From: a virus
Virus record (IMG/VR): IMGVR_UViG_3300031251_000031
Span: 1-49,426 of that record
Direction: 5' to 3' (one strand)
Length of the DNA: 49,426 nucleotides
Below, one piece after another: positions 1-49,426 of this stretch; positions within the stretch are counted from its first letter, which is position 1, and every line of letters starts with the position of its first letter. Under the pieces are notes generated by a model that was not told the origin of the DNA, made no database searches, and saw only the letters and a program-made list of their open reading frames with translations. A program made the translations under genes and the position numbers.

Positions 1-127
1 CGTGCGTGCGACACCTCGCCGTCCATCAGCGCCTGCTCCGCCGCGATCCCGCAGGCGTGGCAGCCGCAGCTGAGGCCCTGCACGCTTGTGCCGTGGTAGC
101 GGATGCCGGTGTCGAAGGAGATCCCCT
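1..127. repeat. Terminal direct repeat from circular assembly (left copy)
   Basis: Bases 1-127 are identical to 49300-49426. An exact 127-base overlap at the two ends is the usual sign of a circular sequence opened by a k-mer assembler with k=127. The repeat lies inside a gene that reads through the join in frame, so a true packaged terminal repeat is less likely than an assembly overlap. The non-redundant unit is 49,299 bp. Confidence 0.95.
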
Positions 128-626
128 TGAGATCGGCCACCAGTGTCAGCCCTTCCTCGTGTAGGCGGCGGGTCTCGGCCTTGGTCGGCTTGCTCATGTT
201 GTCGGTGCGGGGGCCGACCCAGTGGTACACCTTCCGGTTGGAGCCACCGTCGCGGGTCTTGGTCTCCCGGATTTCGATGAGCTTGCTCTCCGTCAGTCGG
301 CGGAGGTGCCGCAGCGCGGTCGGCTTGCTGATCTCACACGCGGTCATCACGTCGGTGACCCGGGCGCCCGTGAAGCGGGTAGCCATCCAGGTCTCCACGG
401 TCGTGGCAGCGTCGCTGTTGCGGGTGCCGTCGGTGATCCTGCGCAGAGTCTTCTTGGCGTCCTCTACCTGATCCGGCCGCATTCGGTCGGAGTCGATGAC
501 GGGGATGCCGCGTACACGCCAGAACGGCAGATGCGAGAACTCCCTCCGCTCGGCGGGGGTCGCGGTTCCGCGCTCCATGGCCTGCTCGTGGGCAACGATG
601 CTCAGGTGGGTCAGTTCTGTGTCCAT
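1..626 (-). CDS. Winged-helix DNA-binding protein, N-terminal part (continues at 49299-49140)
   Basis: Reading leftward from ATG at 626, the frame stays open to base 1 and continues without a stop through the circular join to a stop at 49140, giving 261 residues. The start has GGAGAG 5-10 bases upstream. Residues about 85-140 look like a winged helix: a recognition-helix stretch with SKPTALRHLRRL, then a basic wing with RETKTRDGGSNRK. Near residue 180 there is a CGCHACG cluster that could bind zinc. The gene is divergent from the late operon, with control elements between them, so it is a candidate regulator of late genes or of the dispersed 13-bp motif. That role is inference. A replication initiator with a winged helix is an alternative. 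Confidence 0.85.
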   Translation of the reverse strand, partial: MDTELTHLSIVAHEQAMERGTATPAERREFSHLPFWRVRGIPVIDSDRMRPDQVEDAKKTLRRITDGTRNSDAATTVETWMATRFTGARVTDVMTACEISKPTALRHLRRLTESKLIEIRETKTRDGGSNRKVYHWVGPRTDNMSKPTKAETRRLHEEGLTLVADLKGISFDTGIRYHGTSVQGLSCGCHACGIAAEQALMDGEVSHA

Positions 627-646
627 TTTGCTCTCCAGGGTTTGAT

Positions 647-659
647 TTACCGGCTCACC
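647..659 (-). repeat. Dispersed motif, weak variant
   Basis: On the minus strand this reads GGTGAGCCGGTAA, matching 10 of 13 bases of the consensus CCTGAGCCAGTAA. It lies 21 bases upstream of the winged-helix gene start. The 5' bases form one arm of the 656-672 stem-loop. It keeps the usual position and direction but is the most diverged copy. Confidence 0.5.
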
Positions 660-791
660 TCTATAAAAGGTGGGCACCCATGGAGAACTGCGGGTTTGCG
701 GGGCCGCCGACAACGGCGCAACAACCTCTGGTACCCGGCGCGACAGATCCGGGCCTCGCCTTTACTCGCTCGCACGACCTCACGCCAACAA

Positions 792-804
792 CGTGAGCCA
801 GTAA
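792..804 (+). repeat. Dispersed motif copy, late-operon leader
   Basis: CGTGAGCCAGTAA (12 of 13) runs directly into GGAGG at 805-809, the ribosome site of the 816 gene. This is the only good copy on the plus strand, and it points with late transcription. The changed second base lets CGTGAG pair with CTCACG at 779-784. Confidence 0.85.
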
Positions 805-815
805 GGAGGTAAGCG

Positions 816-947
816 GTGGGTTTGAACGTGTCAATCCGAAATGGCACGCGCTCAGGAGTCCGCACCCCCTTCGTGGGCGGTCACGGGCCGAAGTGCGTGT
901 GCTCGAAGTGCGAGGAGGCCGAAAATGGACGTAGTAAGCACCACTGA
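816..947 (+). CDS. 43-residue Cys-rich microprotein
   Basis: This GTG-started frame has a near-perfect ribosome site, AAGGAGG, 7 bases upstream, and it immediately follows the motif copy at 792. The product is 43 residues, basic, with a C-V-C-x-x-C cluster at residues 27-32 after GGHGPK, which suggests a small zinc knuckle. It overlaps the first 23 bases of the ClpP-like gene in another frame. Its ribosome site is better than that of the downstream gene, so the two may be translationally coupled. No function is recognised. It is the first gene of the late operon. Confidence 0.65.
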   Translation: MGLNVSIRNGTRSGVRTPFVGGHGPKCVCSKCEEAENGRSKHH

Positions 948-1572
948 CCGGAAAGAGCGCAATCGCGCCCTCCGGGACGAGCTTTTGGCCCTTGAGGCCG
1001 AGAAGAAGCGCCTGGAAGTCGCCACCGAGCGGCTGCACCAGGAGGAGATCACCCGGACGGGGCTGCGCAACGGCCGCTTCGTCTTGCTGGGTGCGATCAC
1101 CGAGATGAACGTGCACAACATGCTGCTCAAGATGGAGGAGTTCTCCCGGGCGAACCCCGGGGCCGACATCGAGATCATCGTGAACTCCGGCGGCGGCAGC
1201 TGCTTCGAGGGCTTCGCGCTGATCGACGGCATCGAGCGGTTGAAGCGGGACGGCCACAGGGTCACGATCACCGGCATCGGTCTGGTCGCGAGCATGGCCA
1301 CCGTCATCCAGCAGGCTGCCGACGTGCGCCGCCTGGGCAAGAACGCTTGGTACCTGATCCACGAGGTGGCGGGCTCGATGTCCGGCACCGTCAGCGCCCA
1401 GGAGAACCAGCAGGCGTTCATGCGCAAGCTGAATGGGCAGGCGATGAGCATGTATCAGGCCCGGGGCGCCAAGATCACCCCCGCGGTACTGAAGCGCAAG
1501 ACCAAGAACGCGGACTGGTACCTGACTGCCGAGGAGGCGCTGGCATCCGGCTTCGTGGATGAAGTGATCTGA
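925..1572 (+). CDS. ClpP-like serine protease, probable head maturation protease
   Basis: The ATG at 925 has GAGGAGG 7 bases upstream. The 215-residue product carries the ClpP fold markers: NSGGGS in the oxyanion region, the nucleophile in GLVASMAT (near residue 115), and the catalytic histidine in YLIHEVAG. The C-terminal GFVDE resembles the end of the ClpP core. The first 45 residues are a charged helix likely to be coiled coil. Phage ClpP-like proteases usually cut the scaffold and sometimes the portal during capsid maturation. Its place just before terminase fits, though it is not fused to a scaffold as in many phages. The stop TGA is directly followed by the terminase GTG. Confidence 0.85.
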   Translation: MDVVSTTDRKERNRALRDELLALEAEKKRLEVATERLHQEEITRTGLRNGRFVLLGAITEMNVHNMLLKMEEFSRANPGADIEIIVNSGGGSCFEGFALIDGIERLKRDGHRVTITGIGLVASMATVIQQAADVRRLGKNAWYLIHEVAGSMSGTVSAQENQQAFMRKLNGQAMSMYQARGAKITPAVLKRKTKNADWYLTAEEALASGFVDEVI

Positions 1573-3102
1573 GTGAGTGACCGCCTGCCCCTCTCGCTGC
1601 GGTCGATCACCGCCGGGGGGCAGGACACGGCACCCGACGTAGCCCGTCTGGGCCTGAGCGCCCTTGGGGAGCTATTCCCGACCAAGCTCTGGTGGTTCCT
1701 GCGCGGCAACTACATGCCGCACGGCTGGCAGGCCGCATTCCACGCTGCCGACCGTAACGGGCGCATTCGGCGCTTCCGGCACCTGGCCGCTGGCCGTCGA
1801 GGCGGGAAAACGCTCTCGGCCGCCCGCGAGGTGACCTTCTACTGCGAGCACCCGCGTGAGTTCCATCGGGACGCCCATGGGGCGGATCTCGACCGGGGCC
1901 TGATCGTCTGGGTGCTGACCAAGGATCACACGGTGGGCCTGGCGGCCCGCATGGCGATGCAGGAGGCCCTGAACGAGGCCGGCCTGATTGCAAACCGGGA
2001 CTATAAGTGGAACAAGACGGAAAAGAGCATCGAGTTCCTGAACTCGGGCACCCTGCTCCAGTTCCGGTCGGCCGAAGACCCGCAGAGCTTGCGCGGTCTG
2101 GGCCTCGACATCCTGTGGATCGATGAGGCCGCCTTCGTCCGGGATAGTGACGCCTGGCAGATCGTCCGGCCTTCGCTGTCGGACAAAGCGGGCATCGTCA
2201 TCACGACCACCACGCCGCATGGCAAAAACTGGTTCTGGGACACGTTCTTCCAGGGCACCGCCCTGACGGACGAATACCAGTTCCGGGTGGAGTACACCTC
2301 CATCGACAGCCCGCACTTCCTCACGGAGGAGTGGGAGATTGCCCGGCGCGACATGCACCCGGCGATGTTCAAGCAGGAGTACATGGCGGCCTTCGACGCG
2401 ATGAGCGGTCTGACGCTCTCCGGCGAGTGGCTTCAGTGGTACACCCGCAAGAACCAGGTGGATCACCCGGATGAGATCGTGATTCCCGACCGGCTGCGAA
2501 CCTACCTCGGGGTTGACCCCTCGACGGGCGACTCGGAGGACGAGTTCGCCATCGCCCTGATCGGCCTCTCGGAGGACTCTCAGTACGCCTTCCTGCTCGA
2601 CTACTGGAAGGGGCACATTCAGTTCCCTGAGCAGGTGCAGATGATCCAGGAGTGGCAGCTGAAGTACCGCCCCAACCTGATTGGGGTGGAGGCGAACGCC
2701 TACCAGAAGGTGCTAACGCAGCAGGTCAACCGCCTGGCGTCGTTCCCGGCCGTCGTGCCGGTGATGAGCCGCGGCAACAAGAACGAGCGAATCATCTCGA
2801 TGAGCCCCCTGTTCAAGATCGGCAAGGTGCGCATCCACCCGTCCCATGTCGAGTTCATCGACCAGTGGGTCAGCTTCGACGGCAACCGCCGCGACAACCG
2901 TGATGACCTCCTGGACGCTGTGGAGGTGGCCCTGGGTGTCGCCGGTGTGATGCTGCCGGGCCTTGGTGAGGGGCCAACCCCGCCGGGACTCAGCAGCATG
3001 AACGACGAGGCCGCCGCAGCAATCCAGACCATGAAGAAGCGCGAGGGCCGCACAGGCTCCGCCCTACAGATACTCGACCCGGATCTCGGGGAGGAGTGGT
3101 GA
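1573..3102 (+). CDS. Terminase large subunit
   Basis: This 509-residue protein is the packaging motor. The ATPase domain shows Walker A as AAGRRGGKT (near residue 75) and Walker B as ILWIDEAAF (near 182), followed by a TTTTPHG coupling motif. The C-terminal RNase H-like nuclease shows the acidic residues of YLGVDPSTGDSED, IGVEANAY and DDLLDAVEVAL. The GTG start directly follows the protease stop. Length and motif order are normal for the family. Confidence 0.95.
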   Translation: MSDRLPLSLRSITAGGQDTAPDVARLGLSALGELFPTKLWWFLRGNYMPHGWQAAFHAADRNGRIRRFRHLAAGRRGGKTLSAAREVTFYCEHPREFHRDAHGADLDRGLIVWVLTKDHTVGLAARMAMQEALNEAGLIANRDYKWNKTEKSIEFLNSGTLLQFRSAEDPQSLRGLGLDILWIDEAAFVRDSDAWQIVRPSLSDKAGIVITTTTPHGKNWFWDTFFQGTALTDEYQFRVEYTSIDSPHFLTEEWEIARRDMHPAMFKQEYMAAFDAMSGLTLSGEWLQWYTRKNQVDHPDEIVIPDRLRTYLGVDPSTGDSEDEFAIALIGLSEDSQYAFLLDYWKGHIQFPEQVQMIQEWQLKYRPNLIGVEANAYQKVLTQQVNRLASFPAVVPVMSRGNKNERIISMSPLFKIGKVRIHPSHVEFIDQWVSFDGNRRDNRDDLLDAVEVALGVAGVMLPGLGEGPTPPGLSSMNDEAAAAIQTMKKREGRTGSALQILDPDLGEEW

Positions 3103-3103
3103 T

Positions 3104-3343
3104 ATGAGCCGATTGAACGACGCGGAGCGCGACTCGCTGCCCGCAGATGCGTTCGTCTTCCCAAAGACGCGCGAGTTCCCGATCCCCGATGAGAACCATG
3201 CTCGGGCCGCCCTGACTGATGCCGCTGGCACCGCCAAGGAGGCTGCCGTCCGCAAGGCCGTGGCCGAGAAGTTCCCGAGCATCGACCAGGCGGACGGGTC
3301 AAAGACCTACCAGGTGCGTGGCCGAAGTGGCAAGCGAATCTGA
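3104..3343 (+). CDS. Small hypothetical protein in packaging region
   Basis: The ATG is 1 base after the terminase stop and has GAGGAG upstream. The 79 residues include a stretch (residues 20-60) rich in Ala, Lys and Asp with the pattern FPIPDENHARAAL, resembling short DUF6582-type proteins of phages and actinobacteria. Its place between terminase and portal suggests an accessory packaging or head role, which is not shown. Confidence 0.75.
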   Translation: MSRLNDAERDSLPADAFVFPKTREFPIPDENHARAALTDAAGTAKEAAVRKAVAEKFPSIDQADGSKTYQVRGRSGKRI

Positions 3344-3611
3344 GCACACCTGCGCTGCGTGCGCGGCGCGTGACCAGACCATCGTGGTCATGGCCGACCA
3401 GATCGACTGGCTACGGAACCAGCTGGAGCGCCGACAGGCCGCCCCGGCCGTGTCCCCGACCTCGATGATCGACGCCGGGCCTGCCCTCTGGGGCCAGAGC
3501 ACGGAGCCGGAAGACCACTTCGCCGCCTTTGAGGCGGGGCAGATCAGCGAGGAAGAACTCGAACAGCGCCTTGCAGCGGCCCAGACCGGCCTGCCGCACG
3601 GCGAGAAGTAG
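3318..3611 (+). CDS. Small coiled-coil protein with CxxC
   Basis: The likely start is GTG at 3318 (or GTG at 3327), overlapping the previous gene by 26 bases. The ribosome site is weak, so coupling is likely. The 97 residues have a CAAC near the N terminus, a helix (ADQIDWLRNQLERRQ), and an acidic C-terminal part with EAGQISEEELEQRL. That C-terminal pattern, just upstream of portal, is common in small phage head proteins of unknown role. Confidence is in the frame rather than the function. Confidence 0.65.
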   Translation: MAEVASESEHTCAACAARDQTIVVMADQIDWLRNQLERRQAAPAVSPTSMIDAGPALWGQSTEPEDHFAAFEAGQISEEELEQRLAAAQTGLPHGEK

Positions 3612-3623
3612 GAAGGAGGGTCG

Positions 3624-6206
3624 ATGGCAGACGACAGCGAGGCACGGCCCTTCATCGGGCTGAAAGACCTGACCGATGCGGGAAAGCTGGCCACCAAGCG
3701 AAAGGCCATCGAGACCCTGCGCTACGACCGGATGCGCGAGTATTCCCTGAACCGGGCCTTCTACGAGGGCCGCCAGTGGGTGTACTACTCGCCGACGACC
3801 CGCCGGGTGCTCGACATGCCCGAGAATGCCGGGCCTGCGTGGCGTGTGCGCCTGTACAGCAACCAGATCGCCCCGGGTGTCGCCCATTGGGCCGCCCAGA
3901 CGACCAAGACCCGCCCCACCATCGAGGCGGAGCCCGATTCCGGTTCCGATTTCGATGTGAAGTCTGCTCAGATGGCCGAGAGCCTGTTCGAGTACGCCTT
4001 CGAGGAGTGGGGGCTCCAGTCGAAGACCGTGGACGCGATGCACGACGCCGCCCTCTCCGGCGGCTTCATGAAGGTCTCGTGGGACGCCCTGGCGGGCAAG
4101 CCGATGACCTTCACCCTCGACCCCAATGGTCAGCCGATCATGGACGAGGAACTGGCCGAACTCTACAAGGAGCAGATCAGCACGCTGGCACAGCAGCAGG
4201 GGCAAGACCCCGAAGCCGTGTTGGCGCAGTTCGTGAAGACGGTCTACGTCGGCGACATCTCCATCGAGAACATGACGGCGGAAAACGTCCTGATCGACCC
4301 CTCGGCCAAGCGGTTCGAGGATGCGAACTGGGCGATCTGCACGCACTACCTCGACCCTGACGAGATCAAGGCGCGGTGGGGCGTCACCGTCAGCCCGAAC
4401 TCGATCCGTGACACCGAACGTCCCCAGATCGGGGAGCAGCGCGACCGCCAGCAGGAGAACACCCTGCGCGAGGTGTACATCATGTATGTGCGCCCCTGCC
4501 CGGCCCTCCCGAAGGGTCGGTATGTCGCGTGGATCGAGGGGCCGAACCAGATCCTCCAGGACATCGACTGGCCGTACCCGTTCCGTATTCTGCCGCTGGT
4601 CAAGTTCCCAGGGCGGTATCGGCCGGGCTCAGCCTACGACGATCCGATCACCAGTGAAGCACGCGGGATGCAGAAGGATCTGAACCGCACCCTTTCGCAG
4701 GTGGTGGAGCACAAGAACCTGACCATGCGCCCGCAGGTGTTCGCACCGACGGGCTCGCTCAAGCAGAAGATCACGGCGGAACCGGGCGCGGTGTGGGAGT
4801 ACAACCCCATCGGCAACCACGTGCCCCAGTGGCGCGAGATCCCGGGGCTCCCCGGCTACGTCTTCGAGCACCTGGCCGACCTCCAGAACCGCATCGACAA
4901 GGTGTACAACCGCATTCCGACGGGCCGCGACCAGCTGCCCGCACGGGTGGATAGCGGTCAGATCGTGGAGCAGATCCAGGAGAGCACGGCCGACAACCTC
5001 AGCCCGGTGATCCTGGGCCTGGAAGACGCCATGGCCCGCCTGGGCACCCTCATCGTCGCATACGCCAAGGAATACTACACCGAGCCGCGCCTCCTGAAGA
5101 TCCGGGGGCAGGGCGGGTCGGTGCAGGTCAAGAAGTTCATGGGCAGCGACATCGAGGGCGGATTCAGCTTCAAGCCGCGCTACGGCACCGGCCTCCCGCG
5201 CTCACGCGCCGGACGGCAGGCGGCCATCATGGAACTGCTCCAGGCGCAGCTGATCGATCCGCGGACGGCAATGAAACACCTCGATCTCGGGGATGTGAAC
5301 GGAGTCCAGGCCCTGATTGCGCTGGACGAGGATCACGCCTACCGAGACCACGACAAGATCCTGCGGGGCATCCCGATCAACGCTCCGGCGTTGCAGGAGG
5401 CTCAGCAGCAGATGCAGCAGTTCATGCAGCAGGCTCAGCAGGTCGTGGCGCAGATCCAGGCCGGGCAGCCGGTGGACTACGACCAGGACGGCCAGCCGGA
5501 CGATCCCAACCAGGTCATGCAGCAGCTTCAGCAGCAACAGCAGCAGCTGCAACAGGCCATGGAGGACGCCCCCTGGCAGCCGCGGGACTTCGAGAACGTG
5601 CAGGAGCACATCGAGATCCATTCGCGGATGATGAAGTCGGTCGAGTTCGAGGGCTACCCGCCCGAGGTTCAGGCGATATTCGAGAAGCACTACCAGCTGA
5701 CCTACCAGCGCAACATCGAGATCATGATGGCCTCCCCTGACCAGCAGGCGACGCCGAAGATCAACGTGAGGGCGATGGGCACGGTGTCGGCCCCGGTGAT
5801 GGCGAAGCTGCTCCAGAAGGGCGGCATCGACGTGACTGAGGACGATGTTTCGCAGCCGCCGCTCGACACCCAGGTGATCGACACGCTGGAACAGCCGAAC
5901 GTGGACGAGTCGGGCAACTCCCATCTCCAGCAGATGGATCAGGTGCTCACGATGCAGCAGGCATCGGACGACCACGCTCTCAACCAGGCAAAGGTGGCCC
6001 AGGCAATGGGTCACGCGGAGGCGAGCGCAAGCCACGCCTCGGATCAGACGCAGCTACAGCAGGAGGGCATCCTCCAGCAGCAGGTGATGACGGCACAGAA
6101 GCACGCCCAGTCCCTGCGGCACGCTGAGGAGAAGCACAAGCAGGCCCTGGCCAACGCCGAAAAGGCGGCCAGCGCGAAGCCCCCCGGGCCAAAGTCCAAG
6201 GGGTAA
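3624..6206 (+). CDS. Portal protein (P22-like, long Gln-rich C-terminus)
   Basis: At 860 residues this is large for a portal. The ATG has GGAAGGAGG upstream. The N-terminal two thirds carry portal-type sequence: a Tyr/Arg-rich start with FYEGRQWVYYSP, the MTAENVLIDP segment, and SNQIAPGVAHWAAQTTKTRP. After about residue 590 the chain becomes Gln-rich (runs of QQQ) and helical, resembling the barrel of P22 gp1. The portal is the dodecameric DNA channel at one vertex. The long barrel supports a short-tailed virion. Confidence 0.85.
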   Translation: MADDSEARPFIGLKDLTDAGKLATKRKAIETLRYDRMREYSLNRAFYEGRQWVYYSPTTRRVLDMPENAGPAWRVRLYSNQIAPGVAHWAAQTTKTRPTIEAEPDSGSDFDVKSAQMAESLFEYAFEEWGLQSKTVDAMHDAALSGGFMKVSWDALAGKPMTFTLDPNGQPIMDEELAELYKEQISTLAQQQGQDPEAVLAQFVKTVYVGDISIENMTAENVLIDPSAKRFEDANWAICTHYLDPDEIKARWGVTVSPNSIRDTERPQIGEQRDRQQENTLREVYIMYVRPCPALPKGRYVAWIEGPNQILQDIDWPYPFRILPLVKFPGRYRPGSAYDDPITSEARGMQKDLNRTLSQVVEHKNLTMRPQVFAPTGSLKQKITAEPGAVWEYNPIGNHVPQWREIPGLPGYVFEHLADLQNRIDKVYNRIPTGRDQLPARVDSGQIVEQIQESTADNLSPVILGLEDAMARLGTLIVAYAKEYYTEPRLLKIRGQGGSVQVKKFMGSDIEGGFSFKPRYGTGLPRSRAGRQAAIMELLQAQLIDPRTAMKHLDLGDVNGVQALIALDEDHAYRDHDKILRGIPINAPALQEAQQQMQQFMQQAQQVVAQIQAGQPVDYDQDGQPDDPNQVMQQLQQQQQQLQQAMEDAPWQPRDFENVQEHIEIHSRMMKSVEFEGYPPEVQAIFEKHYQLTYQRNIEIMMASPDQQATPKINVRAMGTVSAPVMAKLLQKGGIDVTEDDVSQPPLDTQVIDTLEQPNVDESGNSHLQQMDQVLTMQQASDDHALNQAKVAQAMGHAEASASHASDQTQLQQEGILQQQVMTAQKHAQSLRHAEEKHKQALANAEKAASAKPPGPKSKG

Positions 6207-6209
6207 GCG

Positions 6210-6731
6210 TTGGCGGGCACAGGTACCGCTCGCCGCTTTTCTGACGCCGACAAGGTTCACGTCTACACAGTGCTCGCCGCGAATGGGGGCAACGTCAAGG
6301 CGACCGTCCGGGAGACCGGCGTGTCCGCCCCGACGATCCGCAAGTGGCGGGCGCTGTGGGAGACAGAAGGGCCACCGGCGAGCGCAGAAGACCGACAGGA
6401 AGCAGTCCGGGACTTTGTGCAGGACGCGGAGCGAATCCGCAACCTCGCAATGGCCAAGCTCGAAAGCGAGATCGCCAGCGGCGAAGTGAAACCGCAGCAG
6501 CTGATTATCGCAATCGGCGTACTGGACGACAAAATCACCCGCGCCAAAGGCATGCCCGACAAGCGCATCGAGAGGAACCAACTCCCGTCCCCGGACGAGA
6601 TGCGGGAACTGATCGGTGGCGCGATTCGGTTGGGCATCGAGGCAGCGGAACGGCGGCACGAGGAGATCGTGGACGCCGAACTGGTCACGGAGGAGCCCGA
6701 TCCCCCGGCTCTCCCGCTGACCACCGAATAA
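6210..6731 (+). CDS. HTH protein, possible small terminase subunit
   Basis: The 173-residue protein starts at TTG with AAGGGG upstream, 3 bases after the portal stop. Residues 12-50 form a helix-turn-helix of the transposase/small-terminase type, with NGGNVKATVRETGVSAPTIR. The rest is helical and acidic. Small terminase subunits have this layout and bind pac or cos DNA. Its place after the portal rather than before the large subunit is unusual, so a regulator is possible. Confidence 0.65.
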   Translation: MAGTGTARRFSDADKVHVYTVLAANGGNVKATVRETGVSAPTIRKWRALWETEGPPASAEDRQEAVRDFVQDAERIRNLAMAKLESEIASGEVKPQQLIIAIGVLDDKITRAKGMPDKRIERNQLPSPDEMRELIGGAIRLGIEAAERRHEEIVDAELVTEEPDPPALPLTTE

Positions 6732-6767
6732 CCCGACCCGGGACTCGGAAACCACCAAGGAGGACAC

Positions 6768-7745
6768 ATGGCTGGCTTGGACATTGACATCCAGGGAGCA
6801 GCAGCGGCACTCGAAGCTCACGACGCTCAGGCGGCGGAGACAGAGCAAGCCGTCACACCCCCGGCTCTGCCGGTAGAAGGGCAGCCCCCGGCTGCCGAAG
6901 TCGAGGCTCCTGCACCCGCTGAAGGCGGACAGGCCCCGGAGGAGACTCCGGACTTCACCTCGATTGACGACAGCGTGCTGTCACCGGAGCTTCTGGCGAT
7001 CAAGCGGTCGATGCAGGCCGACTATACGCGGAAGACCCAGGAGGCGGCACCTTGGCGGAAGATGGCTGACGAGTTTGGCGTGGAAAGCCCGGATGAAGTC
7101 CGGGACGCCATGGCTCTCTATCAGCGCATCTCCGACCCAAGCTCGTGGCCACAGCTGCACAGCGAACTGAGTCAGTACCTCGAAGCGAATGGGGTAGCAC
7201 CGGCTCAGGCGCAACAGCAGGCAAGCGAGCAGCTGGCTGATTTCGCCATTCAGGCACAGGGCGTCGAGCCCGAAGCGTTCGATGAGGACGATGATCCTCG
7301 TCTGGCGGCCTTGGCGAAGCAGGTTCAGGAGCAGAACAACGCCATGCACCAGCTGGTCACGCACCTCCAGACGCAGCAGCAGACCTCTGAGCTTCAGAGG
7401 CAGGCTGAGGCCCTGGGAGAGCACCTGACCAAGCAGGAACTGGCGATTCGGCAGCAGAACCCGCACTACGGCGATGACGACATCGCTGCGATCTACAACC
7501 TCATGAGTGAGGACGCCAACCTGACGGCGGCCCAGCAGAAGTACGACTCCTTGGTCGGCGCTGCGGTGGCTCGCTACATCGGTGGCAAGCAGACGGTCGC
7601 AAACAGCCAGCCCGCCCCCATCCCGGGTGGCGGCATCGTGGCAACGGAGACCCAGGAGCGTCCTCGCACGCTCGCTGACGGTCACAAAGCCGCGATGGAG
7701 TACGTGAGGCAGCTTGAGCGCCAAGAGGCGCAGGCTGGCCTCTAG
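6768..7745 (+). CDS. Scaffolding protein candidate
   Basis: The ATG has AAGGAGG 6 bases upstream. The 325-residue product is acidic, Ala/Gln/Glu-rich and predicted coiled coil, with a Pro-rich segment at residues 25-60. It sits directly before the major capsid gene, where scaffolds lie. The ClpP-like protease earlier in the operon would be expected to degrade it. No catalytic motif is seen. The call rests on composition and place. Confidence 0.75.
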   Translation: MAGLDIDIQGAAAALEAHDAQAAETEQAVTPPALPVEGQPPAAEVEAPAPAEGGQAPEETPDFTSIDDSVLSPELLAIKRSMQADYTRKTQEAAPWRKMADEFGVESPDEVRDAMALYQRISDPSSWPQLHSELSQYLEANGVAPAQAQQQASEQLADFAIQAQGVEPEAFDEDDDPRLAALAKQVQEQNNAMHQLVTHLQTQQQTSELQRQAEALGEHLTKQELAIRQQNPHYGDDDIAAIYNLMSEDANLTAAQQKYDSLVGAAVARYIGGKQTVANSQPAPIPGGGIVATETQERPRTLADGHKAAMEYVRQLERQEAQAGL

Positions 7746-7771
7746 ACCATCCAAAAGCAAAGGACTGACCC

Positions 7772-9019
7772 TTGACGGGACAGGATCTCAGCGGCCTTTC
7801 GGCCGTGCTGAAGGAGTGGTACATCGGCCCCGTGAACGAGCAGCTGAACACCGACGTTATGGTGACCAGCCTGCTCAACGTTACCTCGGAAGACCTCCAG
7901 GGTAACGAGGCCGTGCTTCCGCTCCACTACGGTCGCTCCGGGGGCATCGGCTCCCGCGGTGAGAATGTTGCTCTGCCGACGGCAGGACAGCAGAAGTTCA
8001 CCAAGGCGACATACCAGCTGAAGTACCACTACGCCCGCGTCCAGGTTTCTGGCCCGGCGATCAGCAACACCCGCAGCGACCGCGGCGCCTTCCTCTCGGA
8101 GATGAAGGACGAACTGGATCGCATCAAGAACGACCTGGCGCTGGATCAGGCCCGGCAGTTCTACGGTGACGGCACCGCCGTCATCGCCACGGTGGCATCG
8201 GTCTCGGGCTCCGGCCCGACGGTCGTGACCCTGACTTCGGCGGAGCCCATCTCCAAGGGCTTCCTGCACGTCGGCATGGTCATCGACATGGGTGCCCCCG
8301 CGACTCCGCACGACATCTACCAGGCGCAGACGATCACTGACGTGAACGTCGCCACGCCCTCGATCACCGTGGCCGCCGACGGCTCCGGTTCGAGCGCAGC
8401 CGACGTGATCATCCGCAGCGGCAACGCCACGGACACGACCACCGCTTCGGCCGTCGTGGAGATGGACTCGGGCCTCCAGAAGCTCATCGGCACCGCCACC
8501 CTCGGCGGGGTCAACCCGTCCACGGCGGGTCTCGGCTTCTGGCAGTCCGACGTGGTGAGCAAGTCCGGTACCCCCGACATCAGCCTGGACGACCTCATGG
8601 TCGAGCAGAACAAGCTGAACAACGCGGGTGCCAAGAACTCGGATCTGACGGTCATGACGACCCCGGGCATCGTCCGGCGTCTGTTCGCCAGCACCGACTT
8701 CCAGGACTCGGTTCGCTTCGTCAACTCGAACACGCTGGAAGGCGGATTCGAGCAGCTGTCGTTCGCAGCGGGCTCCGGCCCCATGAAGATCAACGCCGAC
8801 CGCCTCCATCCTTGGGGTCAGGTGTCCTTCGTGGACAAGAGCACCGTTTCGGTCTACAGCCCGGCTGACTGGGACTTCCTCCAGCGCGACGGTCTGACCG
8901 TCCGGTGGGTGCAGGACTACGACGCCTTCCAGGCCGTCCTGTTCAAGTACGTGAACATGGGCACCAAGCGGCGCAACACCAGCGCCCGCCTGACCGGCTA
9001 CACCGACACCGGCTTCTAA
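7772..9019 (+). CDS. Major capsid protein
   Basis: The TTG start has AAAGGA 9 bases upstream. At 415 residues it follows the scaffold candidate. The sequence shows a helix-rich N-terminal arm, a central Thr/Ser-rich beta domain (residues 140-220), and the typical late stretch with TTPGIVRRLFASTDFQDSVRF and the end HPWGQVSF..FKYVNMGTKRR. The fold is most likely HK97-type; P22-like coat is an alternative. The Thr/Ser-rich insertion may be a surface I-domain. Confidence 0.8.
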   Translation: MTGQDLSGLSAVLKEWYIGPVNEQLNTDVMVTSLLNVTSEDLQGNEAVLPLHYGRSGGIGSRGENVALPTAGQQKFTKATYQLKYHYARVQVSGPAISNTRSDRGAFLSEMKDELDRIKNDLALDQARQFYGDGTAVIATVASVSGSGPTVVTLTSAEPISKGFLHVGMVIDMGAPATPHDIYQAQTITDVNVATPSITVAADGSGSSAADVIIRSGNATDTTTASAVVEMDSGLQKLIGTATLGGVNPSTAGLGFWQSDVVSKSGTPDISLDDLMVEQNKLNNAGAKNSDLTVMTTPGIVRRLFASTDFQDSVRFVNSNTLEGGFEQLSFAAGSGPMKINADRLHPWGQVSFVDKSTVSVYSPADWDFLQRDGLTVRWVQDYDAFQAVLFKYVNMGTKRRNTSARLTGYTDTGF

Positions 9020-9036
9020 GCCGAATCCCGCGCTTT

Positions 9037-9086
9037 GGGCAGGGGGAATGTGACGTTCGAGTGATTGAGCGTTAGTACCCCTGCCC
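9037..9086 (+). other. Long stem-loop after the capsid gene
   Basis: GGGCAGGGG at 9037-9045 pairs perfectly with CCCCTGCCC at 9078-9086 across a 32-base loop. There is no T tract after it, so it is not a standard terminator. It may protect the 3' end of the capsid mRNA or dampen readthrough, giving the capsid more transcript than the genes behind it. Confidence 0.45.
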
Positions 9087-9110
9087 TTGCGCTCCCTCGT
9101 AGGAGAGAAA

Positions 9111-9518
9111 ATGATCAAACTGAAGACTGTCACGCTGAACCCGGTGGGTGCAGACGGCTCGGCCACCGCGACCGTGCAGGTTCCCTGCCGCCGCCCCGGC
9201 ATCCTCCGCTACATCGGCGTCGATTACACGTCGCAGGCGTCCACGGCTGATCTCACGATCAAGGACGTGGAGAGCACCAACACCCTGTTCACCGCGGGCA
9301 ACACCGCGACCGACATCGGCCTGACGGCCAACGGCGTCGCCATCGTGCAGGCCGGTCTCTCGACCGCCAACGGCTCGCCGGGCACCGAGGCCGACGGATC
9401 GCAGGGCATCCCGTTCACCAAGACCCTTGAGGTGAAGATCGTCCAGGCCAACGGCTCGACCATCACCAACGGCGTGGGCAACAAGTCCATCGTCGTGAAG
9501 CTCTGGATCGAGCAGTAG
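9111..9518 (+). CDS. Small head protein, decoration candidate
   Basis: The ATG has AGGAGAG just upstream. The 135-residue product is almost all beta and Thr/Ala/Val-rich, with no charged helices. It and the next gene share composition and a similar ending (both end in a hydrophobic V-x-V/L-W/R pattern). In this position, short beta proteins often decorate the capsid or form spikes. Function is inferred from place and fold. Confidence 0.65.
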   Translation: MIKLKTVTLNPVGADGSATATVQVPCRRPGILRYIGVDYTSQASTADLTIKDVESTNTLFTAGNTATDIGLTANGVAIVQAGLSTANGSPGTEADGSQGIPFTKTLEVKIVQANGSTITNGVGNKSIVVKLWIEQ

Positions 9519-9521
9519 CCA

Positions 9522-9986
9522 ATGGCCGCCATCACCACGATCACACCTGATCCCATCAACGGGCGAACGGTGCAGATCCGGTCGGTGTCGGCGCAGGCCA
9601 CCACCGGCCAGACGGACTGGGTGAAGGTACCGGAAGGTGCGAAGTTCGCGGAGGTCATCGTCAACTGGACGGCCAAGGGAGGCACCTCGCCGACCCTGCT
9701 GCCCTCCGTGCTGACGGCTGACCCGATCACCATGAACGACGCCGACACGGTAGTCGTGGGAAGCGCCACCACCACGGCCATGACCAACAGTGGTCAGGCG
9801 ACGCGCATCTGCATCGGCCCCGGGGTCACCGGGATTGCTGACGCGGTTGCCGTCGGCACCGCCGGTGGCGTGGACGTGAAGCTCAACACGATCCTTCCGG
9901 CACTCCTTGGCGTCAAGGTGTTGAACACCCGCACCAACGGAAACGAGACCTACACCTACACGGTGTCCGTCCGGTTCACAAAGTAG
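9522..9986 (+). CDS. Second small beta-rich head protein
   Basis: It starts 3 bases after the previous stop. The 154 residues are Thr/Val/Ala-rich and beta, including VEVP-like strands and TYTYTVSVRFTK at the end. Its resemblance in composition to the 9111 product suggests a paired decoration or vertex protein. No specific family is recognised. Confidence 0.65.
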   Translation: MAAITTITPDPINGRTVQIRSVSAQATTGQTDWVKVPEGAKFAEVIVNWTAKGGTSPTLLPSVLTADPITMNDADTVVVGSATTTAMTNSGQATRICIGPGVTGIADAVAVGTAGGVDVKLNTILPALLGVKVLNTRTNGNETYTYTVSVRFTK

Positions 9987-9997
9987 CTCCTGGGCCT

Positions 9998-10010
9998 TTA
10001 CTGGCTCAGG
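9998..10010 (-). repeat. Dispersed motif copy, opposite to local transcription
   Basis: A perfect 13-base copy in leftward orientation, 12 bases after the 9522 gene. It is the only good copy that points against its surrounding transcription. GGGG at 10016-10019 pairs with CCCC at 10027-10030, so on the minus strand a small hairpin sits just before the motif, as at other copies. No leftward gene follows it. Confidence 0.9.
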
Positions 10011-10037
10011 TTGTTGGGGTGCGACTCCCCTGCGTTT

Positions 10038-10090
10038 CTGCACACGCGGCTCAAGTGCAGGGCCTCGCCGGGCGGGCTTACATGCCCGGC
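10038..10090 (+). other. Two stem-loops between head genes and tRNA-Gln
   Basis: CTGCAC at 10038-10043 pairs with GTGCAG at 10055-10060, and GCCGGGC at 10067-10073 pairs perfectly with GCCCGGC at 10084-10090. Neither has a T tract. Together with the hairpin at 10016-10030 they make a compact structured leader directly before the tRNA, perhaps for tRNA processing or for breaking the operon between head and tail genes. Confidence 0.45.
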
Positions 10091-10095
10091 AACCT

Positions 10096-10166
10096 TGCCC
10101 CCTCGTCTAATGGTAGGACGCCGCGCTCTGGACGCGGAAATCGAGGTTCGACCCCTTGGGGAGCAA
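10096..10166 (+). tRNA. tRNA-Gln (anticodon CTG)
   Basis: A full cloverleaf can be drawn. The acceptor pairs 10096-10102 with 10159-10165 with one C-A mismatch. The D stem is GTCT/GGAC with TGG in the loop. The anticodon stem CCGCG/CGCGG is perfect around the loop CTCTGGA (anticodon CTG). The T arm is CGAGG-TTCGACC-CCTTG. The variable loop is 4 bases. CCA is not encoded. It reads CAG codons, and the portal and scaffold genes nearby are very rich in CAG. It lies inside the late operon. Confidence 0.88.
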
Positions 10167-10273
10167 TCGCGGGCGATGGCACGAAATCCAGGCAAAGTGA
10201 CTCACATGTCTTTTTGCCCGCCCCACTAGCCATTTATCCTTGCGCATGGCGCGGGACAACGAAAGGATACGAC

Positions 10274-10705
10274 GTGGAGAACTCGGGAGCTTTTCTCTCG
10301 GAGGCCCGTCCCAGCGTCTGGCTACCAGGCGAGGGCGTGGTCGATCTTCGTCAGAAGGCGGTCGCCCGTGCGTGCCGCGAGTACGACGAATCTTTCAAGC
10401 TGGGCAGGCACAACGAAACCGGCGACTGGGTGATCTGCCTTCGGGAGGATCAGCCCCCGGTGTTCACCTTCGGGCGGGAGCTTCCTGACCCGCGGGATGT
10501 CCACAAAATCTTGAGCCAGTATGACATCAAGCGGCGCGGCGTCGAGATCATGCAGCACCTGGCCCGCGAGGCGCAGGCGCAGCGTGATGCTCGCCAGCAC
10601 GAGATGTCGGAGCACAACGGCGAACTGGCCGAACACTTTGAGAGCGCCCTTCGCGCCCGGAAGACCGGGTACGGGGCGCGTGTCTTCGTACCGAAAGGGC
10701 TGTGA
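10274..10705 (+). CDS. Hypothetical protein before the adaptor
   Basis: GTG at 10274 has AAAGGA 7 bases upstream. The 143 residues are charged and helical towards the C terminus (HLAREAQAQRDARQHEMSEH). No family is recognised. Its position between tRNA and adaptor, and a 1-2 base junction with the next gene, suggest a head-completion or assembly role. Confidence 0.7.
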   Translation: MENSGAFLSEARPSVWLPGEGVVDLRQKAVARACREYDESFKLGRHNETGDWVICLREDQPPVFTFGRELPDPRDVHKILSQYDIKRRGVEIMQHLAREAQAQRDARQHEMSEHNGELAEHFESALRARKTGYGARVFVPKGL

Positions 10706-11362
10706 GTGACCGTCCAGGAGATCATGGACGCGCTGGACGACTACGGGTTCTCGGACTCGACCGACTCGACCAAGTTGCGCGTCATCAACGCCACCATCTG
10801 GGACGTGCTCTCGCGCCAGCCCTTCAAGTTCCTGGAGAAGCAGATCACGCTGACCTTCAGCGGCTCCAGCGGTACTCCGGCCAACGTGCCTGCGGACTAC
10901 CACGCGGCCCTGTTCGCCAAGTACAACTACGGCGGAGCGGCCCAGTCGGGCGGACGGTTGGAGCACCAGGACTTTGACACCTGGCTCCGCCTCCACGGCA
11001 ACGACCAGGAAACCGGCCCGACACGGCTGTGGTACGACATCGCCGGAGCCCCGGTCTTCTGGCCTGCCCCGGATGCCAGCGACACGGTGACGTTCTTCTA
11101 CGTCGCCAAGCAGGCTGCCCTGGACGCCACCGGCGTGGAGGCCGACATCGTGATCCCCCCGGAGTTCCATGACGCGGTGATCGTGCAGGGTGCGGTCTAC
11201 CGGCTCGACAACATGGAGGACGACACCGACCTCTCGGTGACCTTCAAGCAGGAGTACGAGCAGGCGATTCAGAACCTCGTTGAGTGGGACGGCCATCGGC
11301 AGTTCGCTGACCCGAACTACGTGATCCCGGCCCGCGAGCAGACCTACTACCTGCTGGGCTAG
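10706..11362 (+). CDS. Head-tail adaptor (P22 gp4-like) candidate
   Basis: GTG directly follows the previous stop TGA. The 218-residue product begins with a short helical segment (VQEIMDALDDYGF) and ends in a C-terminal helix with a YLLG tail. Size, composition and place between portal/capsid and the hub protein match first-ring adaptor proteins of short-tailed phages. No sequence motif is decisive. Confidence 0.6.
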   Translation: MTVQEIMDALDDYGFSDSTDSTKLRVINATIWDVLSRQPFKFLEKQITLTFSGSSGTPANVPADYHAALFAKYNYGGAAQSGGRLEHQDFDTWLRLHGNDQETGPTRLWYDIAGAPVFWPAPDASDTVTFFYVAKQAALDATGVEADIVIPPEFHDAVIVQGAVYRLDNMEDDTDLSVTFKQEYEQAIQNLVEWDGHRQFADPNYVIPAREQTYYLLG

Positions 11363-11365
11363 CCC

Positions 11366-13345
11366 GTGATCGACATTCAGACGCTCGACGGCGCTCCTCT
11401 GGGGATGAATCGCAACCTGCCCCAGCACGAGATCGCCGACGGGAACGCCTGGACGCTGTGGGACATCCTCATCGACTCGCCGGGCATCCTCCGACGGCGG
11501 GGGCCGGTGCAAGACCCCACTACGACCTGGGCGACAAAGACCTCGGCCAACATGGCCGGAATCACGGCGACCCAGCAGCCCGCGGGCACCTGGGGGCAGC
11601 TGCTCCTGGCTGGGGCCGTGACCAAAAGCTCGGGCAACGTGACGCTGACGGCCTGGCCGTATGCGACCGCGGACACCGGCGGCTTCGATGCCAAGGCGGC
11701 AGCCCAGAAGGGCGTGCTGATCGGCACCGGCTCCGACCTGTCCGCAGCCCCGACCTCCTCGGCCCTCGCGCTCTACCGTGGGGCGACCAAGGCGGACGTG
11801 AGCAACCTCTCGGCCACCATCGCCATCGGCGACACGGTGGTCTCGGCCACGACCACGAACCTGTGCTCGGGCCAGCACGTGTTCAACCACAGCACGACCG
11901 CGTACATCGGGGTCATCAAGACCATCGACAGCGGCAGCCAGTTCACCCTGGAGGCGAAGGCAAAGGCGGCCTGTACGGCCATCGACGCCCTCGCGCTCCG
12001 CGGCATCAACCCGCGGGTCTCCAAGGGCCGGATCACCACCGACTCCGCCAACAGCCAGCTGAACGGCGGCGGCACCAAGTGGGCGGCTCAGGGCCTGGCG
12101 ACGGGCACGTGGGACTTCTTCCTGACCGACGGCCGCTACATTGGCACCGTCGGCTCGGTGCAGTCCGACCTCCAGGTCACGCTTGACAGCGTGCGGGTGG
12201 AGGCCACGAACGCTGACTACATCGCGATCCACCGGGATGGCAGTTACACCATCGCGGGCACTTACGGCTGGCTGAACTGCGCCTTTGCAGGCCACCAGTT
12301 CCTGGCCAAGGGCAACCGCCTGTACTTCAGCGACCTGACCGACCAGGAGGCATTCGACCTCACGGAGGACGGGGACTGGCTGACCTTCAGCGACGACCCG
12401 ATCAGGGGGATCTATGCCACCACGGATGAACTCGTGGTACTCACCGATGGCGGCTCCTTTGTACTCTCCGGCGCCGTTGGCACTACCCCCGACCGATGGG
12501 CGGGTACCCCGCTCTCGGACGATCATTGCCTCGGCCTCGGGTGCTCCTATGAGCATGGGGTCATCTGGGCCGGGCGCACCGGCATCTGGTTCTACAACGG
12601 CTCCCTGACCAACATCGGGGCGGCGTTCGACTCGGACTACATCAAGTTCGTGAGCCAGACGACCAAGCTTCCCAAGTACGGGATCATCCGCAATCACGCG
12701 GTGGTCTGGGTGCAGGGCCTCACCGGCGTCTTCGGGCGGCGGGTGGCGGCGGCTGACAACTACCAGACCTCGCTCCAGTTCGTCATCAACCTGGGCTCCG
12801 GCGCAGGGACGCTCTGGACGAACGTGGAACTGTCCAACACGCTCGATCTCTCCGACACGGTGAGCGGGCAGACGGTGGACACCGTGCTGGGCATCACCGA
12901 CTCCAACGGCACCGCTCGGGTGGTCTCGGGCTCGGCCCTGTTCGACGCCCAGTTCAACGACGGCTACACGTGCTCGCACGCGGCGGCGTCCGGCCCCGCC
13001 TTCTACGTCGAGTCCAAACGGTACGACGTGGGCAACCCGGAACTCCTCAAGCTCTACAAGATGCTGCTGCTCACCTACAAGGCGAACGGCGGCAACCTGA
13101 AGCTGGAGACCCTGAAGGGGATGAACGACACCGCCGAACTGTCACCGACGCAGTACCTCGACTTCGGGGACACGTGGGTGACCAAGCGGATCAAGTTCAT
13201 GAAGCGCAGCCAGCTGCTGGCGTTCCGGCTCTACCAGTCGGACACCTCGGGGCTCACGCCCCCGGGTAACGCGGCATCGACGCAGTACGTGGAAGTCGGG
13301 GCATGGGCCATCGGCTTCCGAACCAAGCGGCCTGGCCGCGTCTAA
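11366..13345 (+). CDS. Tail hub protein, probable beta-propeller (gp10-like)
   Basis: GTG at 11366 follows the adaptor by 3 bases. The 659-residue product is beta-rich with repeated Gly/Asp/Trp-containing blades, for example VVLTDGGSFVLSGAVGT and GVIWAGRTGIWFYNGS. Short-tailed phages use such a propeller hub (P22 gp10, T7 gp12-like) to plug the portal channel. The arginine-rich start (PGILRRRGPV) is typical of this group, where a promise of origin in the genome is followed by adaptor binding; that part is inference. Confidence 0.65.
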   Translation: MIDIQTLDGAPLGMNRNLPQHEIADGNAWTLWDILIDSPGILRRRGPVQDPTTTWATKTSANMAGITATQQPAGTWGQLLLAGAVTKSSGNVTLTAWPYATADTGGFDAKAAAQKGVLIGTGSDLSAAPTSSALALYRGATKADVSNLSATIAIGDTVVSATTTNLCSGQHVFNHSTTAYIGVIKTIDSGSQFTLEAKAKAACTAIDALALRGINPRVSKGRITTDSANSQLNGGGTKWAAQGLATGTWDFFLTDGRYIGTVGSVQSDLQVTLDSVRVEATNADYIAIHRDGSYTIAGTYGWLNCAFAGHQFLAKGNRLYFSDLTDQEAFDLTEDGDWLTFSDDPIRGIYATTDELVVLTDGGSFVLSGAVGTTPDRWAGTPLSDDHCLGLGCSYEHGVIWAGRTGIWFYNGSLTNIGAAFDSDYIKFVSQTTKLPKYGIIRNHAVVWVQGLTGVFGRRVAAADNYQTSLQFVINLGSGAGTLWTNVELSNTLDLSDTVSGQTVDTVLGITDSNGTARVVSGSALFDAQFNDGYTCSHAAASGPAFYVESKRYDVGNPELLKLYKMLLLTYKANGGNLKLETLKGMNDTAELSPTQYLDFGDTWVTKRIKFMKRSQLLAFRLYQSDTSGLTPPGNAASTQYVEVGAWAIGFRTKRPGRV

Positions 13346-13384
13346 CGTCGGCTTCGTCCGACACAAGGCCCGATAAGGAGGCAC

Positions 13385-16189
13385 ATGGCCGACATTCTGA
13401 ACCCGGCCGTCGGCGACATGACGCTCTCCGACTTGCGCCGCCTCATCATCACCGAAGTCCGGCGCCAGACCCCTGCCATTCCGGCGGGGGTCAGCGCCCT
13501 CGGTGACAAGGATCTTCCGTTGACCTCTCCCGACCCCCAGACGGTCGGAGATCACGACGCGCTGGTGTTCAACCCCCTCACGGGACAGTGGGGCGCGGGC
13601 ACACCGGCAAATGCTACAACCGCTGTCTACTCAGACGGCGGGGCTGACGGCTACGCGCCGGGAAGCAGCCCCCAGCCGACGCTGGTGGGCGGCACGAACT
13701 TCATGGCGGTGACCTGGGACGCGGTGACGCTCAACGCGCACGGCGACGCCCAGCGCAGCCCGGTGACCTACGAGGTGCACATCTCCTCGGTGGACGGCTT
13801 CACGCCCTCGGGCTCGACGCTGTACGGCGAGATCGTCGGCACCGGCATGTTCATCAAGCACTTGCCCGACGGCAGCCCGCTCAACTTCCTGACCCCGTAC
13901 TACGTGCGGCTGATCGCGAAGGACGTGGACGGCTCGGCAGCCGCAGGCACCCAGAGCACGTCGGCCGACATGGTGCAGATCAACGGCCGTGCGGACATCC
14001 AGACGGGCTCGATCAAGGCGACCCTGCTGGAGTCCCAGCTGGTGCTCTCGACCACGATTCTGGCCGGTACCCCGGGCGGGGCTCGCATCGAGATGTCCCC
14101 GGCGGGCATCATCATCTACGACGGCTCGGGCAACCCGCAGACGACGCTCCCGGCCGACGGCAGCACGTCGAAGTTCGCGGGCGACGTGGAGACCAACTCC
14201 CTCCAGGTGGACGGGAACATGACGGTCTCCGGCACGACCAACGTGATGGACAAGGGCAGCCAGCTTACCCTGCTCGACCGCGTGGCCGATCCGTCCGGCG
14301 CCCCGACCATCAACTGGAACATCCAGAAGCTGGCGGTGACCGGCGATCCTGCCAGCAACTCCTCGGCTGGGGCCGCGTTCGAGATCAACTCGACCAACGG
14401 CTACTGGTCGGTGCTAACCGACGGCACCAACAACAAGTCCTACCTGTCCAAGTACGACGCCACCGGGGCCTACCAGGCACGGCTGCTCCTCGGGGGGCCG
14501 TGGAACCAGGTCTACGACATCACCCTGCTCGGCGGAGTGCTGTACGTCCTCTACCAGGACGGCAGCGGCAACTTTCACCTGGGCAAGGTGACGAACCCGA
14601 CCAACACGGGCACCTGGGCGTTCACCACCATCGCGGCGATCACCTCGGGCATCACGACCTCGACCGGCATGGCTCTGACCAACGACGGGACGAACCTCGT
14701 CATCATCAGCTACCACGGCCTCTCGACCTCCGCGGTGCTCCGGGCGGCGACCTACTCGACCTCGGGCGTCTTCGGCGCGACCACCGACCTCGTGAGCGGC
14801 GGCGTGCTCCAGATCGCCTCCGGCCTCCGGTTCCTCGCCGGTGCGACCTACGACGGCACCAACTGGTGGGTGGGCATCACCGATCTGAGCGCGAAGGTGA
14901 ACCACGTCGAGAAGTACGTGGCCAGCACGCACACGCTGGTCGCCGACGCCAACGCCTCCTGGGCGCTGGAAGGCACGTGGTACCTCGGCATGGCGTGGAA
15001 CAGCACCACCTCACGCTTCGAGATGCTGGGCAACCACGGCGATGGGGTCACCGGCTACATCTACAAGCCGACGGACTGGACATGGGCTCACGCCTCCGGC
15101 GACAAGTTCTTCGTCCAGTACAGCTGGTACGACGGATCGCACGAGTCGCTTTCGAGTGCGGCGCAGACGGCCAACCTGGCGACCCCCACCGGGGGCGTCT
15201 ACCCGCAGCAGTACGGACGCATCAACGTCACCGTCCCGACCTTCCCGTCGAGCGTGACCAACGTGCGCACCTTCATGCTCCAGGGCTCGGGCTCCGCCCC
15301 GGCCGCGGGGGCCACGACCGGCTGGCTTCAGACGGTCTCGACCTACGCTGACTCGAACAGCACCACGTCCTATCACATCCTGAAGTACCTGGGCTCGGGC
15401 ACGCACCCGATCACTCCGTCCACGTTCACCGGGGCGACCTCGACGCTGGTGGCTACGGCCTCCGGTATCGCGGCTCCCTGGAAGCTGGGTGGCGACGGTG
15501 AGATGCGGATGCCGAACCAGACGACGGCTGCTCGTTACGCCTCGCCGAACAGCGGTGATGCGGCCTACAACACGACCACCAAGTTCCCTGAGTTCTACGA
15601 CGGGAGCAACTGGGTGATCGAGGGTGAGCGGGAGGAGATGGAGATTGCCAAGGCCCTCGTGGATCTTGGCTCATCCGACACCTACCCGATCACCTCGCCG
15701 TATGATCCGGTCAACGCCACGGCCCTCTCCGGCGGTGCGTTCGCGACCGGCAATATCTACGGCGTGGCCCAGATGACCCGGCAGACTAAGACGGCCACCG
15801 GCATCATGGTGTTCAACGGAGCGGCGGGCACGGCGGGCACCTTCAACGGTGCGGCCCTGTACCACCTCAACGCGGCGGGCGACTGGGTGTTCGACATCGA
15901 CTCCGGCAGCACCACGCAGGGCAGCGTCATCACGGGCACGGGCGCAATCAAGATCCCGTTCACCGCGACCTACACGATCATCCCCGGCAGGGTCTACATC
16001 GCGGCGGTCATCCGGGCCTTCACCGGCTCGCCGACCTTCGCAGGTGTGGGCGCCCTGGCGGCCAACATCGGTGGCACCACTGGCCCGGTGCGGTGCGCGA
16101 GCGCCGCGAAGACTGGACGGCAGAACGCCACCATCGCGGTGGCTGGGCTGACGGTGCGCACCATCCTGCCGTACCAATGCATTTACTAG
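13385..16189 (+). CDS. Tail fibre or receptor-binding protein
   Basis: The ATG has AAGGAGG upstream. This 934-residue chain is the largest structural protein. The N-terminal 80 residues probably attach to the tail. Residues about 90-205 look like a fibronectin type III domain (TWDAVTLNAHGDAQRSP, then YYVRLIAKD). The middle is a Ser/Thr/Gly-rich beta region with propeller-like repeats (YDGTNWWVGI, NDGTNLVIIS). The C-terminal 150 residues form a separate beta domain. Layout fits a host-binding fibre. No lyase or hydrolase motif is obvious. Confidence 0.75.
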   Translation: MADILNPAVGDMTLSDLRRLIITEVRRQTPAIPAGVSALGDKDLPLTSPDPQTVGDHDALVFNPLTGQWGAGTPANATTAVYSDGGADGYAPGSSPQPTLVGGTNFMAVTWDAVTLNAHGDAQRSPVTYEVHISSVDGFTPSGSTLYGEIVGTGMFIKHLPDGSPLNFLTPYYVRLIAKDVDGSAAAGTQSTSADMVQINGRADIQTGSIKATLLESQLVLSTTILAGTPGGARIEMSPAGIIIYDGSGNPQTTLPADGSTSKFAGDVETNSLQVDGNMTVSGTTNVMDKGSQLTLLDRVADPSGAPTINWNIQKLAVTGDPASNSSAGAAFEINSTNGYWSVLTDGTNNKSYLSKYDATGAYQARLLLGGPWNQVYDITLLGGVLYVLYQDGSGNFHLGKVTNPTNTGTWAFTTIAAITSGITTSTGMALTNDGTNLVIISYHGLSTSAVLRAATYSTSGVFGATTDLVSGGVLQIASGLRFLAGATYDGTNWWVGITDLSAKVNHVEKYVASTHTLVADANASWALEGTWYLGMAWNSTTSRFEMLGNHGDGVTGYIYKPTDWTWAHASGDKFFVQYSWYDGSHESLSSAAQTANLATPTGGVYPQQYGRINVTVPTFPSSVTNVRTFMLQGSGSAPAAGATTGWLQTVSTYADSNSTTSYHILKYLGSGTHPITPSTFTGATSTLVATASGIAAPWKLGGDGEMRMPNQTTAARYASPNSGDAAYNTTTKFPEFYDGSNWVIEGEREEMEIAKALVDLGSSDTYPITSPYDPVNATALSGGAFATGNIYGVAQMTRQTKTATGIMVFNGAAGTAGTFNGAALYHLNAAGDWVFDIDSGSTTQGSVITGTGAIKIPFTATYTIIPGRVYIAAVIRAFTGSPTFAGVGALAANIGGTTGPVRCASAAKTGRQNATIAVAGLTVRTILPYQCIY

Positions 16190-16198
16190 GAGGTTCCT

Positions 16199-16987
16199 GT
16201 GACAACTGGGGCTGATCCCACGCTGATCCCTGGACAGGGGAACGGCACATACACCGGGTTCGACCCCACCACAGGGGCTGAATACCAGTCGTACTACAAC
16301 ACCGCCAACCAGGCGTACCAGAATGCGCTCGGGCAGATCACGGCGCAGCGGGACTCCTACCTCCAGCAGTCGGGCCTGGCGGCCGACCCGAACACCGGCA
16401 AGATCACCGGGGTGCTCGGCAACGCGCCGGGCGGAGGCTTCCAGCAGACGCTCCTCGGGGCGGCTCAGGGGGCCGACGCGGCACAGGCTGCATCGGCGGG
16501 CTCGATCCTCGGGGGCGGCCTCCGGGCGCAGTCCGATGAGGCGGCGCAGGCTGCGGGCGGCCAGCAGATCGCTGGCTACCTCGGGGGAGTGCAGGGCAAC
16601 CTGTCCAACTACCTCGGCCAGCAGCAGCAGACGACCGACAACTTCAACAACGACCTCGTGAACGAGCAGAACAACCTCGTTCAGCAGGCGATCCAGAACG
16701 GCACGTTCAACCCGGGCAACCCGGGCTCGACGGCGCCGGGCACGGACGGCTGGACATTCACCGGCACCGGCGGTCAGACGACGGGCAGCGGCAAGAACAC
16801 GAACCCGGGGGCGGGCTCCGCTCCCAAGGCGCAGGCCACGACCGCCCAGCGGGTGGCAACGGTGCTGAAACATCTCCAGGGAAGCACCGGCAACCTGACG
16901 GCGGCCGATGCCGCGAAGTACAAGGCCCTCTACCGGCAGCTGACCGGCAGGCAGTACAAGGGCAAGCTCGGAAAGGTGAGTGGCTAA
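16199..16987 (+). CDS. Probable ejection (internal virion) protein, small
   Basis: GTG at 16199 has AGGAGG upstream. The 262-residue product is rich in Gln, Gly, Ala and Asn, with tyrosine-rich start (YYNTANQAYQNAL) and low-complexity C-terminal linker. Composition and place, just before two further Gln/Ala-rich proteins, match the ejection proteins packed in short-tailed virions. No family motif is seen. Confidence 0.6.
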   Translation: MTTGADPTLIPGQGNGTYTGFDPTTGAEYQSYYNTANQAYQNALGQITAQRDSYLQQSGLAADPNTGKITGVLGNAPGGGFQQTLLGAAQGADAAQAASAGSILGGGLRAQSDEAAQAAGGQQIAGYLGGVQGNLSNYLGQQQQTTDNFNNDLVNEQNNLVQQAIQNGTFNPGNPGSTAPGTDGWTFTGTGGQTTGSGKNTNPGAGSAPKAQATTAQRVATVLKHLQGSTGNLTAADAAKYKALYRQLTGRQYKGKLGKVSG

Positions 16988-18340
16988 ATGGCCGTGACTG
17001 GCGTACATGGGAACGGGAAGGGCGGCGTCACCGTCGGAACCCCGGCCCCCACAAAGCCCAAGGACACGGTGAAGTGGGCCTACTACAAGAACCGTGGCTG
17101 GTTCCGGGTCGGCTCCCCGCGAGCGAAGCTCCTGACCAAGAACGGGATGCACCCGGTCGGCTACGGCCTGAATGACGGGACGCACAAGCCACGGTACACC
17201 TACAACAACAAGGGCCAGAAGGTCGGCGGGCAGTTCAAGAATCCGAACGCCGGAGGCAACTCGCCCTCGCGCGACAACTACGGCCCGCCCCCGAGCAAGA
17301 CCGGCCAGCGCACCAAGACCAACCCGACCCCGAAGCCGACGCCCAAGACGGGCGCCAACGGCAGCGGAGGCGGCACGCCCCCGGCGACCAAGCCCAAGAG
17401 CCCGCCCAAGTCGAAGTCCAAGCAGGGGCAGACCTACAACAAGCTGCTCGGGATGCTCGGCAACCCGAACACCGGGCAGAAGCTCTCGTCTTCGCTGGCC
17501 GACCAGATCGCTGGGCTCCAGTTCGACCCGCAGATCGCGGACACGAATCAGCAGATCAAGCAGACCGGGGCCAACAACGCCCAGGCGCTGGCGGACATCA
17601 ACAACTGGTACGCCAAGATCCAGCAGCAGAACACCGCGGCCGGACAGGCCAACGCGACGAGCAACCAGCAGATCGCGGCCACCCAGTCGGCGAGCGACCA
17701 GGCCCTCGGCTCCATCGCGGGCGGGGCGAGCAACGCGGCTGGCACCCAGCTGGCGGCGCAGTCCTCGGCCAATGAGGCGCTGACGCACCTGCTGGCGGCG
17801 ACCGACTCGATGTACCACTCCAACGAGACCCCGATCCTCTCGCAGGCGGCGGCCGGTAGCGCAGCGGCGCAGCAGGCCAGCGGCAACGCGGCTCTCTCCG
17901 CACTCCAGAGCACCCTCTCCAGCCTCCAGGGGCAGCGGGGGCAGGCGAAGGGCGCGGCCATGGAGCAGATCATCCAGCAGAACAACGCGCTGGCCCAGCA
18001 GCGGTTCTCGAACTCGCTGGCGAAGCAGCAGGCGGCGGCCGGGATTCAGCAGCTGATCGGCAACAACGCGCTGATGCACCTGAAGATCCAGTCGCAGAAG
18101 CTGTCCAACAAGACGCAGCAGCAGCAGACCGCGGCGGCCACCGGCTTCACGCCGTGGGTCAAGCTGACCGCCCCGCAGCGGGTGTCGGTCATCCAGAACG
18201 CGATCTTCTCGCCGAACGGCACCAAGCGTCCGCTGGGCAAGGCGCGGGCGATCCTCCTGGGCCTCGGCTACGGCGGCCCGAACCGCGACCCCGGCATCGA
18301 TCACATGCTGGGCGGCTACTACAACACCGTCACAGGTTAG
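16988..18340 (+). CDS. Probable ejection protein, medium
   Basis: The ATG follows the previous stop directly. The 450-residue product has a basic N-terminal region (residues 25-140, rich in Lys, Pro and Gly) and then a long Gln/Ala/Asn helical region with many QQ pairs. Such basic-plus-helical design is common for DNA-ejection proteins. Function is inferred from context. Confidence 0.6.
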   Translation: MAVTGVHGNGKGGVTVGTPAPTKPKDTVKWAYYKNRGWFRVGSPRAKLLTKNGMHPVGYGLNDGTHKPRYTYNNKGQKVGGQFKNPNAGGNSPSRDNYGPPPSKTGQRTKTNPTPKPTPKTGANGSGGGTPPATKPKSPPKSKSKQGQTYNKLLGMLGNPNTGQKLSSSLADQIAGLQFDPQIADTNQQIKQTGANNAQALADINNWYAKIQQQNTAAGQANATSNQQIAATQSASDQALGSIAGGASNAAGTQLAAQSSANEALTHLLAATDSMYHSNETPILSQAAAGSAAAQQASGNAALSALQSTLSSLQGQRGQAKGAAMEQIIQQNNALAQQRFSNSLAKQQAAAGIQQLIGNNALMHLKIQSQKLSNKTQQQQTAAATGFTPWVKLTAPQRVSVIQNAIFSPNGTKRPLGKARAILLGLGYGGPNRDPGIDHMLGGYYNTVTG

Positions 18341-18350
18341 GGGGTGACAG

Positions 18351-21143
18351 ATGGCGGGATTCTCTCCGTCGTGGAACGGATGGTCTAGCAGCCAGACCGG
18401 CGCGTGGGGAGCGAGTGACTTCCCAACCATCAAGTTCGCCAAGCCTGTGAAGAAGAAGTCCAGTGGGGGCGGCTGGTGGAGTGACGTGACCTCGAACGTG
18501 GTCACCGGCTTCATCGGCCACCTCGCCTCGGACGCGGAGCACATGGCCCTCGGGATGCCCGCGGGCGTCATGTACATGATCCACCACCCCATCGCCTCTG
18601 TGGAGCAGAGCGCCAAGGCGACGTGGCACGACTGGTCTCCCCTGATCCAGTCCGACCTCGCGCTGGCCAAGGCTGGCCTCGACCTCGGGGTCGGTGACTT
18701 CTCGGGAGCGTCGAAGCAGGCGGGGCTCGGCCTCAGTGATGCACACCTGTTCCTGCACCAGTTCTACGAGCATCCCCTCGCTCCGATCCTCGACGTGGCC
18801 TCTGTGCTCACAGCGGGGGCGGGCGGGGCCGCGAAGGCGGCTGATGTACTCGCCAGCGTCGGGGCTCGCAGCACCGCTCGGGCGGCCATCGCCAGCGGCA
18901 TCCGTGAGGGTGACGCGGTAGCGGTCGAACAGGCAGGCGGCTCCGCGCTCCAGCGTGCGGTCGCCAAGGCCCACGGGTCGCTGAACCCGCACACGGCCAA
19001 GATGTCCTACTACCGCCGGGTGTACGCCGGTGACTCGCAGGGATTCCGGCGGGCCACGGAGGCGGACACGACCATCAACCGCGTGAAGCGGTCGGCGTCG
19101 GGGCTGGACTACAAGGCCAAGAAGGTGAGCGACAACCCGTTCCAGCGTGCCGTCCGCAAGCAGGTGGACAGGGCTGGGGACGCCATCGCTGCACGGTCGC
19201 CTCGGGCGGCCCAGTATGTCGGCGAGACCGCGCAGTTCAAGCGGTGGCTGAAGGGTGACGCGAACGCTCGCAAGGCGGCGATCCCCTCGGTGATCGCGCA
19301 GTCCTTTCGTGCATCGCACGACGCTGGCCACGTCCTGGAAAACCTCGGGGCGCACAAGGCATACGACCTGTTCCAGCCGAACCTCCATGAGGCGCTGCTG
19401 GCTCAGGCCCGCGAGCTTCCGGCGGCGAGCTTCATCGACCCGGCGACGGGCGAACTCAACAAGGCCGCTATCAGCGAACTGACCAAGAGCGGGTGGGCGT
19501 TCGCCCGCAAGAGCGTGCTCAAGGATACGGAGAGCGCGGGCCGCAAGGCTATCGCTCGGGCGAAGGCCGCGGGCAAGTCTGATGCGGACGCGCTGGCAGC
19601 CGGGCTCAAGAAGTTCGGCGCTGACAGCGTGACGAACGATCCGCTGCTGGCCGCGCAGGATGGCGGCTACATGAAGATCGTCCGCTCGGGTACGCGGGGA
19701 ACCGACAAGCGCCCGGCGACCGCCGATCTGGTGGCCGGTGAGGCGAACAACCTTCAGCGGGCTGTGCGCATCCTGTACAAGAACCCGACGGCGGTGTGGA
19801 AGTGGGCCATCCTCGGCCTCTCCCCCCGCTACTTCGTCAACAACTTCATCGGCAACAACATCATGCTGGGCATGGCACTCAACCCCGTGGAGACCCTGCG
19901 GGGGATGTACATGCACATGCAGGCCGTGCACCAGTTCGAGGGCACCTACAACGACTTCGCCGCGCAGATGGCGGATGAGGTGGCCAAGGGCCGGATCACG
20001 GAGGAGCAGGCGCTGCGGCAGCGGTACGCCTTCCGGTCGAAGGGCCGGACGGCAGCTGAACACTGGCTCAACGCGGAGAACAACGGCTTCGCCGCCCACA
20101 TGGGTGACCTGTACAAGGCGCCGGAGGTGAAGGGCGGGCCGGTCGATGCGCTCCTCGGCAAGCGGCAGGTGAAGACGCCGAAGTTCATCCAGTGGTACCA
20201 CGGCAAGGTGCACGAGTTGACGGACAAGTTCCAGCGGACGGTGGCGGCCAACGCCACTATCCGGCGCACCCCTGAGTACCACATGTACAACGCGGAGGCG
20301 CACGCCAACGGGCTGAGCGGAGTGAAGGCTCACGAGTGGGCTATGCACCACGCGCTCCAGCACGGCGGTGTCCGTACCTACGTGCGTGACCAGATCGAGC
20401 ACACCCTCGGGCAGTATCACAGCTTCACCAAGTTGGAGCAGGGCGTCCAGCAGGTGGTGCCGTTCTACTCGTGGTCGCGGGCGATCACCCAGCACACCTG
20501 GGAGTTGACCAAGAGCCAGCCGTACAAGGTGGCGATGGTGGACGCGATCAGCGCGACCGGCGAGAAGCACGTCCAGGACATGCTCGGCCAGATGCCGGAC
20601 TTCCTGGAGGGCGCGATCCCGACCAGTCTCATCTGGGGTGGGCCGGGCGAAATCTTCTCGGCCATCACCGGCGGGAAGGTGGGGCATCGCAAGGGCGTGC
20701 TCCTGACGACGGGGCTCAACCCGTACTCCTCGGTGGCCGACCTCGTGAAGACGGGCGGAGACATCGTGGGGGCGACCAGTAAGCAGGGCAGCAGCAGCGG
20801 CCTCGACTCGCTGGCGGGTCAGTTGAACCCGATCCTGGAAGGCGGCGTCGAGCAGCTGACTGGCAAGAACCTCCTGACGGGGGCTCCGATCCAGCGCACC
20901 GGCCCGGGCATCGCGAACATCTACACCAACGCTGCGGCCAACACGCCGCAGGCGAAGCTCCTGGCGAGTCTCGGAGCGAAGGCGCAACCCGGCAGGCTGT
21001 ACGCCGGTGACACGCGCCAGCAGCTGACCAGCATCCTCGGGGTGCCGATCCGACAGGTTGACCCCGCGGAAGCCGCAAAGCTCGCTGGGGCCAAGAAAAA
21101 GAAAAGGACTGCCTACAAGCAGTCGTGGGCACCGGGCTTGTGA
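18351..21143 (+). CDS. Large ejection protein candidate
   Basis: The ATG has GGGGTGAC upstream. At 930 residues it is the largest of three adjacent probable ejection proteins. It is helical and basic, with hydrophobic stretches near residues 40-85 (VVTGFIGHLASDAEHMAL) and around 485-520 (ILGLSPRYFVNNFIGNNI), which could insert in membrane. No tape measure gene is found elsewhere, so this could only be a tape measure if the phage is long-tailed; the portal and hub favour ejection. Confidence 0.6.
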   Translation: MAGFSPSWNGWSSSQTGAWGASDFPTIKFAKPVKKKSSGGGWWSDVTSNVVTGFIGHLASDAEHMALGMPAGVMYMIHHPIASVEQSAKATWHDWSPLIQSDLALAKAGLDLGVGDFSGASKQAGLGLSDAHLFLHQFYEHPLAPILDVASVLTAGAGGAAKAADVLASVGARSTARAAIASGIREGDAVAVEQAGGSALQRAVAKAHGSLNPHTAKMSYYRRVYAGDSQGFRRATEADTTINRVKRSASGLDYKAKKVSDNPFQRAVRKQVDRAGDAIAARSPRAAQYVGETAQFKRWLKGDANARKAAIPSVIAQSFRASHDAGHVLENLGAHKAYDLFQPNLHEALLAQARELPAASFIDPATGELNKAAISELTKSGWAFARKSVLKDTESAGRKAIARAKAAGKSDADALAAGLKKFGADSVTNDPLLAAQDGGYMKIVRSGTRGTDKRPATADLVAGEANNLQRAVRILYKNPTAVWKWAILGLSPRYFVNNFIGNNIMLGMALNPVETLRGMYMHMQAVHQFEGTYNDFAAQMADEVAKGRITEEQALRQRYAFRSKGRTAAEHWLNAENNGFAAHMGDLYKAPEVKGGPVDALLGKRQVKTPKFIQWYHGKVHELTDKFQRTVAANATIRRTPEYHMYNAEAHANGLSGVKAHEWAMHHALQHGGVRTYVRDQIEHTLGQYHSFTKLEQGVQQVVPFYSWSRAITQHTWELTKSQPYKVAMVDAISATGEKHVQDMLGQMPDFLEGAIPTSLIWGGPGEIFSAITGGKVGHRKGVLLTTGLNPYSSVADLVKTGGDIVGATSKQGSSSGLDSLAGQLNPILEGGVEQLTGKNLLTGAPIQRTGPGIANIYTNAAANTPQAKLLASLGAKAQPGRLYAGDTRQQLTSILGVPIRQVDPAEAAKLAGAKKKKRTAYKQSWAPGL

Positions 21144-21152
21144 GGAGGCAGC

Positions 21153-22199
21153 ATGGCATGGAGCGTCAACTCCAGTAAATACGTCACTGACCTTCTCACC
21201 AAGCTCGGCGACCCGAACACCTCGGGCAACCGGCAGGCGCTCATGGCTTGGGCGCAGGCTGAGGGCGGCTCGGCCGGGTTCAACCCGTTCAACACCACAC
21301 AGGGTGCGGGCGGGGCGAGCGACTACAACAGCGTCGGCGTGAAGTCGTACTCGAACTACCAGTCGGGGCTCAACGCGACGGTGCAGACGCTGACCAACGG
21401 CCGCTACAAGAACATCCTCCAGGCGCTGCACTCGGGCAAGTCGAGTATGCAGGTGGCGCAGGCCATCGAGCACAGCCCTTGGGGCACCGGCGGCGGCGTG
21501 CTGAAGGTGCTCCAATCGTGGGGCGCCAAGATCCCGCCCCCAGTCCCCGGCCAGTCCGGCGGGACGACGGCGAACGGCGGGAAGATCGTCAAGGCAGGGC
21601 CGCAGGTCAGCACCAAGTTCAACGCCGACCTGTTCAAGAAGCAGACGGCCGCCCTGATGATCCAGAACGCGCAGGCTCTCACGAGCGGGGGCGATCCGGC
21701 CTCGGCAGAGAGTGACCTCCTGAGCGGCCTTGTGGCGGCTCGGAAGGCCGCGACGACCAAGGTGCTGACCAGCAGCGGAATGCCCGCCAGCGGCCCGCAC
21801 ATGGCGTCTGGTGGCCCGTTGGGGTCTGGGATCGGTGGGACAGCGGTGAAGCTGGCCTCCAAACAGCTTGGAGTGCCCTACGTCTGGGGCGGTGAAGCCG
21901 CGGGCAAGGGCTTCGACTGCTCGGGGCTGGTTCAGTACGTGTACAAGCAGATGGGCGTGGATCTCCCGCGCACCGCTGCGGAGCAGGGCAAGATGGGCTC
22001 GGCTGTGGACTACCACAACCTGAAGCCCGGCGACATCCTCGTTGAGAACAACGGGGATCACGTCGTGTTGTACGCGGGCAACGGCAAGGTGATCGAGGCC
22101 CCGCACACGGGCGACAAGGTGAAGTACGCACCCCTCAGCTGGTTCCCGGCTGACCAATATTTCGCTCGCCGCATCGTCGGCGGCAAGAAGAAGAAGTGA
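21153..22199 (+). CDS. Virion-associated NlpC/P60 peptidoglycan hydrolase
   Basis: The ATG has GAGGAGG upstream. The N-terminal 110 residues resemble a lysozyme-like or wall-binding domain (ALMAWAQAEGGSAGFNP). The C-terminal 115 residues are a clear NlpC/P60 domain: catalytic Cys in FDCSGLVQYVY, the PGDILV strand, and catalytic His in DHVVLYAG. It cuts peptide bonds in peptidoglycan. Being next to the ejection genes, it probably acts at entry, while the 23422 lysozyme acts at exit. Confidence 0.85.
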   Translation: MAWSVNSSKYVTDLLTKLGDPNTSGNRQALMAWAQAEGGSAGFNPFNTTQGAGGASDYNSVGVKSYSNYQSGLNATVQTLTNGRYKNILQALHSGKSSMQVAQAIEHSPWGTGGGVLKVLQSWGAKIPPPVPGQSGGTTANGGKIVKAGPQVSTKFNADLFKKQTAALMIQNAQALTSGGDPASAESDLLSGLVAARKAATTKVLTSSGMPASGPHMASGGPLGSGIGGTAVKLASKQLGVPYVWGGEAAGKGFDCSGLVQYVYKQMGVDLPRTAAEQGKMGSAVDYHNLKPGDILVENNGDHVVLYAGNGKVIEAPHTGDKVKYAPLSWFPADQYFARRIVGGKKKK

Positions 22200-22206
22200 G
22201 GACAGA

Positions 22207-22965
22207 ATGGCAGCAAAGCTCTCTCCGGGAGCCCTGAAGTTCCTGCGCAACAACCCCCAGAAGTTCGGCGGGGCTCGTAACTCACTCCAGTTGGAGAAGT
22301 TCCGGGCACACCAGATGTCGCAGCACATCGGCCAGCGACAGCCCCTCCAGGGCCACCCGCTCCAGGGCGGCCATCCCCCGGTCGCGCAGGGCGGCATCCC
22401 CACGTTGCACAACAACCCGATCCTCGGGCACGGTGGCGTACCCCAGGGCAACCCGTTCGCTCCGGGTGGCGGCCACGGTGGACAGCCCCAGGGCGGCTAC
22501 ACCGGCCTCCAGGGCATCATCGACTACATCAACAAGAACGGCCTGACGGGCGACCAGCTGACGAACCTGACCAATGGGGCCACCGGCTCTGATGGTATGG
22601 CGGTCGGTGGGGCCAATGGGGTCTTTGCGGGCCTCTCGCCTTACGCCGCTCACTGGCTGGCGACCTCCGGCCTGCTGACGCAGAACGCGCAGCAGAGTGT
22701 GCCGACCACGGACGCCCAGGGCAACCCGCTGACGGGGACGGCGCTGGCCATCGCCAACGCGCAGAACGCCCTCTACGGGCAGCAGGCCCCGAAGTACAGT
22801 CTGGCGCAGGGCATCACCTCCGACCAGCTGGGCAGCCTGATCGGCATGATCCAGCAGGGCGGCTACGCCAAGGGCTACGGCGCAGGCGGAGCAACCGCTC
22901 CGGCACTCCCCGGCTTCGGCCCGGCGGCGCCTCCGTATCAGGCCAATCCGATCGTAGCCCACTAG
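22207..22965 (+). CDS. Gly/Gln-rich hypothetical structural protein
   Basis: The ATG has GAGGACAG upstream. The 252 residues include a His/Gln/Gly/Pro-rich segment (residues 40-100) with loose repeats of the type Q-G-x-P, then a helical half. No family is recognised. Its composition resembles the three probable ejection proteins, so a minor virion protein is likely. Confidence 0.65.
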   Translation: MAAKLSPGALKFLRNNPQKFGGARNSLQLEKFRAHQMSQHIGQRQPLQGHPLQGGHPPVAQGGIPTLHNNPILGHGGVPQGNPFAPGGGHGGQPQGGYTGLQGIIDYINKNGLTGDQLTNLTNGATGSDGMAVGGANGVFAGLSPYAAHWLATSGLLTQNAQQSVPTTDAQGNPLTGTALAIANAQNALYGQQAPKYSLAQGITSDQLGSLIGMIQQGGYAKGYGAGGATAPALPGFGPAAPPYQANPIVAH

Positions 22966-22972
22966 GTGCGAT

Positions 22973-23188
22973 GTGACCCCGGCTGAAACCCGTGATCTGA
23001 GTCTCATCTACGACATCGTGAAAGACACACAGGACGACGTAAAGGATCTGGCCACCAGGCTGGACGCCCACGTGTTGGAGACCCAGAGCAAGATTGACAA
23101 CGTGAAGAAGGTCACCGACTTCATCAAGTACGCCGGTGGCATTGGCACAGCGGTGCTCGTCGCTGCCGTGTCCGCCGGACGACTCTAG
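22973..23188 (+). CDS. Small membrane protein, holin-like
   Basis: GTG at 22973 starts a 71-residue protein. Residues 1-50 are a charged helix likely to be coiled coil (VKDTQDDVKDLATRLDAH), followed by one hydrophobic segment at the end (GGIGTAVLVAAVSAGRL). A long helix plus single C-terminal membrane segment is typical of small lysis-cassette proteins. It lies just before the two-segment holin candidate. Confidence 0.7.
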   Translation: MTPAETRDLSLIYDIVKDTQDDVKDLATRLDAHVLETQSKIDNVKKVTDFIKYAGGIGTAVLVAAVSAGRL

Positions 23189-23195
23189 GAGGATC

Positions 23196-23429
23196 ATGTT
23201 CGCAAGGATCAAGGCCGCCGTAGCTGCATTCGTGGCGCGAGCGGACGTACAGAGTGTGGCCCGCCATGCGGCCACCGCGGGTGGGGCCGTCATCATCGCG
23301 GCCGTCACCGTGGGCGGAGTCCACGCGATCACCGCTGGTGTCGCGATTGCGGCGCTGGCTGCCGCTGGCCGGGTCATCTGGCTGGCCGTGCAGGCCCGTC
23401 TTCAGAAGGCAGCTGCCCCGAGTGCTTGA
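23196..23429 (+). CDS. Holin candidate
   Basis: The ATG has TAGGAGG upstream. The 77-residue product has two hydrophobic segments (residues about 24-40 and 44-63) rich in Ala, Val and Ile, and a basic C-terminus. Two-segment small proteins directly before an endolysin are usually holins, which permeabilise the membrane at lysis. Its last 8 bases overlap the lysozyme start. Confidence 0.7.
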   Translation: MFARIKAAVAAFVARADVQSVARHAATAGGAVIIAAVTVGGVHAITAGVAIAALAAAGRVIWLAVQARLQKAAAPSA

Positions 23430-24168
23430 CCGGCTCGGCATCGACGTGTCGAACAACAACGGCGTAGTCGATGTGGCCGGGCTCAAGAAGGCGCACCCCA
23501 ACCTCGTGGTGCTCGGCGTCAAGGCGACCGAAGGCACAGGCTTCGTTGACCAGGAGCGCGGTGCCAACTTCAGCAAGGCGATCAAGGAAGGGCTGGTGGT
23601 GAACTTCTACCACTTCGCCCGGCCCAGCGAGCATCCCGGCCAGACCGGGGGCGTCGTGGAGGCCAACTTCTTTTGGGAGCACGTGAAGGCGTACAAGGCG
23701 GGAGACCTGTTCGGCAGGCTCGTTCTCGACTACGAGGAGCACGCCGACCCGGCGTTCGCCAAGGCGTTCTGTGACCGCATTCGTGTGCTGTCCGGCGTCG
23801 CCCCCATGGTCTATCTGAGCGGCAGCCGCACGGGCGAAGCCCCGAAGGGTTACCCGCTGTGGATCGCAGCCTACGGGCCGCAGGTGGCCAGCTACGTCCC
23901 TGCGGGGGCCAAGCTGTACATGTGGCAGTACACCGACGCCCTCGATGGGCACTTCGATGCCTCGCACGTCTACGTCACCCAGGACGAACTCCTCGGGAAG
24001 ACGGAGCCGCGACGGGTGCTGGAGGTGACCGGCAGGTTCGGTCGGGTGTTCAAGCGCATCCCCTACGGGGCGGGCCGCGTCAAGCGGTACCTGCGCAGTA
24101 AGGCAGCTAAGAAAGATAAGGCTCAGGGTCGGCGCTTCTACCGCCGCCTCTGGCCACGCAAGGGCTAG
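23422..24168 (+). CDS. GH25-type lysozyme (endolysin)
   Basis: GTG at 23422 overlaps the holin stop. The 248-residue product shows glycoside hydrolase 25 markers: GIDVSNNNG at the start, VKATEG, NFYHFARP, the acidic LVLDYEE, and WQYTD. These enzymes cut the sugar backbone of peptidoglycan. After about residue 190 the tail is strongly basic (RSKAAKKDKAQGRRFYRR), which may bind the wall or act on membrane. It is the last gene of the late operon. Confidence 0.87.
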   Translation: MLDRLGIDVSNNNGVVDVAGLKKAHPNLVVLGVKATEGTGFVDQERGANFSKAIKEGLVVNFYHFARPSEHPGQTGGVVEANFFWEHVKAYKAGDLFGRLVLDYEEHADPAFAKAFCDRIRVLSGVAPMVYLSGSRTGEAPKGYPLWIAAYGPQVASYVPAGAKLYMWQYTDALDGHFDASHVYVTQDELLGKTEPRRVLEVTGRFGRVFKRIPYGAGRVKRYLRSKAAKKDKAQGRRFYRRLWPRKG

Positions 24169-24176
24169 AACGCAAA

Positions 24177-24220
24177 AAGGGCCGTACCCCACTGGATCTC
24201 TCCGGCGGGGTACGGCCCTT
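24177..24220. terminator. Two-way intrinsic terminator between late and leftward operons
   Basis: AAGGGCCGTACCCC at 24177-24190 pairs perfectly over 14 bp with 24207-24220 around a 16-base loop. A-rich sequence on the left gives TTTTT on the minus strand, and the right side gives CTTTAGTCTTT on the plus strand. It ends both the late operon and the leftward arm, which converge here. Confidence 0.92.
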
Positions 24221-24226
24221 TAGTCT

Positions 24227-24239
24227 TTACTGGCTCAGG
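24227..24239 (-). repeat. Dispersed motif copy next to terminator
   Basis: A perfect copy, oriented with leftward transcription, 16 bases beyond the stop of the 24256 gene and immediately before the two-way terminator. No gene follows it, so in this place it cannot be a translation-start element. Confidence 0.92.
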
Positions 24240-24255
24240 TTGTTGCGGCGGGAAC

Positions 24256-24651
24256 CTACTCCTCCTCTGTCCTACCAACCACCCGACCGGCCTGATCAGC
24301 GAACGCTGCGGGCGTCCATACGCATCGAGCGTGCGCCAGCCGGTGAGGTACGCCAGTCGTGAAGCTGAACATGTCCAAGCACCACATGATCGGTTCTCCG
24401 CAGACGGCGCAGTTCGCCTCGCCGCCGCCGCTGAGTTTCACGAGTTGGCCGTCGTCGGGGTCGAAATACCAGCTGTCCAAGTCAACCATTCGTCGTCTCC
24501 TCTGTCCACCGCCCCGGTCATCGTTTTCGTAACAAGTGCCGAGTTCCCGTTGACCCTTCGCTGCCTGTTTGAGCCGTTCGGGCCACTTGTCGTACTCGCG
24601 CTCAGCGCGTTCCAACTCCGCAATGATGTCTGGCCGATTGGTGGTGGTCAC
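24256..24651 (-). CDS. Zinc-ribbon-like hypothetical protein
   Basis: The 131-residue product is the last leftward gene. A central CAVC and a later CLDM..C arrangement (residues about 82-110) suggests a small zinc-binding unit around NCAVCGEPIMWCLD. The N-terminal third is charged helix. Its start overlaps the previous gene by 4 bases. No specific function is recognised. Confidence 0.7.
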   Translation of the reverse strand: MTTTNRPDIIAELERAEREYDKWPERLKQAAKGQRELGTCYENDDRGGGQRRRRMVDLDSWYFDPDDGQLVKLSGGGEANCAVCGEPIMWCLDMFSFTTGVPHRLAHARCVWTPAAFADQAGRVVGRTEEE

Positions 24652-25016
24652 GGCCGGAGTGCGCCGCTGCCGATGCCCGATCCCGGGCCTGCCTGCGGCT
24701 GGTTGGGGCCGAACGCCTGTGCGGCGGCGGCCTCCTGCTCCATGCGCTGGGCGATGGCTGCCGGGGCCAGTCCTACACCGTTGAAGCCGTACTCGGACGC
24801 CTCGGACTCAGGCTCGGAGAACTCGACGCTTCCCTCGGTGAATGCCCCCGCCAGGACGGCTGCCAGGACACCCGGGTTGATGCCTGCCTCTACCGGCGGG
24901 CCGAAGACCTCGGCCAGTTCCGCGTACAGGGCCTTGGCGGCCTCCAGGGAAAGCTCGAACAGTTCGTCCGTGCCCTCGCTGGACGGCAGGGTGAGCAGGA
25001 ATCTCTGCTCGATCAT
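24648..25016 (-). CDS. Acidic hypothetical protein
   Basis: The ATG at 25016 overlaps the upstream stop (ATGA). The 122 residues are acidic and Ala/Glu-rich, starting with a beta segment (EQRFLLTLP) and ending Gly/Pro-rich. It resembles small accessory proteins of actinophages, but no family is recognised. Confidence 0.65.
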   Translation of the reverse strand: MIEQRFLLTLPSSEGTDELFELSLEAAKALYAELAEVFGPPVEAGINPGVLAAVLAGAFTEGSVEFSEPESEASEYGFNGVGLAPAAIAQRMEQEAAAAQAFGPNQPQAGPGSGIGSGALRP

Positions 25017-25225
25017 GGGCGGTTCCTTTTCCGAGAGGCTTTGGCGACCCGCCCCTTCTTGCGACGGCGGGCACGCTCGGCCTCGTTGAACTCCGGGTTG
25101 CCCAGCCCCAGCGAGTACAGGACTGCGCTGGAGTAGACACCGAAGTAGTAGTCCAGGGCGTTCAGCTGGCTGCCGAAGCGGGTGCCTCGTCCGCAGCGTC
25201 GTGCGCGCCTGCGCCAATGGGTCAT
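25013..25225 (-). CDS. Basic small protein
   Basis: The ATG at 25225 overlaps the previous stop by 4 bases. The 70 residues have arginine clusters at both ends (HWRRRARRCGRG and RARRRKKGRVAK) around a Tyr-rich middle (LDYYFGVYSSAVLYSLG). It may bind nucleic acid. The call rests on coding coupling and composition. Confidence 0.6.
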   Translation of the reverse strand: MTHWRRRARRCGRGTRFGSQLNALDYYFGVYSSAVLYSLGLGNPEFNEAERARRRKKGRVAKASRKRNRP

Positions 25226-25410
25226 GCGCCACCTGCAATGTGCTCGGCAACCTGCGCCTGCGCATCGATCCACGCCCGCTCGCTGACCAGGGTGAGCACC
25301 ACCTTGTCGCGGAGTCCTTCGACCTTCGCGATGCGGTACTGCTCCCACCAGTCATAGAAGGGAAGGCGCACCGATGCACCCACCACGGGGTTGACCTTGG
25401 GCGGCCTCAT
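25222..25410 (-). CDS. Small hypothetical protein
   Basis: 62 residues, ATG start, overlapping its neighbours by 4 bases on both sides, which supports coding. It has aromatic FYDWWEQYRI followed by a beta segment. No family is recognised. Confidence 0.6.
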   Translation of the reverse strand: MRPPKVNPVVGASVRLPFYDWWEQYRIAKVEGLRDKVVLTLVSERAWIDAQAQVAEHIAGGA

Positions 25411-25616
25411 GTGCCCTCCGAATGACGGCGGGCGGCCAGGCGCTTCGTGCTGCCCCCAATCGTGGCCAGCTTGTCCAGCACGTCGAGCGGGATGACCCGG
25501 CCGATCATGCGGGGGCTGCCTTCGCGGGGCTCGGCCGCTGGCCCGTTGCGGCGCTTGCGGTAGACCGCCCAGGTGATGGGCATGGTCTCCTCACTGTCTG
25601 AGTCGAGCTTTGCCAT
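25407..25616 (-). CDS. Small basic hypothetical protein
   Basis: 69 residues, starting with ATG and ending in an overlap with the next gene. Arg and Lys are spread through the chain (VYRKRRNG, KRLAARRH). No family is recognised. It follows the exonuclease gene by 7 bases, so it is in the same operon. Confidence 0.6.
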   Translation of the reverse strand: MAKLDSDSEETMPITWAVYRKRRNGPAAEPREGSPRMIGRVIPLDVLDKLATIGGSTKRLAARRHSEGT

Positions 25617-25623
25617 GGGCCTC

Positions 25624-26259
25624 CTAGGGCATGTACTTGCTGCCCGGGGTCGGGGAACCAGTCCACGTCTTGGGCTTGCCCAACATGCCCCGCTCGCGCA
25701 GGGCCAGACGCAGTTCCATGTGCTGGATCACGTCGCCCTCGACCCGCTGCCGGGTGAGTTCGACGCCGTATTCGGAAAGGCGGTTCGCCTCGCGCCACTT
25801 CGTCTGATCCATCTGCACCTTGGGGGATGCGATGCCCAGCATGGCGGCAAGGTTCTCCTGGGACTTGCTCAGGCCGGAGAACTTCACCAGGTCGCCCTTG
25901 GTGTCCTCCGTGAGCTTGTCGGCGAGCGTCGGCAGACCGAACTCGATCAGGGCCGCGTTCACCACGGCCAGGTCGTAGCCCCGGATGAAGTGCCCGGTCA
26001 CCGCGTCGGCCCGGTCGTACTGCTCCAGGAAGGCAGTCAGCATCCGGTGCTGCTGCTCATCGTTCGGGCCGCCCACCTGCTCGTTGCGGAGCAGGACGGA
26101 CTGCACCTTGCCCTGCCCTCGGATGTTCGCCTCGACATCCACCCACGACCAACCGATGGCCGTGATTTCCTTCGTCACCCAGTCGCCCCCGTACCAGTTC
26201 AGGGGGCGTGCCTCCACATCGAAGTCGAGCCAGCGGAGGGCGGGGCCGGTGAAGATCAC
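25624..26259 (-). CDS. DnaQ-like 3'-5' exonuclease
   Basis: The 211-residue product has the DEDD-type RNase H fold pattern: DFDVEARP as the first acidic strand, then GHFIRGYDLAVVNAALIEFG as the second motif, and a later acidic helix. Such enzymes degrade single-stranded DNA or RNA from 3' ends, in proofreading or recombination. The GTG start overlaps the previous stop. It is separate from the exonuclease domain of the split polymerase. Confidence 0.75.
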   Translation of the reverse strand: MIFTGPALRWLDFDVEARPLNWYGGDWVTKEITAIGWSWVDVEANIRGQGKVQSVLLRNEQVGGPNDEQQHRMLTAFLEQYDRADAVTGHFIRGYDLAVVNAALIEFGLPTLADKLTEDTKGDLVKFSGLSKSQENLAAMLGIASPKVQMDQTKWREANRLSEYGVELTRQRVEGDVIQHMELRLALRERGMLGKPKTWTGSPTPGSKYMP

Positions 26260-26486
26260 GCGGTCTCCAGGGTCTCCACGTAGGCGGAGAGGAGGGCCGG
26301 GGTGAACGCCTTGCCCTTGGCGGCGGCAACGGCCATGTCGTTCTCCAGCGTCGGGAGCACGTCGTTGATCTCCCGGTCAGCCAGGAGGCTGTACTTCAGG
26401 CGGATCGCAGAGCGCACCGTCTTGACGGCGGCGGCCATGCTGATCTCTGCTTCTACCTTGCGCTTCAAAGTCGATCTCCTCGTCAC
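26256..26486 (-). CDS. Small helical protein
   Basis: 76 residues, ATG start, with an overlap on each side. The N-terminus is basic (MTRRSTLKRK) and the rest is amphipathic helix with acidic end. It sits between SSB-linked genes and the exonuclease. No family is recognised. Confidence 0.6.
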   Translation of the reverse strand: MTRRSTLKRKVEAEISMAAAVKTVRSAIRLKYSLLADREINDVLPTLENDMAVAAAKGKAFTPALLSAYVETLETA

Positions 26487-26695
26487 GCCCGGGAGTCGCG
26501 GAACCGCTCAGCCTCCGCCGTGATGGCAGGGTCAAGCCGGTCATCCGACTCCCGGGACAGGGTTGAAACCCACCCGGCCTGATGACAGTCCTGATGGGGT
26601 GCGTCGCGTGGTCGGCGAACTACCGACCGCTGAATGCGGACGCGCCATGCCCAGAGGGCACGCAAACGGGAGACCGCCTCACGGGTCTCCGGCAC
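26483..26695 (-). CDS. Small basic protein downstream of SSB
   Basis: The frame is open between SSB and the next gene and ends in an ATGA-type overlap. GTG at 26695 gives 70 residues; the start is uncertain because the ribosome site is weak. The sequence is Arg-rich (RALWAWRVRIQRSVVRRPRD) and carries HQDCHQAGW. The role is unknown, perhaps DNA-binding given SSB next to it. Confidence 0.5.
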   Translation of the reverse strand: MPETREAVSRLRALWAWRVRIQRSVVRRPRDAPHQDCHQAGWVSTLSRESDDRLDPAITAEAERFRDSRA

Positions 26696-26705
26696 GTCCG
26701 GTCGC

Positions 26706-27116
26706 TCAGAAGGGCGACGTTGCGGACTGCGCGGGGGCAGGTGCGGCGGCCGGGGCCGACTGGCCACCGAATGCATCGCCACCTGCGGGCTGCTGATTCA
26801 CGACTTCGCGCTCCTTGGGCGTGGCCACCGGGGCCGCACTCAGGGTGTAGGCGCTGACGTTGTGGTACGTCTTGCCGTTCTTCTCGCTGCTGCGGTACTC
26901 CCCGTGCACGGCGACCAGCTGCCCCTCCTGGAGGTTCTGGACGGCGTAGGCAAGCTCCGGCCACGCGGTGATCGAGAACAGCTTTTGGTCGTGGCCCGTG
27001 AGGGTGAAGCGGGCGACGGTCTGGTTGTTGACCTCATCGGTCGTGACCACCGGGGCGTCCTTGCCGAACTTGGTGGCGGTGCCAATGACGGTCACGTAGG
27101 TCTTGCCTTCAGCCAT
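26706..27116 (-). CDS. ssb: Single-stranded DNA-binding protein
   Basis: 136 residues with an OB-fold core (residues 5-95): YVTVIGTATKFGKDAP, VARFTLTGHD, ITAWPELA, LVAVHGEYRSSEKNGKTYHNV. The tail is Ala/Pro/Gln-rich and ends TSPF, like the protein-binding tip of bacterial SSB. The ATG has AAAGGAG upstream, directly after a motif copy. It coats single-stranded DNA in replication and recombination. Confidence 0.9.
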   Translation of the reverse strand: MAEGKTYVTVIGTATKFGKDAPVVTTDEVNNQTVARFTLTGHDQKLFSITAWPELAYAVQNLQEGQLVAVHGEYRSSEKNGKTYHNVSAYTLSAAPVATPKEREVVNQQPAGGDAFGGQSAPAAAPAPAQSATSPF

Positions 27117-27126
27117 GGTCTCTCCT

Positions 27127-27139
27127 TTACTGGCTCAGG
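27127..27139 (-). repeat. Dispersed motif copy before SSB
   Basis: A perfect copy. Its TAA is the stop of the HNH gene (which ends in NLSQ), and it runs into AAAGGAG, the SSB ribosome site. Confidence 0.93.
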
Positions 27140-27444
27140 TTTTCGCGGAACGCGAGCAGGGCCGCATAGGGCGGGTGCTCAAGGTAGTCGGCCATCGACC
27201 GCAGGAGTTGGGCGTTCAGGTGGTGCGTCAGCGCCCGGTTGCATCGGACGCACAGCAGTCCCCTGACCACCATCTCCTTATGGTCGTGGTCGAGATCGAG
27301 CCGCCTACTCTCTGAAGGTGCGCGGCCACAGATAGCGCAGCCGCCACCCTGCCAGAGCAGCAGTTCGTCGTACTCGTGTCGGTGTGCGTCGAGCAGGGCT
27401 CGGTGGGCCTTGGTGCGTGGCCCGGCCTTACGCCGCCTCTGCAC
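27127..27444 (-). CDS. HNH / endonuclease VII family nuclease
   Basis: GTG at 27444 with GGAGGAG upstream gives 105 residues. The core has CAICG, then DLDHDHKEMVVRGLLCVRCN, which is the endonuclease VII type of HNH site with two CxxC zinc pairs. Such enzymes resolve branched DNA or nick at repair sites. The C-terminal NLSQ and the stop come from the dispersed motif. Confidence 0.85.
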   Translation of the reverse strand: MQRRRKAGPRTKAHRALLDAHRHEYDELLLWQGGGCAICGRAPSESRRLDLDHDHKEMVVRGLLCVRCNRALTHHLNAQLLRSMADYLEHPPYAALLAFRENLSQ

Positions 27445-27718
27445 ACCACTCCTCCGGGAAGGTGTCTTCCCAGGCGCTGGCCCGGGGCACCTCGATCCGC
27501 TGGAGCCAGTAGCCCGGCAGGGTCTCACCCGTGAGGGTGTTCACCGCCCGACCACCGATCTCGAAGTAGACAAGCTCGTGACCGCGAACGATCACGACCG
27601 TGCCCACCCCGGGGTATTCGTAGCCTGCGCTGTGCAGGCTCTCCTCATGCACCCAGGTCTGCCCGTCATAGACGGTGATGCGGTCAGGGTGCAGGGGTTC
27701 GCCAACTCCCAGCATCAC
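27428..27718 (-). CDS. Small hypothetical protein upstream of HNH
   Basis: 96 residues, mostly beta, with VYDGQTWVHEESL and PGVGTVVIVRG. It overlaps the HNH gene by 17 bases, giving possible coupling. The start is 5 bases after the stop of the primase-helicase. No family is recognised. Confidence 0.65.
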   Translation of the reverse strand: MMLGVGEPLHPDRITVYDGQTWVHEESLHSAGYEYPGVGTVVIVRGHELVYFEIGGRAVNTLTGETLPGYWLQRIEVPRASAWEDTFPEEWCAEAA

Positions 27719-27723
27719 TCCTC

Positions 27724-29037
27724 TCAGAACGGGGGAACGATCACGGGATCGCGCTCAAGCCCTGCCGTCCCATCGTCGTAGTCGGTGATGCCGACGATCA
27801 TCGAGGGGTTGGAGTTCTTGCGGCGCGACTTCTTGATGGCCAACTCGAACTTGCCGGGGTTGGCCCGGCCCCGGTCGTACATCTCGATCACCGCGTCTGC
27901 GGAGGCATCGATGTCTGACGATCCTCGGGAGCCGTTGGGGTCTTTACCGTGGTGGTGAATGACGACCACGGCGGCCCCGGCGTCCCGTGCCAGTGGCTTG
28001 ATCCCGTAGTTCATCAGTTCCGCCATCGCCCCCGCGTCCTTTTCCTCTTTGCCGTGCACCCGGGTGAGGCTGTCCACCACCACCAGGTCGGGCTTGAAGT
28101 CCAGGGCCTCGTCCAGCAGGATCTCCGGCCGGTTGTCCAGGCGGATGTGCTGATTCCACAGGTACCGCAGGTTCGTGCCCGTCTTGTACGGGTCGAGCCC
28201 CAGCCGTTTCATCCGGCTGTGGATCACGTCGAGCGGGTTCTCCTCGTCCACGTAGAGGATACGGCTGCCACTGACCGCCAAATCCAAGAACGCGCCGCCG
28301 TGGAGCATGGCGTTTGCCAGGCCCATCGTGAACCACGACTTGCCCAGTCCCGCCTTGCCCACCAGCATCGCCACGTCGCCCTTTGCCACCCAGCCCTCCA
28401 GTATCCATTCCACCGGGGGCGGCGGGATGCTGAAGTCCACCGGCTGGAACCGGCTGGCCCCCACCTTCGTCAGCAGCAGGCCCAGGGTCTCGATGTTGTA
28501 CCGGGCGAAGAACTCGCAGGCGTCTTTTACGTCGTTTGGCAGCCATACGCGCTTGGCCCTCCCTCCGAGTGCGTTGCGGATCTTCCGCCACACACGATCA
28601 ACCTGATCCCGCACGGCGTAGTCCTCATCGTTGTCGAGCACGACGTAGATCGTGTCGTAGCCGTCCAGCTGGCTGGCCAGGCTGTCACTCCAGGTGTCGA
28701 TGCCCGACAGGCCGTAGACGGCGGTGTCGTGCCCGGCGGCTCGGAGTTCCTGCCAGGTGCGCATGGTGTCGGTCTCGCCCTCCATCAGGATGGCCTTCCC
28801 CTTGCCGGGGTTCTCGCCAGGCCGGTGGTACAGGCAGGGCTTGCGACCCTGCGTGAAGTAGAACCGGCGCTTCTCGCCCAGGGGCTGCGTCGGGTCAGGG
28901 CGGTGCTTCAGTCCGTTGTCGTAGGGCAGGGATACGTTGTCCCCGTCGATGCCCACGCCGAAGGCTCGGAGCGTGTCGCGGGTGATGCCGCGCTCGGTCT
29001 CGAACCAGGTCGCAACGGCGTCGATGTCAGCGGCCAC
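27724..29037 (-). CDS. TOPRIM primase-helicase (RepA/DnaB-like ATPase)
   Basis: About 437 residues. GTG at 29037 has AAAGAGG 9 bases upstream; ATG at 29046 is the alternative. The N-terminal half has a TOPRIM signature: AILMEGETDTM (catalytic Glu) and YVVLDNDEDY. The C-terminal half is a RecA-like ATPase with Walker A GKAGLGKS, a Walker B-type LVVVDSLTRV, and VVVIHHHGK. This arrangement primes and unwinds DNA at the phage fork. No N-terminal zinc-binding domain is seen, so the primase part may be reduced. Confidence 0.87.
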   Translation of the reverse strand: MAADIDAVATWFETERGITRDTLRAFGVGIDGDNVSLPYDNGLKHRPDPTQPLGEKRRFYFTQGRKPCLYHRPGENPGKGKAILMEGETDTMRTWQELRAAGHDTAVYGLSGIDTWSDSLASQLDGYDTIYVVLDNDEDYAVRDQVDRVWRKIRNALGGRAKRVWLPNDVKDACEFFARYNIETLGLLLTKVGASRFQPVDFSIPPPPVEWILEGWVAKGDVAMLVGKAGLGKSWFTMGLANAMLHGGAFLDLAVSGSRILYVDEENPLDVIHSRMKRLGLDPYKTGTNLRYLWNQHIRLDNRPEILLDEALDFKPDLVVVDSLTRVHGKEEKDAGAMAELMNYGIKPLARDAGAAVVVIHHHGKDPNGSRGSSDIDASADAVIEMYDRGRANPGKFELAIKKSRRKNSNPSMIVGITDYDDGTAGLERDPVIVPPF

Positions 29038-29248
29038 GCAGGGCATCCTCTTTCAGCCCAGCAAGCTCCCGTTGGAGCGCGACCCAGCCGTCACCGATGG
29101 TGGTGTTGCTCGGGTCGAACCCCCGCACCCGCACGTTCACGGGATCGGTCAGCCCCTCCAACACGGCGGCCAGGGTGCCCAGGTACGTCGCGATCTCTCG
29201 CAGCACGTCCAGGAGTTCGGCCTTCTCGACCTCAGTGAAGTCAGCCAT
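29027..29248 (-). CDS. Small acidic hypothetical protein
   Basis: 73 residues, ATG start, overlapping the HAD gene and primase-helicase gene. It is helical (EKAELLDVLREIATYLGT) and short. It may be a partner of the adjacent primase-helicase, but no family is recognised. Confidence 0.65.
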   Translation of the reverse strand: MADFTEVEKAELLDVLREIATYLGTLAAVLEGLTDPVNVRVRGFDPSNTTIGDGWVALQRELAGLKEDALRGR

Positions 29249-29615
29249 GGCGCTTCAGCCCCAGGACTCGCTGTGCGATGCGCGGCCAGGCCCGGTCGCT
29301 GCCCGGTGAGGGGAAGCGGATGGCCCGATCATCGATGAGCACGTCGAACAGGGGCTTGTTGTCTTGCTCGATGGCGACCGCTTCCAGGCCAGCCTCATCG
29401 AGCATGGCCCGGATATGGTGGCGGGCTCGGAACGCCTCGGCAGGCCCCCACAGGCGGTCGTTACACCGCACGGTGAAGACGCTGACGAAACACCCCTCCG
29501 CCATCAGGGCCTTGACGGCCTCGACAGCCCCCGGCTTGAACTCTCCCCAGGCGGGGAACTTGTGCTCCAGCAGGGTGCCGTCCAGGTCGATGGCCACGTT
29601 CAGCGGGCGGGCCAT
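29241..29615 (-). CDS. HAD-family phosphatase
   Basis: 124 residues, ATG overlapping the upstream stop (TGATG). It has HAD motif I AIDLDGTLL with the nucleophile Asp, a threonine motif II in VFTVR, and the late acidic motif VLIDDRA. Enzymes of this type act on nucleotides or sugars. Near other nucleotide-linked genes, a role in nucleotide pools is likely. Confidence 0.83.
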   Translation of the reverse strand: MARPLNVAIDLDGTLLEHKFPAWGEFKPGAVEAVKALMAEGCFVSVFTVRCNDRLWGPAEAFRARHHIRAMLDEAGLEAVAIEQDNKPLFDVLIDDRAIRFPSPGSDRAWPRIAQRVLGLKRHG

Positions 29616-29767
29616 CAGACCCCTCCGCTGTAGATGATCGCCTGCACACCGGCCAGCATCAGCTGGGCGATGCCAAGACGCCACTGGCCCTCAGCGCAGA
29701 AGATCGCACCGAGTGCGGCGAACGTCAGCACCTGGATCACCAGGATGCCTACCTTGATCGTCGTCAT
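29615..29767 (-). CDS. Small membrane protein
   Basis: ATG at 29767 has AAGGAGG 5 bases upstream, part of the junction with the dispersed motif. The 50 residues have two hydrophobic stretches: ILVIQVLTFAALGAIFCA and a later LGIAQLMLAGVQAIIY. The stop overlaps the HAD start. Its function is unknown. Confidence 0.72.
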   Translation of the reverse strand: MTTIKVGILVIQVLTFAALGAIFCAEGQWRLGIAQLMLAGVQAIIYSGGV

Positions 29768-29775
29768 GTGCCTCC

Positions 29776-29788
29776 TTACTGGCTCAGG
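29776..29788 (-). repeat. Dispersed motif copy
   Basis: A perfect copy that encodes the last residues LSQ and the stop of the HD gene, then leads into GGAGG for the small membrane protein. TGGCTC 13 bases upstream can pair with its GAGCCA. Confidence 0.93.
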
Positions 29789-30318
29789 TTGTTGAAGCGA
29801 GCCAGGAACTCATGCTCGGCTCGCCTCGGGGGCATCGCGTGCAGGCTCCAGGGGAGCGGGCCGAAGGACTCCGCCCCGTGTAGCCAGTCCTCCTCGGACG
29901 CCGCCAGGGGCGCGAGCAGGTCACGGCGTTCGGTGGCCAACAGGATGCCGTCGGCCTCCTTTACGGAGCGGGGTTCCTCGATGGCCAGTCCGTAGCGGAT
30001 GCAGACAGCCGCCTGCACGCGCTTCTCGATCCGGCGGAACGCTGCCATCTCGGGCGTGTGCTTGATCGGGCGGATCATGTCGCCCACGTATGCCTCGGCC
30101 GCGTCATGCAGTAGGCCCCACAGGGGCTCATCACAGGCGTGAGAGACCTCGACGGAGTGCTGCCCCACCGAGTAGAACTCCAGGGCGGCCCCGCCGTAGC
30201 GGGTGCGCTGGCTCAGGTGGTGGGCGATGTCCTCGATGTGGACTTCCTCCGGCCGGGGATCGAGCGGGAAGAACTGCCGCCCGGTGTAGGTCTGCATCCA
30301 CGGCCCTCGATCAGTCAT
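29776..30318 (-). CDS. HD-domain phosphohydrolase (YfbR-like)
   Basis: 180 residues, ATG overlapping the upstream stop. The HD site is visible as SVGQHS, LLHDAAEAYVGDM and a later Asp in KEADG. YfbR-like enzymes remove phosphate from deoxynucleoside monophosphates. The C-terminal NNLSQ is supplied by the dispersed motif, so the last residues may not matter for function. Confidence 0.8.
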   Translation of the reverse strand: MTDRGPWMQTYTGRQFFPLDPRPEEVHIEDIAHHLSQRTRYGGAALEFYSVGQHSVEVSHACDEPLWGLLHDAAEAYVGDMIRPIKHTPEMAAFRRIEKRVQAAVCIRYGLAIEEPRSVKEADGILLATERRDLLAPLAASEEDWLHGAESFGPLPWSLHAMPPRRAEHEFLARFNNLSQ

Positions 30319-30859
30319 CGTCCAGCAGTTTCTGGTAACACCCGGCGTACCCGGCGATGTCCACGATGTTGTCGCGCTGTCCGGCGCCGTTGAACTCGCG
30401 CACCATCTTCAGCCAGATCATCATGAGCACCACCTGCTCGGCCGTGACCTTGCCGCCGACAATCGTTGACCAGCCGGTGGCGATGGCGTTGAAGCTCGGC
30501 CGGGCCTTGCCGTAGGCGCGAGCACGGTCGCCGTAGATGAGGCGCTGGGCCTCCTCCAGGACGGTCTCCGGCTTCTCGGGGGTCAGGCCGTCGGTCGCGA
30601 TGTCAACGAGCGGCTTACCCGGAGGGCCGCCCGGCACGTCCATGTCCATCCCGGCGTCATCACTCAGCAGGGTCAGGTTGTTGCCGACGTGCTCTCGCTT
30701 GAACATCCAGCACTCGTCGTTGTCCGTGTGCGATCCCGACGTGTGAACGTAGTTGAGGCCAACCCGGCCAACGGTCAGGATCTCTCCGACCTCGCAGTCG
30801 GTGCCGTAGAACCCGGCCTCCTCGACGCGCAGGCGGTCGCCCACTCGAACCTCAACCAT
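30311..30859 (-). CDS. DUF6378-type protein with N-terminal beta domain
   Basis: 182 residues. The C-terminal 85 residues match the DUF6378 pattern: EEAQRLIYGDRARAYG, then VVLMMIWLKMVREFNG and RDNIVDIAGYAGCY. That family is MazG-like in look and common in phages. The first 75 residues are a small beta domain (RVGDRLRVEEAGFYG). A nucleotide pyrophosphatase-like role is possible but not shown. Confidence 0.75.
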   Translation of the reverse strand: MVEVRVGDRLRVEEAGFYGTDCEVGEILTVGRVGLNYVHTSGSHTDNDECWMFKREHVGNNLTLLSDDAGMDMDVPGGPPGKPLVDIATDGLTPEKPETVLEEAQRLIYGDRARAYGKARPSFNAIATGWSTIVGGKVTAEQVVLMMIWLKMVREFNGAGQRDNIVDIAGYAGCYQKLLDDD

Positions 30860-31454
30860 TGTGCACCACGTCCTTCAGTTCGCGCTGGAGATCCCGCAGG
30901 CGGTCATTGCCAGCCTTGTTCAGGCGCTGCTGGGCGGCGATGCGGGTGCGAAGACGCCGCTCCTCGCCGATGACCTTGCGGACGACCTGCCGCATGTACC
31001 CCGTCCAGGGGCACTCGACGGCCTCGCGGGTCTGCCCGACCAGGCGGACGACTCCAACGACCTCGTTGTAGCCGATGGGCACCAGCACGTGGTCTCCAAC
31101 CTTCAGGCCCAGGCCCTCATCGAGGTAGGTCAGTTCCTTGAACCGGCCGCCCAGGTTGGTCTCCGGGTCAAGCCCAGCGACGGTGACGAACTGCACCTTG
31201 GGATCTCCGGCGGGCCGGTATGGAACCACCTCGTCGGGGGTGAACAGCAGGGTCACCTCGCCTTGGGCGTCACCCAGGGGGCCATGGAACAGCTTGCCCC
31301 GGATGGTGCCCTCGATGTAGCCGTTGGTGTTGTCGATCACCTCGACGGGCTCGCCCGCGTAGTTCTCGGCGTAGTTGGCGGCGAACTCTGTGCCACGCAC
31401 CAGCGTGACAAAGCTACCGATGGGAAAGTCTGTTGATTTCAGGTGGGATATCAT
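30852..31454 (-). CDS. Hypothetical protein with C-terminal coiled coil
   Basis: ATG at 31454 has AAGGAGG upstream. The 200-residue product has an N-terminal beta part with repeats of the type GxxVxLV..GxxV (residues 8-150) and an Arg-rich helical end (EERRLRTRIAAQQRLNKAG). It overlaps the polymerase C-half by 4 bases. No family is recognised. Confidence 0.7.
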   Translation of the reverse strand: MISHLKSTDFPIGSFVTLVRGTEFAANYAENYAGEPVEVIDNTNGYIEGTIRGKLFHGPLGDAQGEVTLLFTPDEVVPYRPAGDPKVQFVTVAGLDPETNLGGRFKELTYLDEGLGLKVGDHVLVPIGYNEVVGVVRLVGQTREAVECPWTGYMRQVVRKVIGEERRLRTRIAAQQRLNKAGNDRLRDLQRELKDVVHNG

Positions 31455-32269
31455 GCTGCCTCCTTGGGGTAGCAAGGGCGCTTGTCTGCCCAGGTCGTGG
31501 GCGACCACTCCGGGTCGGGCACGATGGGGACTGACGCCTGAATGCGGGGGTCGGTCATCCACTGGGGGACAAGCACCGACAGGTCTTTGATCTCGTCCAT
31601 CGCGCAATCGAGCATCAACTCGTCGTGCACGGTGTTGACCATGTGCGAGCGGTAGCCGCCCGCCTTGAGGTTGTCGTGCACCTGCTCCATCGCCCACTTC
31701 ATCAGGTCGGCGGCGCACCCTTGACACAGGGCGTTGAGTGCCGAATGCATGGAGCGGGGGTGCAGGTGGCGGCCGTAGAGCGTCTTGATGTAGCCAGGCT
31801 CATCGTCCGTCTTGGTGGCGGCCACCTGGGACTCGATCATGTGGATCAGCGTCCCGGGGTCGGCCTTCTGTCGCTTGGTGCTCCACCCGATGCCCGGCCA
31901 CTGGCCGTGGTAGCCCTGAAGCAGGGACAGGGCCTCCGGTGCGGTGACCTCCAGCTGACGCATCAGCGTGGGCATCCCGCCTCCGTAGACGATGGAGAAG
32001 TTGAACGTCTTGCCGATCTGGCGCTGCTCGTCGGTCATCCCCTCGACGGGGATGCCAAGGGCACCAGCGGCGGACTCGCAATGCAGGTCGCGGCCCTCCC
32101 GGAACACGTCGGCCATCGATGGCCACCCGATCATCTCCAGGTACATGGCCAGGATCTTGAGTTCGATGTTCGGGAAGTCGGCGAACAGGAATGCGTCCAG
32201 CTTGGGCACGAACGCGGCCTTCACGTCCTTTGCCTTGCGGGGCATCGTCTGCGCGTTCAAATCGCTCAC
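31451..32269 (-). CDS. DNA polymerase A, C-terminal half (split gene)
   Basis: 272 residues covering the fingers and rest of the palm of a family A polymerase. Motif A is ADFPNIELKILA, motif B is RQIGKTFNFSIVYGGG, and motif C is VHDEL, all intact. It starts at residues S-D-L-N-A-Q, which align with the SD-x-N-x-Q that normally follows TGRxSS, and that TGRASS ends the other half at 34321. Together the halves make a full polymerase with no residue lost. GTG at 32269 keeps S-D; TTG at 32260 has better spacing to AAGGGGG. The split parts must associate if the enzyme is active. Confidence 0.9.
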   Translation of the reverse strand: MSDLNAQTMPRKAKDVKAAFVPKLDAFLFADFPNIELKILAMYLEMIGWPSMADVFREGRDLHCESAAGALGIPVEGMTDEQRQIGKTFNFSIVYGGGMPTLMRQLEVTAPEALSLLQGYHGQWPGIGWSTKRQKADPGTLIHMIESQVAATKTDDEPGYIKTLYGRHLHPRSMHSALNALCQGCAADLMKWAMEQVHDNLKAGGYRSHMVNTVHDELMLDCAMDEIKDLSVLVPQWMTDPRIQASVPIVPDPEWSPTTWADKRPCYPKEAA

Positions 32270-32273
32270 CCCC

Positions 32274-32286
32274 TTACTGGCTCAGG
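32274..32286 (-). repeat. Dispersed motif copy at the polymerase C-half
   Basis: A perfect copy within ACAACCTGAGCCAGTAAGG. It sits at one end of the module that separates the polymerase halves; the same run lies at 34299 at the other end. It leads into the GGGGG upstream of the C-half. Confidence 0.93.
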
Positions 32287-32518
32287 TTGTTGTGGAACGG
32301 AATCGGGGTTCAGGGGCAGAAAAAATAAAGGCGTCTTCCCGCGCACACCCGGGTGCCGCCGCGCTGAACGACTGACACGGCACCACGGGCGGCGGGATGG
32401 GCACCCCGCTCCCCAACGGGGTCGCCCTAAACGGCAGGCACCGTCACCGCCAACCAAAGGGCGGGCCGCTCCCCACGCGCGGGGTGGACGGTTACTACGA
32501 CTCCCCTGCCGGGGGACT

Positions 32519-32547
32519 TTGCAACTCTTGGTGCGGGTCGCTAGGCT
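32519..32547 (+). promoter_or_regulatory. Promoter for integrase
   Basis: TTGCAA at 32519-32524 and TAGGCT at 32542-32547 are 17 bases apart, a good sigma-70-type match. The expected start of transcription is near 32555, about 65 bases before the integrase ATG. The -10 box overlaps an inverted repeat, so it could be self-regulated. Confidence 0.55.
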
Positions 32548-32564
32548 TGACGGAGACTCAAGCC
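32544..32564. repeat. 7-7-7 inverted repeat: operator or attP core candidate
   Basis: GGCTTGA and TCAAGCC are perfect inverted arms around a 7-base centre. Tyrosine recombinase core sites have this form: two short inverted arms with a 6-8 base overlap region between. It lies 56 bases before the integrase ATG and overlaps the promoter -10 box, so a repressor operator is the other reading. Confidence 0.45.
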
Positions 32565-32619
32565 GAGTCCGCACTACCGCTTGGAATGCGGAGCGCATAA
32601 CTCAAGGGTGGGAGGCGCT

Positions 32620-33396
32620 ATGACGATAACGGGTGACATGATCTTCGAGGCTTACGAGAGCAGGCTCCGTCGGCGCCAGGCGAGCCCCTGCACCATGCAG
32701 GGATTCCGCATCGCTGCGGCCCACTTCGAGCGTTCCCTCGACCCCGCCACGGCGACCGCCCTCGACATCGAGGAATGGCTCAGCGGGCAGGGATGGGCGG
32801 TGTCCACTCAGCACACGGTCTTCACATGGGTGCGGGCGAGCTACCGCTATGCGGTGAAGCGCGGGCTTCTCGACCGTGACCCGACCGTGATGGTGGAGTT
32901 GCCCCGGCTTCCCGACCCCGACCCCCGCTGCCTCACGGTGGCGGAGATTGAGGACGCCGTATCGGGGTGCCGGAGCGAGCTTGACCTTCTGATCCTCGAT
33001 CTGTTCCGGTACACCGGCATGAGGATCGTGGAGATGCACCGCCTCACCGTCAACGACATCGAGGGCGGGCAGATGCACATTCATGGGAAGGGCGGCCGGT
33101 GGCGCTGGCTCCCGATCCACCCGGAGATCAGGCTCACCACGACCCACCCGTGGGTGTTGCCCGGGCGCAACGGCCCGATGACGACGGCGGCGATCCGCAA
33201 GCGGCTCGGCCGGTTCACGGACGCCAACCCGCACTCATTCCGCTCGACGGTGGCGACGTACCTAGGCCGGGCCGACGTGCCGGAGACTGTGATCCAGGCG
33301 ATCCTCGGCCACCGCCCGAACACGATCTACGGTCGGCACTACCGCGTGGTCAGCCCGGACGAGATGCTACGGGCGCTGCTCCAGCTGCCCTACTGA
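32620..33396 (+). CDS. int: Tyrosine integrase/recombinase
   Basis: 258 residues, ATG with GGGAGG upstream, the only rightward gene in this arm. The catalytic set is visible: Arg in YTGMRIVEMHRL, the Lys-type strand in HGKGGRWRWLP, HxxR in HSFRSTVATYL, and His with Tyr in LGHRPNTIYGRHYR. The N-terminal 85 residues form a core-binding domain. It is short and lacks an arm-binding domain, so it is XerC-like. Its 3' end overlaps the leftward gene by 7 bases. Confidence 0.9.
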   Translation: MTITGDMIFEAYESRLRRRQASPCTMQGFRIAAAHFERSLDPATATALDIEEWLSGQGWAVSTQHTVFTWVRASYRYAVKRGLLDRDPTVMVELPRLPDPDPRCLTVAEIEDAVSGCRSELDLLILDLFRYTGMRIVEMHRLTVNDIEGGQMHIHGKGGRWRWLPIHPEIRLTTTHPWVLPGRNGPMTTAAIRKRLGRFTDANPHSFRSTVATYLGRADVPETVIQAILGHRPNTIYGRHYRVVSPDEMLRALLQLPY

Positions 33397-33611
33397 AGTC
33401 CCCACCACGTGCCATCCTTTTTGTGCCACTCCTGCCGTCCGCAATGGGCGCACTTGCGCATCAGCTGGCCGTTGGGGTCGTACATCGGCTTGGCCCACTT
33501 GTGCCCGGCGGCCTCACAGTCCCGGCGCCGGAGCTTGGCGGCGTGCTGGCGGATCAGCACCTCCTGCCAGAACACGGTCACCAGCACCCCGAAGATCCCG
33601 GAGGCGACCAT
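33390..33611 (-). CDS. Membrane-anchored zinc-finger-like protein
   Basis: ATG at 33611 overlaps the upstream stop (TGATG) and gives 73 residues; GTG at 33626 is possible. An N-terminal hydrophobic stretch (ASGIFGVLVTVFWQEVLI) is followed by a basic part and CEAAGH..CAHCG, a Cys-rich end that could bind zinc. It converges with integrase. Function unknown. Confidence 0.65.
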   Translation of the reverse strand: MVASGIFGVLVTVFWQEVLIRQHAAKLRRRDCEAAGHKWAKPMYDPNGQLMRKCAHCGRQEWHKKDGTWWGLQ

Positions 33612-33730
33612 CAGAGCCAGTTCCACAACCCCACCTTCAGGAAGATGGCGGCCAGGACGAACACGGCGGGGAGGGCCACGATGGTCATGCCCAGCGCGTA
33701 GAGCGCGGCCATGCCTTTGGGCGGCACCAT
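33611..33730 (-). CDS. Small membrane protein
   Basis: 39 residues, ATG at 33730 overlapping the SLOG-family stop. Nearly all of it is hydrophobic (ALYALGMTIVALPAVFVLAA). It is coupled to the next membrane protein by a TGATG overlap. Function unknown. Confidence 0.65.
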   Translation of the reverse strand: MVPPKGMAALYALGMTIVALPAVFVLAAIFLKVGLWNWL

Positions 33731-34287
33731 CAGTCCTCCTCGCTGCCAGGGTCGGACGTGTCGCCCGCGTACTCGGGCTCCTCGGCCTCGACGGCCGCAA
33801 GCTCCCGCACGTCCCCGCCCCACTCCGAACGGAACGCCTGCAAGCGCACGCGGCCAGGGAGAAGCGGGTCAGGCACGAACACGGCGAACGGGCACTCGCT
33901 CAGCCCCAGCCGCTTGATGGTGTCGGCGGTGCCCCGGCTGTGGCCGTCCCAGAAGACGTATGCCTCCCCGTCTTCCTCCGTGATGAACTCGATCATCTCC
34001 GCGTTGCGGATCGGGCCAGCCTTGCGGCCGTACTGCTTCCAGTCGGCCGTGAAGGTCATGGTCTTCAGGTCGTACAGGCTGGCTGCCTGCGATGCCCAGG
34101 TGTCCACTCCTCGCGCCCCGCCCTGCACGATGCAGAGCGCCGGGTTCGGGAATGAGTGCTCAGCTGCCTCCGCCAAGCGCCGGACGTGCTCGAACACCGC
34201 GTTGCGCAGGGTGTGGCTATCGGGCCGCATCGCGTCGCTGTCAGGGAATAACTCCGGGCGGCTGCCCGCGATCAGTATGTACTTCAT
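33730..34287 (-). CDS. SLOG-family protein (DUF2493/YAcAr type)
   Basis: 185 residues, ATG with AAGGAGG upstream. The Rossmann-like SLOG pattern is visible: YILIAGSRP at the start, IVQGGARGVDTWAS, ADWKQYGRKAGPIRNAEMIEF. Families of this kind bind nucleotides or nucleotide-derived signals and are found in phages and near defence genes. The C-terminal 35 residues are acidic and probably disordered. It lies within the module that splits the DNA polymerase. Confidence 0.82.
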   Translation of the reverse strand: MKYILIAGSRPELFPDSDAMRPDSHTLRNAVFEHVRRLAEAAEHSFPNPALCIVQGGARGVDTWASQAASLYDLKTMTFTADWKQYGRKAGPIRNAEMIEFITEEDGEAYVFWDGHSRGTADTIKRLGLSECPFAVFVPDPLLPGRVRLQAFRSEWGGDVRELAAVEAEEPEYAGDTSDPGSEED

Positions 34288-34298
34288 GGCGGCCCTCC

Positions 34299-34311
34299 TT
34301 ACTGGCTCAGG
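34299..34311 (-). repeat. Dispersed motif copy at the polymerase N-half end
   Basis: A perfect copy 9 bases beyond the polymerase N-half stop, within the same ACAACCTGAGCCAGTAAGG found at 32274. GGGG at 34317-34320 pairs with CCCC at 34326-34329, so a small hairpin holding the stop codon lies just before it. It leads into GGAGG for the SLOG gene. Confidence 0.93.
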
Positions 34312-34320
34312 TTGTCGGGG

Positions 34321-35511
34321 TCAGTCCCCGCGCTCGGCACCGCTCGACGCACGGCCGGTGACCGTGCCGAATGGATTGATGCTCGGGTGGTACACACCGT
34401 TGGGCGACTCATCCCAGAGGGACGTGAAGTAGCCGTCCAACAGCTTCTTGTCGCCGCGGTAGGCCAACAGGGCGTCGGCGAGCGGGTGGTCAATCAGCTT
34501 CAGGTTGGCGGCGTCGTAGCTGTCACGCACGAACCCGCGATCCCGGAAGTAGTCGGCGACCTCATCGTCGCTGGCCGGGTTGAAGAACAGCGGGCGCTCC
34601 TTGGGCGTCATGTGCCCAGACCGGCATGGCTTGCCGACGATGGACTCCATCGACAGTTCGTGCTGGATCACCCGGTTGCGGTACTCCTTGACCTTCTCGC
34701 CCACGTAGTCGCGGCGGACGGCCATCCCGGCCTTCTCCAGGTCGAAGATGATCTCGGTGCAAAGGCGTACCTCTCGGAGGTACAACTCGTGAACCTCGGG
34801 GTGGCGGAGCACCTGCGGGTAGAGCACACGGGCCAGGGCGTATGTCCACTCAGCATCCTTGATCCCGTAGGGGACGACGGTGCCTCGGGGGAGCAGGTGG
34901 TACCCGACCTCTTTGATGGACGCCAGGCCGTACTGCTTTTTCGCCCAGAGCTTGGCCAGCCCGGTCTCATGCTCCTCGCGGGGCTTCTCGACGGTGTACT
35001 CCTGCCATTCGCCCTCGACCTTGCGGCGCTTGGTCAGGGTCACGGTGTCGTTGACTCCCAGCAGGGACACCGCGAGCCCCTTGAGCTTCTTGGGGCGGTG
35101 CTCATCGAGCAGGTGCGACATCAGCGCGGTGTCGTGCCACTGGATGCGGGCACGGTCGGCGTCGGTCAGCAGGCCAGCAATGTCCGCCTTGTGGGCGTCG
35201 AACTTGACGTTATGGCATACGGTGACATCGACGTGGGCGAACATGCTGCGCAGGAAGTCCCGGACACCCGGCGGGCTATGGAGTAGCTGCACCGGGTCTC
35301 CCAGGTCGAACCAGTGGGCCTCGGGGTCGCCGAACTCCGGCTGCCAAGCCACCTGCACCGAGAACGGCTGATCGTGGTACGCCAGCCCGGTGGTCTCCGT
35401 GTCGAATGCGATCACCTTGGGGCGGTCACGCTCGAACGCTGCGATCCCGGCTGCCGCAAGGGCCTCCAGGTCGGGGGCCTCGGGCGGCTGCCAGGCGTCA
35501 GCCGAAGGCAC
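34321..35511 (-). CDS. DNA polymerase A, N-terminal half with 3'-5' exonuclease (split gene)
   Basis: 396 residues from GTG at 35511, which overlaps the ERF stop. The exonuclease domain is complete: VIAFDTETTGL (motif I), VCHNVKFDAHKAD (motif II), YGIKDAEW (motif III). The thumb and start of the palm follow and end at INPFGTVTGRASS, then five extra residues and a stop. The missing rest is at 31451-32269. It is cut exactly where family A enzymes read TGRxSS-SDxNxQ. The split is by module insertion, not decay, as both halves keep their catalytic residues. Confidence 0.9.
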   Translation of the reverse strand: MPSADAWQPPEAPDLEALAAAGIAAFERDRPKVIAFDTETTGLAYHDQPFSVQVAWQPEFGDPEAHWFDLGDPVQLLHSPPGVRDFLRSMFAHVDVTVCHNVKFDAHKADIAGLLTDADRARIQWHDTALMSHLLDEHRPKKLKGLAVSLLGVNDTVTLTKRRKVEGEWQEYTVEKPREEHETGLAKLWAKKQYGLASIKEVGYHLLPRGTVVPYGIKDAEWTYALARVLYPQVLRHPEVHELYLREVRLCTEIIFDLEKAGMAVRRDYVGEKVKEYRNRVIQHELSMESIVGKPCRSGHMTPKERPLFFNPASDDEVADYFRDRGFVRDSYDAANLKLIDHPLADALLAYRGDKKLLDGYFTSLWDESPNGVYHPSINPFGTVTGRASSGAERGD

Positions 35512-35995
35512 CGGCCCCGGACGCGAACGGGTCGCCACTCGCGTCGTTGGCGTTGGTGGCGGCTCCCGGCACCGGCTGGCTGCGGGGCGGCGTTGCGCTA
35601 TTGGCGTCATCGTCCACGTCGGCGACGATGGAGAGGGCGGCCATCAGGGCGTAGCGGCGGGTGTAGGTCACGGCGCTGCCCAGCCCCTGCGGGTCACGCT
35701 TGCCCAGCACGATGGGCGTCAGGTACTCCAGGTTCTCGCCGGTGCTGGCGAGTACCAGGCGGGTGGCGATGGCAGGCACGCTGCCGGAGTCCCCGTCGAA
35801 CACCTGTGACAGCGGCTGCATGAGCAGGACGCCGTGCTTCTGGAGGATCGGGAGCACCTGCTCCGTGAGGGAGTCCAGGGTGATGTACTTGCTCCCGAAA
35901 TGCGGGTTGATGCCCTGCTTCTGGAGCGTCGGGATCTCCGACTGCACCTTGAACAGAGCCTCCGCCAGGGTGGCGGGCTTTGCGGCTGCGGGCAT
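35498..35995 (-). CDS. ERF-family single-strand annealing protein
   Basis: 165 residues, ATG directly after a TAATG junction. The ERF core is visible: LFKVQSEIPTLQKQG, FGSKYITLDSL, HGVLLMQPLSQ, GSAVTYTRRYALMAALSIVADVDDDA. These proteins anneal single strands in phage recombination. The C-terminus is low-complexity. Next to a Cas4/RecB-like nuclease it probably forms a two-part recombination system. Confidence 0.9.
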   Translation of the reverse strand: MPAAAKPATLAEALFKVQSEIPTLQKQGINPHFGSKYITLDSLTEQVLPILQKHGVLLMQPLSQVFDGDSGSVPAIATRLVLASTGENLEYLTPIVLGKRDPQGLGSAVTYTRRYALMAALSIVADVDDDANSATPPRSQPVPGAATNANDASGDPFASGAGAFG

Positions 35996-36144
35996 TACTG
36001 CGCCCTCCGAAGCTCAAACGCCACGTACAAGCAGGCGGCGCGGTGCAGGCCAAGGGGCGACTCTCCGATGGCGGCAAGGCGATTGCCAGATTCGCGGCAT
36101 TCTCGGAGTAGGTTTGCGAGCGCGTTGATCTTCTCAGCGGTCAT
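35995..36144 (-). CDS. Small protein between nuclease and ERF
   Basis: ATG at 36144 has AAGGAGG upstream and overlaps the nuclease stop (ATGA); the stop overlaps the ERF start (TAATG). The 49 residues are helical with two Cys (CRESGNR, AACLYV). No function is known. Coupling on both sides supports coding. Confidence 0.68.
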   Translation of the reverse strand: MTAEKINALANLLRECRESGNRLAAIGESPLGLHRAACLYVAFELRRAQ

Positions 36145-37112
36145 GCTGCCTCCTTTTCAGCCCGGGCCTTGACCAGGGCGGCGATGTCGTTGTCGGTCGG
36201 GGTGGTCAGCACGTCAGGCTGCGGCACTCCCTGCCGGGGGATGTAGACCGGGGCACCGTCGGGGTCTAGATCCCACGATCCGACGGTCTGCACCTTCTGG
36301 GTGCTGCAATCGCACAGTTCGTCAGGGAACGGGCAATAGGTGGCGCTCCAGTGGGGCACCAACAGCTGGCTCAGCTTCGGCACCTTCAGCTGCTTGTTCA
36401 GCGAGAGCTTTGGGACTCGATCCTGCACCGGGGCGAGCGAGTCCGTGATCCAGAAGTCCGGATCGAGGATGCGGGCAAGCTGCACCTCTTGGAGGTACGC
36501 CTTCGTGGCGGCCCAGCGATCCTGCATCAGCCCCTCGATGTATTCCTGCGGGTACGGGGTGCCCTCCTGAAAGCTCGGGGCGACCTTGCCCACCCGGGCA
36601 ATGTCCTTGGGGGCGATCTGACCGACGGGCAGGTAGAGCACGCCGATGCCGTGCACCATGGGCAGGCCAGCGCGGACGGCGGCCCACCAGTAGGCGGACA
36701 GCTGATGCATGTGCTCGTCCTTGATCCCGCCCTTGATGATGTAGGGCATCCCCTCCGGCTTGATCGTCTTCAGGTCGGTCAGCACGAACCCGCGCTTCTC
36801 GGCATTCCAGACGAAATGGTCGGCGGTGCCAGACCAGCCCTCGGGGAGCCAGCGATCCAGCTTGACCTCCAGCATGACCGGCTGGCTGCGGAGGTACCGC
36901 TCGACGGCTCCGTGCATCAGGGTGCCCAGCATCAGCCGGGTCTCACTAACCACGTCCTCATCGATCATCGGGGCACCGGCGGCCTTCAGCTGCGCGTGGC
37001 GCAGGCTGCCGCAGAGATCCCCGGAACAGTGAAGTAGGCCGTCAGGCGGCCTACGGCTGGCGCGGAACCCGTCTTGTACGAGATCCACCAGGCTGACATC
37101 AAGAAGGGGCAT
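36141..37112 (-). CDS. PD-(D/E)XK nuclease, Cas4/RecB-like
   Basis: 323 residues, ATG with AAGGAG upstream after a motif copy. The nuclease site is visible as GTADHFVW followed by FVLTDLKTIKPE (Asp and D-x-K). Cys residues at both ends of the chain (LHCSGDLCG, and YCPFPDELCDC) could hold an iron-sulfur cluster as in Cas4/AddB-type enzymes. It would process DNA ends for the ERF protein beside it. Confidence 0.85.
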   Translation of the reverse strand: MPLLDVSLVDLVQDGFRASRRPPDGLLHCSGDLCGSLRHAQLKAAGAPMIDEDVVSETRLMLGTLMHGAVERYLRSQPVMLEVKLDRWLPEGWSGTADHFVWNAEKRGFVLTDLKTIKPEGMPYIIKGGIKDEHMHQLSAYWWAAVRAGLPMVHGIGVLYLPVGQIAPKDIARVGKVAPSFQEGTPYPQEYIEGLMQDRWAATKAYLQEVQLARILDPDFWITDSLAPVQDRVPKLSLNKQLKVPKLSQLLVPHWSATYCPFPDELCDCSTQKVQTVGSWDLDPDGAPVYIPRQGVPQPDVLTTPTDNDIAALVKARAEKEAA

Positions 37113-37118
37113 CGCTCC

Positions 37119-37131
37119 TTACTGGCTCAGG
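37119..37131 (-). repeat. Dispersed motif copy before the nuclease
   Basis: A perfect copy running into AAGGAG and the nuclease ATG. Upstream is the tRNA-like element at 37144-37213, not a gene. Confidence 0.93.
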
Positions 37132-37143
37132 TTGTTGTGCAGA

Positions 37144-37213
37144 TGGGCGGCGCCCGTGTCGAACGGGAGCACCTCCAGAGGGCGGGGATTACCACGGCCC
37201 CGACTCACCGCCC
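37144..37213 (-). tRNA. Degenerate tRNA-like element, Gln (CTG) type
   Basis: On the minus strand a 7-bp acceptor (GGGCGGT with GCCGCCC, one wobble) encloses a GGGG/CCCC arm with GTGGTAA in its loop, a short arm around CTCTGGA, and a strong T arm TCCCG-TTCGACA-CGGGC. The loop CTCTGGA is the same as in the real tRNA-Gln(CTG) at 10096. The anticodon stem is only 2-3 bp and there is no variable loop, so it is probably a decayed or altered tRNA. It fills the gap between the 37241 gene and the motif copy at 37119. Confidence 0.45.
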
Positions 37214-37240
37214 GTGTGGGGAAGCAGGCTGCGAAACCGC

Positions 37241-37456
37241 TCAGGTTTGAGATAGTGCGCAGAGTCGGACTCGGGCCTCAGCGGCGTTGACACGGCACCG
37301 CTCGGCGCTCACCGGGCGGTCACCACGCTCGTATGCCCGGGCGTTAGCCTCCTGACTGCGGATCGTGGCCTTGATCTGGGTGCGCGTAGCCTGCCGACGG
37401 GCAGGAATGCCCGGATCGGCCACTGGCTGGGGCGCTGGCGGCTTTCGGCGGGCCAT
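37241..37456 (-). CDS. Small basic protein
   Basis: 71 residues, ATG with TAGGAG upstream. Arg-rich (RRQATRTQIKATIRSQ) with a Pro-rich start. No family is recognised. It is alone between a terminator and the tRNA-like element. Confidence 0.65.
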   Translation of the reverse strand: MARRKPPAPQPVADPGIPARRQATRTQIKATIRSQEANARAYERGDRPVSAERCRVNAAEARVRLCALSQT

Positions 37457-37536
37457 GCGACTCCTAGGTCGGATTGCGCAACGAACGGCTTAGAATGCCG
37501 CTCAGAGCGTCGGGCAACGGGCAGAACGACGAAAGA

Positions 37537-37594
37537 GCCCCCAAAGCGAGCACAACACCGTGCGTAAGCACAATGCCGTACCCGCCTTGGGGGC
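37537..37594. terminator. Two-way intrinsic terminator
   Basis: GCCCCCAAAGCG at 37537-37548 pairs over 12 bp (one G-T wobble) with 37583-37594. The 34-base loop has its own short hairpin. On the minus strand TCTTTCG follows; on the plus strand GGTTCTTCT follows. It ends the operon of the 37602 gene before the small gene at 37456. Confidence 0.75.
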
Positions 37595-37601
37595 GGTTCT
37601 T

Positions 37602-37859
37602 CTACTCGCGCCAGGACGGCGGGACGGTGATCCCTGCCTGCTCCGCGGCCTTGATGATCGCGGGCGGGCTCAGGTTCATCGACGCCTCCATGAGCATGAT
37701 GGAGAACTCGGGGGGCGTCAGGTCGGCGCGTGCCGCCAGGACGACCAGGCAGTCACCCAGGAACTCATGCTGCTCCTTCTGCCCACCCAGGCTGTCCAGG
37801 ATGGGCACCGCTCGGGCCAGGCCGTTCGCGGTTTCGGTCACGTCACCGACGGCCGACAT
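37602..37859 (-). CDS. Small hypothetical protein
   Basis: ATG at 37859 overlaps the previous stop. The 85 residues have a helical acidic middle (EHEFLGDCLVVLAARADL) and end PPSWRE. No family is recognised. It is followed by the terminator. Confidence 0.7.
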   Translation of the reverse strand: MSAVGDVTETANGLARAVPILDSLGGQKEQHEFLGDCLVVLAARADLTPPEFSIMLMEASMNLSPPAIIKAAEQAGITVPPSWRE

Positions 37860-38254
37860 CACAGTTCCTGCGCCCGTGCGAACGCCTTGAGCACCATGCC
37901 CTTGGTCGTCTTTTTGGCGTCGTTGAAGTTGGTGATGATGGCCTCGGGGCTGCTCGGCGGAACCATCGTGGTCTTCTCCGCCTCGATGTCCTTCACCGGG
38001 CCGTAAAGCTCGATGACGGCCTTGGCCAGCTTGGCCCGGGCGGTCTTGAAGCCGCGGGTCGTCACCACCTCCGCGGTGGGGACGTGCCAGGCGCCGTCGG
38101 TGGCGGCCACTGACAGAGCACCCATGGCGCAGTAGCACGCCGAAGCGTCGGTCATCTCGGTGCTTCGCCAAGTCCGATACGAGCCCTTGGCCCACCGTCC
38201 CCGACCCTTGAGGATCGTGGCGGCCTCGGCCAGCATGGTGTTGCTCGGGGTCAT
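37859..38254 (-). CDS. DUF6197-like protein
   Basis: 131 residues, ATG overlapping the upstream stop. The pattern WAKGSYRTW..CYCAMGALSVAA followed by a helical end resembles DUF6197 proteins, small phage and bacterial proteins with a conserved Cys-rich YCAxGA. The role is unknown. Confidence 0.7.
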   Translation of the reverse strand: MTPSNTMLAEAATILKGRGRWAKGSYRTWRSTEMTDASACYCAMGALSVAATDGAWHVPTAEVVTTRGFKTARAKLAKAVIELYGPVKDIEAEKTTMVPPSSPEAIITNFNDAKKTTKGMVLKAFARAQEL

Positions 38255-38700
38255 CAGTGATCCTCTCCTGTGTGGTCGATGCCGGTGATCGGGGTAACCA
38301 CGCCGGTCTTACCGTCGGCGGGGCACGCGACTCCGGTGTTCACCGTGTTGACCGCGTACTCGCTGTCGATGATCTGGTCGCCATGGGGGCGGACGATCCC
38401 GACGGCCAGCAGGCTGCCCGGGAGCACGTGGAAGTACATGGTGCGGCGCTCCGTCTTCGGGGCGACGTTCCACTGGCGGCGCTGGGGGGCACCCTTGGGG
38501 CCTACGAACGTGGCGTAGAACGTCACGACGTGGGCGGCCGAAGTGTTCTCCATCTGGAATGCGTACTTCGGGTCACCACAGGGGCCGAGAATGTCGGCGT
38601 GCGGGTTGCCGGTGTCCCTCACGTGACACGCCAGGGCCGCCGCAGGGGCGAGCACCAGCACGATCAGCGCCAAGAACAGGATCTTGCTCAGTCGATTCAT
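38254..38700 (-). CDS. Secreted protein with signal peptide
   Basis: ATG at 38700 has AAAGGAG upstream. The first 25 residues are a classical signal: NRLSK, a hydrophobic core of ILFLALIVLVLAPAAA, then a cut site at ALA-C, so a lipoprotein or small secreted protein is possible. The mature 123 residues are beta-rich with three further Cys (CGDP, ACPADG). A phage gene for a secreted product suggests action outside the cell, such as superinfection exclusion, but this is inference. Confidence 0.75.
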   Translation of the reverse strand: MNRLSKILFLALIVLVLAPAAALACHVRDTGNPHADILGPCGDPKYAFQMENTSAAHVVTFYATFVGPKGAPQRRQWNVAPKTERRTMYFHVLPGSLLAVGIVRPHGDQIIDSEYAVNTVNTGVACPADGKTGVVTPITGIDHTGEDH

Positions 38701-38731
38701 GTGGTCTCCTTTGGTCGTTTCCCCTCCATCT

Positions 38732-38755
38732 AAGTAAAAGGAGGGCGCCCCCTCC
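38732..38755 (-). terminator. Leftward intrinsic terminator in the leader of the secreted-protein gene
   Basis: On the minus strand GGAGGG pairs with CCCTCC (38740-38745 with 38750-38755) around a 4-base loop, followed by TTTTACTTA. It lies between the motif copy at 38806 and the ATG at 38700, so the gene has its own promoter or is controlled by attenuation. Confidence 0.65.
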
Positions 38756-38805
38756 CCCGACCGCCCGCAATCCCGCATGGGGAGAGCGATCAGGAGAGGG
38801 TACGC

Positions 38806-38818
38806 ATACTGGCTCAGG
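38806..38818 (-). repeat. Dispersed motif copy with terminator downstream
   Basis: 12 of 13 bases match (ends TAT rather than TAA). Its TGA is the stop of the 38814 gene. Unlike most copies it has no ribosome site directly after it; a terminator and then the secreted-protein gene follow. Confidence 0.9.
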
Positions 38819-38966
38819 TATCTGCGGACTCCCCGCCAACCCCGTCTAGGTCATCGGCCAGGATCGGATAGCGGCGCTCCCGCAGTTTCTGCATCTGCTC
38901 CGGGGTCACGTACTGGATGGTCACGCCTTCCACCACGATCTCCCGGGTCACTCCGTCGGCGTTCAT
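38814..38966 (-). CDS. Small hypothetical protein
   Basis: ATG at 38966 overlaps the upstream stop. The 50 residues are half beta (EIVVEGVTIQYVT) and half helix (MQKLRERRYP). Its stop TGA lies within the dispersed motif. No family is recognised. Confidence 0.65.
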   Translation of the reverse strand: MNADGVTREIVVEGVTIQYVTPEQMQKLRERRYPILADDLDGVGGESADT

Positions 38967-39520
38967 GCTGCCGCCTCGTGGGCGTCGGCCGTGTCGGCGA
39001 AGTACACGTCGGCGGCGGCCTCCAGCGTTTCCGCCAGGTTGTCGGACACCCGGACAGGTGCCGCACCATCGACGGGCTTGTAGAGCTTGCGGGGCGTCCC
39101 GCCTCCGCGTGTGGGCGACTCGTCAAATACCACGTCGCCACTGGCCATCAGGGCCTCCAGCACCGGCCGGATACGGCGGCGGTCTCTACCGACTGCCTCC
39201 GCAAGCTCGGCCATGGTGACTCCGTTCCAGCCGAACCCGGTCAGGTACTCCAGCACCAGGGTCTGTAGGTTCTCCCCGTTGGGCTCGAACGCGAGTCCGT
39301 GGTGCAGGTCGTTGCGCCGCGTGTCAGCGTCCAGCTGCTTCAGCGCACCCTGCCATTCGCTGGCCAGGGCGTTCGCCATGCGGGCGTGCTGCCCGGGGTC
39401 ACGGCGGACAAAGTTGGAGCGCACCCGGTAGTCGGCTGCCGCCTCCGCCTTCGCAACCCGGTCAGCCTCGATGGCCTCACGGATCGCCCGCTGCTCCTCT
39501 GGGGGCGAGAGATCCATCAT
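38963..39520 (-). CDS. Winged-helix protein
   Basis: 185 residues, ATG overlapping the upstream stop. Residues about 92-150 look like a winged helix (TMAELAEAVGRDRRRIRPVLEALMASGDV, then RGGGTPRKLY). The N-terminal half is charged helix. A small transcriptional regulator or a replication accessory protein is likely. Confidence 0.72.
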   Translation of the reverse strand: MMDLSPPEEQRAIREAIEADRVAKAEAAADYRVRSNFVRRDPGQHARMANALASEWQGALKQLDADTRRNDLHHGLAFEPNGENLQTLVLEYLTGFGWNGVTMAELAEAVGRDRRRIRPVLEALMASGDVVFDESPTRGGGTPRKLYKPVDGAAPVRVSDNLAETLEAAADVYFADTADAHEAAA

Positions 39521-39855
39521 GCTGCCCCCATCAGGTCGCGGCCCTTCAGGGCCTCACCGATGCAGGCGTCCCAGCGGTCGGGATCTTTCCGCACCTGCTC
39601 GACATGGTGCGCCGGACGGGCCGATGGCACCAGGGCGGCGTCGGCTCCCCGCATCAGCTGGATCGTGATGGCCTCGCTCATGCTGTAGCCCTTGCGCACC
39701 AGTTCCTCGATGCGCTTGCCGCCGATGAAGCGGTGCAGGCCGGTCGGCCCGAACTCGAACCGGCTCCGGTACTTGATCCGCTCCACAGGGTGCGGGAATC
39801 CGAAATCCCGCTGCTGCTGCTTGGCAACCTCGTCGTTGCTCAGGCGCATACTCAC
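39517..39855 (-). CDS. Hypothetical protein
   Basis: GTG at 39855 overlaps the previous stop; ATG at 39849 is also possible. The 112 residues are basic at the N-terminus (QQQRDFGFPHPVERIKYRSR) and helical later. No family is recognised. Confidence 0.65.
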   Translation of the reverse strand: MSMRLSNDEVAKQQQRDFGFPHPVERIKYRSRFEFGPTGLHRFIGGKRIEELVRKGYSMSEAITIQLMRGADAALVPSARPAHHVEQVRKDPDRWDACIGEALKGRDLMGAA

Positions 39856-40004
39856 TTGACCACCCGCCGTCGAATGGTGCTCAACTCGTCGGCGATGGTG
39901 CCCAAAAGCAGGGCAACGAGCGCGAGCGCCATGGCCTCCGGGCGCGTGGTGCCGGTGAGAGTAGTGAACAGGTACACACCGAATATCGCGAATGCGAAAC
40001 TCAT
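39852..40004 (-). CDS. Small membrane protein
   Basis: ATG at 40004 overlaps the upstream stop. The 50 residues have hydrophobic stretches (AFAIFGVYLFTTL and ALALVALLLGTIA) and a basic end (STIRRRVVK). Function unknown. Confidence 0.65.
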   Translation of the reverse strand: MSFAFAIFGVYLFTTLTGTTRPEAMALALVALLLGTIADELSTIRRRVVK

Positions 40005-40153
40005 GCGTACACCGCCTCACCGCGGCGGGCCTTCAGGTACAGGCCGCGCTCGATGGGGACTACGTTGCCGAATCCGCGGGTGCGGGCGTCGGCGGATAGA
40101 AGCTCCCGGGCTGACAAGATCCGGGGCTCGTTGGGCTCGTCGTAGTAGCTCAC
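40001..40153 (-). CDS. Small acidic/basic hypothetical protein
   Basis: GTG at 40153 overlaps the previous stop (GTGA). The 50 residues start SYYDEPNEPRILS and end in a basic stretch (KARRGEAVYA). The role is unknown. Overlaps on both sides support coding. Confidence 0.6.
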   Translation of the reverse strand: MSYYDEPNEPRILSARELLSADARTRGFGNVVPIERGLYLKARRGEAVYA

Positions 40154-40236
40154 GGGATCACCACGTGGCACAGCGAGAGCACGGCGGCGATGGTGCCCGC
40201 CAAGAACAGCGTTGTGAGTAGAAACTCTTTGACCAT
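40150..40236 (-). CDS. 28-residue membrane peptide
   Basis: ATG at 40236 has AATGGAG upstream. The peptide has one hydrophobic segment (FLLTTLFLAGTIAAVLSL). Its stop overlaps the next gene. It lies about 70 bases beyond a motif copy. Confidence 0.55.
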   Translation of the reverse strand: MVKEFLLTTLFLAGTIAAVLSLCHVVIP

Positions 40237-40306
40237 GTGCGTTGGTCTCCATTGGGTCGCGCACGCGGGTTTGCAACGGGGCGATGTGTTCGACCCCCCG
40301 ACGTGC

Positions 40307-40319
40307 TTACTGGCTCAGG
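40307..40319 (-). repeat. Dispersed motif copy at the propeller gene end
   Basis: A perfect copy. Its TGA is the stop of the propeller gene. The next start (40236) is about 70 bases on, across a stretch with GCACG/CGTGC and GGGG/CCCC pairing. Confidence 0.92.
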
Positions 40320-41391
40320 ATTTTGCGAACGCGAACAGGTGGGTTTCTCCGACGATCCAGAGAAGTCCATCCCCCCTGTCCGGCACAACCGGCGTATACC
40401 GCCCGTCGGTTGTGAACGTGAATGCGCGGGCCATGGTGCCCACGCGGTAGCCCAGGACTTGCCCGGGCTTGAAGCTCGGCCCCATGACCGAGAAGAACAC
40501 GCGGTTACCGACCACTACGGGACTGCCCATGACCAGCCCGTCCACCGTGGTGCTCCAGGTAACCACGCCGGTCGCAAGGGACACCCGGACAAGCGTGCCA
40601 TTGCGGCCAGCGGCGTACACGGCCGTGGGGGTGACGGCGGGGCTTGCGTATGCCTGCCCGCCCGTACTTGCCCGCCACTGTCGTGCGCCGGTTTGTGCGT
40701 CAAGCGAGACCACGGCGTTGGAGTCCCGGCAGGGTGCGACCACATGGCCATCCTGCACGGCGACGTTGCCGTAGATCGCTCCGGTGCAGGCCGGTGCATC
40801 CCAGACCACGCGGCCGTGATAGCCGCCGATCTTCAGCACCCGCCCGCAGTAGGTGCCCAGGTAGAAGAAACTCCCCACCCGGGCCAGAGCGCCGGTCACC
40901 TTACAGCCGGTGTCGATGCTCCACTTCATGCGTCCGCCCTCACCAGCGAAGCACCCTGCGGTGCCTCCGGTGTTCGCGGTGCAGATCCAGCGGCCGAAGG
41001 AGGACGGCGATGATTCGCCCGTCCAGCCGGTGCGGCGCCAGAGGGTTTTGCCGGTGGCTGCGCTCAGGGCGGTGAACCCACCCGCTCCGCTGCCACGACT
41101 GGCCACGAACAGGCGGCCGTTGAGGTATGTCGGGGAGTCGGCGGCAATCCCGCCGATGTTGACGTGCCACAGGTTGTGCCCGTCGCTTGCGGCAAATGCG
41201 GTCACGCTCCCGGAGTCCGTGGCGGTGTAGACCACGCCGGTGTGAACCACCGGGGGGAACTCCATCAGACCGGCGATGCTGCGGGAGTACCGCTGCGTCA
41301 GCTGGCCGTCAAACTCGTGCCCGCAGTAGGTGCGGGTGCGTGCGGCGTTCAGGCCGTAGGTGTTGACATTCACCGGCGGCGTGCATATCAT
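40315..41391 (-). CDS. PQQ-type beta-propeller protein
   Basis: ATG at 41391 has AAAGGAG upstream, directly after a motif copy. The 358 residues are built of repeats of about 40 residues of the type GxVYxATxxGxVxAxxAxxGxxLW: VVYTATDSGSVTAFAASDG, LFVASRGSGAGGFTALSAA, VYAAGRNGTLVRVSLATG. This is a PQQ/BamB-like 7- or 8-bladed propeller. No signal peptide is seen. Such a fold in a leftward accessory operon is unusual for a phage; it may be a binding scaffold. Confidence 0.82.
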   Translation of the reverse strand: MICTPPVNVNTYGLNAARTRTYCGHEFDGQLTQRYSRSIAGLMEFPPVVHTGVVYTATDSGSVTAFAASDGHNLWHVNIGGIAADSPTYLNGRLFVASRGSGAGGFTALSAATGKTLWRRTGWTGESSPSSFGRWICTANTGGTAGCFAGEGGRMKWSIDTGCKVTGALARVGSFFYLGTYCGRVLKIGGYHGRVVWDAPACTGAIYGNVAVQDGHVVAPCRDSNAVVSLDAQTGARQWRASTGGQAYASPAVTPTAVYAAGRNGTLVRVSLATGVVTWSTTVDGLVMGSPVVVGNRVFFSVMGPSFKPGQVLGYRVGTMARAFTFTTDGRYTPVVPDRGDGLLWIVGETHLFAFAKS

Positions 41392-41405
41392 GGCGTGGTT
41401 CTCCT

Positions 41406-41418
41406 TTACTGGCTCAGG
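41406..41418 (-). repeat. Dispersed motif copy before the propeller gene
   Basis: A perfect copy running into AAAGGAG and the propeller ATG. A perfect hairpin (41441-41458) lies 22 bases 5' of it. Confidence 0.93.
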
Positions 41419-41625
41419 TATTTGGGAACACCTCAGCGGTCGGGGGCGGACACCCCCGGCCGCGGCTTGCATGCAAGTTCTGGGCAGTTCTGGGCAGTTT
41501 GGGATGGGCACCGCGATGCGGCGCCCCCGCGTAGCGTCTTGATTCGTGGGCAATCCCGGGTGTGCGATTGCCCGCCGCAGGATTCGATCCTGCACCCATT
41601 CAGGGCGGTGACGGGCTCAGTGTGC
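41419..41625. other. Structured intergenic region before the propeller gene
   Basis: About 200 bp without a gene. It holds hairpin CGGGGG-CGGACA-CCCCCG (41441-41458), the perfect 12-bp palindrome CTTGCATGCAAG (41466-41477), two tandem AGTTCTGGGC repeats (41476-41495), an 8-bp stem GGGCAATC/GATTGCCC (41548-41573) and the tRNA-like element 41569-41616. It is much denser in symmetry than its neighbours, which suggests a control region. Confidence 0.65.
41569..41616 (-). other. Mini-tRNA-like element
   Basis: On the minus strand GCCCGTC pairs with GGCGGGC over 7 bp (one G-T) and encloses 16 bases plus a T arm GCAGG-ATCGAAT-CCTGC, ending in A. This is an acceptor stem and a T arm with no room for D and anticodon arms. 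It follows the Ku-like stop by 9 bases. A decayed tRNA or a tRNA-mimicking RNA element are both possible. Confidence 0.4.
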
Positions 41626-42459
41626 CTACGCGGCTGCGGTTGCCCGCTCGCTCGCTTTGGCGTCGATGGACGCTTGAAGCGCGGCCATCAGATCGGCGGG
41701 GTCGGCACGCTTGACCCCGGGGTAGTCGTGAGGCTGCGCCGGAGTACCGGCTGCTGCCAGGTCGATGGCCTCCTGCAAGGCCGTGGCGTAGGTGTCGGTC
41801 ACCGCTGCCAGGTCGAACTCTCCCGGCAGGCTGTCGAACAGGTGGGTCACCATGTCCAGCATGGCGGGCTCCGGGGCGTCGATGCGCTCCAGCCCTTCGC
41901 GGATGGTCTCGACGTTGCTCCAGCGCACCCGCTCGTGATAGACCACCGTGCTCGCCACGATGCACTCGAACAGGTCGCTCCAGCGCAGGGCCATCACCTT
42001 GGTGGTGCCGCGGTCGATGTACTCCCCCACCAACGTGCGGCCGGTGGACTTCAGCCACGCGGCGAGCAGAACGTAGGCGGGATCGTCGGCCGTGGTGCTC
42101 GGCCAGGTCAGGGTGCTCCCCGCAAGTAGCTCCGCGGGGATAGCGTCCGGCGTTGCCACCAGCCGCACGTCGCCCTCGGAATCCTTCGCGGGTTTCTGGC
42201 TGTCGGTCAGGGCTACCGTGGTGCCATCGCTGGCGGTGTACGCGGTGACAGGCTTGACCACCTTGCCATCGCCGGTAACGTACTGCTGCTGCACCGGCTC
42301 CAGGGTGTCCGGGGCACGGTAGCTACCCTGCACCCGGGCGGTCGTGTCGGCCACCGGCGAGGTGCCAATGGTCACGGCCACCATGCCGAACCGCAGGGTG
42401 CGGGTGCCGGACGTTGCCCGGAGTCCCACCGTGCGCTTGATGTCTCGCTTATTCGCCAT
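41626..42459 (-). CDS. Ku-like DNA end-binding protein
   Basis: 277 residues, ATG with GGAGGG upstream. The layout resembles bacterial and phage Ku: an early FGMVAVTI strand, a D-G-K-x-V then a middle with VALTDSQ, an acid/hydrophobic set, and the conserved late section AYVLLAAWLKSTGRTLVGEYIDRG..MALRW. The C-terminal 90 residues are acidic helix. Ku binds double-strand ends and brings in ligase D for non-homologous joining. Mycobacteriophages Omega and Corndog carry such a gene. No ligase D is seen here, so the host would supply it. Confidence 0.65.
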   Translation of the reverse strand: MANKRDIKRTVGLRATSGTRTLRFGMVAVTIGTSPVADTTARVQGSYRAPDTLEPVQQQYVTGDGKVVKPVTAYTASDGTTVALTDSQKPAKDSEGDVRLVATPDAIPAELLAGSTLTWPSTTADDPAYVLLAAWLKSTGRTLVGEYIDRGTTKVMALRWSDLFECIVASTVVYHERVRWSNVETIREGLERIDAPEPAMLDMVTHLFDSLPGEFDLAAVTDTYATALQEAIDLAAAGTPAQPHDYPGVKRADPADLMAALQASIDAKASERATAAA

Positions 42460-42462
42460 TTG

Positions 42463-42864
42463 TCATCCCTCCGGTGGGTTGTAGTCGGGGCAGTCCACGG
42501 TGCGCTCAAGCTCGCAAATGTCGCCCTCCAGGTCGATGGAGTACACGAACGTCGCCAGCGGCTCCCCGCGGTTTTCGGTCACTGTCACGATCTCGATGGG
42601 CAGGCCGTCGGTTTCGTAGCCCCAGAGAATCGACATGCTGCCGATCTCCGCTTGGTCATTGGGCTCCGGGGGGTCATAGAGGCTCCCGCCGATGGTGTAG
42701 AACAGTCCCTGCTCGCTGCCGATCATGTCGGCGGTCTCCAGGGCCAGCACGTGCAGTCGCTCGACAAGCTCCGCATTGAGGCACACCCCCGGTGCGGCGG
42801 TGTAGACCGGGTGGGCGTAGTGCCCTCCGGTGCTAACCTCGGACTTTGCGCAGGTGCCAATCAT
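42463..42864 (-). CDS. Hypothetical protein
   Basis: 133 residues, ATG overlapping the upstream stop. It has a helical part (AELVERLHVLALETADMIG), a beta end with TVTENRGEPLATFVY and five Cys spread along the chain. No family is recognised. It lies just before the Ku-like gene, 3 bases from its start. Confidence 0.68.
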   Translation of the reverse strand: MIGTCAKSEVSTGGHYAHPVYTAAPGVCLNAELVERLHVLALETADMIGSEQGLFYTIGGSLYDPPEPNDQAEIGSMSILWGYETDGLPIEIVTVTENRGEPLATFVYSIDLEGDICELERTVDCPDYNPPEG

Positions 42865-43073
42865 GCGACCACCACCACCACTCCGTCGCGGCCGAAGGGC
42901 ATATCGCCCTCGTCGCCGATGCGGTTAGGGCCTTCGACAATCCGGCACCAAAGGCGCATCAGATCGTGGCCGAACCTATCTGGCATGTTTGTGCCCAGCC
43001 CGACCACCTCCACGGTGTGTTCGCCGTGCCGAAAACGGTCGCCAGGCTTCAGCGTGTCAGCGCGGACGATCAT
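42861..43073 (-). CDS. Small beta protein
   Basis: 70 residues, ATG overlapping the neighbour by 4 bases at each end. It begins VRADTLKPGDRFRHGEHTVEVVG, a pattern seen in small beta-barrel phage proteins, and ends in a Val run. Function unknown. Confidence 0.7.
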   Translation of the reverse strand: MIVRADTLKPGDRFRHGEHTVEVVGLGTNMPDRFGHDLMRLWCRIVEGPNRIGDEGDMPFGRDGVVVVVA

Positions 43074-43348
43074 GCGACCACCTCCAGCTGCTCCGCCAGG
43101 GCATACTCCGTGCTGCTCAGCGGGCGGCCGATGCCCCGGGCGTCCTCAGTCAGGCCGGGATAGTCCAGCCAATCGGTGCGGCTGAAGGGATGCATGTAGC
43201 ACCGTGCGGCGTCGGCCCGGTCGTGCAAGGTCACGCACGCGGTGCCGCGGTCGTTGACGGCCTCGACCACGTAGGTCTCGCCGTGCTGATACAGGGTGAC
43301 GGTGGTGCCGGTGCCGTCGTTGACGACACGGGTGTCAATGGTGGTCAC
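43070..43348 (-). CDS. Small hypothetical protein
   Basis: 92 residues, ATG with AAAAGGAG upstream after a motif copy. It has a beta start (VNDGTGTTVTLYQHGETYVVEAV) and a helical end. No family is recognised. Confidence 0.7.
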   Translation of the reverse strand: MTTIDTRVVNDGTGTTVTLYQHGETYVVEAVNDRGTACVTLHDRADAARCYMHPFSRTDWLDYPGLTEDARGIGRPLSSTEYALAEQLEVVA

Positions 43349-43361
43349 GTGATTCTCCTTT

Positions 43362-43374
43362 TACTGGCTCAGGT
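43362..43374 (-). repeat. Dispersed motif copy
   Basis: A perfect copy running into AAAAGGAG of the 43348 gene. A hairpin CCGCG-CGGACA-CGCGG (43380-43395) sits just 5' on the minus strand. Confidence 0.93.
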
Positions 43375-43379
43375 TTTTC

Positions 43380-43395
43380 CCGCGCGGACACGCGG
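43380..43395. other. Hairpin with CGGACA loop beside the motif
   Basis: CCGCG and CGCGG pair perfectly around CGGACA. The same 6-base loop occurs in the hairpin at 41441-41458, also next to a motif copy, though the stems differ in sequence. A loop kept while stems change suggests a functional RNA element. Confidence 0.5.
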
Positions 43396-43400
43396 GTTGA

Positions 43401-43673
43401 CTACTCGGTTGCCCTGCCCTCCAGGGTAGTGCTATCGTGCAGGCGGCCAAGCTTCAGGCCGTCGAACATGCCGCGGACGTAGGTGTGCAGGTCTTCCCAC
43501 CGGGTGAACGCCGGTGAGACTTCCAGCACGTAGGACTCGCCCTCTGGCTGAAACGTCAGCCGCTTTGTGTGTCCGTCTAGGGACGTTACGATGAGCTTGC
43601 CAGGCAGGGAGTGCGCGGCGGAGACCTTATCGGCCTCCGCTTGCGCCTCCCCCCGCCAGTCTGTACGGGACAT
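43401..43673 (-). CDS. Small hypothetical protein
   Basis: 90 residues, ATG start. It has beta segments (KLIVTSLDGHTKRLTFQPEGESYVL is broken by charged residues) and ends in a charged helix. No family is recognised. It is separated by about 50 bases from its upstream neighbour. Confidence 0.65.
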   Translation of the reverse strand: MSRTDWRGEAQAEADKVSAAHSLPGKLIVTSLDGHTKRLTFQPEGESYVLEVSPAFTRWEDLHTYVRGMFDGLKLGRLHDSTTLEGRATE

Positions 43674-43721
43674 GGTGAACCTCTTTCGGTCGCGGGGTTG
43701 CGCAGACCATAGCGCAAGGGG

Positions 43722-43940
43722 TCAGACAGCCTCCAGCGGGTCAGAGATACCACCGGGCAGGTCTCCGTCGTAGGATGCCTCCAGCGCGGGCAGGATCGCC
43801 TGCTGGATCGACTCCGGCAGTCCCTCCAGGTCGCGGACGGCGGCCCGGAGGGTAACAATCAGGTCGAACGTGCAGTCCCGCGACATCGTAACCGCGACGT
43901 GTCGGGGCACCGGCTGTGCGTTGAAAGTCATATCGCTCAT
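43722..43940 (-). CDS. Small acidic helical protein
   Basis: 72 residues, ATG overlapping the previous stop. Helical and acidic (AAVRDLEGLPESIQQAILPAL). No family is recognised. Confidence 0.65.
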   Translation of the reverse strand: MSDMTFNAQPVPRHVAVTMSRDCTFDLIVTLRAAVRDLEGLPESIQQAILPALEASYDGDLPGGISDPLEAV

Positions 43941-44083
43941 GCGGGCACCTTTTCGGGGGTCGGGGTGGGCGTCGGGGCAGGGATGCGCTCAGGCACCTTT
44001 TCCGGCACCCGCTCAGGGATGGGGACTTCAATCGGCTGATCGTCGTCAGTCTCGCCGATGTTGATATTGGTCGGGGTCAGCAT
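43937..44083 (-). CDS. Proline-rich small protein
   Basis: ATG at 44083 has TAGGAGG upstream. The 48 residues are Pro/Glu-rich with repeats of the type P-E-R/K-V-P (EVPIPERVPEKVPERIP) and P-T-P-T-P. It is likely disordered, and its stop overlaps the next ATG. Confidence 0.6.
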   Translation of the reverse strand: MLTPTNINIGETDDDQPIEVPIPERVPEKVPERIPAPTPTPTPEKVPA

Positions 44084-44092
44084 GATTGCCTC

Positions 44093-44788
44093 CTAGGTGT
44101 GAATGTGCCCACAGGTGGGGCACTCTGTCGATGTGCGTTGCATTCGCGCTCCGCACTTCTGGCACCATTCGATGATGCCTCCGTCAACGTCCGGGCTCAG
44201 GATTTGAGTTGTCGCAAGCTCGACCGTGACTCCGTGCGGCCCGTAGGTGTCGCGCAGGGGGTTGACGAGTTTCCACGATTCATACGGGACATAGATCGCC
44301 CGCACCTGTGCTCGCTCCGCCCTCCAGCCATTCACCGCGGGGATGACCTTGCCCGCCAGCTGCACCTGCCCGATGACACCGAACCGGCTGTAACCGATCC
44401 CGATTAGGTGGGCGTGCGTGCGGCCAGCGTAGAACCCGCAACCATGGTGCGGATGCCCGCACCCTTTGACCGGCGGATGGTACCGGCGGTCAGGGTTGTC
44501 GGCGTGGTGCCGTCCGGGGCTACCGGCCTCCAGCTGTCCCGGGCCTTGTTGGCACTCCGCCCGTTCCCATAGCCCGGGAGTCCAGGTGTGCGTAAACGTC
44601 GGCGAGCGAAGTAGGCCGTCAGATCCGACAACCCATCCCCTCCAGCCGATGATTTCATCGACCGCCAGGGTGCCGTCAGCGTCAACCGCATCGGCAGGTA
44701 CGGGAACCGTGCTCCCGCAGAACCCGCACAGGGCGCCGATGTGTTGGTCGGGGCACCCGCACGCGGGGCAGTCGATTCGGTGGTTCAC
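44093..44788 (-). CDS. Zinc-ribbon protein with GWRGW and C-terminal CxxC pairs
   Basis: 231 residues, GTG or ATG start with GGAGGGAC upstream. It begins with CPACGCPDQHIGALCGFCG, a zinc ribbon, and ends with CQKCGARMQRTSTECPTCGH, a second one. The middle has GWRGWVV, CGHPHHGCGFYAG and GQVQLAGKVI, a pattern seen in an uncharacterised family widespread in actinobacteria and their phages. Function is unknown. Confidence 0.72.
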   Translation of the reverse strand: MNHRIDCPACGCPDQHIGALCGFCGSTVPVPADAVDADGTLAVDEIIGWRGWVVGSDGLLRSPTFTHTWTPGLWERAECQQGPGQLEAGSPGRHHADNPDRRYHPPVKGCGHPHHGCGFYAGRTHAHLIGIGYSRFGVIGQVQLAGKVIPAVNGWRAERAQVRAIYVPYESWKLVNPLRDTYGPHGVTVELATTQILSPDVDGGIIEWCQKCGARMQRTSTECPTCGHIHT

Positions 44789-44798
44789 AGTCCCTCCC

Positions 44799-46010
44799 TC
44801 AGATGGTGGTTTGGATCGTCGGCCGAAACTCTCCGGCCGTTGCGTTCGGATGCATGGTCACGTTGGCCAGTTCCTGCGCGTTCCATGCAGGGTGCGTTTC
44901 AGCGAGGAACCGATAGACCATGGAGGTTTCCTTCACTCCGCGGCGGTCGCTCCCGCACTCCAGGTTCAGGTATGCCCGCTTGAGCGAAGCGTTCGACACG
45001 CCAGCCATTTGGGCGAGCGTTGAGATGCCCGCCTGATCGGTGGCACTCCCGTCGCAACAGGGGCACATGCCCGCGCTGCCGTCAGCCTTAGAGTGCATCC
45101 GCACGTGGCCAACGGAGAACAGGTTGCCGGTGCTGTCGCACCGATAGTGGTCAGCCACCGGCACCGGGCCGTTGGCCAGGGCCTTAGTCAGGAACTCCTG
45201 CGCCTCCATGACCTTTTCGTTGGTAGGGCCACGCTGGGATGCCTCACCGCGAACGTTGACGACATCGGCGAGGTTTGTGACCTTGATCCCCTTCTCGGCG
45301 ATGCTCAGCCGTGGGATCTCAGCCATGCGGCCGTCCGACATGGTGAAATCCACCGTGTCGAAGTCGAACGCGATAGCGTCGCCCGGAGGGGCGTTGGAAT
45401 CCTTCGCCGGTACGAGCAGAAGCTGATCCGCCATGCCCGGTCGTTTGCCGACGAGATGCACCGTGCGTGCGCTCCCGCCCAGACCGGAGGTGTAACCGCC
45501 CAGTAGTGCCTGCCAGTCCGCATTCTTCGGGACTGACTTCAGGGTGTGGTGCACGAACAGCGCCATGCAGTCAGTGTTCTCAAGCACCGTGCGGAGGTCG
45601 GCCAGATAGGCTCCCCATTTGCTCCCGGTCGGGCCTAGGGTTTTCTCCGTGGTATCGAAGATGCACACCTTTGCGCCCAGGTAGGCAATGTGTGACTCCA
45701 GATCGCGCAAGTCCCGCGGAAGCTTGAACGTCGCCAGGAGAACCTTTGCCATGTCGGCGCCGTTCGCCTCCAGCCGGTACTTCTGCACGGCAGGATCGTC
45801 TTCAAGGTTACTGAAGATAACCGGGCCGTAGGTGCGGCTGAAGTCGGCCGCAAGCTTGAACGTGATATTCGACTTGCCTACGCCGGACGGCCCGGCGATG
45901 GCACCGATGCTCCGCTCGTAGAACATCGATTCCGGGGTGTCTGTCACCGGCCACACTTTGACCGGCACGTCACCGGACACGTCGGCCGCGAATGCTCCGC
46001 GAAGCTGCAC
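44799..46010 (-). CDS. RecA-like ATPase (RepA/AAA_25 type) with C-terminal wing
   Basis: 403 residues from GTG at 46010, with GGAGG upstream after a motif copy. The ATPase core is visible: Walker A GPSGVGKSN (near residue 42), IFSNLEDDP, Walker B-type VCIFDTTEKTLG, and ALFVHHTLK. This is the RepA-like hexameric helicase family. The C-terminal 130 residues include CPCCDG and a helix-rich end. It is a second ATPase beside the primase-helicase at 27724, perhaps a loader or separate helicase. Confidence 0.8.
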   Translation of the reverse strand: MQLRGAFAADVSGDVPVKVWPVTDTPESMFYERSIGAIAGPSGVGKSNITFKLAADFSRTYGPVIFSNLEDDPAVQKYRLEANGADMAKVLLATFKLPRDLRDLESHIAYLGAKVCIFDTTEKTLGPTGSKWGAYLADLRTVLENTDCMALFVHHTLKSVPKNADWQALLGGYTSGLGGSARTVHLVGKRPGMADQLLLVPAKDSNAPPGDAIAFDFDTVDFTMSDGRMAEIPRLSIAEKGIKVTNLADVVNVRGEASQRGPTNEKVMEAQEFLTKALANGPVPVADHYRCDSTGNLFSVGHVRMHSKADGSAGMCPCCDGSATDQAGISTLAQMAGVSNASLKRAYLNLECGSDRRGVKETSMVYRFLAETHPAWNAQELANVTMHPNATAGEFRPTIQTTI

Positions 46011-46020
46011 AATGCCTCCT

Positions 46021-46033
46021 TTACTGGCTCAGG
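46021..46033 (-). repeat. Dispersed motif copy before the RepA-like gene
   Basis: A perfect copy running into AAAGGAGG of the 46010 gene. Between it and the upstream gene lie tandem 16-bp repeats and a mini-tRNA-like element. Confidence 0.93.
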
Positions 46034-46056
46034 TATTTGGGGTGTGTCGCGCACGT

Positions 46057-46088
46057 CCGCGGTATCTCAGTGCCGCGGTTTCTCAGTG
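46057..46088. repeat. Tandem 16-bp repeat
   Basis: CCGCGGTATCTCAGTG (46057-46072) is directly followed by CCGCGGTTTCTCAGTG (46073-46088), differing by one base. Each begins with the palindrome CCGCGG. It sits in the leader of the RepA-like gene and may be a protein-binding array. Confidence 0.75.
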
Positions 46089-46092
46089 CGAA

Positions 46093-46134
46093 TGCCTAGC
46101 CCGGGAGTTGAACCCGGGCGGTACCGATCTAGGC
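46093..46134 (-). other. Mini-tRNA-like element (acceptor plus T arm)
   Basis: On the minus strand GCCTAG pairs with CTAGGC and encloses a 10-base stretch (TCGGTACCGC, itself partly palindromic) and a perfect T arm CCGGG-TTCAACT-CCCGG, followed by A. D and anticodon arms are absent. The stop TAG of the 46129 gene lies in the acceptor. A canonical T-loop in such a short element is unlikely by chance. Confidence 0.45.
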
Positions 46135-46377
46135 GGTTAGTGCAGGGGTGTGCGCGGCCTCAGTCCGTCCGGCCGCGAATGCGTCAACCCACGTCCGGTC
46201 AAATCGCTCGCCGAACCGGCCGGGATCATCGACGCGGATAGCGGCTCCCCACCCGGGCAGGGTGAGATAGACCGGGCCTAGGCCGAACGTCGGCCCGTTG
46301 AGCGAGTAGGTGCCGAACGTGTCGGTCACCCGGAACTCTTTGCGGCTCCCGCTTGCGCCGATGTAGGTCACACTCAT
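46129..46377 (-). CDS. Small hypothetical protein
   Basis: ATG at 46377 overlaps the upstream stop. The 82 residues start with a beta segment (VTYIGASGSRKEFRV) and end in helix. No family is recognised. The stop TAG is inside the mini-tRNA-like element. Confidence 0.7.
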   Translation of the reverse strand: MSVTYIGASGSRKEFRVTDTFGTYSLNGPTFGLGPVYLTLPGWGAAIRVDDPGRFGERFDRTWVDAFAAGRTEAAHTPALTA

Positions 46378-46610
46378 GATTCCCTCCCGTCGATGGTCAC
46401 GGACTCCCTCAGTCCGTACATGATTTGCGGCTGGATGGCCGCGGGCACGTGGTCGGCCGCCAGCCGGATACGAACGCACTTGAAGCCGAACTCCCGGACT
46501 AGCCAGTAGCCGATAGGCGCCGCCTGATCCCGTTCGATGTGGCGCACGGCCGCGGTCACGGAGATGTGGCCGCTCAGGTCGTGCACGGCCGCTGTCGGGG
46601 CACAAATCAT
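46374..46610 (-). CDS. Small hypothetical protein
   Basis: 78 residues, ATG overlapping the previous gene by 4 bases. It has a helical start with HIERDQ and a beta end. Function unknown. Confidence 0.66.
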   Translation of the reverse strand: MICAPTAAVHDLSGHISVTAAVRHIERDQAAPIGYWLVREFGFKCVRIRLAADHVPAAIQPQIMYGLRESVTIDGRES

Positions 46611-46867
46611 GCGGCCAGCGTTCGGGTCTCAGGGGTGAACACCGGCTGGCCGTCAACCACCCGCACGGTGCCAATCAACGTGCTGTGATAGGCCGCGCTG
46701 CTCCCGCCGGTGGCGTACACGTAGAACATGTCCTCGCCGTTATTGTCGGCGTGGCCATCGACACGGACGCCGGACTGCCATCCCCGGACGTGTCCGGTTA
46801 TCATGGAATGTCCGCAGCGGGTTGCCTCCCCGCGATTGCCATTGATCGATGCGTAGAACCGTGACAT
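46607..46867 (-). CDS. Small beta-rich hypothetical protein
   Basis: 86 residues, ATG with TAGGAGG upstream. Sequence is Gly/Thr-rich and beta (GWQSGVRVDGHADNNG, then FYVYATGG). It resembles short actinophage proteins of unknown role. Confidence 0.7.
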   Translation of the reverse strand: MSRFYASINGNRGEATRCGHSMITGHVRGWQSGVRVDGHADNNGEDMFYVYATGGSSAAYHSTLIGTVRVVDGQPVFTPETRTLAA

Positions 46868-46876
46868 TGTTGCCTC

Positions 46877-46945
46877 CTAGGGGCGAAGGGTGAGATAGGT
46901 CAGCGCGGCGGACGCCGCGGGCAGGATGAGAAGGGCGAGGATCAC
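46877..46945 (-). CDS. 22-residue hydrophobic peptide
   Basis: GTG at 46945 overlaps the previous stop (GTGA). It is almost all hydrophobic (ILALLILPAASAALTYL) and its stop TAG overlaps the next gene's ribosome site TAGGAGG. It may be a small membrane peptide or only a coupling leader. Confidence 0.45.
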   Translation of the reverse strand: MILALLILPAASAALTYLTLRP

Positions 46946-47103
46946 CGGCATTCCCACCCGTAGTCGGGATCAAAGGACTCCGCCCAGACCGGGCAGTCCG
47001 CGGGGAATCGGTCGCATTCGGCCTCAGCCTGCACGTCAGATCGGAAGTAGCCCAGGACTGCCGGGCGTCCGTCCATATCGATGGTGCATACGCGGTGATT
47101 CAT
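46942..47103 (-). CDS. Small Cys-containing protein, first gene of the leftward arm
   Basis: ATG at 47103 has AAGGGAG upstream after a motif copy. The 53 residues contain four Cys spread through the chain and an acidic aromatic end (WAESFDPDYGWECR). No family is recognised. Confidence 0.7.
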   Translation of the reverse strand: MNHRVCTIDMDGRPAVLGYFRSDVQAEAECDRFPADCPVWAESFDPDYGWECR

Positions 47104-47113
47104 GGTTGCTCCC

Positions 47114-47126
47114 TTACTGGCTCAGG
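47114..47126 (-). repeat. Dispersed motif copy at the head of the leftward arm
   Basis: A perfect copy running into GGGAG of the 47103 gene. Confidence 0.93.
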
Positions 47127-47160
47127 TTGTCGGTACTGATGTGCTGATGTCTCCCGGCTC

Positions 47161-47204
47161 ACCCGGGCAGGCGGCAGGTTGCACCCTGCGCCACAGTCCC
47201 GGGT
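47161..47204 (-). other. Nested stem-loop
   Basis: ACCCGGG and CCCGGGT (7 bp outer stem) enclose GGCGCAGG-GTGCAA-CCTGC(C)GCC, an inner arm. The plan (outer stem, short unpaired part, inner arm) is like the mini-tRNA-like elements elsewhere, though the loop is not a T loop. Confidence 0.4.
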
Positions 47205-47247
47205 AAGCACGATTTCGGCGGGGGGCATTGCCCGCTCCCGCCGCTGG

Positions 47248-47292
47248 GATGCCCGGGGACGCGGTATGGGGCGTCCGGCTCAGTCGGGCATC
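47248..47292. other. Nested stem-loop with 8-bp outer stem
   Basis: GATGCCCG (47248-47255) pairs with CGGGCATC (47285-47292); inside, GGACGC (47257-47262) pairs with GCGTCC (47271-47276). The unpaired ACTGAGCC on the minus strand repeats part of the dispersed motif. Confidence 0.45.
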
Positions 47293-47572
47293 GATCAAGT
47301 CTTAGCTGCGGGATATGTGCTCATGTCCCGCGGCATGTGGTCGGGGGCTGTACCGACTTGCGATCCGCTCCCTGTTGCCAGGGGCGAGGTCGGACGGTGC
47401 TACTGGGCGCATCAACCGCCGCTAGGGCGATCTCATGGGCCGGTCTACTGCCGTCCGCCGCGACACTAGGGTCTCTCTCCCTCCCCCGCCGGGGAATCCG
47501 GGGATCTCATCTCGCCGGATCTTGCTTGCTCATTCCGTGGTGCAATCTCTTTATCGCTCCGTTGCGCAACGA

Positions 47573-47601
47573 ATCATATCACCCATTAGGGTGAATCTCA
47601 A
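47573..47601 (-). promoter_or_regulatory. Strong leftward promoter with operator-like repeat
   Basis: On the minus strand TTGAGA (47596-47601) and TATGAT (47573-47578) are 17 bases apart, each one base from consensus. The spacer holds TCACCC-TAAT-GGGTGA, a perfect inverted repeat of 6-bp arms, placed as a repressor site would be. Transcription would start near 47566 and feed the leftward arm. Confidence 0.75.
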
Positions 47602-47638
47602 GCAATCGGTCATATCCCCTGCCGTATGATCCCCTGCT

Positions 47639-47694
47639 CTAGTCCATGCGCACGCGAATGCACAGGCTAGTGCACACTGTCTAGTGCATCATGT
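47639..47694. repeat. Iteron-like CTAGTSCA repeats on a 14-bp period
   Basis: CTAGTCCA at 47639, CTAGTGCA at 47667 and CTAGTGCA at 47681 are spaced 28 and 14 bases apart. The unit between (47653) is a degenerate copy with AATGCACA. TTGCGCA lies close by. Repeats at fixed spacing beside a promoter and an A+T-richer stretch are typical of a replication origin or a regulator array. Confidence 0.5.
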
Positions 47695-47785
47695 TGCGCA
47701 CATGGATGGGCTACCCCTCACTCATGTACTTACTTGCATGGTCAACCATCGGGTGATGTGCGGACGGTCGGCTACACCACCGGGG

Positions 47786-47953
47786 TCATGCCGTCAAGAG
47801 AAGTCTTTTGCGCATGTCCCCATGGTCGGTCGGCCCCGGGCGTGATGGGCTCGGCCCCCTTGCGTGCGCGTAGGAGAGAGTAAGGCACTTCCCCATTGCC
47901 ATTCCCCCAAAAGAAATGGCCCCCAGCGCCCCCGTGAGGGTGCTGAGAGCCAT
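47786..47953 (-). CDS. Possible small membrane-like protein
   Basis: ATG at 47953 has GGAGG 8 bases upstream. The 55-residue product starts hydrophobic (ALSTLTGALGAISFGGMAMG) and ends basic. It stands alone in the control region and has a G-rich, repeat-prone sequence, so it may be chance. The good ribosome site is the main support. Confidence 0.4.
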   Translation of the reverse strand: MALSTLTGALGAISFGGMAMGKCLTLSYAHARGPSPSRPGPTDHGDMRKRLLLTA

Positions 47954-48178
47954 CTTTAGAGCCTCCTCCAGACCCATGGAGGAATGCGGGTTTGCCCACT
48001 GTGTTACCCCTTATAGTCTCTATATAACGCCGGAGAGGGCTCGAACCCCCGGGTTGGTGCCTGCTCGTTCGGCCGCTGGCGCGGCGGACGGGTTCAGGGG
48101 GTTCTCACCCGCATCAGGAGCCATCTGGAGCAGCGCCGTAGGGCGCTATATAGGGGATAGTGCGCCAAAAGGGCGGTT

Positions 48179-48586
48179 TTACCCCTGTGGAGGGCGGATG
48201 TCGTTGAACTGGGTGCGGGGATCGAGCAGGATGGCCTTCTCGGCGGCTGCCGCAGCGATCTCGAACCTCCCCGGAAGGGGGGCAAAGAGCTTTCCTCCCC
48301 TCCCTTGCCACCATCCGTGGACGTAGGTGGTGTCCCGCAGGCGCGATTGCAGGGTGCCGTGGCCGCCCCACAAGTCCCACAGGATCTCGATGCCGGGTCT
48401 GGAGCGGGCGAGGTCGGCGATGCCGCTCACGTAGTCCCAATCGGACTCCCTCCAGCCTCTGGATTCAGCGAAATGCTGGGCATCCCACAGTGTTCGGGCG
48501 GCGATCAGGTGCTTCGGGCGCCCGTGTTGCCAGGGTGTGAGCGGGAATTTGTGGTATGTCGGTGGTTTCGGCGGAATCACGGGCAT
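48179..48586 (-). CDS. Hypothetical protein
   Basis: ATG at 48586 overlaps the upstream stop (TGATG); the 135-residue product has a Trp-rich middle (WDLWGGHGTL, GWWQGRGGK) and an Ala-rich helical end. No family is recognised. It is the last gene of the operon that starts across the join. Confidence 0.72.
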   Translation of the reverse strand: MPVIPPKPPTYHKFPLTPWQHGRPKHLIAARTLWDAQHFAESRGWRESDWDYVSGIADLARSRPGIEILWDLWGGHGTLQSRLRDTTYVHGWWQGRGGKLFAPLPGRFEIAAAAAEKAILLDPRTQFNDIRPPQG

Positions 48587-49140
48587 CAAACCACCCTCAG
48601 CCGCATCGGGTGCCCTTCCGGGAGCCGAATCGGCCTCAGAAGCCAGTCATCGCCCTTCTCGTCGGCGAAATCGAGCTTTCGGAGCACGTCAATCGTGCGA
48701 TCCCGGTCTGCGAGGCGCTTGGAGCGGGCTTCGACGGCGATTGCTTCCCGTGAGAGCCCGTATGGCTCCGCTGCGGCCAGCAGAAGCGTGATCCACTCGC
48801 TCAGTTCGGCCACGCCCTCCATCGAGAAGCACGGTTCGTCCATGAAGCTGATGCATCCGCGGCATAGCTCCTCTCGGAGCCACAACATGCACTCGTGGTG
48901 CCCCTTCCACCCCCTCTGCGCCGACATCGCGCCCCAGGTGAGTGTCTTGTTGCGCTGGCACGCCTCACAGTGGAGGGTGACGAACAGGTTGTCGGTCTCC
49001 GCGTCGTAGCCGGTCAGCATCCGCACGTCTTCGTGCTTGCTGCCATCCTCGATTGCGAGCAGCAGATCAGACCGCATTTCGACGGCGATCCGGTCTTGGC
49101 CAAGGAAGAAGTCGGGCATGATGGTGTAGGAGAAGGCCAT
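48586..49140 (-). CDS. Hypothetical protein with Cys pairs and helical domain
   Basis: 184 residues, ATG overlapping the winged-helix stop (TGATG). The first half holds CEACQRNKTL and CMLWLREELCRGC, possible zinc sites. The second half is helical with an LSREAIAVEARSKRLADRD stretch that may bind DNA. Coupled to the winged-helix gene, it may be its partner. Confidence 0.72.
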   Translation of the reverse strand: MAFSYTIMPDFFLGQDRIAVEMRSDLLLAIEDGSKHEDVRMLTGYDAETDNLFVTLHCEACQRNKTLTWGAMSAQRGWKGHHECMLWLREELCRGCISFMDEPCFSMEGVAELSEWITLLLAAAEPYGLSREAIAVEARSKRLADRDRTIDVLRKLDFADEKGDDWLLRPIRLPEGHPMRLRVV

Positions 49141-49426
49141 CAGGCTACCACCCTTGCCTCATCGGAGATGAGCCGCACTCCGCCGACCATCCCGTCCCAA
49201 TCCTCCTGTTCGGGGGGCTCAGCGTCAACTCCGTTGCGCTGGTAGCGCGTCTGGAGTGCCATCTGCATCTCCCGGGCGTCGTCCAGGCGCCCTTCGCGCC
49301 GTGCGTGCGACACCTCGCCGTCCATCAGCGCCTGCTCCGCCGCGATCCCGCAGGCGTGGCAGCCGCAGCTGAGGCCCTGCACGCTTGTGCCGTGGTAGCG
49401 GATGCCGGTGTCGAAGGAGATCCCCT
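49140..49426 (-). CDS. Winged-helix DNA-binding protein, C-terminal part
   Basis: Continuation of the gene that begins at 626. The portion 49140-49299 is unique; 49300-49426 repeats bases 1-127. It encodes the Cys-rich CGCHACG, a helical acidic stretch and the end ISDEARVVA. The stop at 49140 overlaps the next ATG. Confidence 0.85.
   Translation of the reverse strand, partial: GISFDTGIRYHGTSVQGLSCGCHACGIAAEQALMDGEVSHARREGRLDDAREMQMALQTRYQRNGVDAEPPEQEDWDGMVGGVRLISDEARVVA
49300..49426. repeat. Terminal direct repeat from circular assembly (right copy)
   Basis: Exact repeat of bases 1-127, as described for the left copy. Confidence 0.95.

What the first reader, a model, noticed from the sequence alone, without database searches (positions are those of the whole stretch)
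31451..35511. DNA polymerase A split at TGRxSS/SDxNxQ by a 2-kb module with an integrase
The N-half (34321-35511) ends at TGRASS plus five residues. The C-half (31451-32269) starts S-D-L-N-A-Q. Motifs exo I-III, A, B and C are all intact. The gap holds a SLOG protein, two membrane proteins and a tyrosine integrase. Both edges carry the same ACAACCTGAGCCAGTAAGG. This suggests the motif served as a recombination joint and the polymerase now works as two chains.
Basis: partly seen in the sequence, partly recalled or inferred. Interest (0 to 1): 0.92.

Follow-up and report, generated by a model that had tools for sequence, protein, structure and literature searches.

The report
Phage DNA polymerase in two pieces
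A group of uncultured phages, probably infecting actinobacteria, encodes its replicative family A DNA polymerase as two separate proteins, cut inside the catalytic palm at the same residue in three distantly related genomes, with different genes lodged in the gap, so the cut is old and shared rather than a recent accident caused by an integrase.

Summary
The split is real. One family A polymerase (exonuclease, thumb, first palm strand, ending TGRASS plus GAERGD) lies at 34321-35511, the rest (palm and fingers, starting N-A-Q) at 31451-32260. The halves meet without loss or overlap in PF00476 (123|124) and PHROG 17 (978|978). No other A-, B- or C-family polymerase was found.

The 19-base repeat is a start-associated element with about 13 copies in the genome. 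Excision between the two copies would not join the frames. Two diverged relatives (IMG/VR ..3300049215_000235 and ..3300031623_000010) carry the same split at the same residue, each N-half ending TGR[AT]SSG[AS]ERGD. Their gaps hold other genes (two small ORFs; an aspartate carbamoyltransferase) and no integrase. N-half and C-half trees each put the three in one clade, so the split most likely arose once and the gap later collected cargo. In one relative the gap gene overlaps both halves, leaving no room for an intron.

Best reading: two chains that assemble into one polymerase (0.8). Activity is untested, and one relative has a 5-nt frameshift in the C-half. Precedent: OM43 phages MEP401/402, split about 18 residues further on.

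The parts
34321..35511 (-). polA-N: 3'-5' exonuclease, thumb and first palm strand; GTG start, ends ...TGRASS-GAERGD-TGA
   Evidence: PF01612 2.5e-5, phrog_17 669-978; AlphaFold2 pLDDT 88, PDB matches phiVC8 DpoZ, G20c Pol I and Klenow; 49-51% identical to G006 and 30-32% to G018 N-halves
31451..32260 (-). polA-C: palm and fingers; probable TTG start (32260-32258), begins (M)NAQTMPRK; motifs A, B, C intact
   Evidence: PF00476 124-379 E 2e-45, phrog_17 978-1235; Klenow alignment continues where the N-half stops; AlphaFold2 pLDDT 91, Klenow E 3e-17
34321..34341 (-). codons of the conserved tail GAERGD on the N-half (GGT GCC GAG CGC GGG GAC) and the stop TGA
   Evidence: same tail in G006 (GSERGD) and G018 (GAERGD) with synonymous codon differences, e.g. 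Arg CGC/CGC/AGA
34297..34315 (-). start-associated element upstream of the first gap gene
   Evidence: one of about 13 copies in the genome
32272..32290 (-). start-associated element upstream of polA-C; marks polA-C as a separately initiated gene
33730..34287 (-). gap gene 1: SLOG-like protein
   Evidence: PF10686 7.8e-6, phrog_289 7.5e-19
33611..33730 (-). gap gene 2: small hydrophobic protein (39 aa)
   Evidence: ORF only; no family match
33390..33611 (-). gap gene 3: small protein with hydrophobic N-terminus and CxxC (73 aa)
   Evidence: ORF only; no family match
32620..33396 (+). gap gene 4, opposite strand: tyrosine integrase with R, HxxR, LGH and Y
   Evidence: PF00589 2.4e-14, phrog_1 2.5e-35
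32291..32619 (.). non-coding stretch beside the integrase; possible attP (not shown)
   Evidence: no ORF with support, no Rfam match
35498..35995 (-). Erf-type single-strand annealing protein upstream of polA-N, overlapping it; same order in G006
   Evidence: PF04404 3.5e-24, 43% identical in G006

Best explanation
The phage makes a two-chain family A replicative DNA polymerase. Chain 1 carries the proofreading exonuclease, the thumb and the palm strand with the primer-binding TGRxSS. Chain 2 carries the rest of the palm and the fingers, with the three catalytic motifs, and is started separately from its own ribosome site at a weak start codon directly before N-x-Q. The chains fold together so that the palm is completed between them; the short tail GxERGD is the new C-terminus of chain 1. 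The split happened once, in an ancestor of this lineage, and the gap has since served as a landing place for unrelated genes (SLOG, small proteins and integrase here; aspartate carbamoyltransferase or small ORFs in relatives). Shown: conservation and position of the split, single clade for both halves, variable gap content, no intron room in G018, no second polymerase in these records. Inferred: assembly, activity, and the role of the tail.
For: Profiles tile without gap or overlap. The same split with the same tail occurs in G006 and G018. The three are one clade in the joint tree (100), the N tree (100/100) and the C tree (98/99), and belong to one phage lineage (TerL 63% and 44%). Gap contents differ. 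In G018 the gap gene overlaps both halves (stop TAA over ATT start) and TAG stands in frame directly before the C-half. The tail is conserved with synonymous codon changes, 6 of 6 residues between window and G018 although the N-halves are about 30% identical. N..Q is kept although it lies at the very start of chain 2. A start-associated element precedes polA-C. No PolB or PolIII in the three records. The TGRASS end of the N-half is predicted disordered on its own, while each body folds as the matching part of Klenow-type polymerases.
Against: G006 has a 5-nt insertion (TAGGC) inside motif A of the C-half that breaks its frame: assembly error, decay or recoding cannot be told apart. The pN/pS ratio of the N-half is high (0.73-0.83, against 0.53-0.59 for TerL; synonymous sites near saturation), so purifying selection on it is only weakly shown. 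Only three examples, all metagenomic contigs. No expression, complex or activity data; complex prediction was not possible with the tools.
Confidence: 0.8

Rival explanations
1. The gap is an intron (group I or II) that is spliced out, giving one polymerase chain.
For: Many phage polA genes hold group I introns (PMC11878797), and authors of the OM43 phage paper considered it for their split gene (PMC10580990).
Against: No Rfam match in 31000-36000. The gap holds an integrase on the opposite strand and genes with their own start elements. In G018 the gap gene overlaps both halves, so no RNA core fits outside its frame. The tail GxERGD is conserved as protein with codon changes, which is not expected of an intron end.
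Confidence: 0.04
2. A mobile or programmed element: the integrase module jumped into polA through the repeat and can excise to restore it.
For: Integrase in the gap; identical 19-mers at both edges.
Against: Repeat present about 13 times, before other genes. Joining at the two copies leaves the N-half stop and two different frames. Relatives share the split without integrase in the gap; G006 carries an integrase homologue elsewhere.
Confidence: 0.03
3. Decay: the polymerase is a pseudogene in pieces, and the phage relies on the host polymerase.
For: Frameshift in the G006 C-half; fast-evolving N-half.
Against: Both halves open and all catalytic motifs kept in the window and G018 at about 30-40% identity; same breakpoint and tail in three lineages.
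Confidence: 0.07
4. The halves are two independent enzymes: a free exonuclease and a free minimal polymerase.
For: Exonuclease and polymerase can be separate chains in other systems (general knowledge).
Against: The N-half also keeps the thumb and the TGRxSS strand, which are useful only in the palm of an assembled polymerase; the N-half end is predicted unfolded alone.
Confidence: 0.06

Closest known systems
Split family A DNA polymerase of Methylophilales phages MEP401/MEP402 (OP830906, OP830907; PMC10580990)
   Same: Exonuclease plus N-part of PF00476 in one gene, C-part in another, an unrelated small gene between; conserved in the phage group.
   Different: Cut lies after ...SSPNLQNFDGEIKTLFLSRYGE, about 18 residues further on, before motif A. 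The polymerases do not group with these in the tree; gap gene unrelated.
Intron-bearing polA genes of SPO1, Bastille and other Bacillus phages (PMC11878797)
   Same: Family A polymerase gene interrupted by other coding sequence.
   Different: Those are self-splicing group I introns with homing endonucleases; none was found here and G018 leaves no room for one.
Split PolB with split intein in Pseudomonas phage MIJ3 (PMC6892783)
   Same: Phage replicative polymerase in two genes around another gene.
   Different: PolB, and intein blocks at the junction; here only 6 tail residues and no intein.
Split gp43 (PolB) of some T4-like phages and split NrdA of phage Aeh1 (from memory, not checked here)
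   Same: Genes-in-pieces that keep function as two chains.
   Different: Other enzymes; breaks linked to homing endonucleases.
Start-associated sequences of Cluster K mycobacteriophages (PMC3203893)
   Same: Short repeated asymmetric sequence directly before many gene starts on one strand.
   Different: Different sequence (GGGATAGGAGCCC there; CCTGAGCCAGTAAGG here).

Membership tests
Family A DNA polymerase | PF00476 polymerase domain with motifs A, B, C | tested here: met
   C-half 2e-45, residues 124-379; D, E, R, K, F, Y and HD positions kept
Family A DNA polymerase | one polypeptide holding thumb, palm and fingers | tested here: not met
   two open frames about 2 kb apart
Split PolA of the MEP401 kind | polA in two genes with an unrelated gene between, conserved in relatives | tested here: met
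   three phages
Split PolA of the MEP401 kind | same breakpoint and common descent of the split | tested here: not met
   breakpoint about 18 residues apart; separate in the trees
Group I/II intron | intron RNA core in the gap | tested here: not met
   no Rfam match; no space in G018
Split intein | N- and C-intein blocks at the junction | tested here: not met
   six residues follow TGRASS; in-frame stop just upstream of the C-half
Integrase-excised interrupting element | recombination at end repeats restores the gene | tested here: not met
   frames differ and the N-half stop remains
Start-associated sequence | repeat directly upstream of many gene starts on one strand | tested here: met
Two-chain active polymerase | chains bind and polymerise DNA | not testable with these tools
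   only single-chain prediction was available

The most novel reading that the evidence does not exclude
An obligate two-chain family A replicase, cut inside the palm between the primer-binding TGRxSS and N-x-Q, in which the tail GxERGD is a selected docking element and separate translation of the two chains (strong SD with TTG or ATT start for the catalytic chain) sets the amount of exonuclease chain against polymerase chain.
Probability: 0.35. Interest if true: 0.7.

Novelty: new variant of a known kind. Interest (0 to 1): 0.55.

Why it matters
It shows a replicative polymerase surviving as two chains across a deep phage lineage, with the cut in the catalytic palm. That gives a natural split site for polymerase engineering and a test of how gene boundaries become landing sites for cargo genes. 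It also warns that automatic annotation may count such genes as fragments or as introns. It comes with a published precedent at a different site, so it is a variant of a known kind.

Tried and rejected
Searches with either half as a single query found no relatives in IMG/VR because the patterns were too strict; the terminase query and the tail pattern did. Scanning 84,980 bacterial and archaeal species genomes for the tail pattern gave 14 hits, none in a polymerase, and the C-half profile gave none, so no prophage with this split was seen. The repeat scan in viral contigs gave only single chance-level hits. Intron, intein and excision models were tested and rejected. A link with 2-aminoadenine (Z) genomes was considered because the N-half resembles DpoZ and rejected: no PurZ in any of the three records. 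Homology of the small gap proteins of window and G006 was not supported.

Full report
What is there. The window is a 49,426-base IMG/VR virus record. On the minus strand two open frames together make one family A DNA polymerase. The N-half (34321-35511) carries the 3'-5' exonuclease motifs, the thumb and the strand ending TGRASS, followed by GAERGD and a stop. The C-half (31451-32260) begins with N-A-Q and carries motifs A, B and C. In PF00476 the halves end and begin at 123 and 124; in phrog_17 at 978 and 978. In the Klenow alignment the N-half runs to chain position 348 and the C-half from 350. Nothing is lost and nothing is duplicated. The record has no other polymerase of families A, B or C.

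The repeat. The sequence ACAACCTGAGCCAGTAAGG at both edges occurs 13 times with up to three mismatches (0.01 expected). Nearly all copies lie directly before minus-strand genes, with a Shine-Dalgarno sequence and a start codon 7-15 nt further on. It is a start-associated element of the kind described for Cluster K mycobacteriophages (PMC3203893). It therefore marks polA-C as a gene with its own start; it is not a scar of an insertion. Its spacing favours the TTG at 32260 over the GTG at 32269 as start. If the two copies recombined, the N-half would still end at its TGA and the C-half would lie in another frame.

Relatives. A terminase search found the 48,099-base contig IMGVR_UViG_3300049215_000235 (G006; TerL 63% identical), and a search for the end TGRxSSGxERGD found the 44,995-base contig IMGVR_UViG_3300031623_000010 (G018; TerL 44%). 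Both have the same split. N-half ends are TGRTSSGSERGDS and TGRTSSGAERGDD; C-half beginnings are (TTG)NIQNIPRSD and (ATT)NVQNMPRTD. The gap in G006 is about 0.75 kb with two small ORFs; in G018 it is one aspartate carbamoyltransferase gene (PF02729 8.6e-44) whose start overlaps the N-half stop region and whose stop TAA overlaps the C-half start, with TAG in frame right before it. The integrase homologue of G006 (31%) lies several kb away. In the joint tree and in separate trees of N- and C-halves the three form one clade (support 100, 100/100, 98/99). Nearly all other family A polymerases read from about 80 viral contigs have an uninterrupted TGR..NxQ stretch, as do the structural relatives Arthrobacter phage Jasmine and Microbacterium phage Shocker.

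What follows. The split is older than the gap content; the integrase did not cause it. The tail GxERGD keeps its amino acids through codon changes (Arg CGC, CGC, AGA; Ala or Ser GCC, TCG, GCA), while the N-halves have fallen to about 30% identity, so it is probably a translated and selected C-terminus. This, the lack of any intron family match and the overlapping gene in G018 argue against splicing. No intein can fit in the six residues or upstream of the C-half. Two chains that assemble is the remaining economical reading. AlphaFold2 gives confident folds for each half (pLDDT 88 and 91) that match Klenow-type polymerases. The last 14 residues of the N-half, the palm strand that would pair with the C-half, are the one part predicted unfolded.

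Weak points. G006 has a 5-nt insertion in motif A of the C-half that breaks the frame; whether it is an assembly error is unknown. The pN/pS ratios are not low for the N-half (0.73-0.83; TerL 0.53-0.59), with synonymous sites near saturation and strong GC bias. There are three cases only, and no experiment. The host group (actinobacteria) is inferred from the weak capsid similarity to Arthrobacter, Microbacterium and Cellulosimicrobium phages.

Known things. OM43 phages MEP401 and MEP402 have a family A polymerase in two genes with a small gene between (PMC10580990); reading their sequence shows the cut about 18 residues further on and they are not close in the trees. The case here is a second, independent split of the same enzyme at a new site.

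Noticed in passing
L026:7023-7027 (G006): 5-nt insertion TAGGC in motif A of the G006 C-half (DYPN|IELK) breaks the frame; assembly error, decay or recoding.
   Followed up: partly
L114:3887-4816 (G018): A phage-encoded aspartate carbamoyltransferase (PF02729, PF00185) sits between the polymerase halves.
   Followed up: partly
window, about 13 sites, e.g. 47112-47130, 37117-37135, 29774-29792: Genome-wide start-associated element CCTGAGCCAGTAA(G/A)G before minus-strand genes; at some sites it also encodes the end NLSQ* of the gene before.
   Followed up: partly
L027:1738-5012 (G014): Another phage polA interrupted by an ORF that looks like an HNH endonuclease, shortly after motif A.
   Followed up: no
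L114 C-half (G018), motif B: Leucine at the position of Klenow F762 in G018, phenylalanine in the window and G006.
   Followed up: no
window:10095-10168: Single tRNA-Gln (CTG) gene among the structural genes.
   Followed up: no
window:34321-35511: The N-half is closest in fold and profile to DpoZ-type phage polymerases, yet no PurZ is present.
   Followed up: yes
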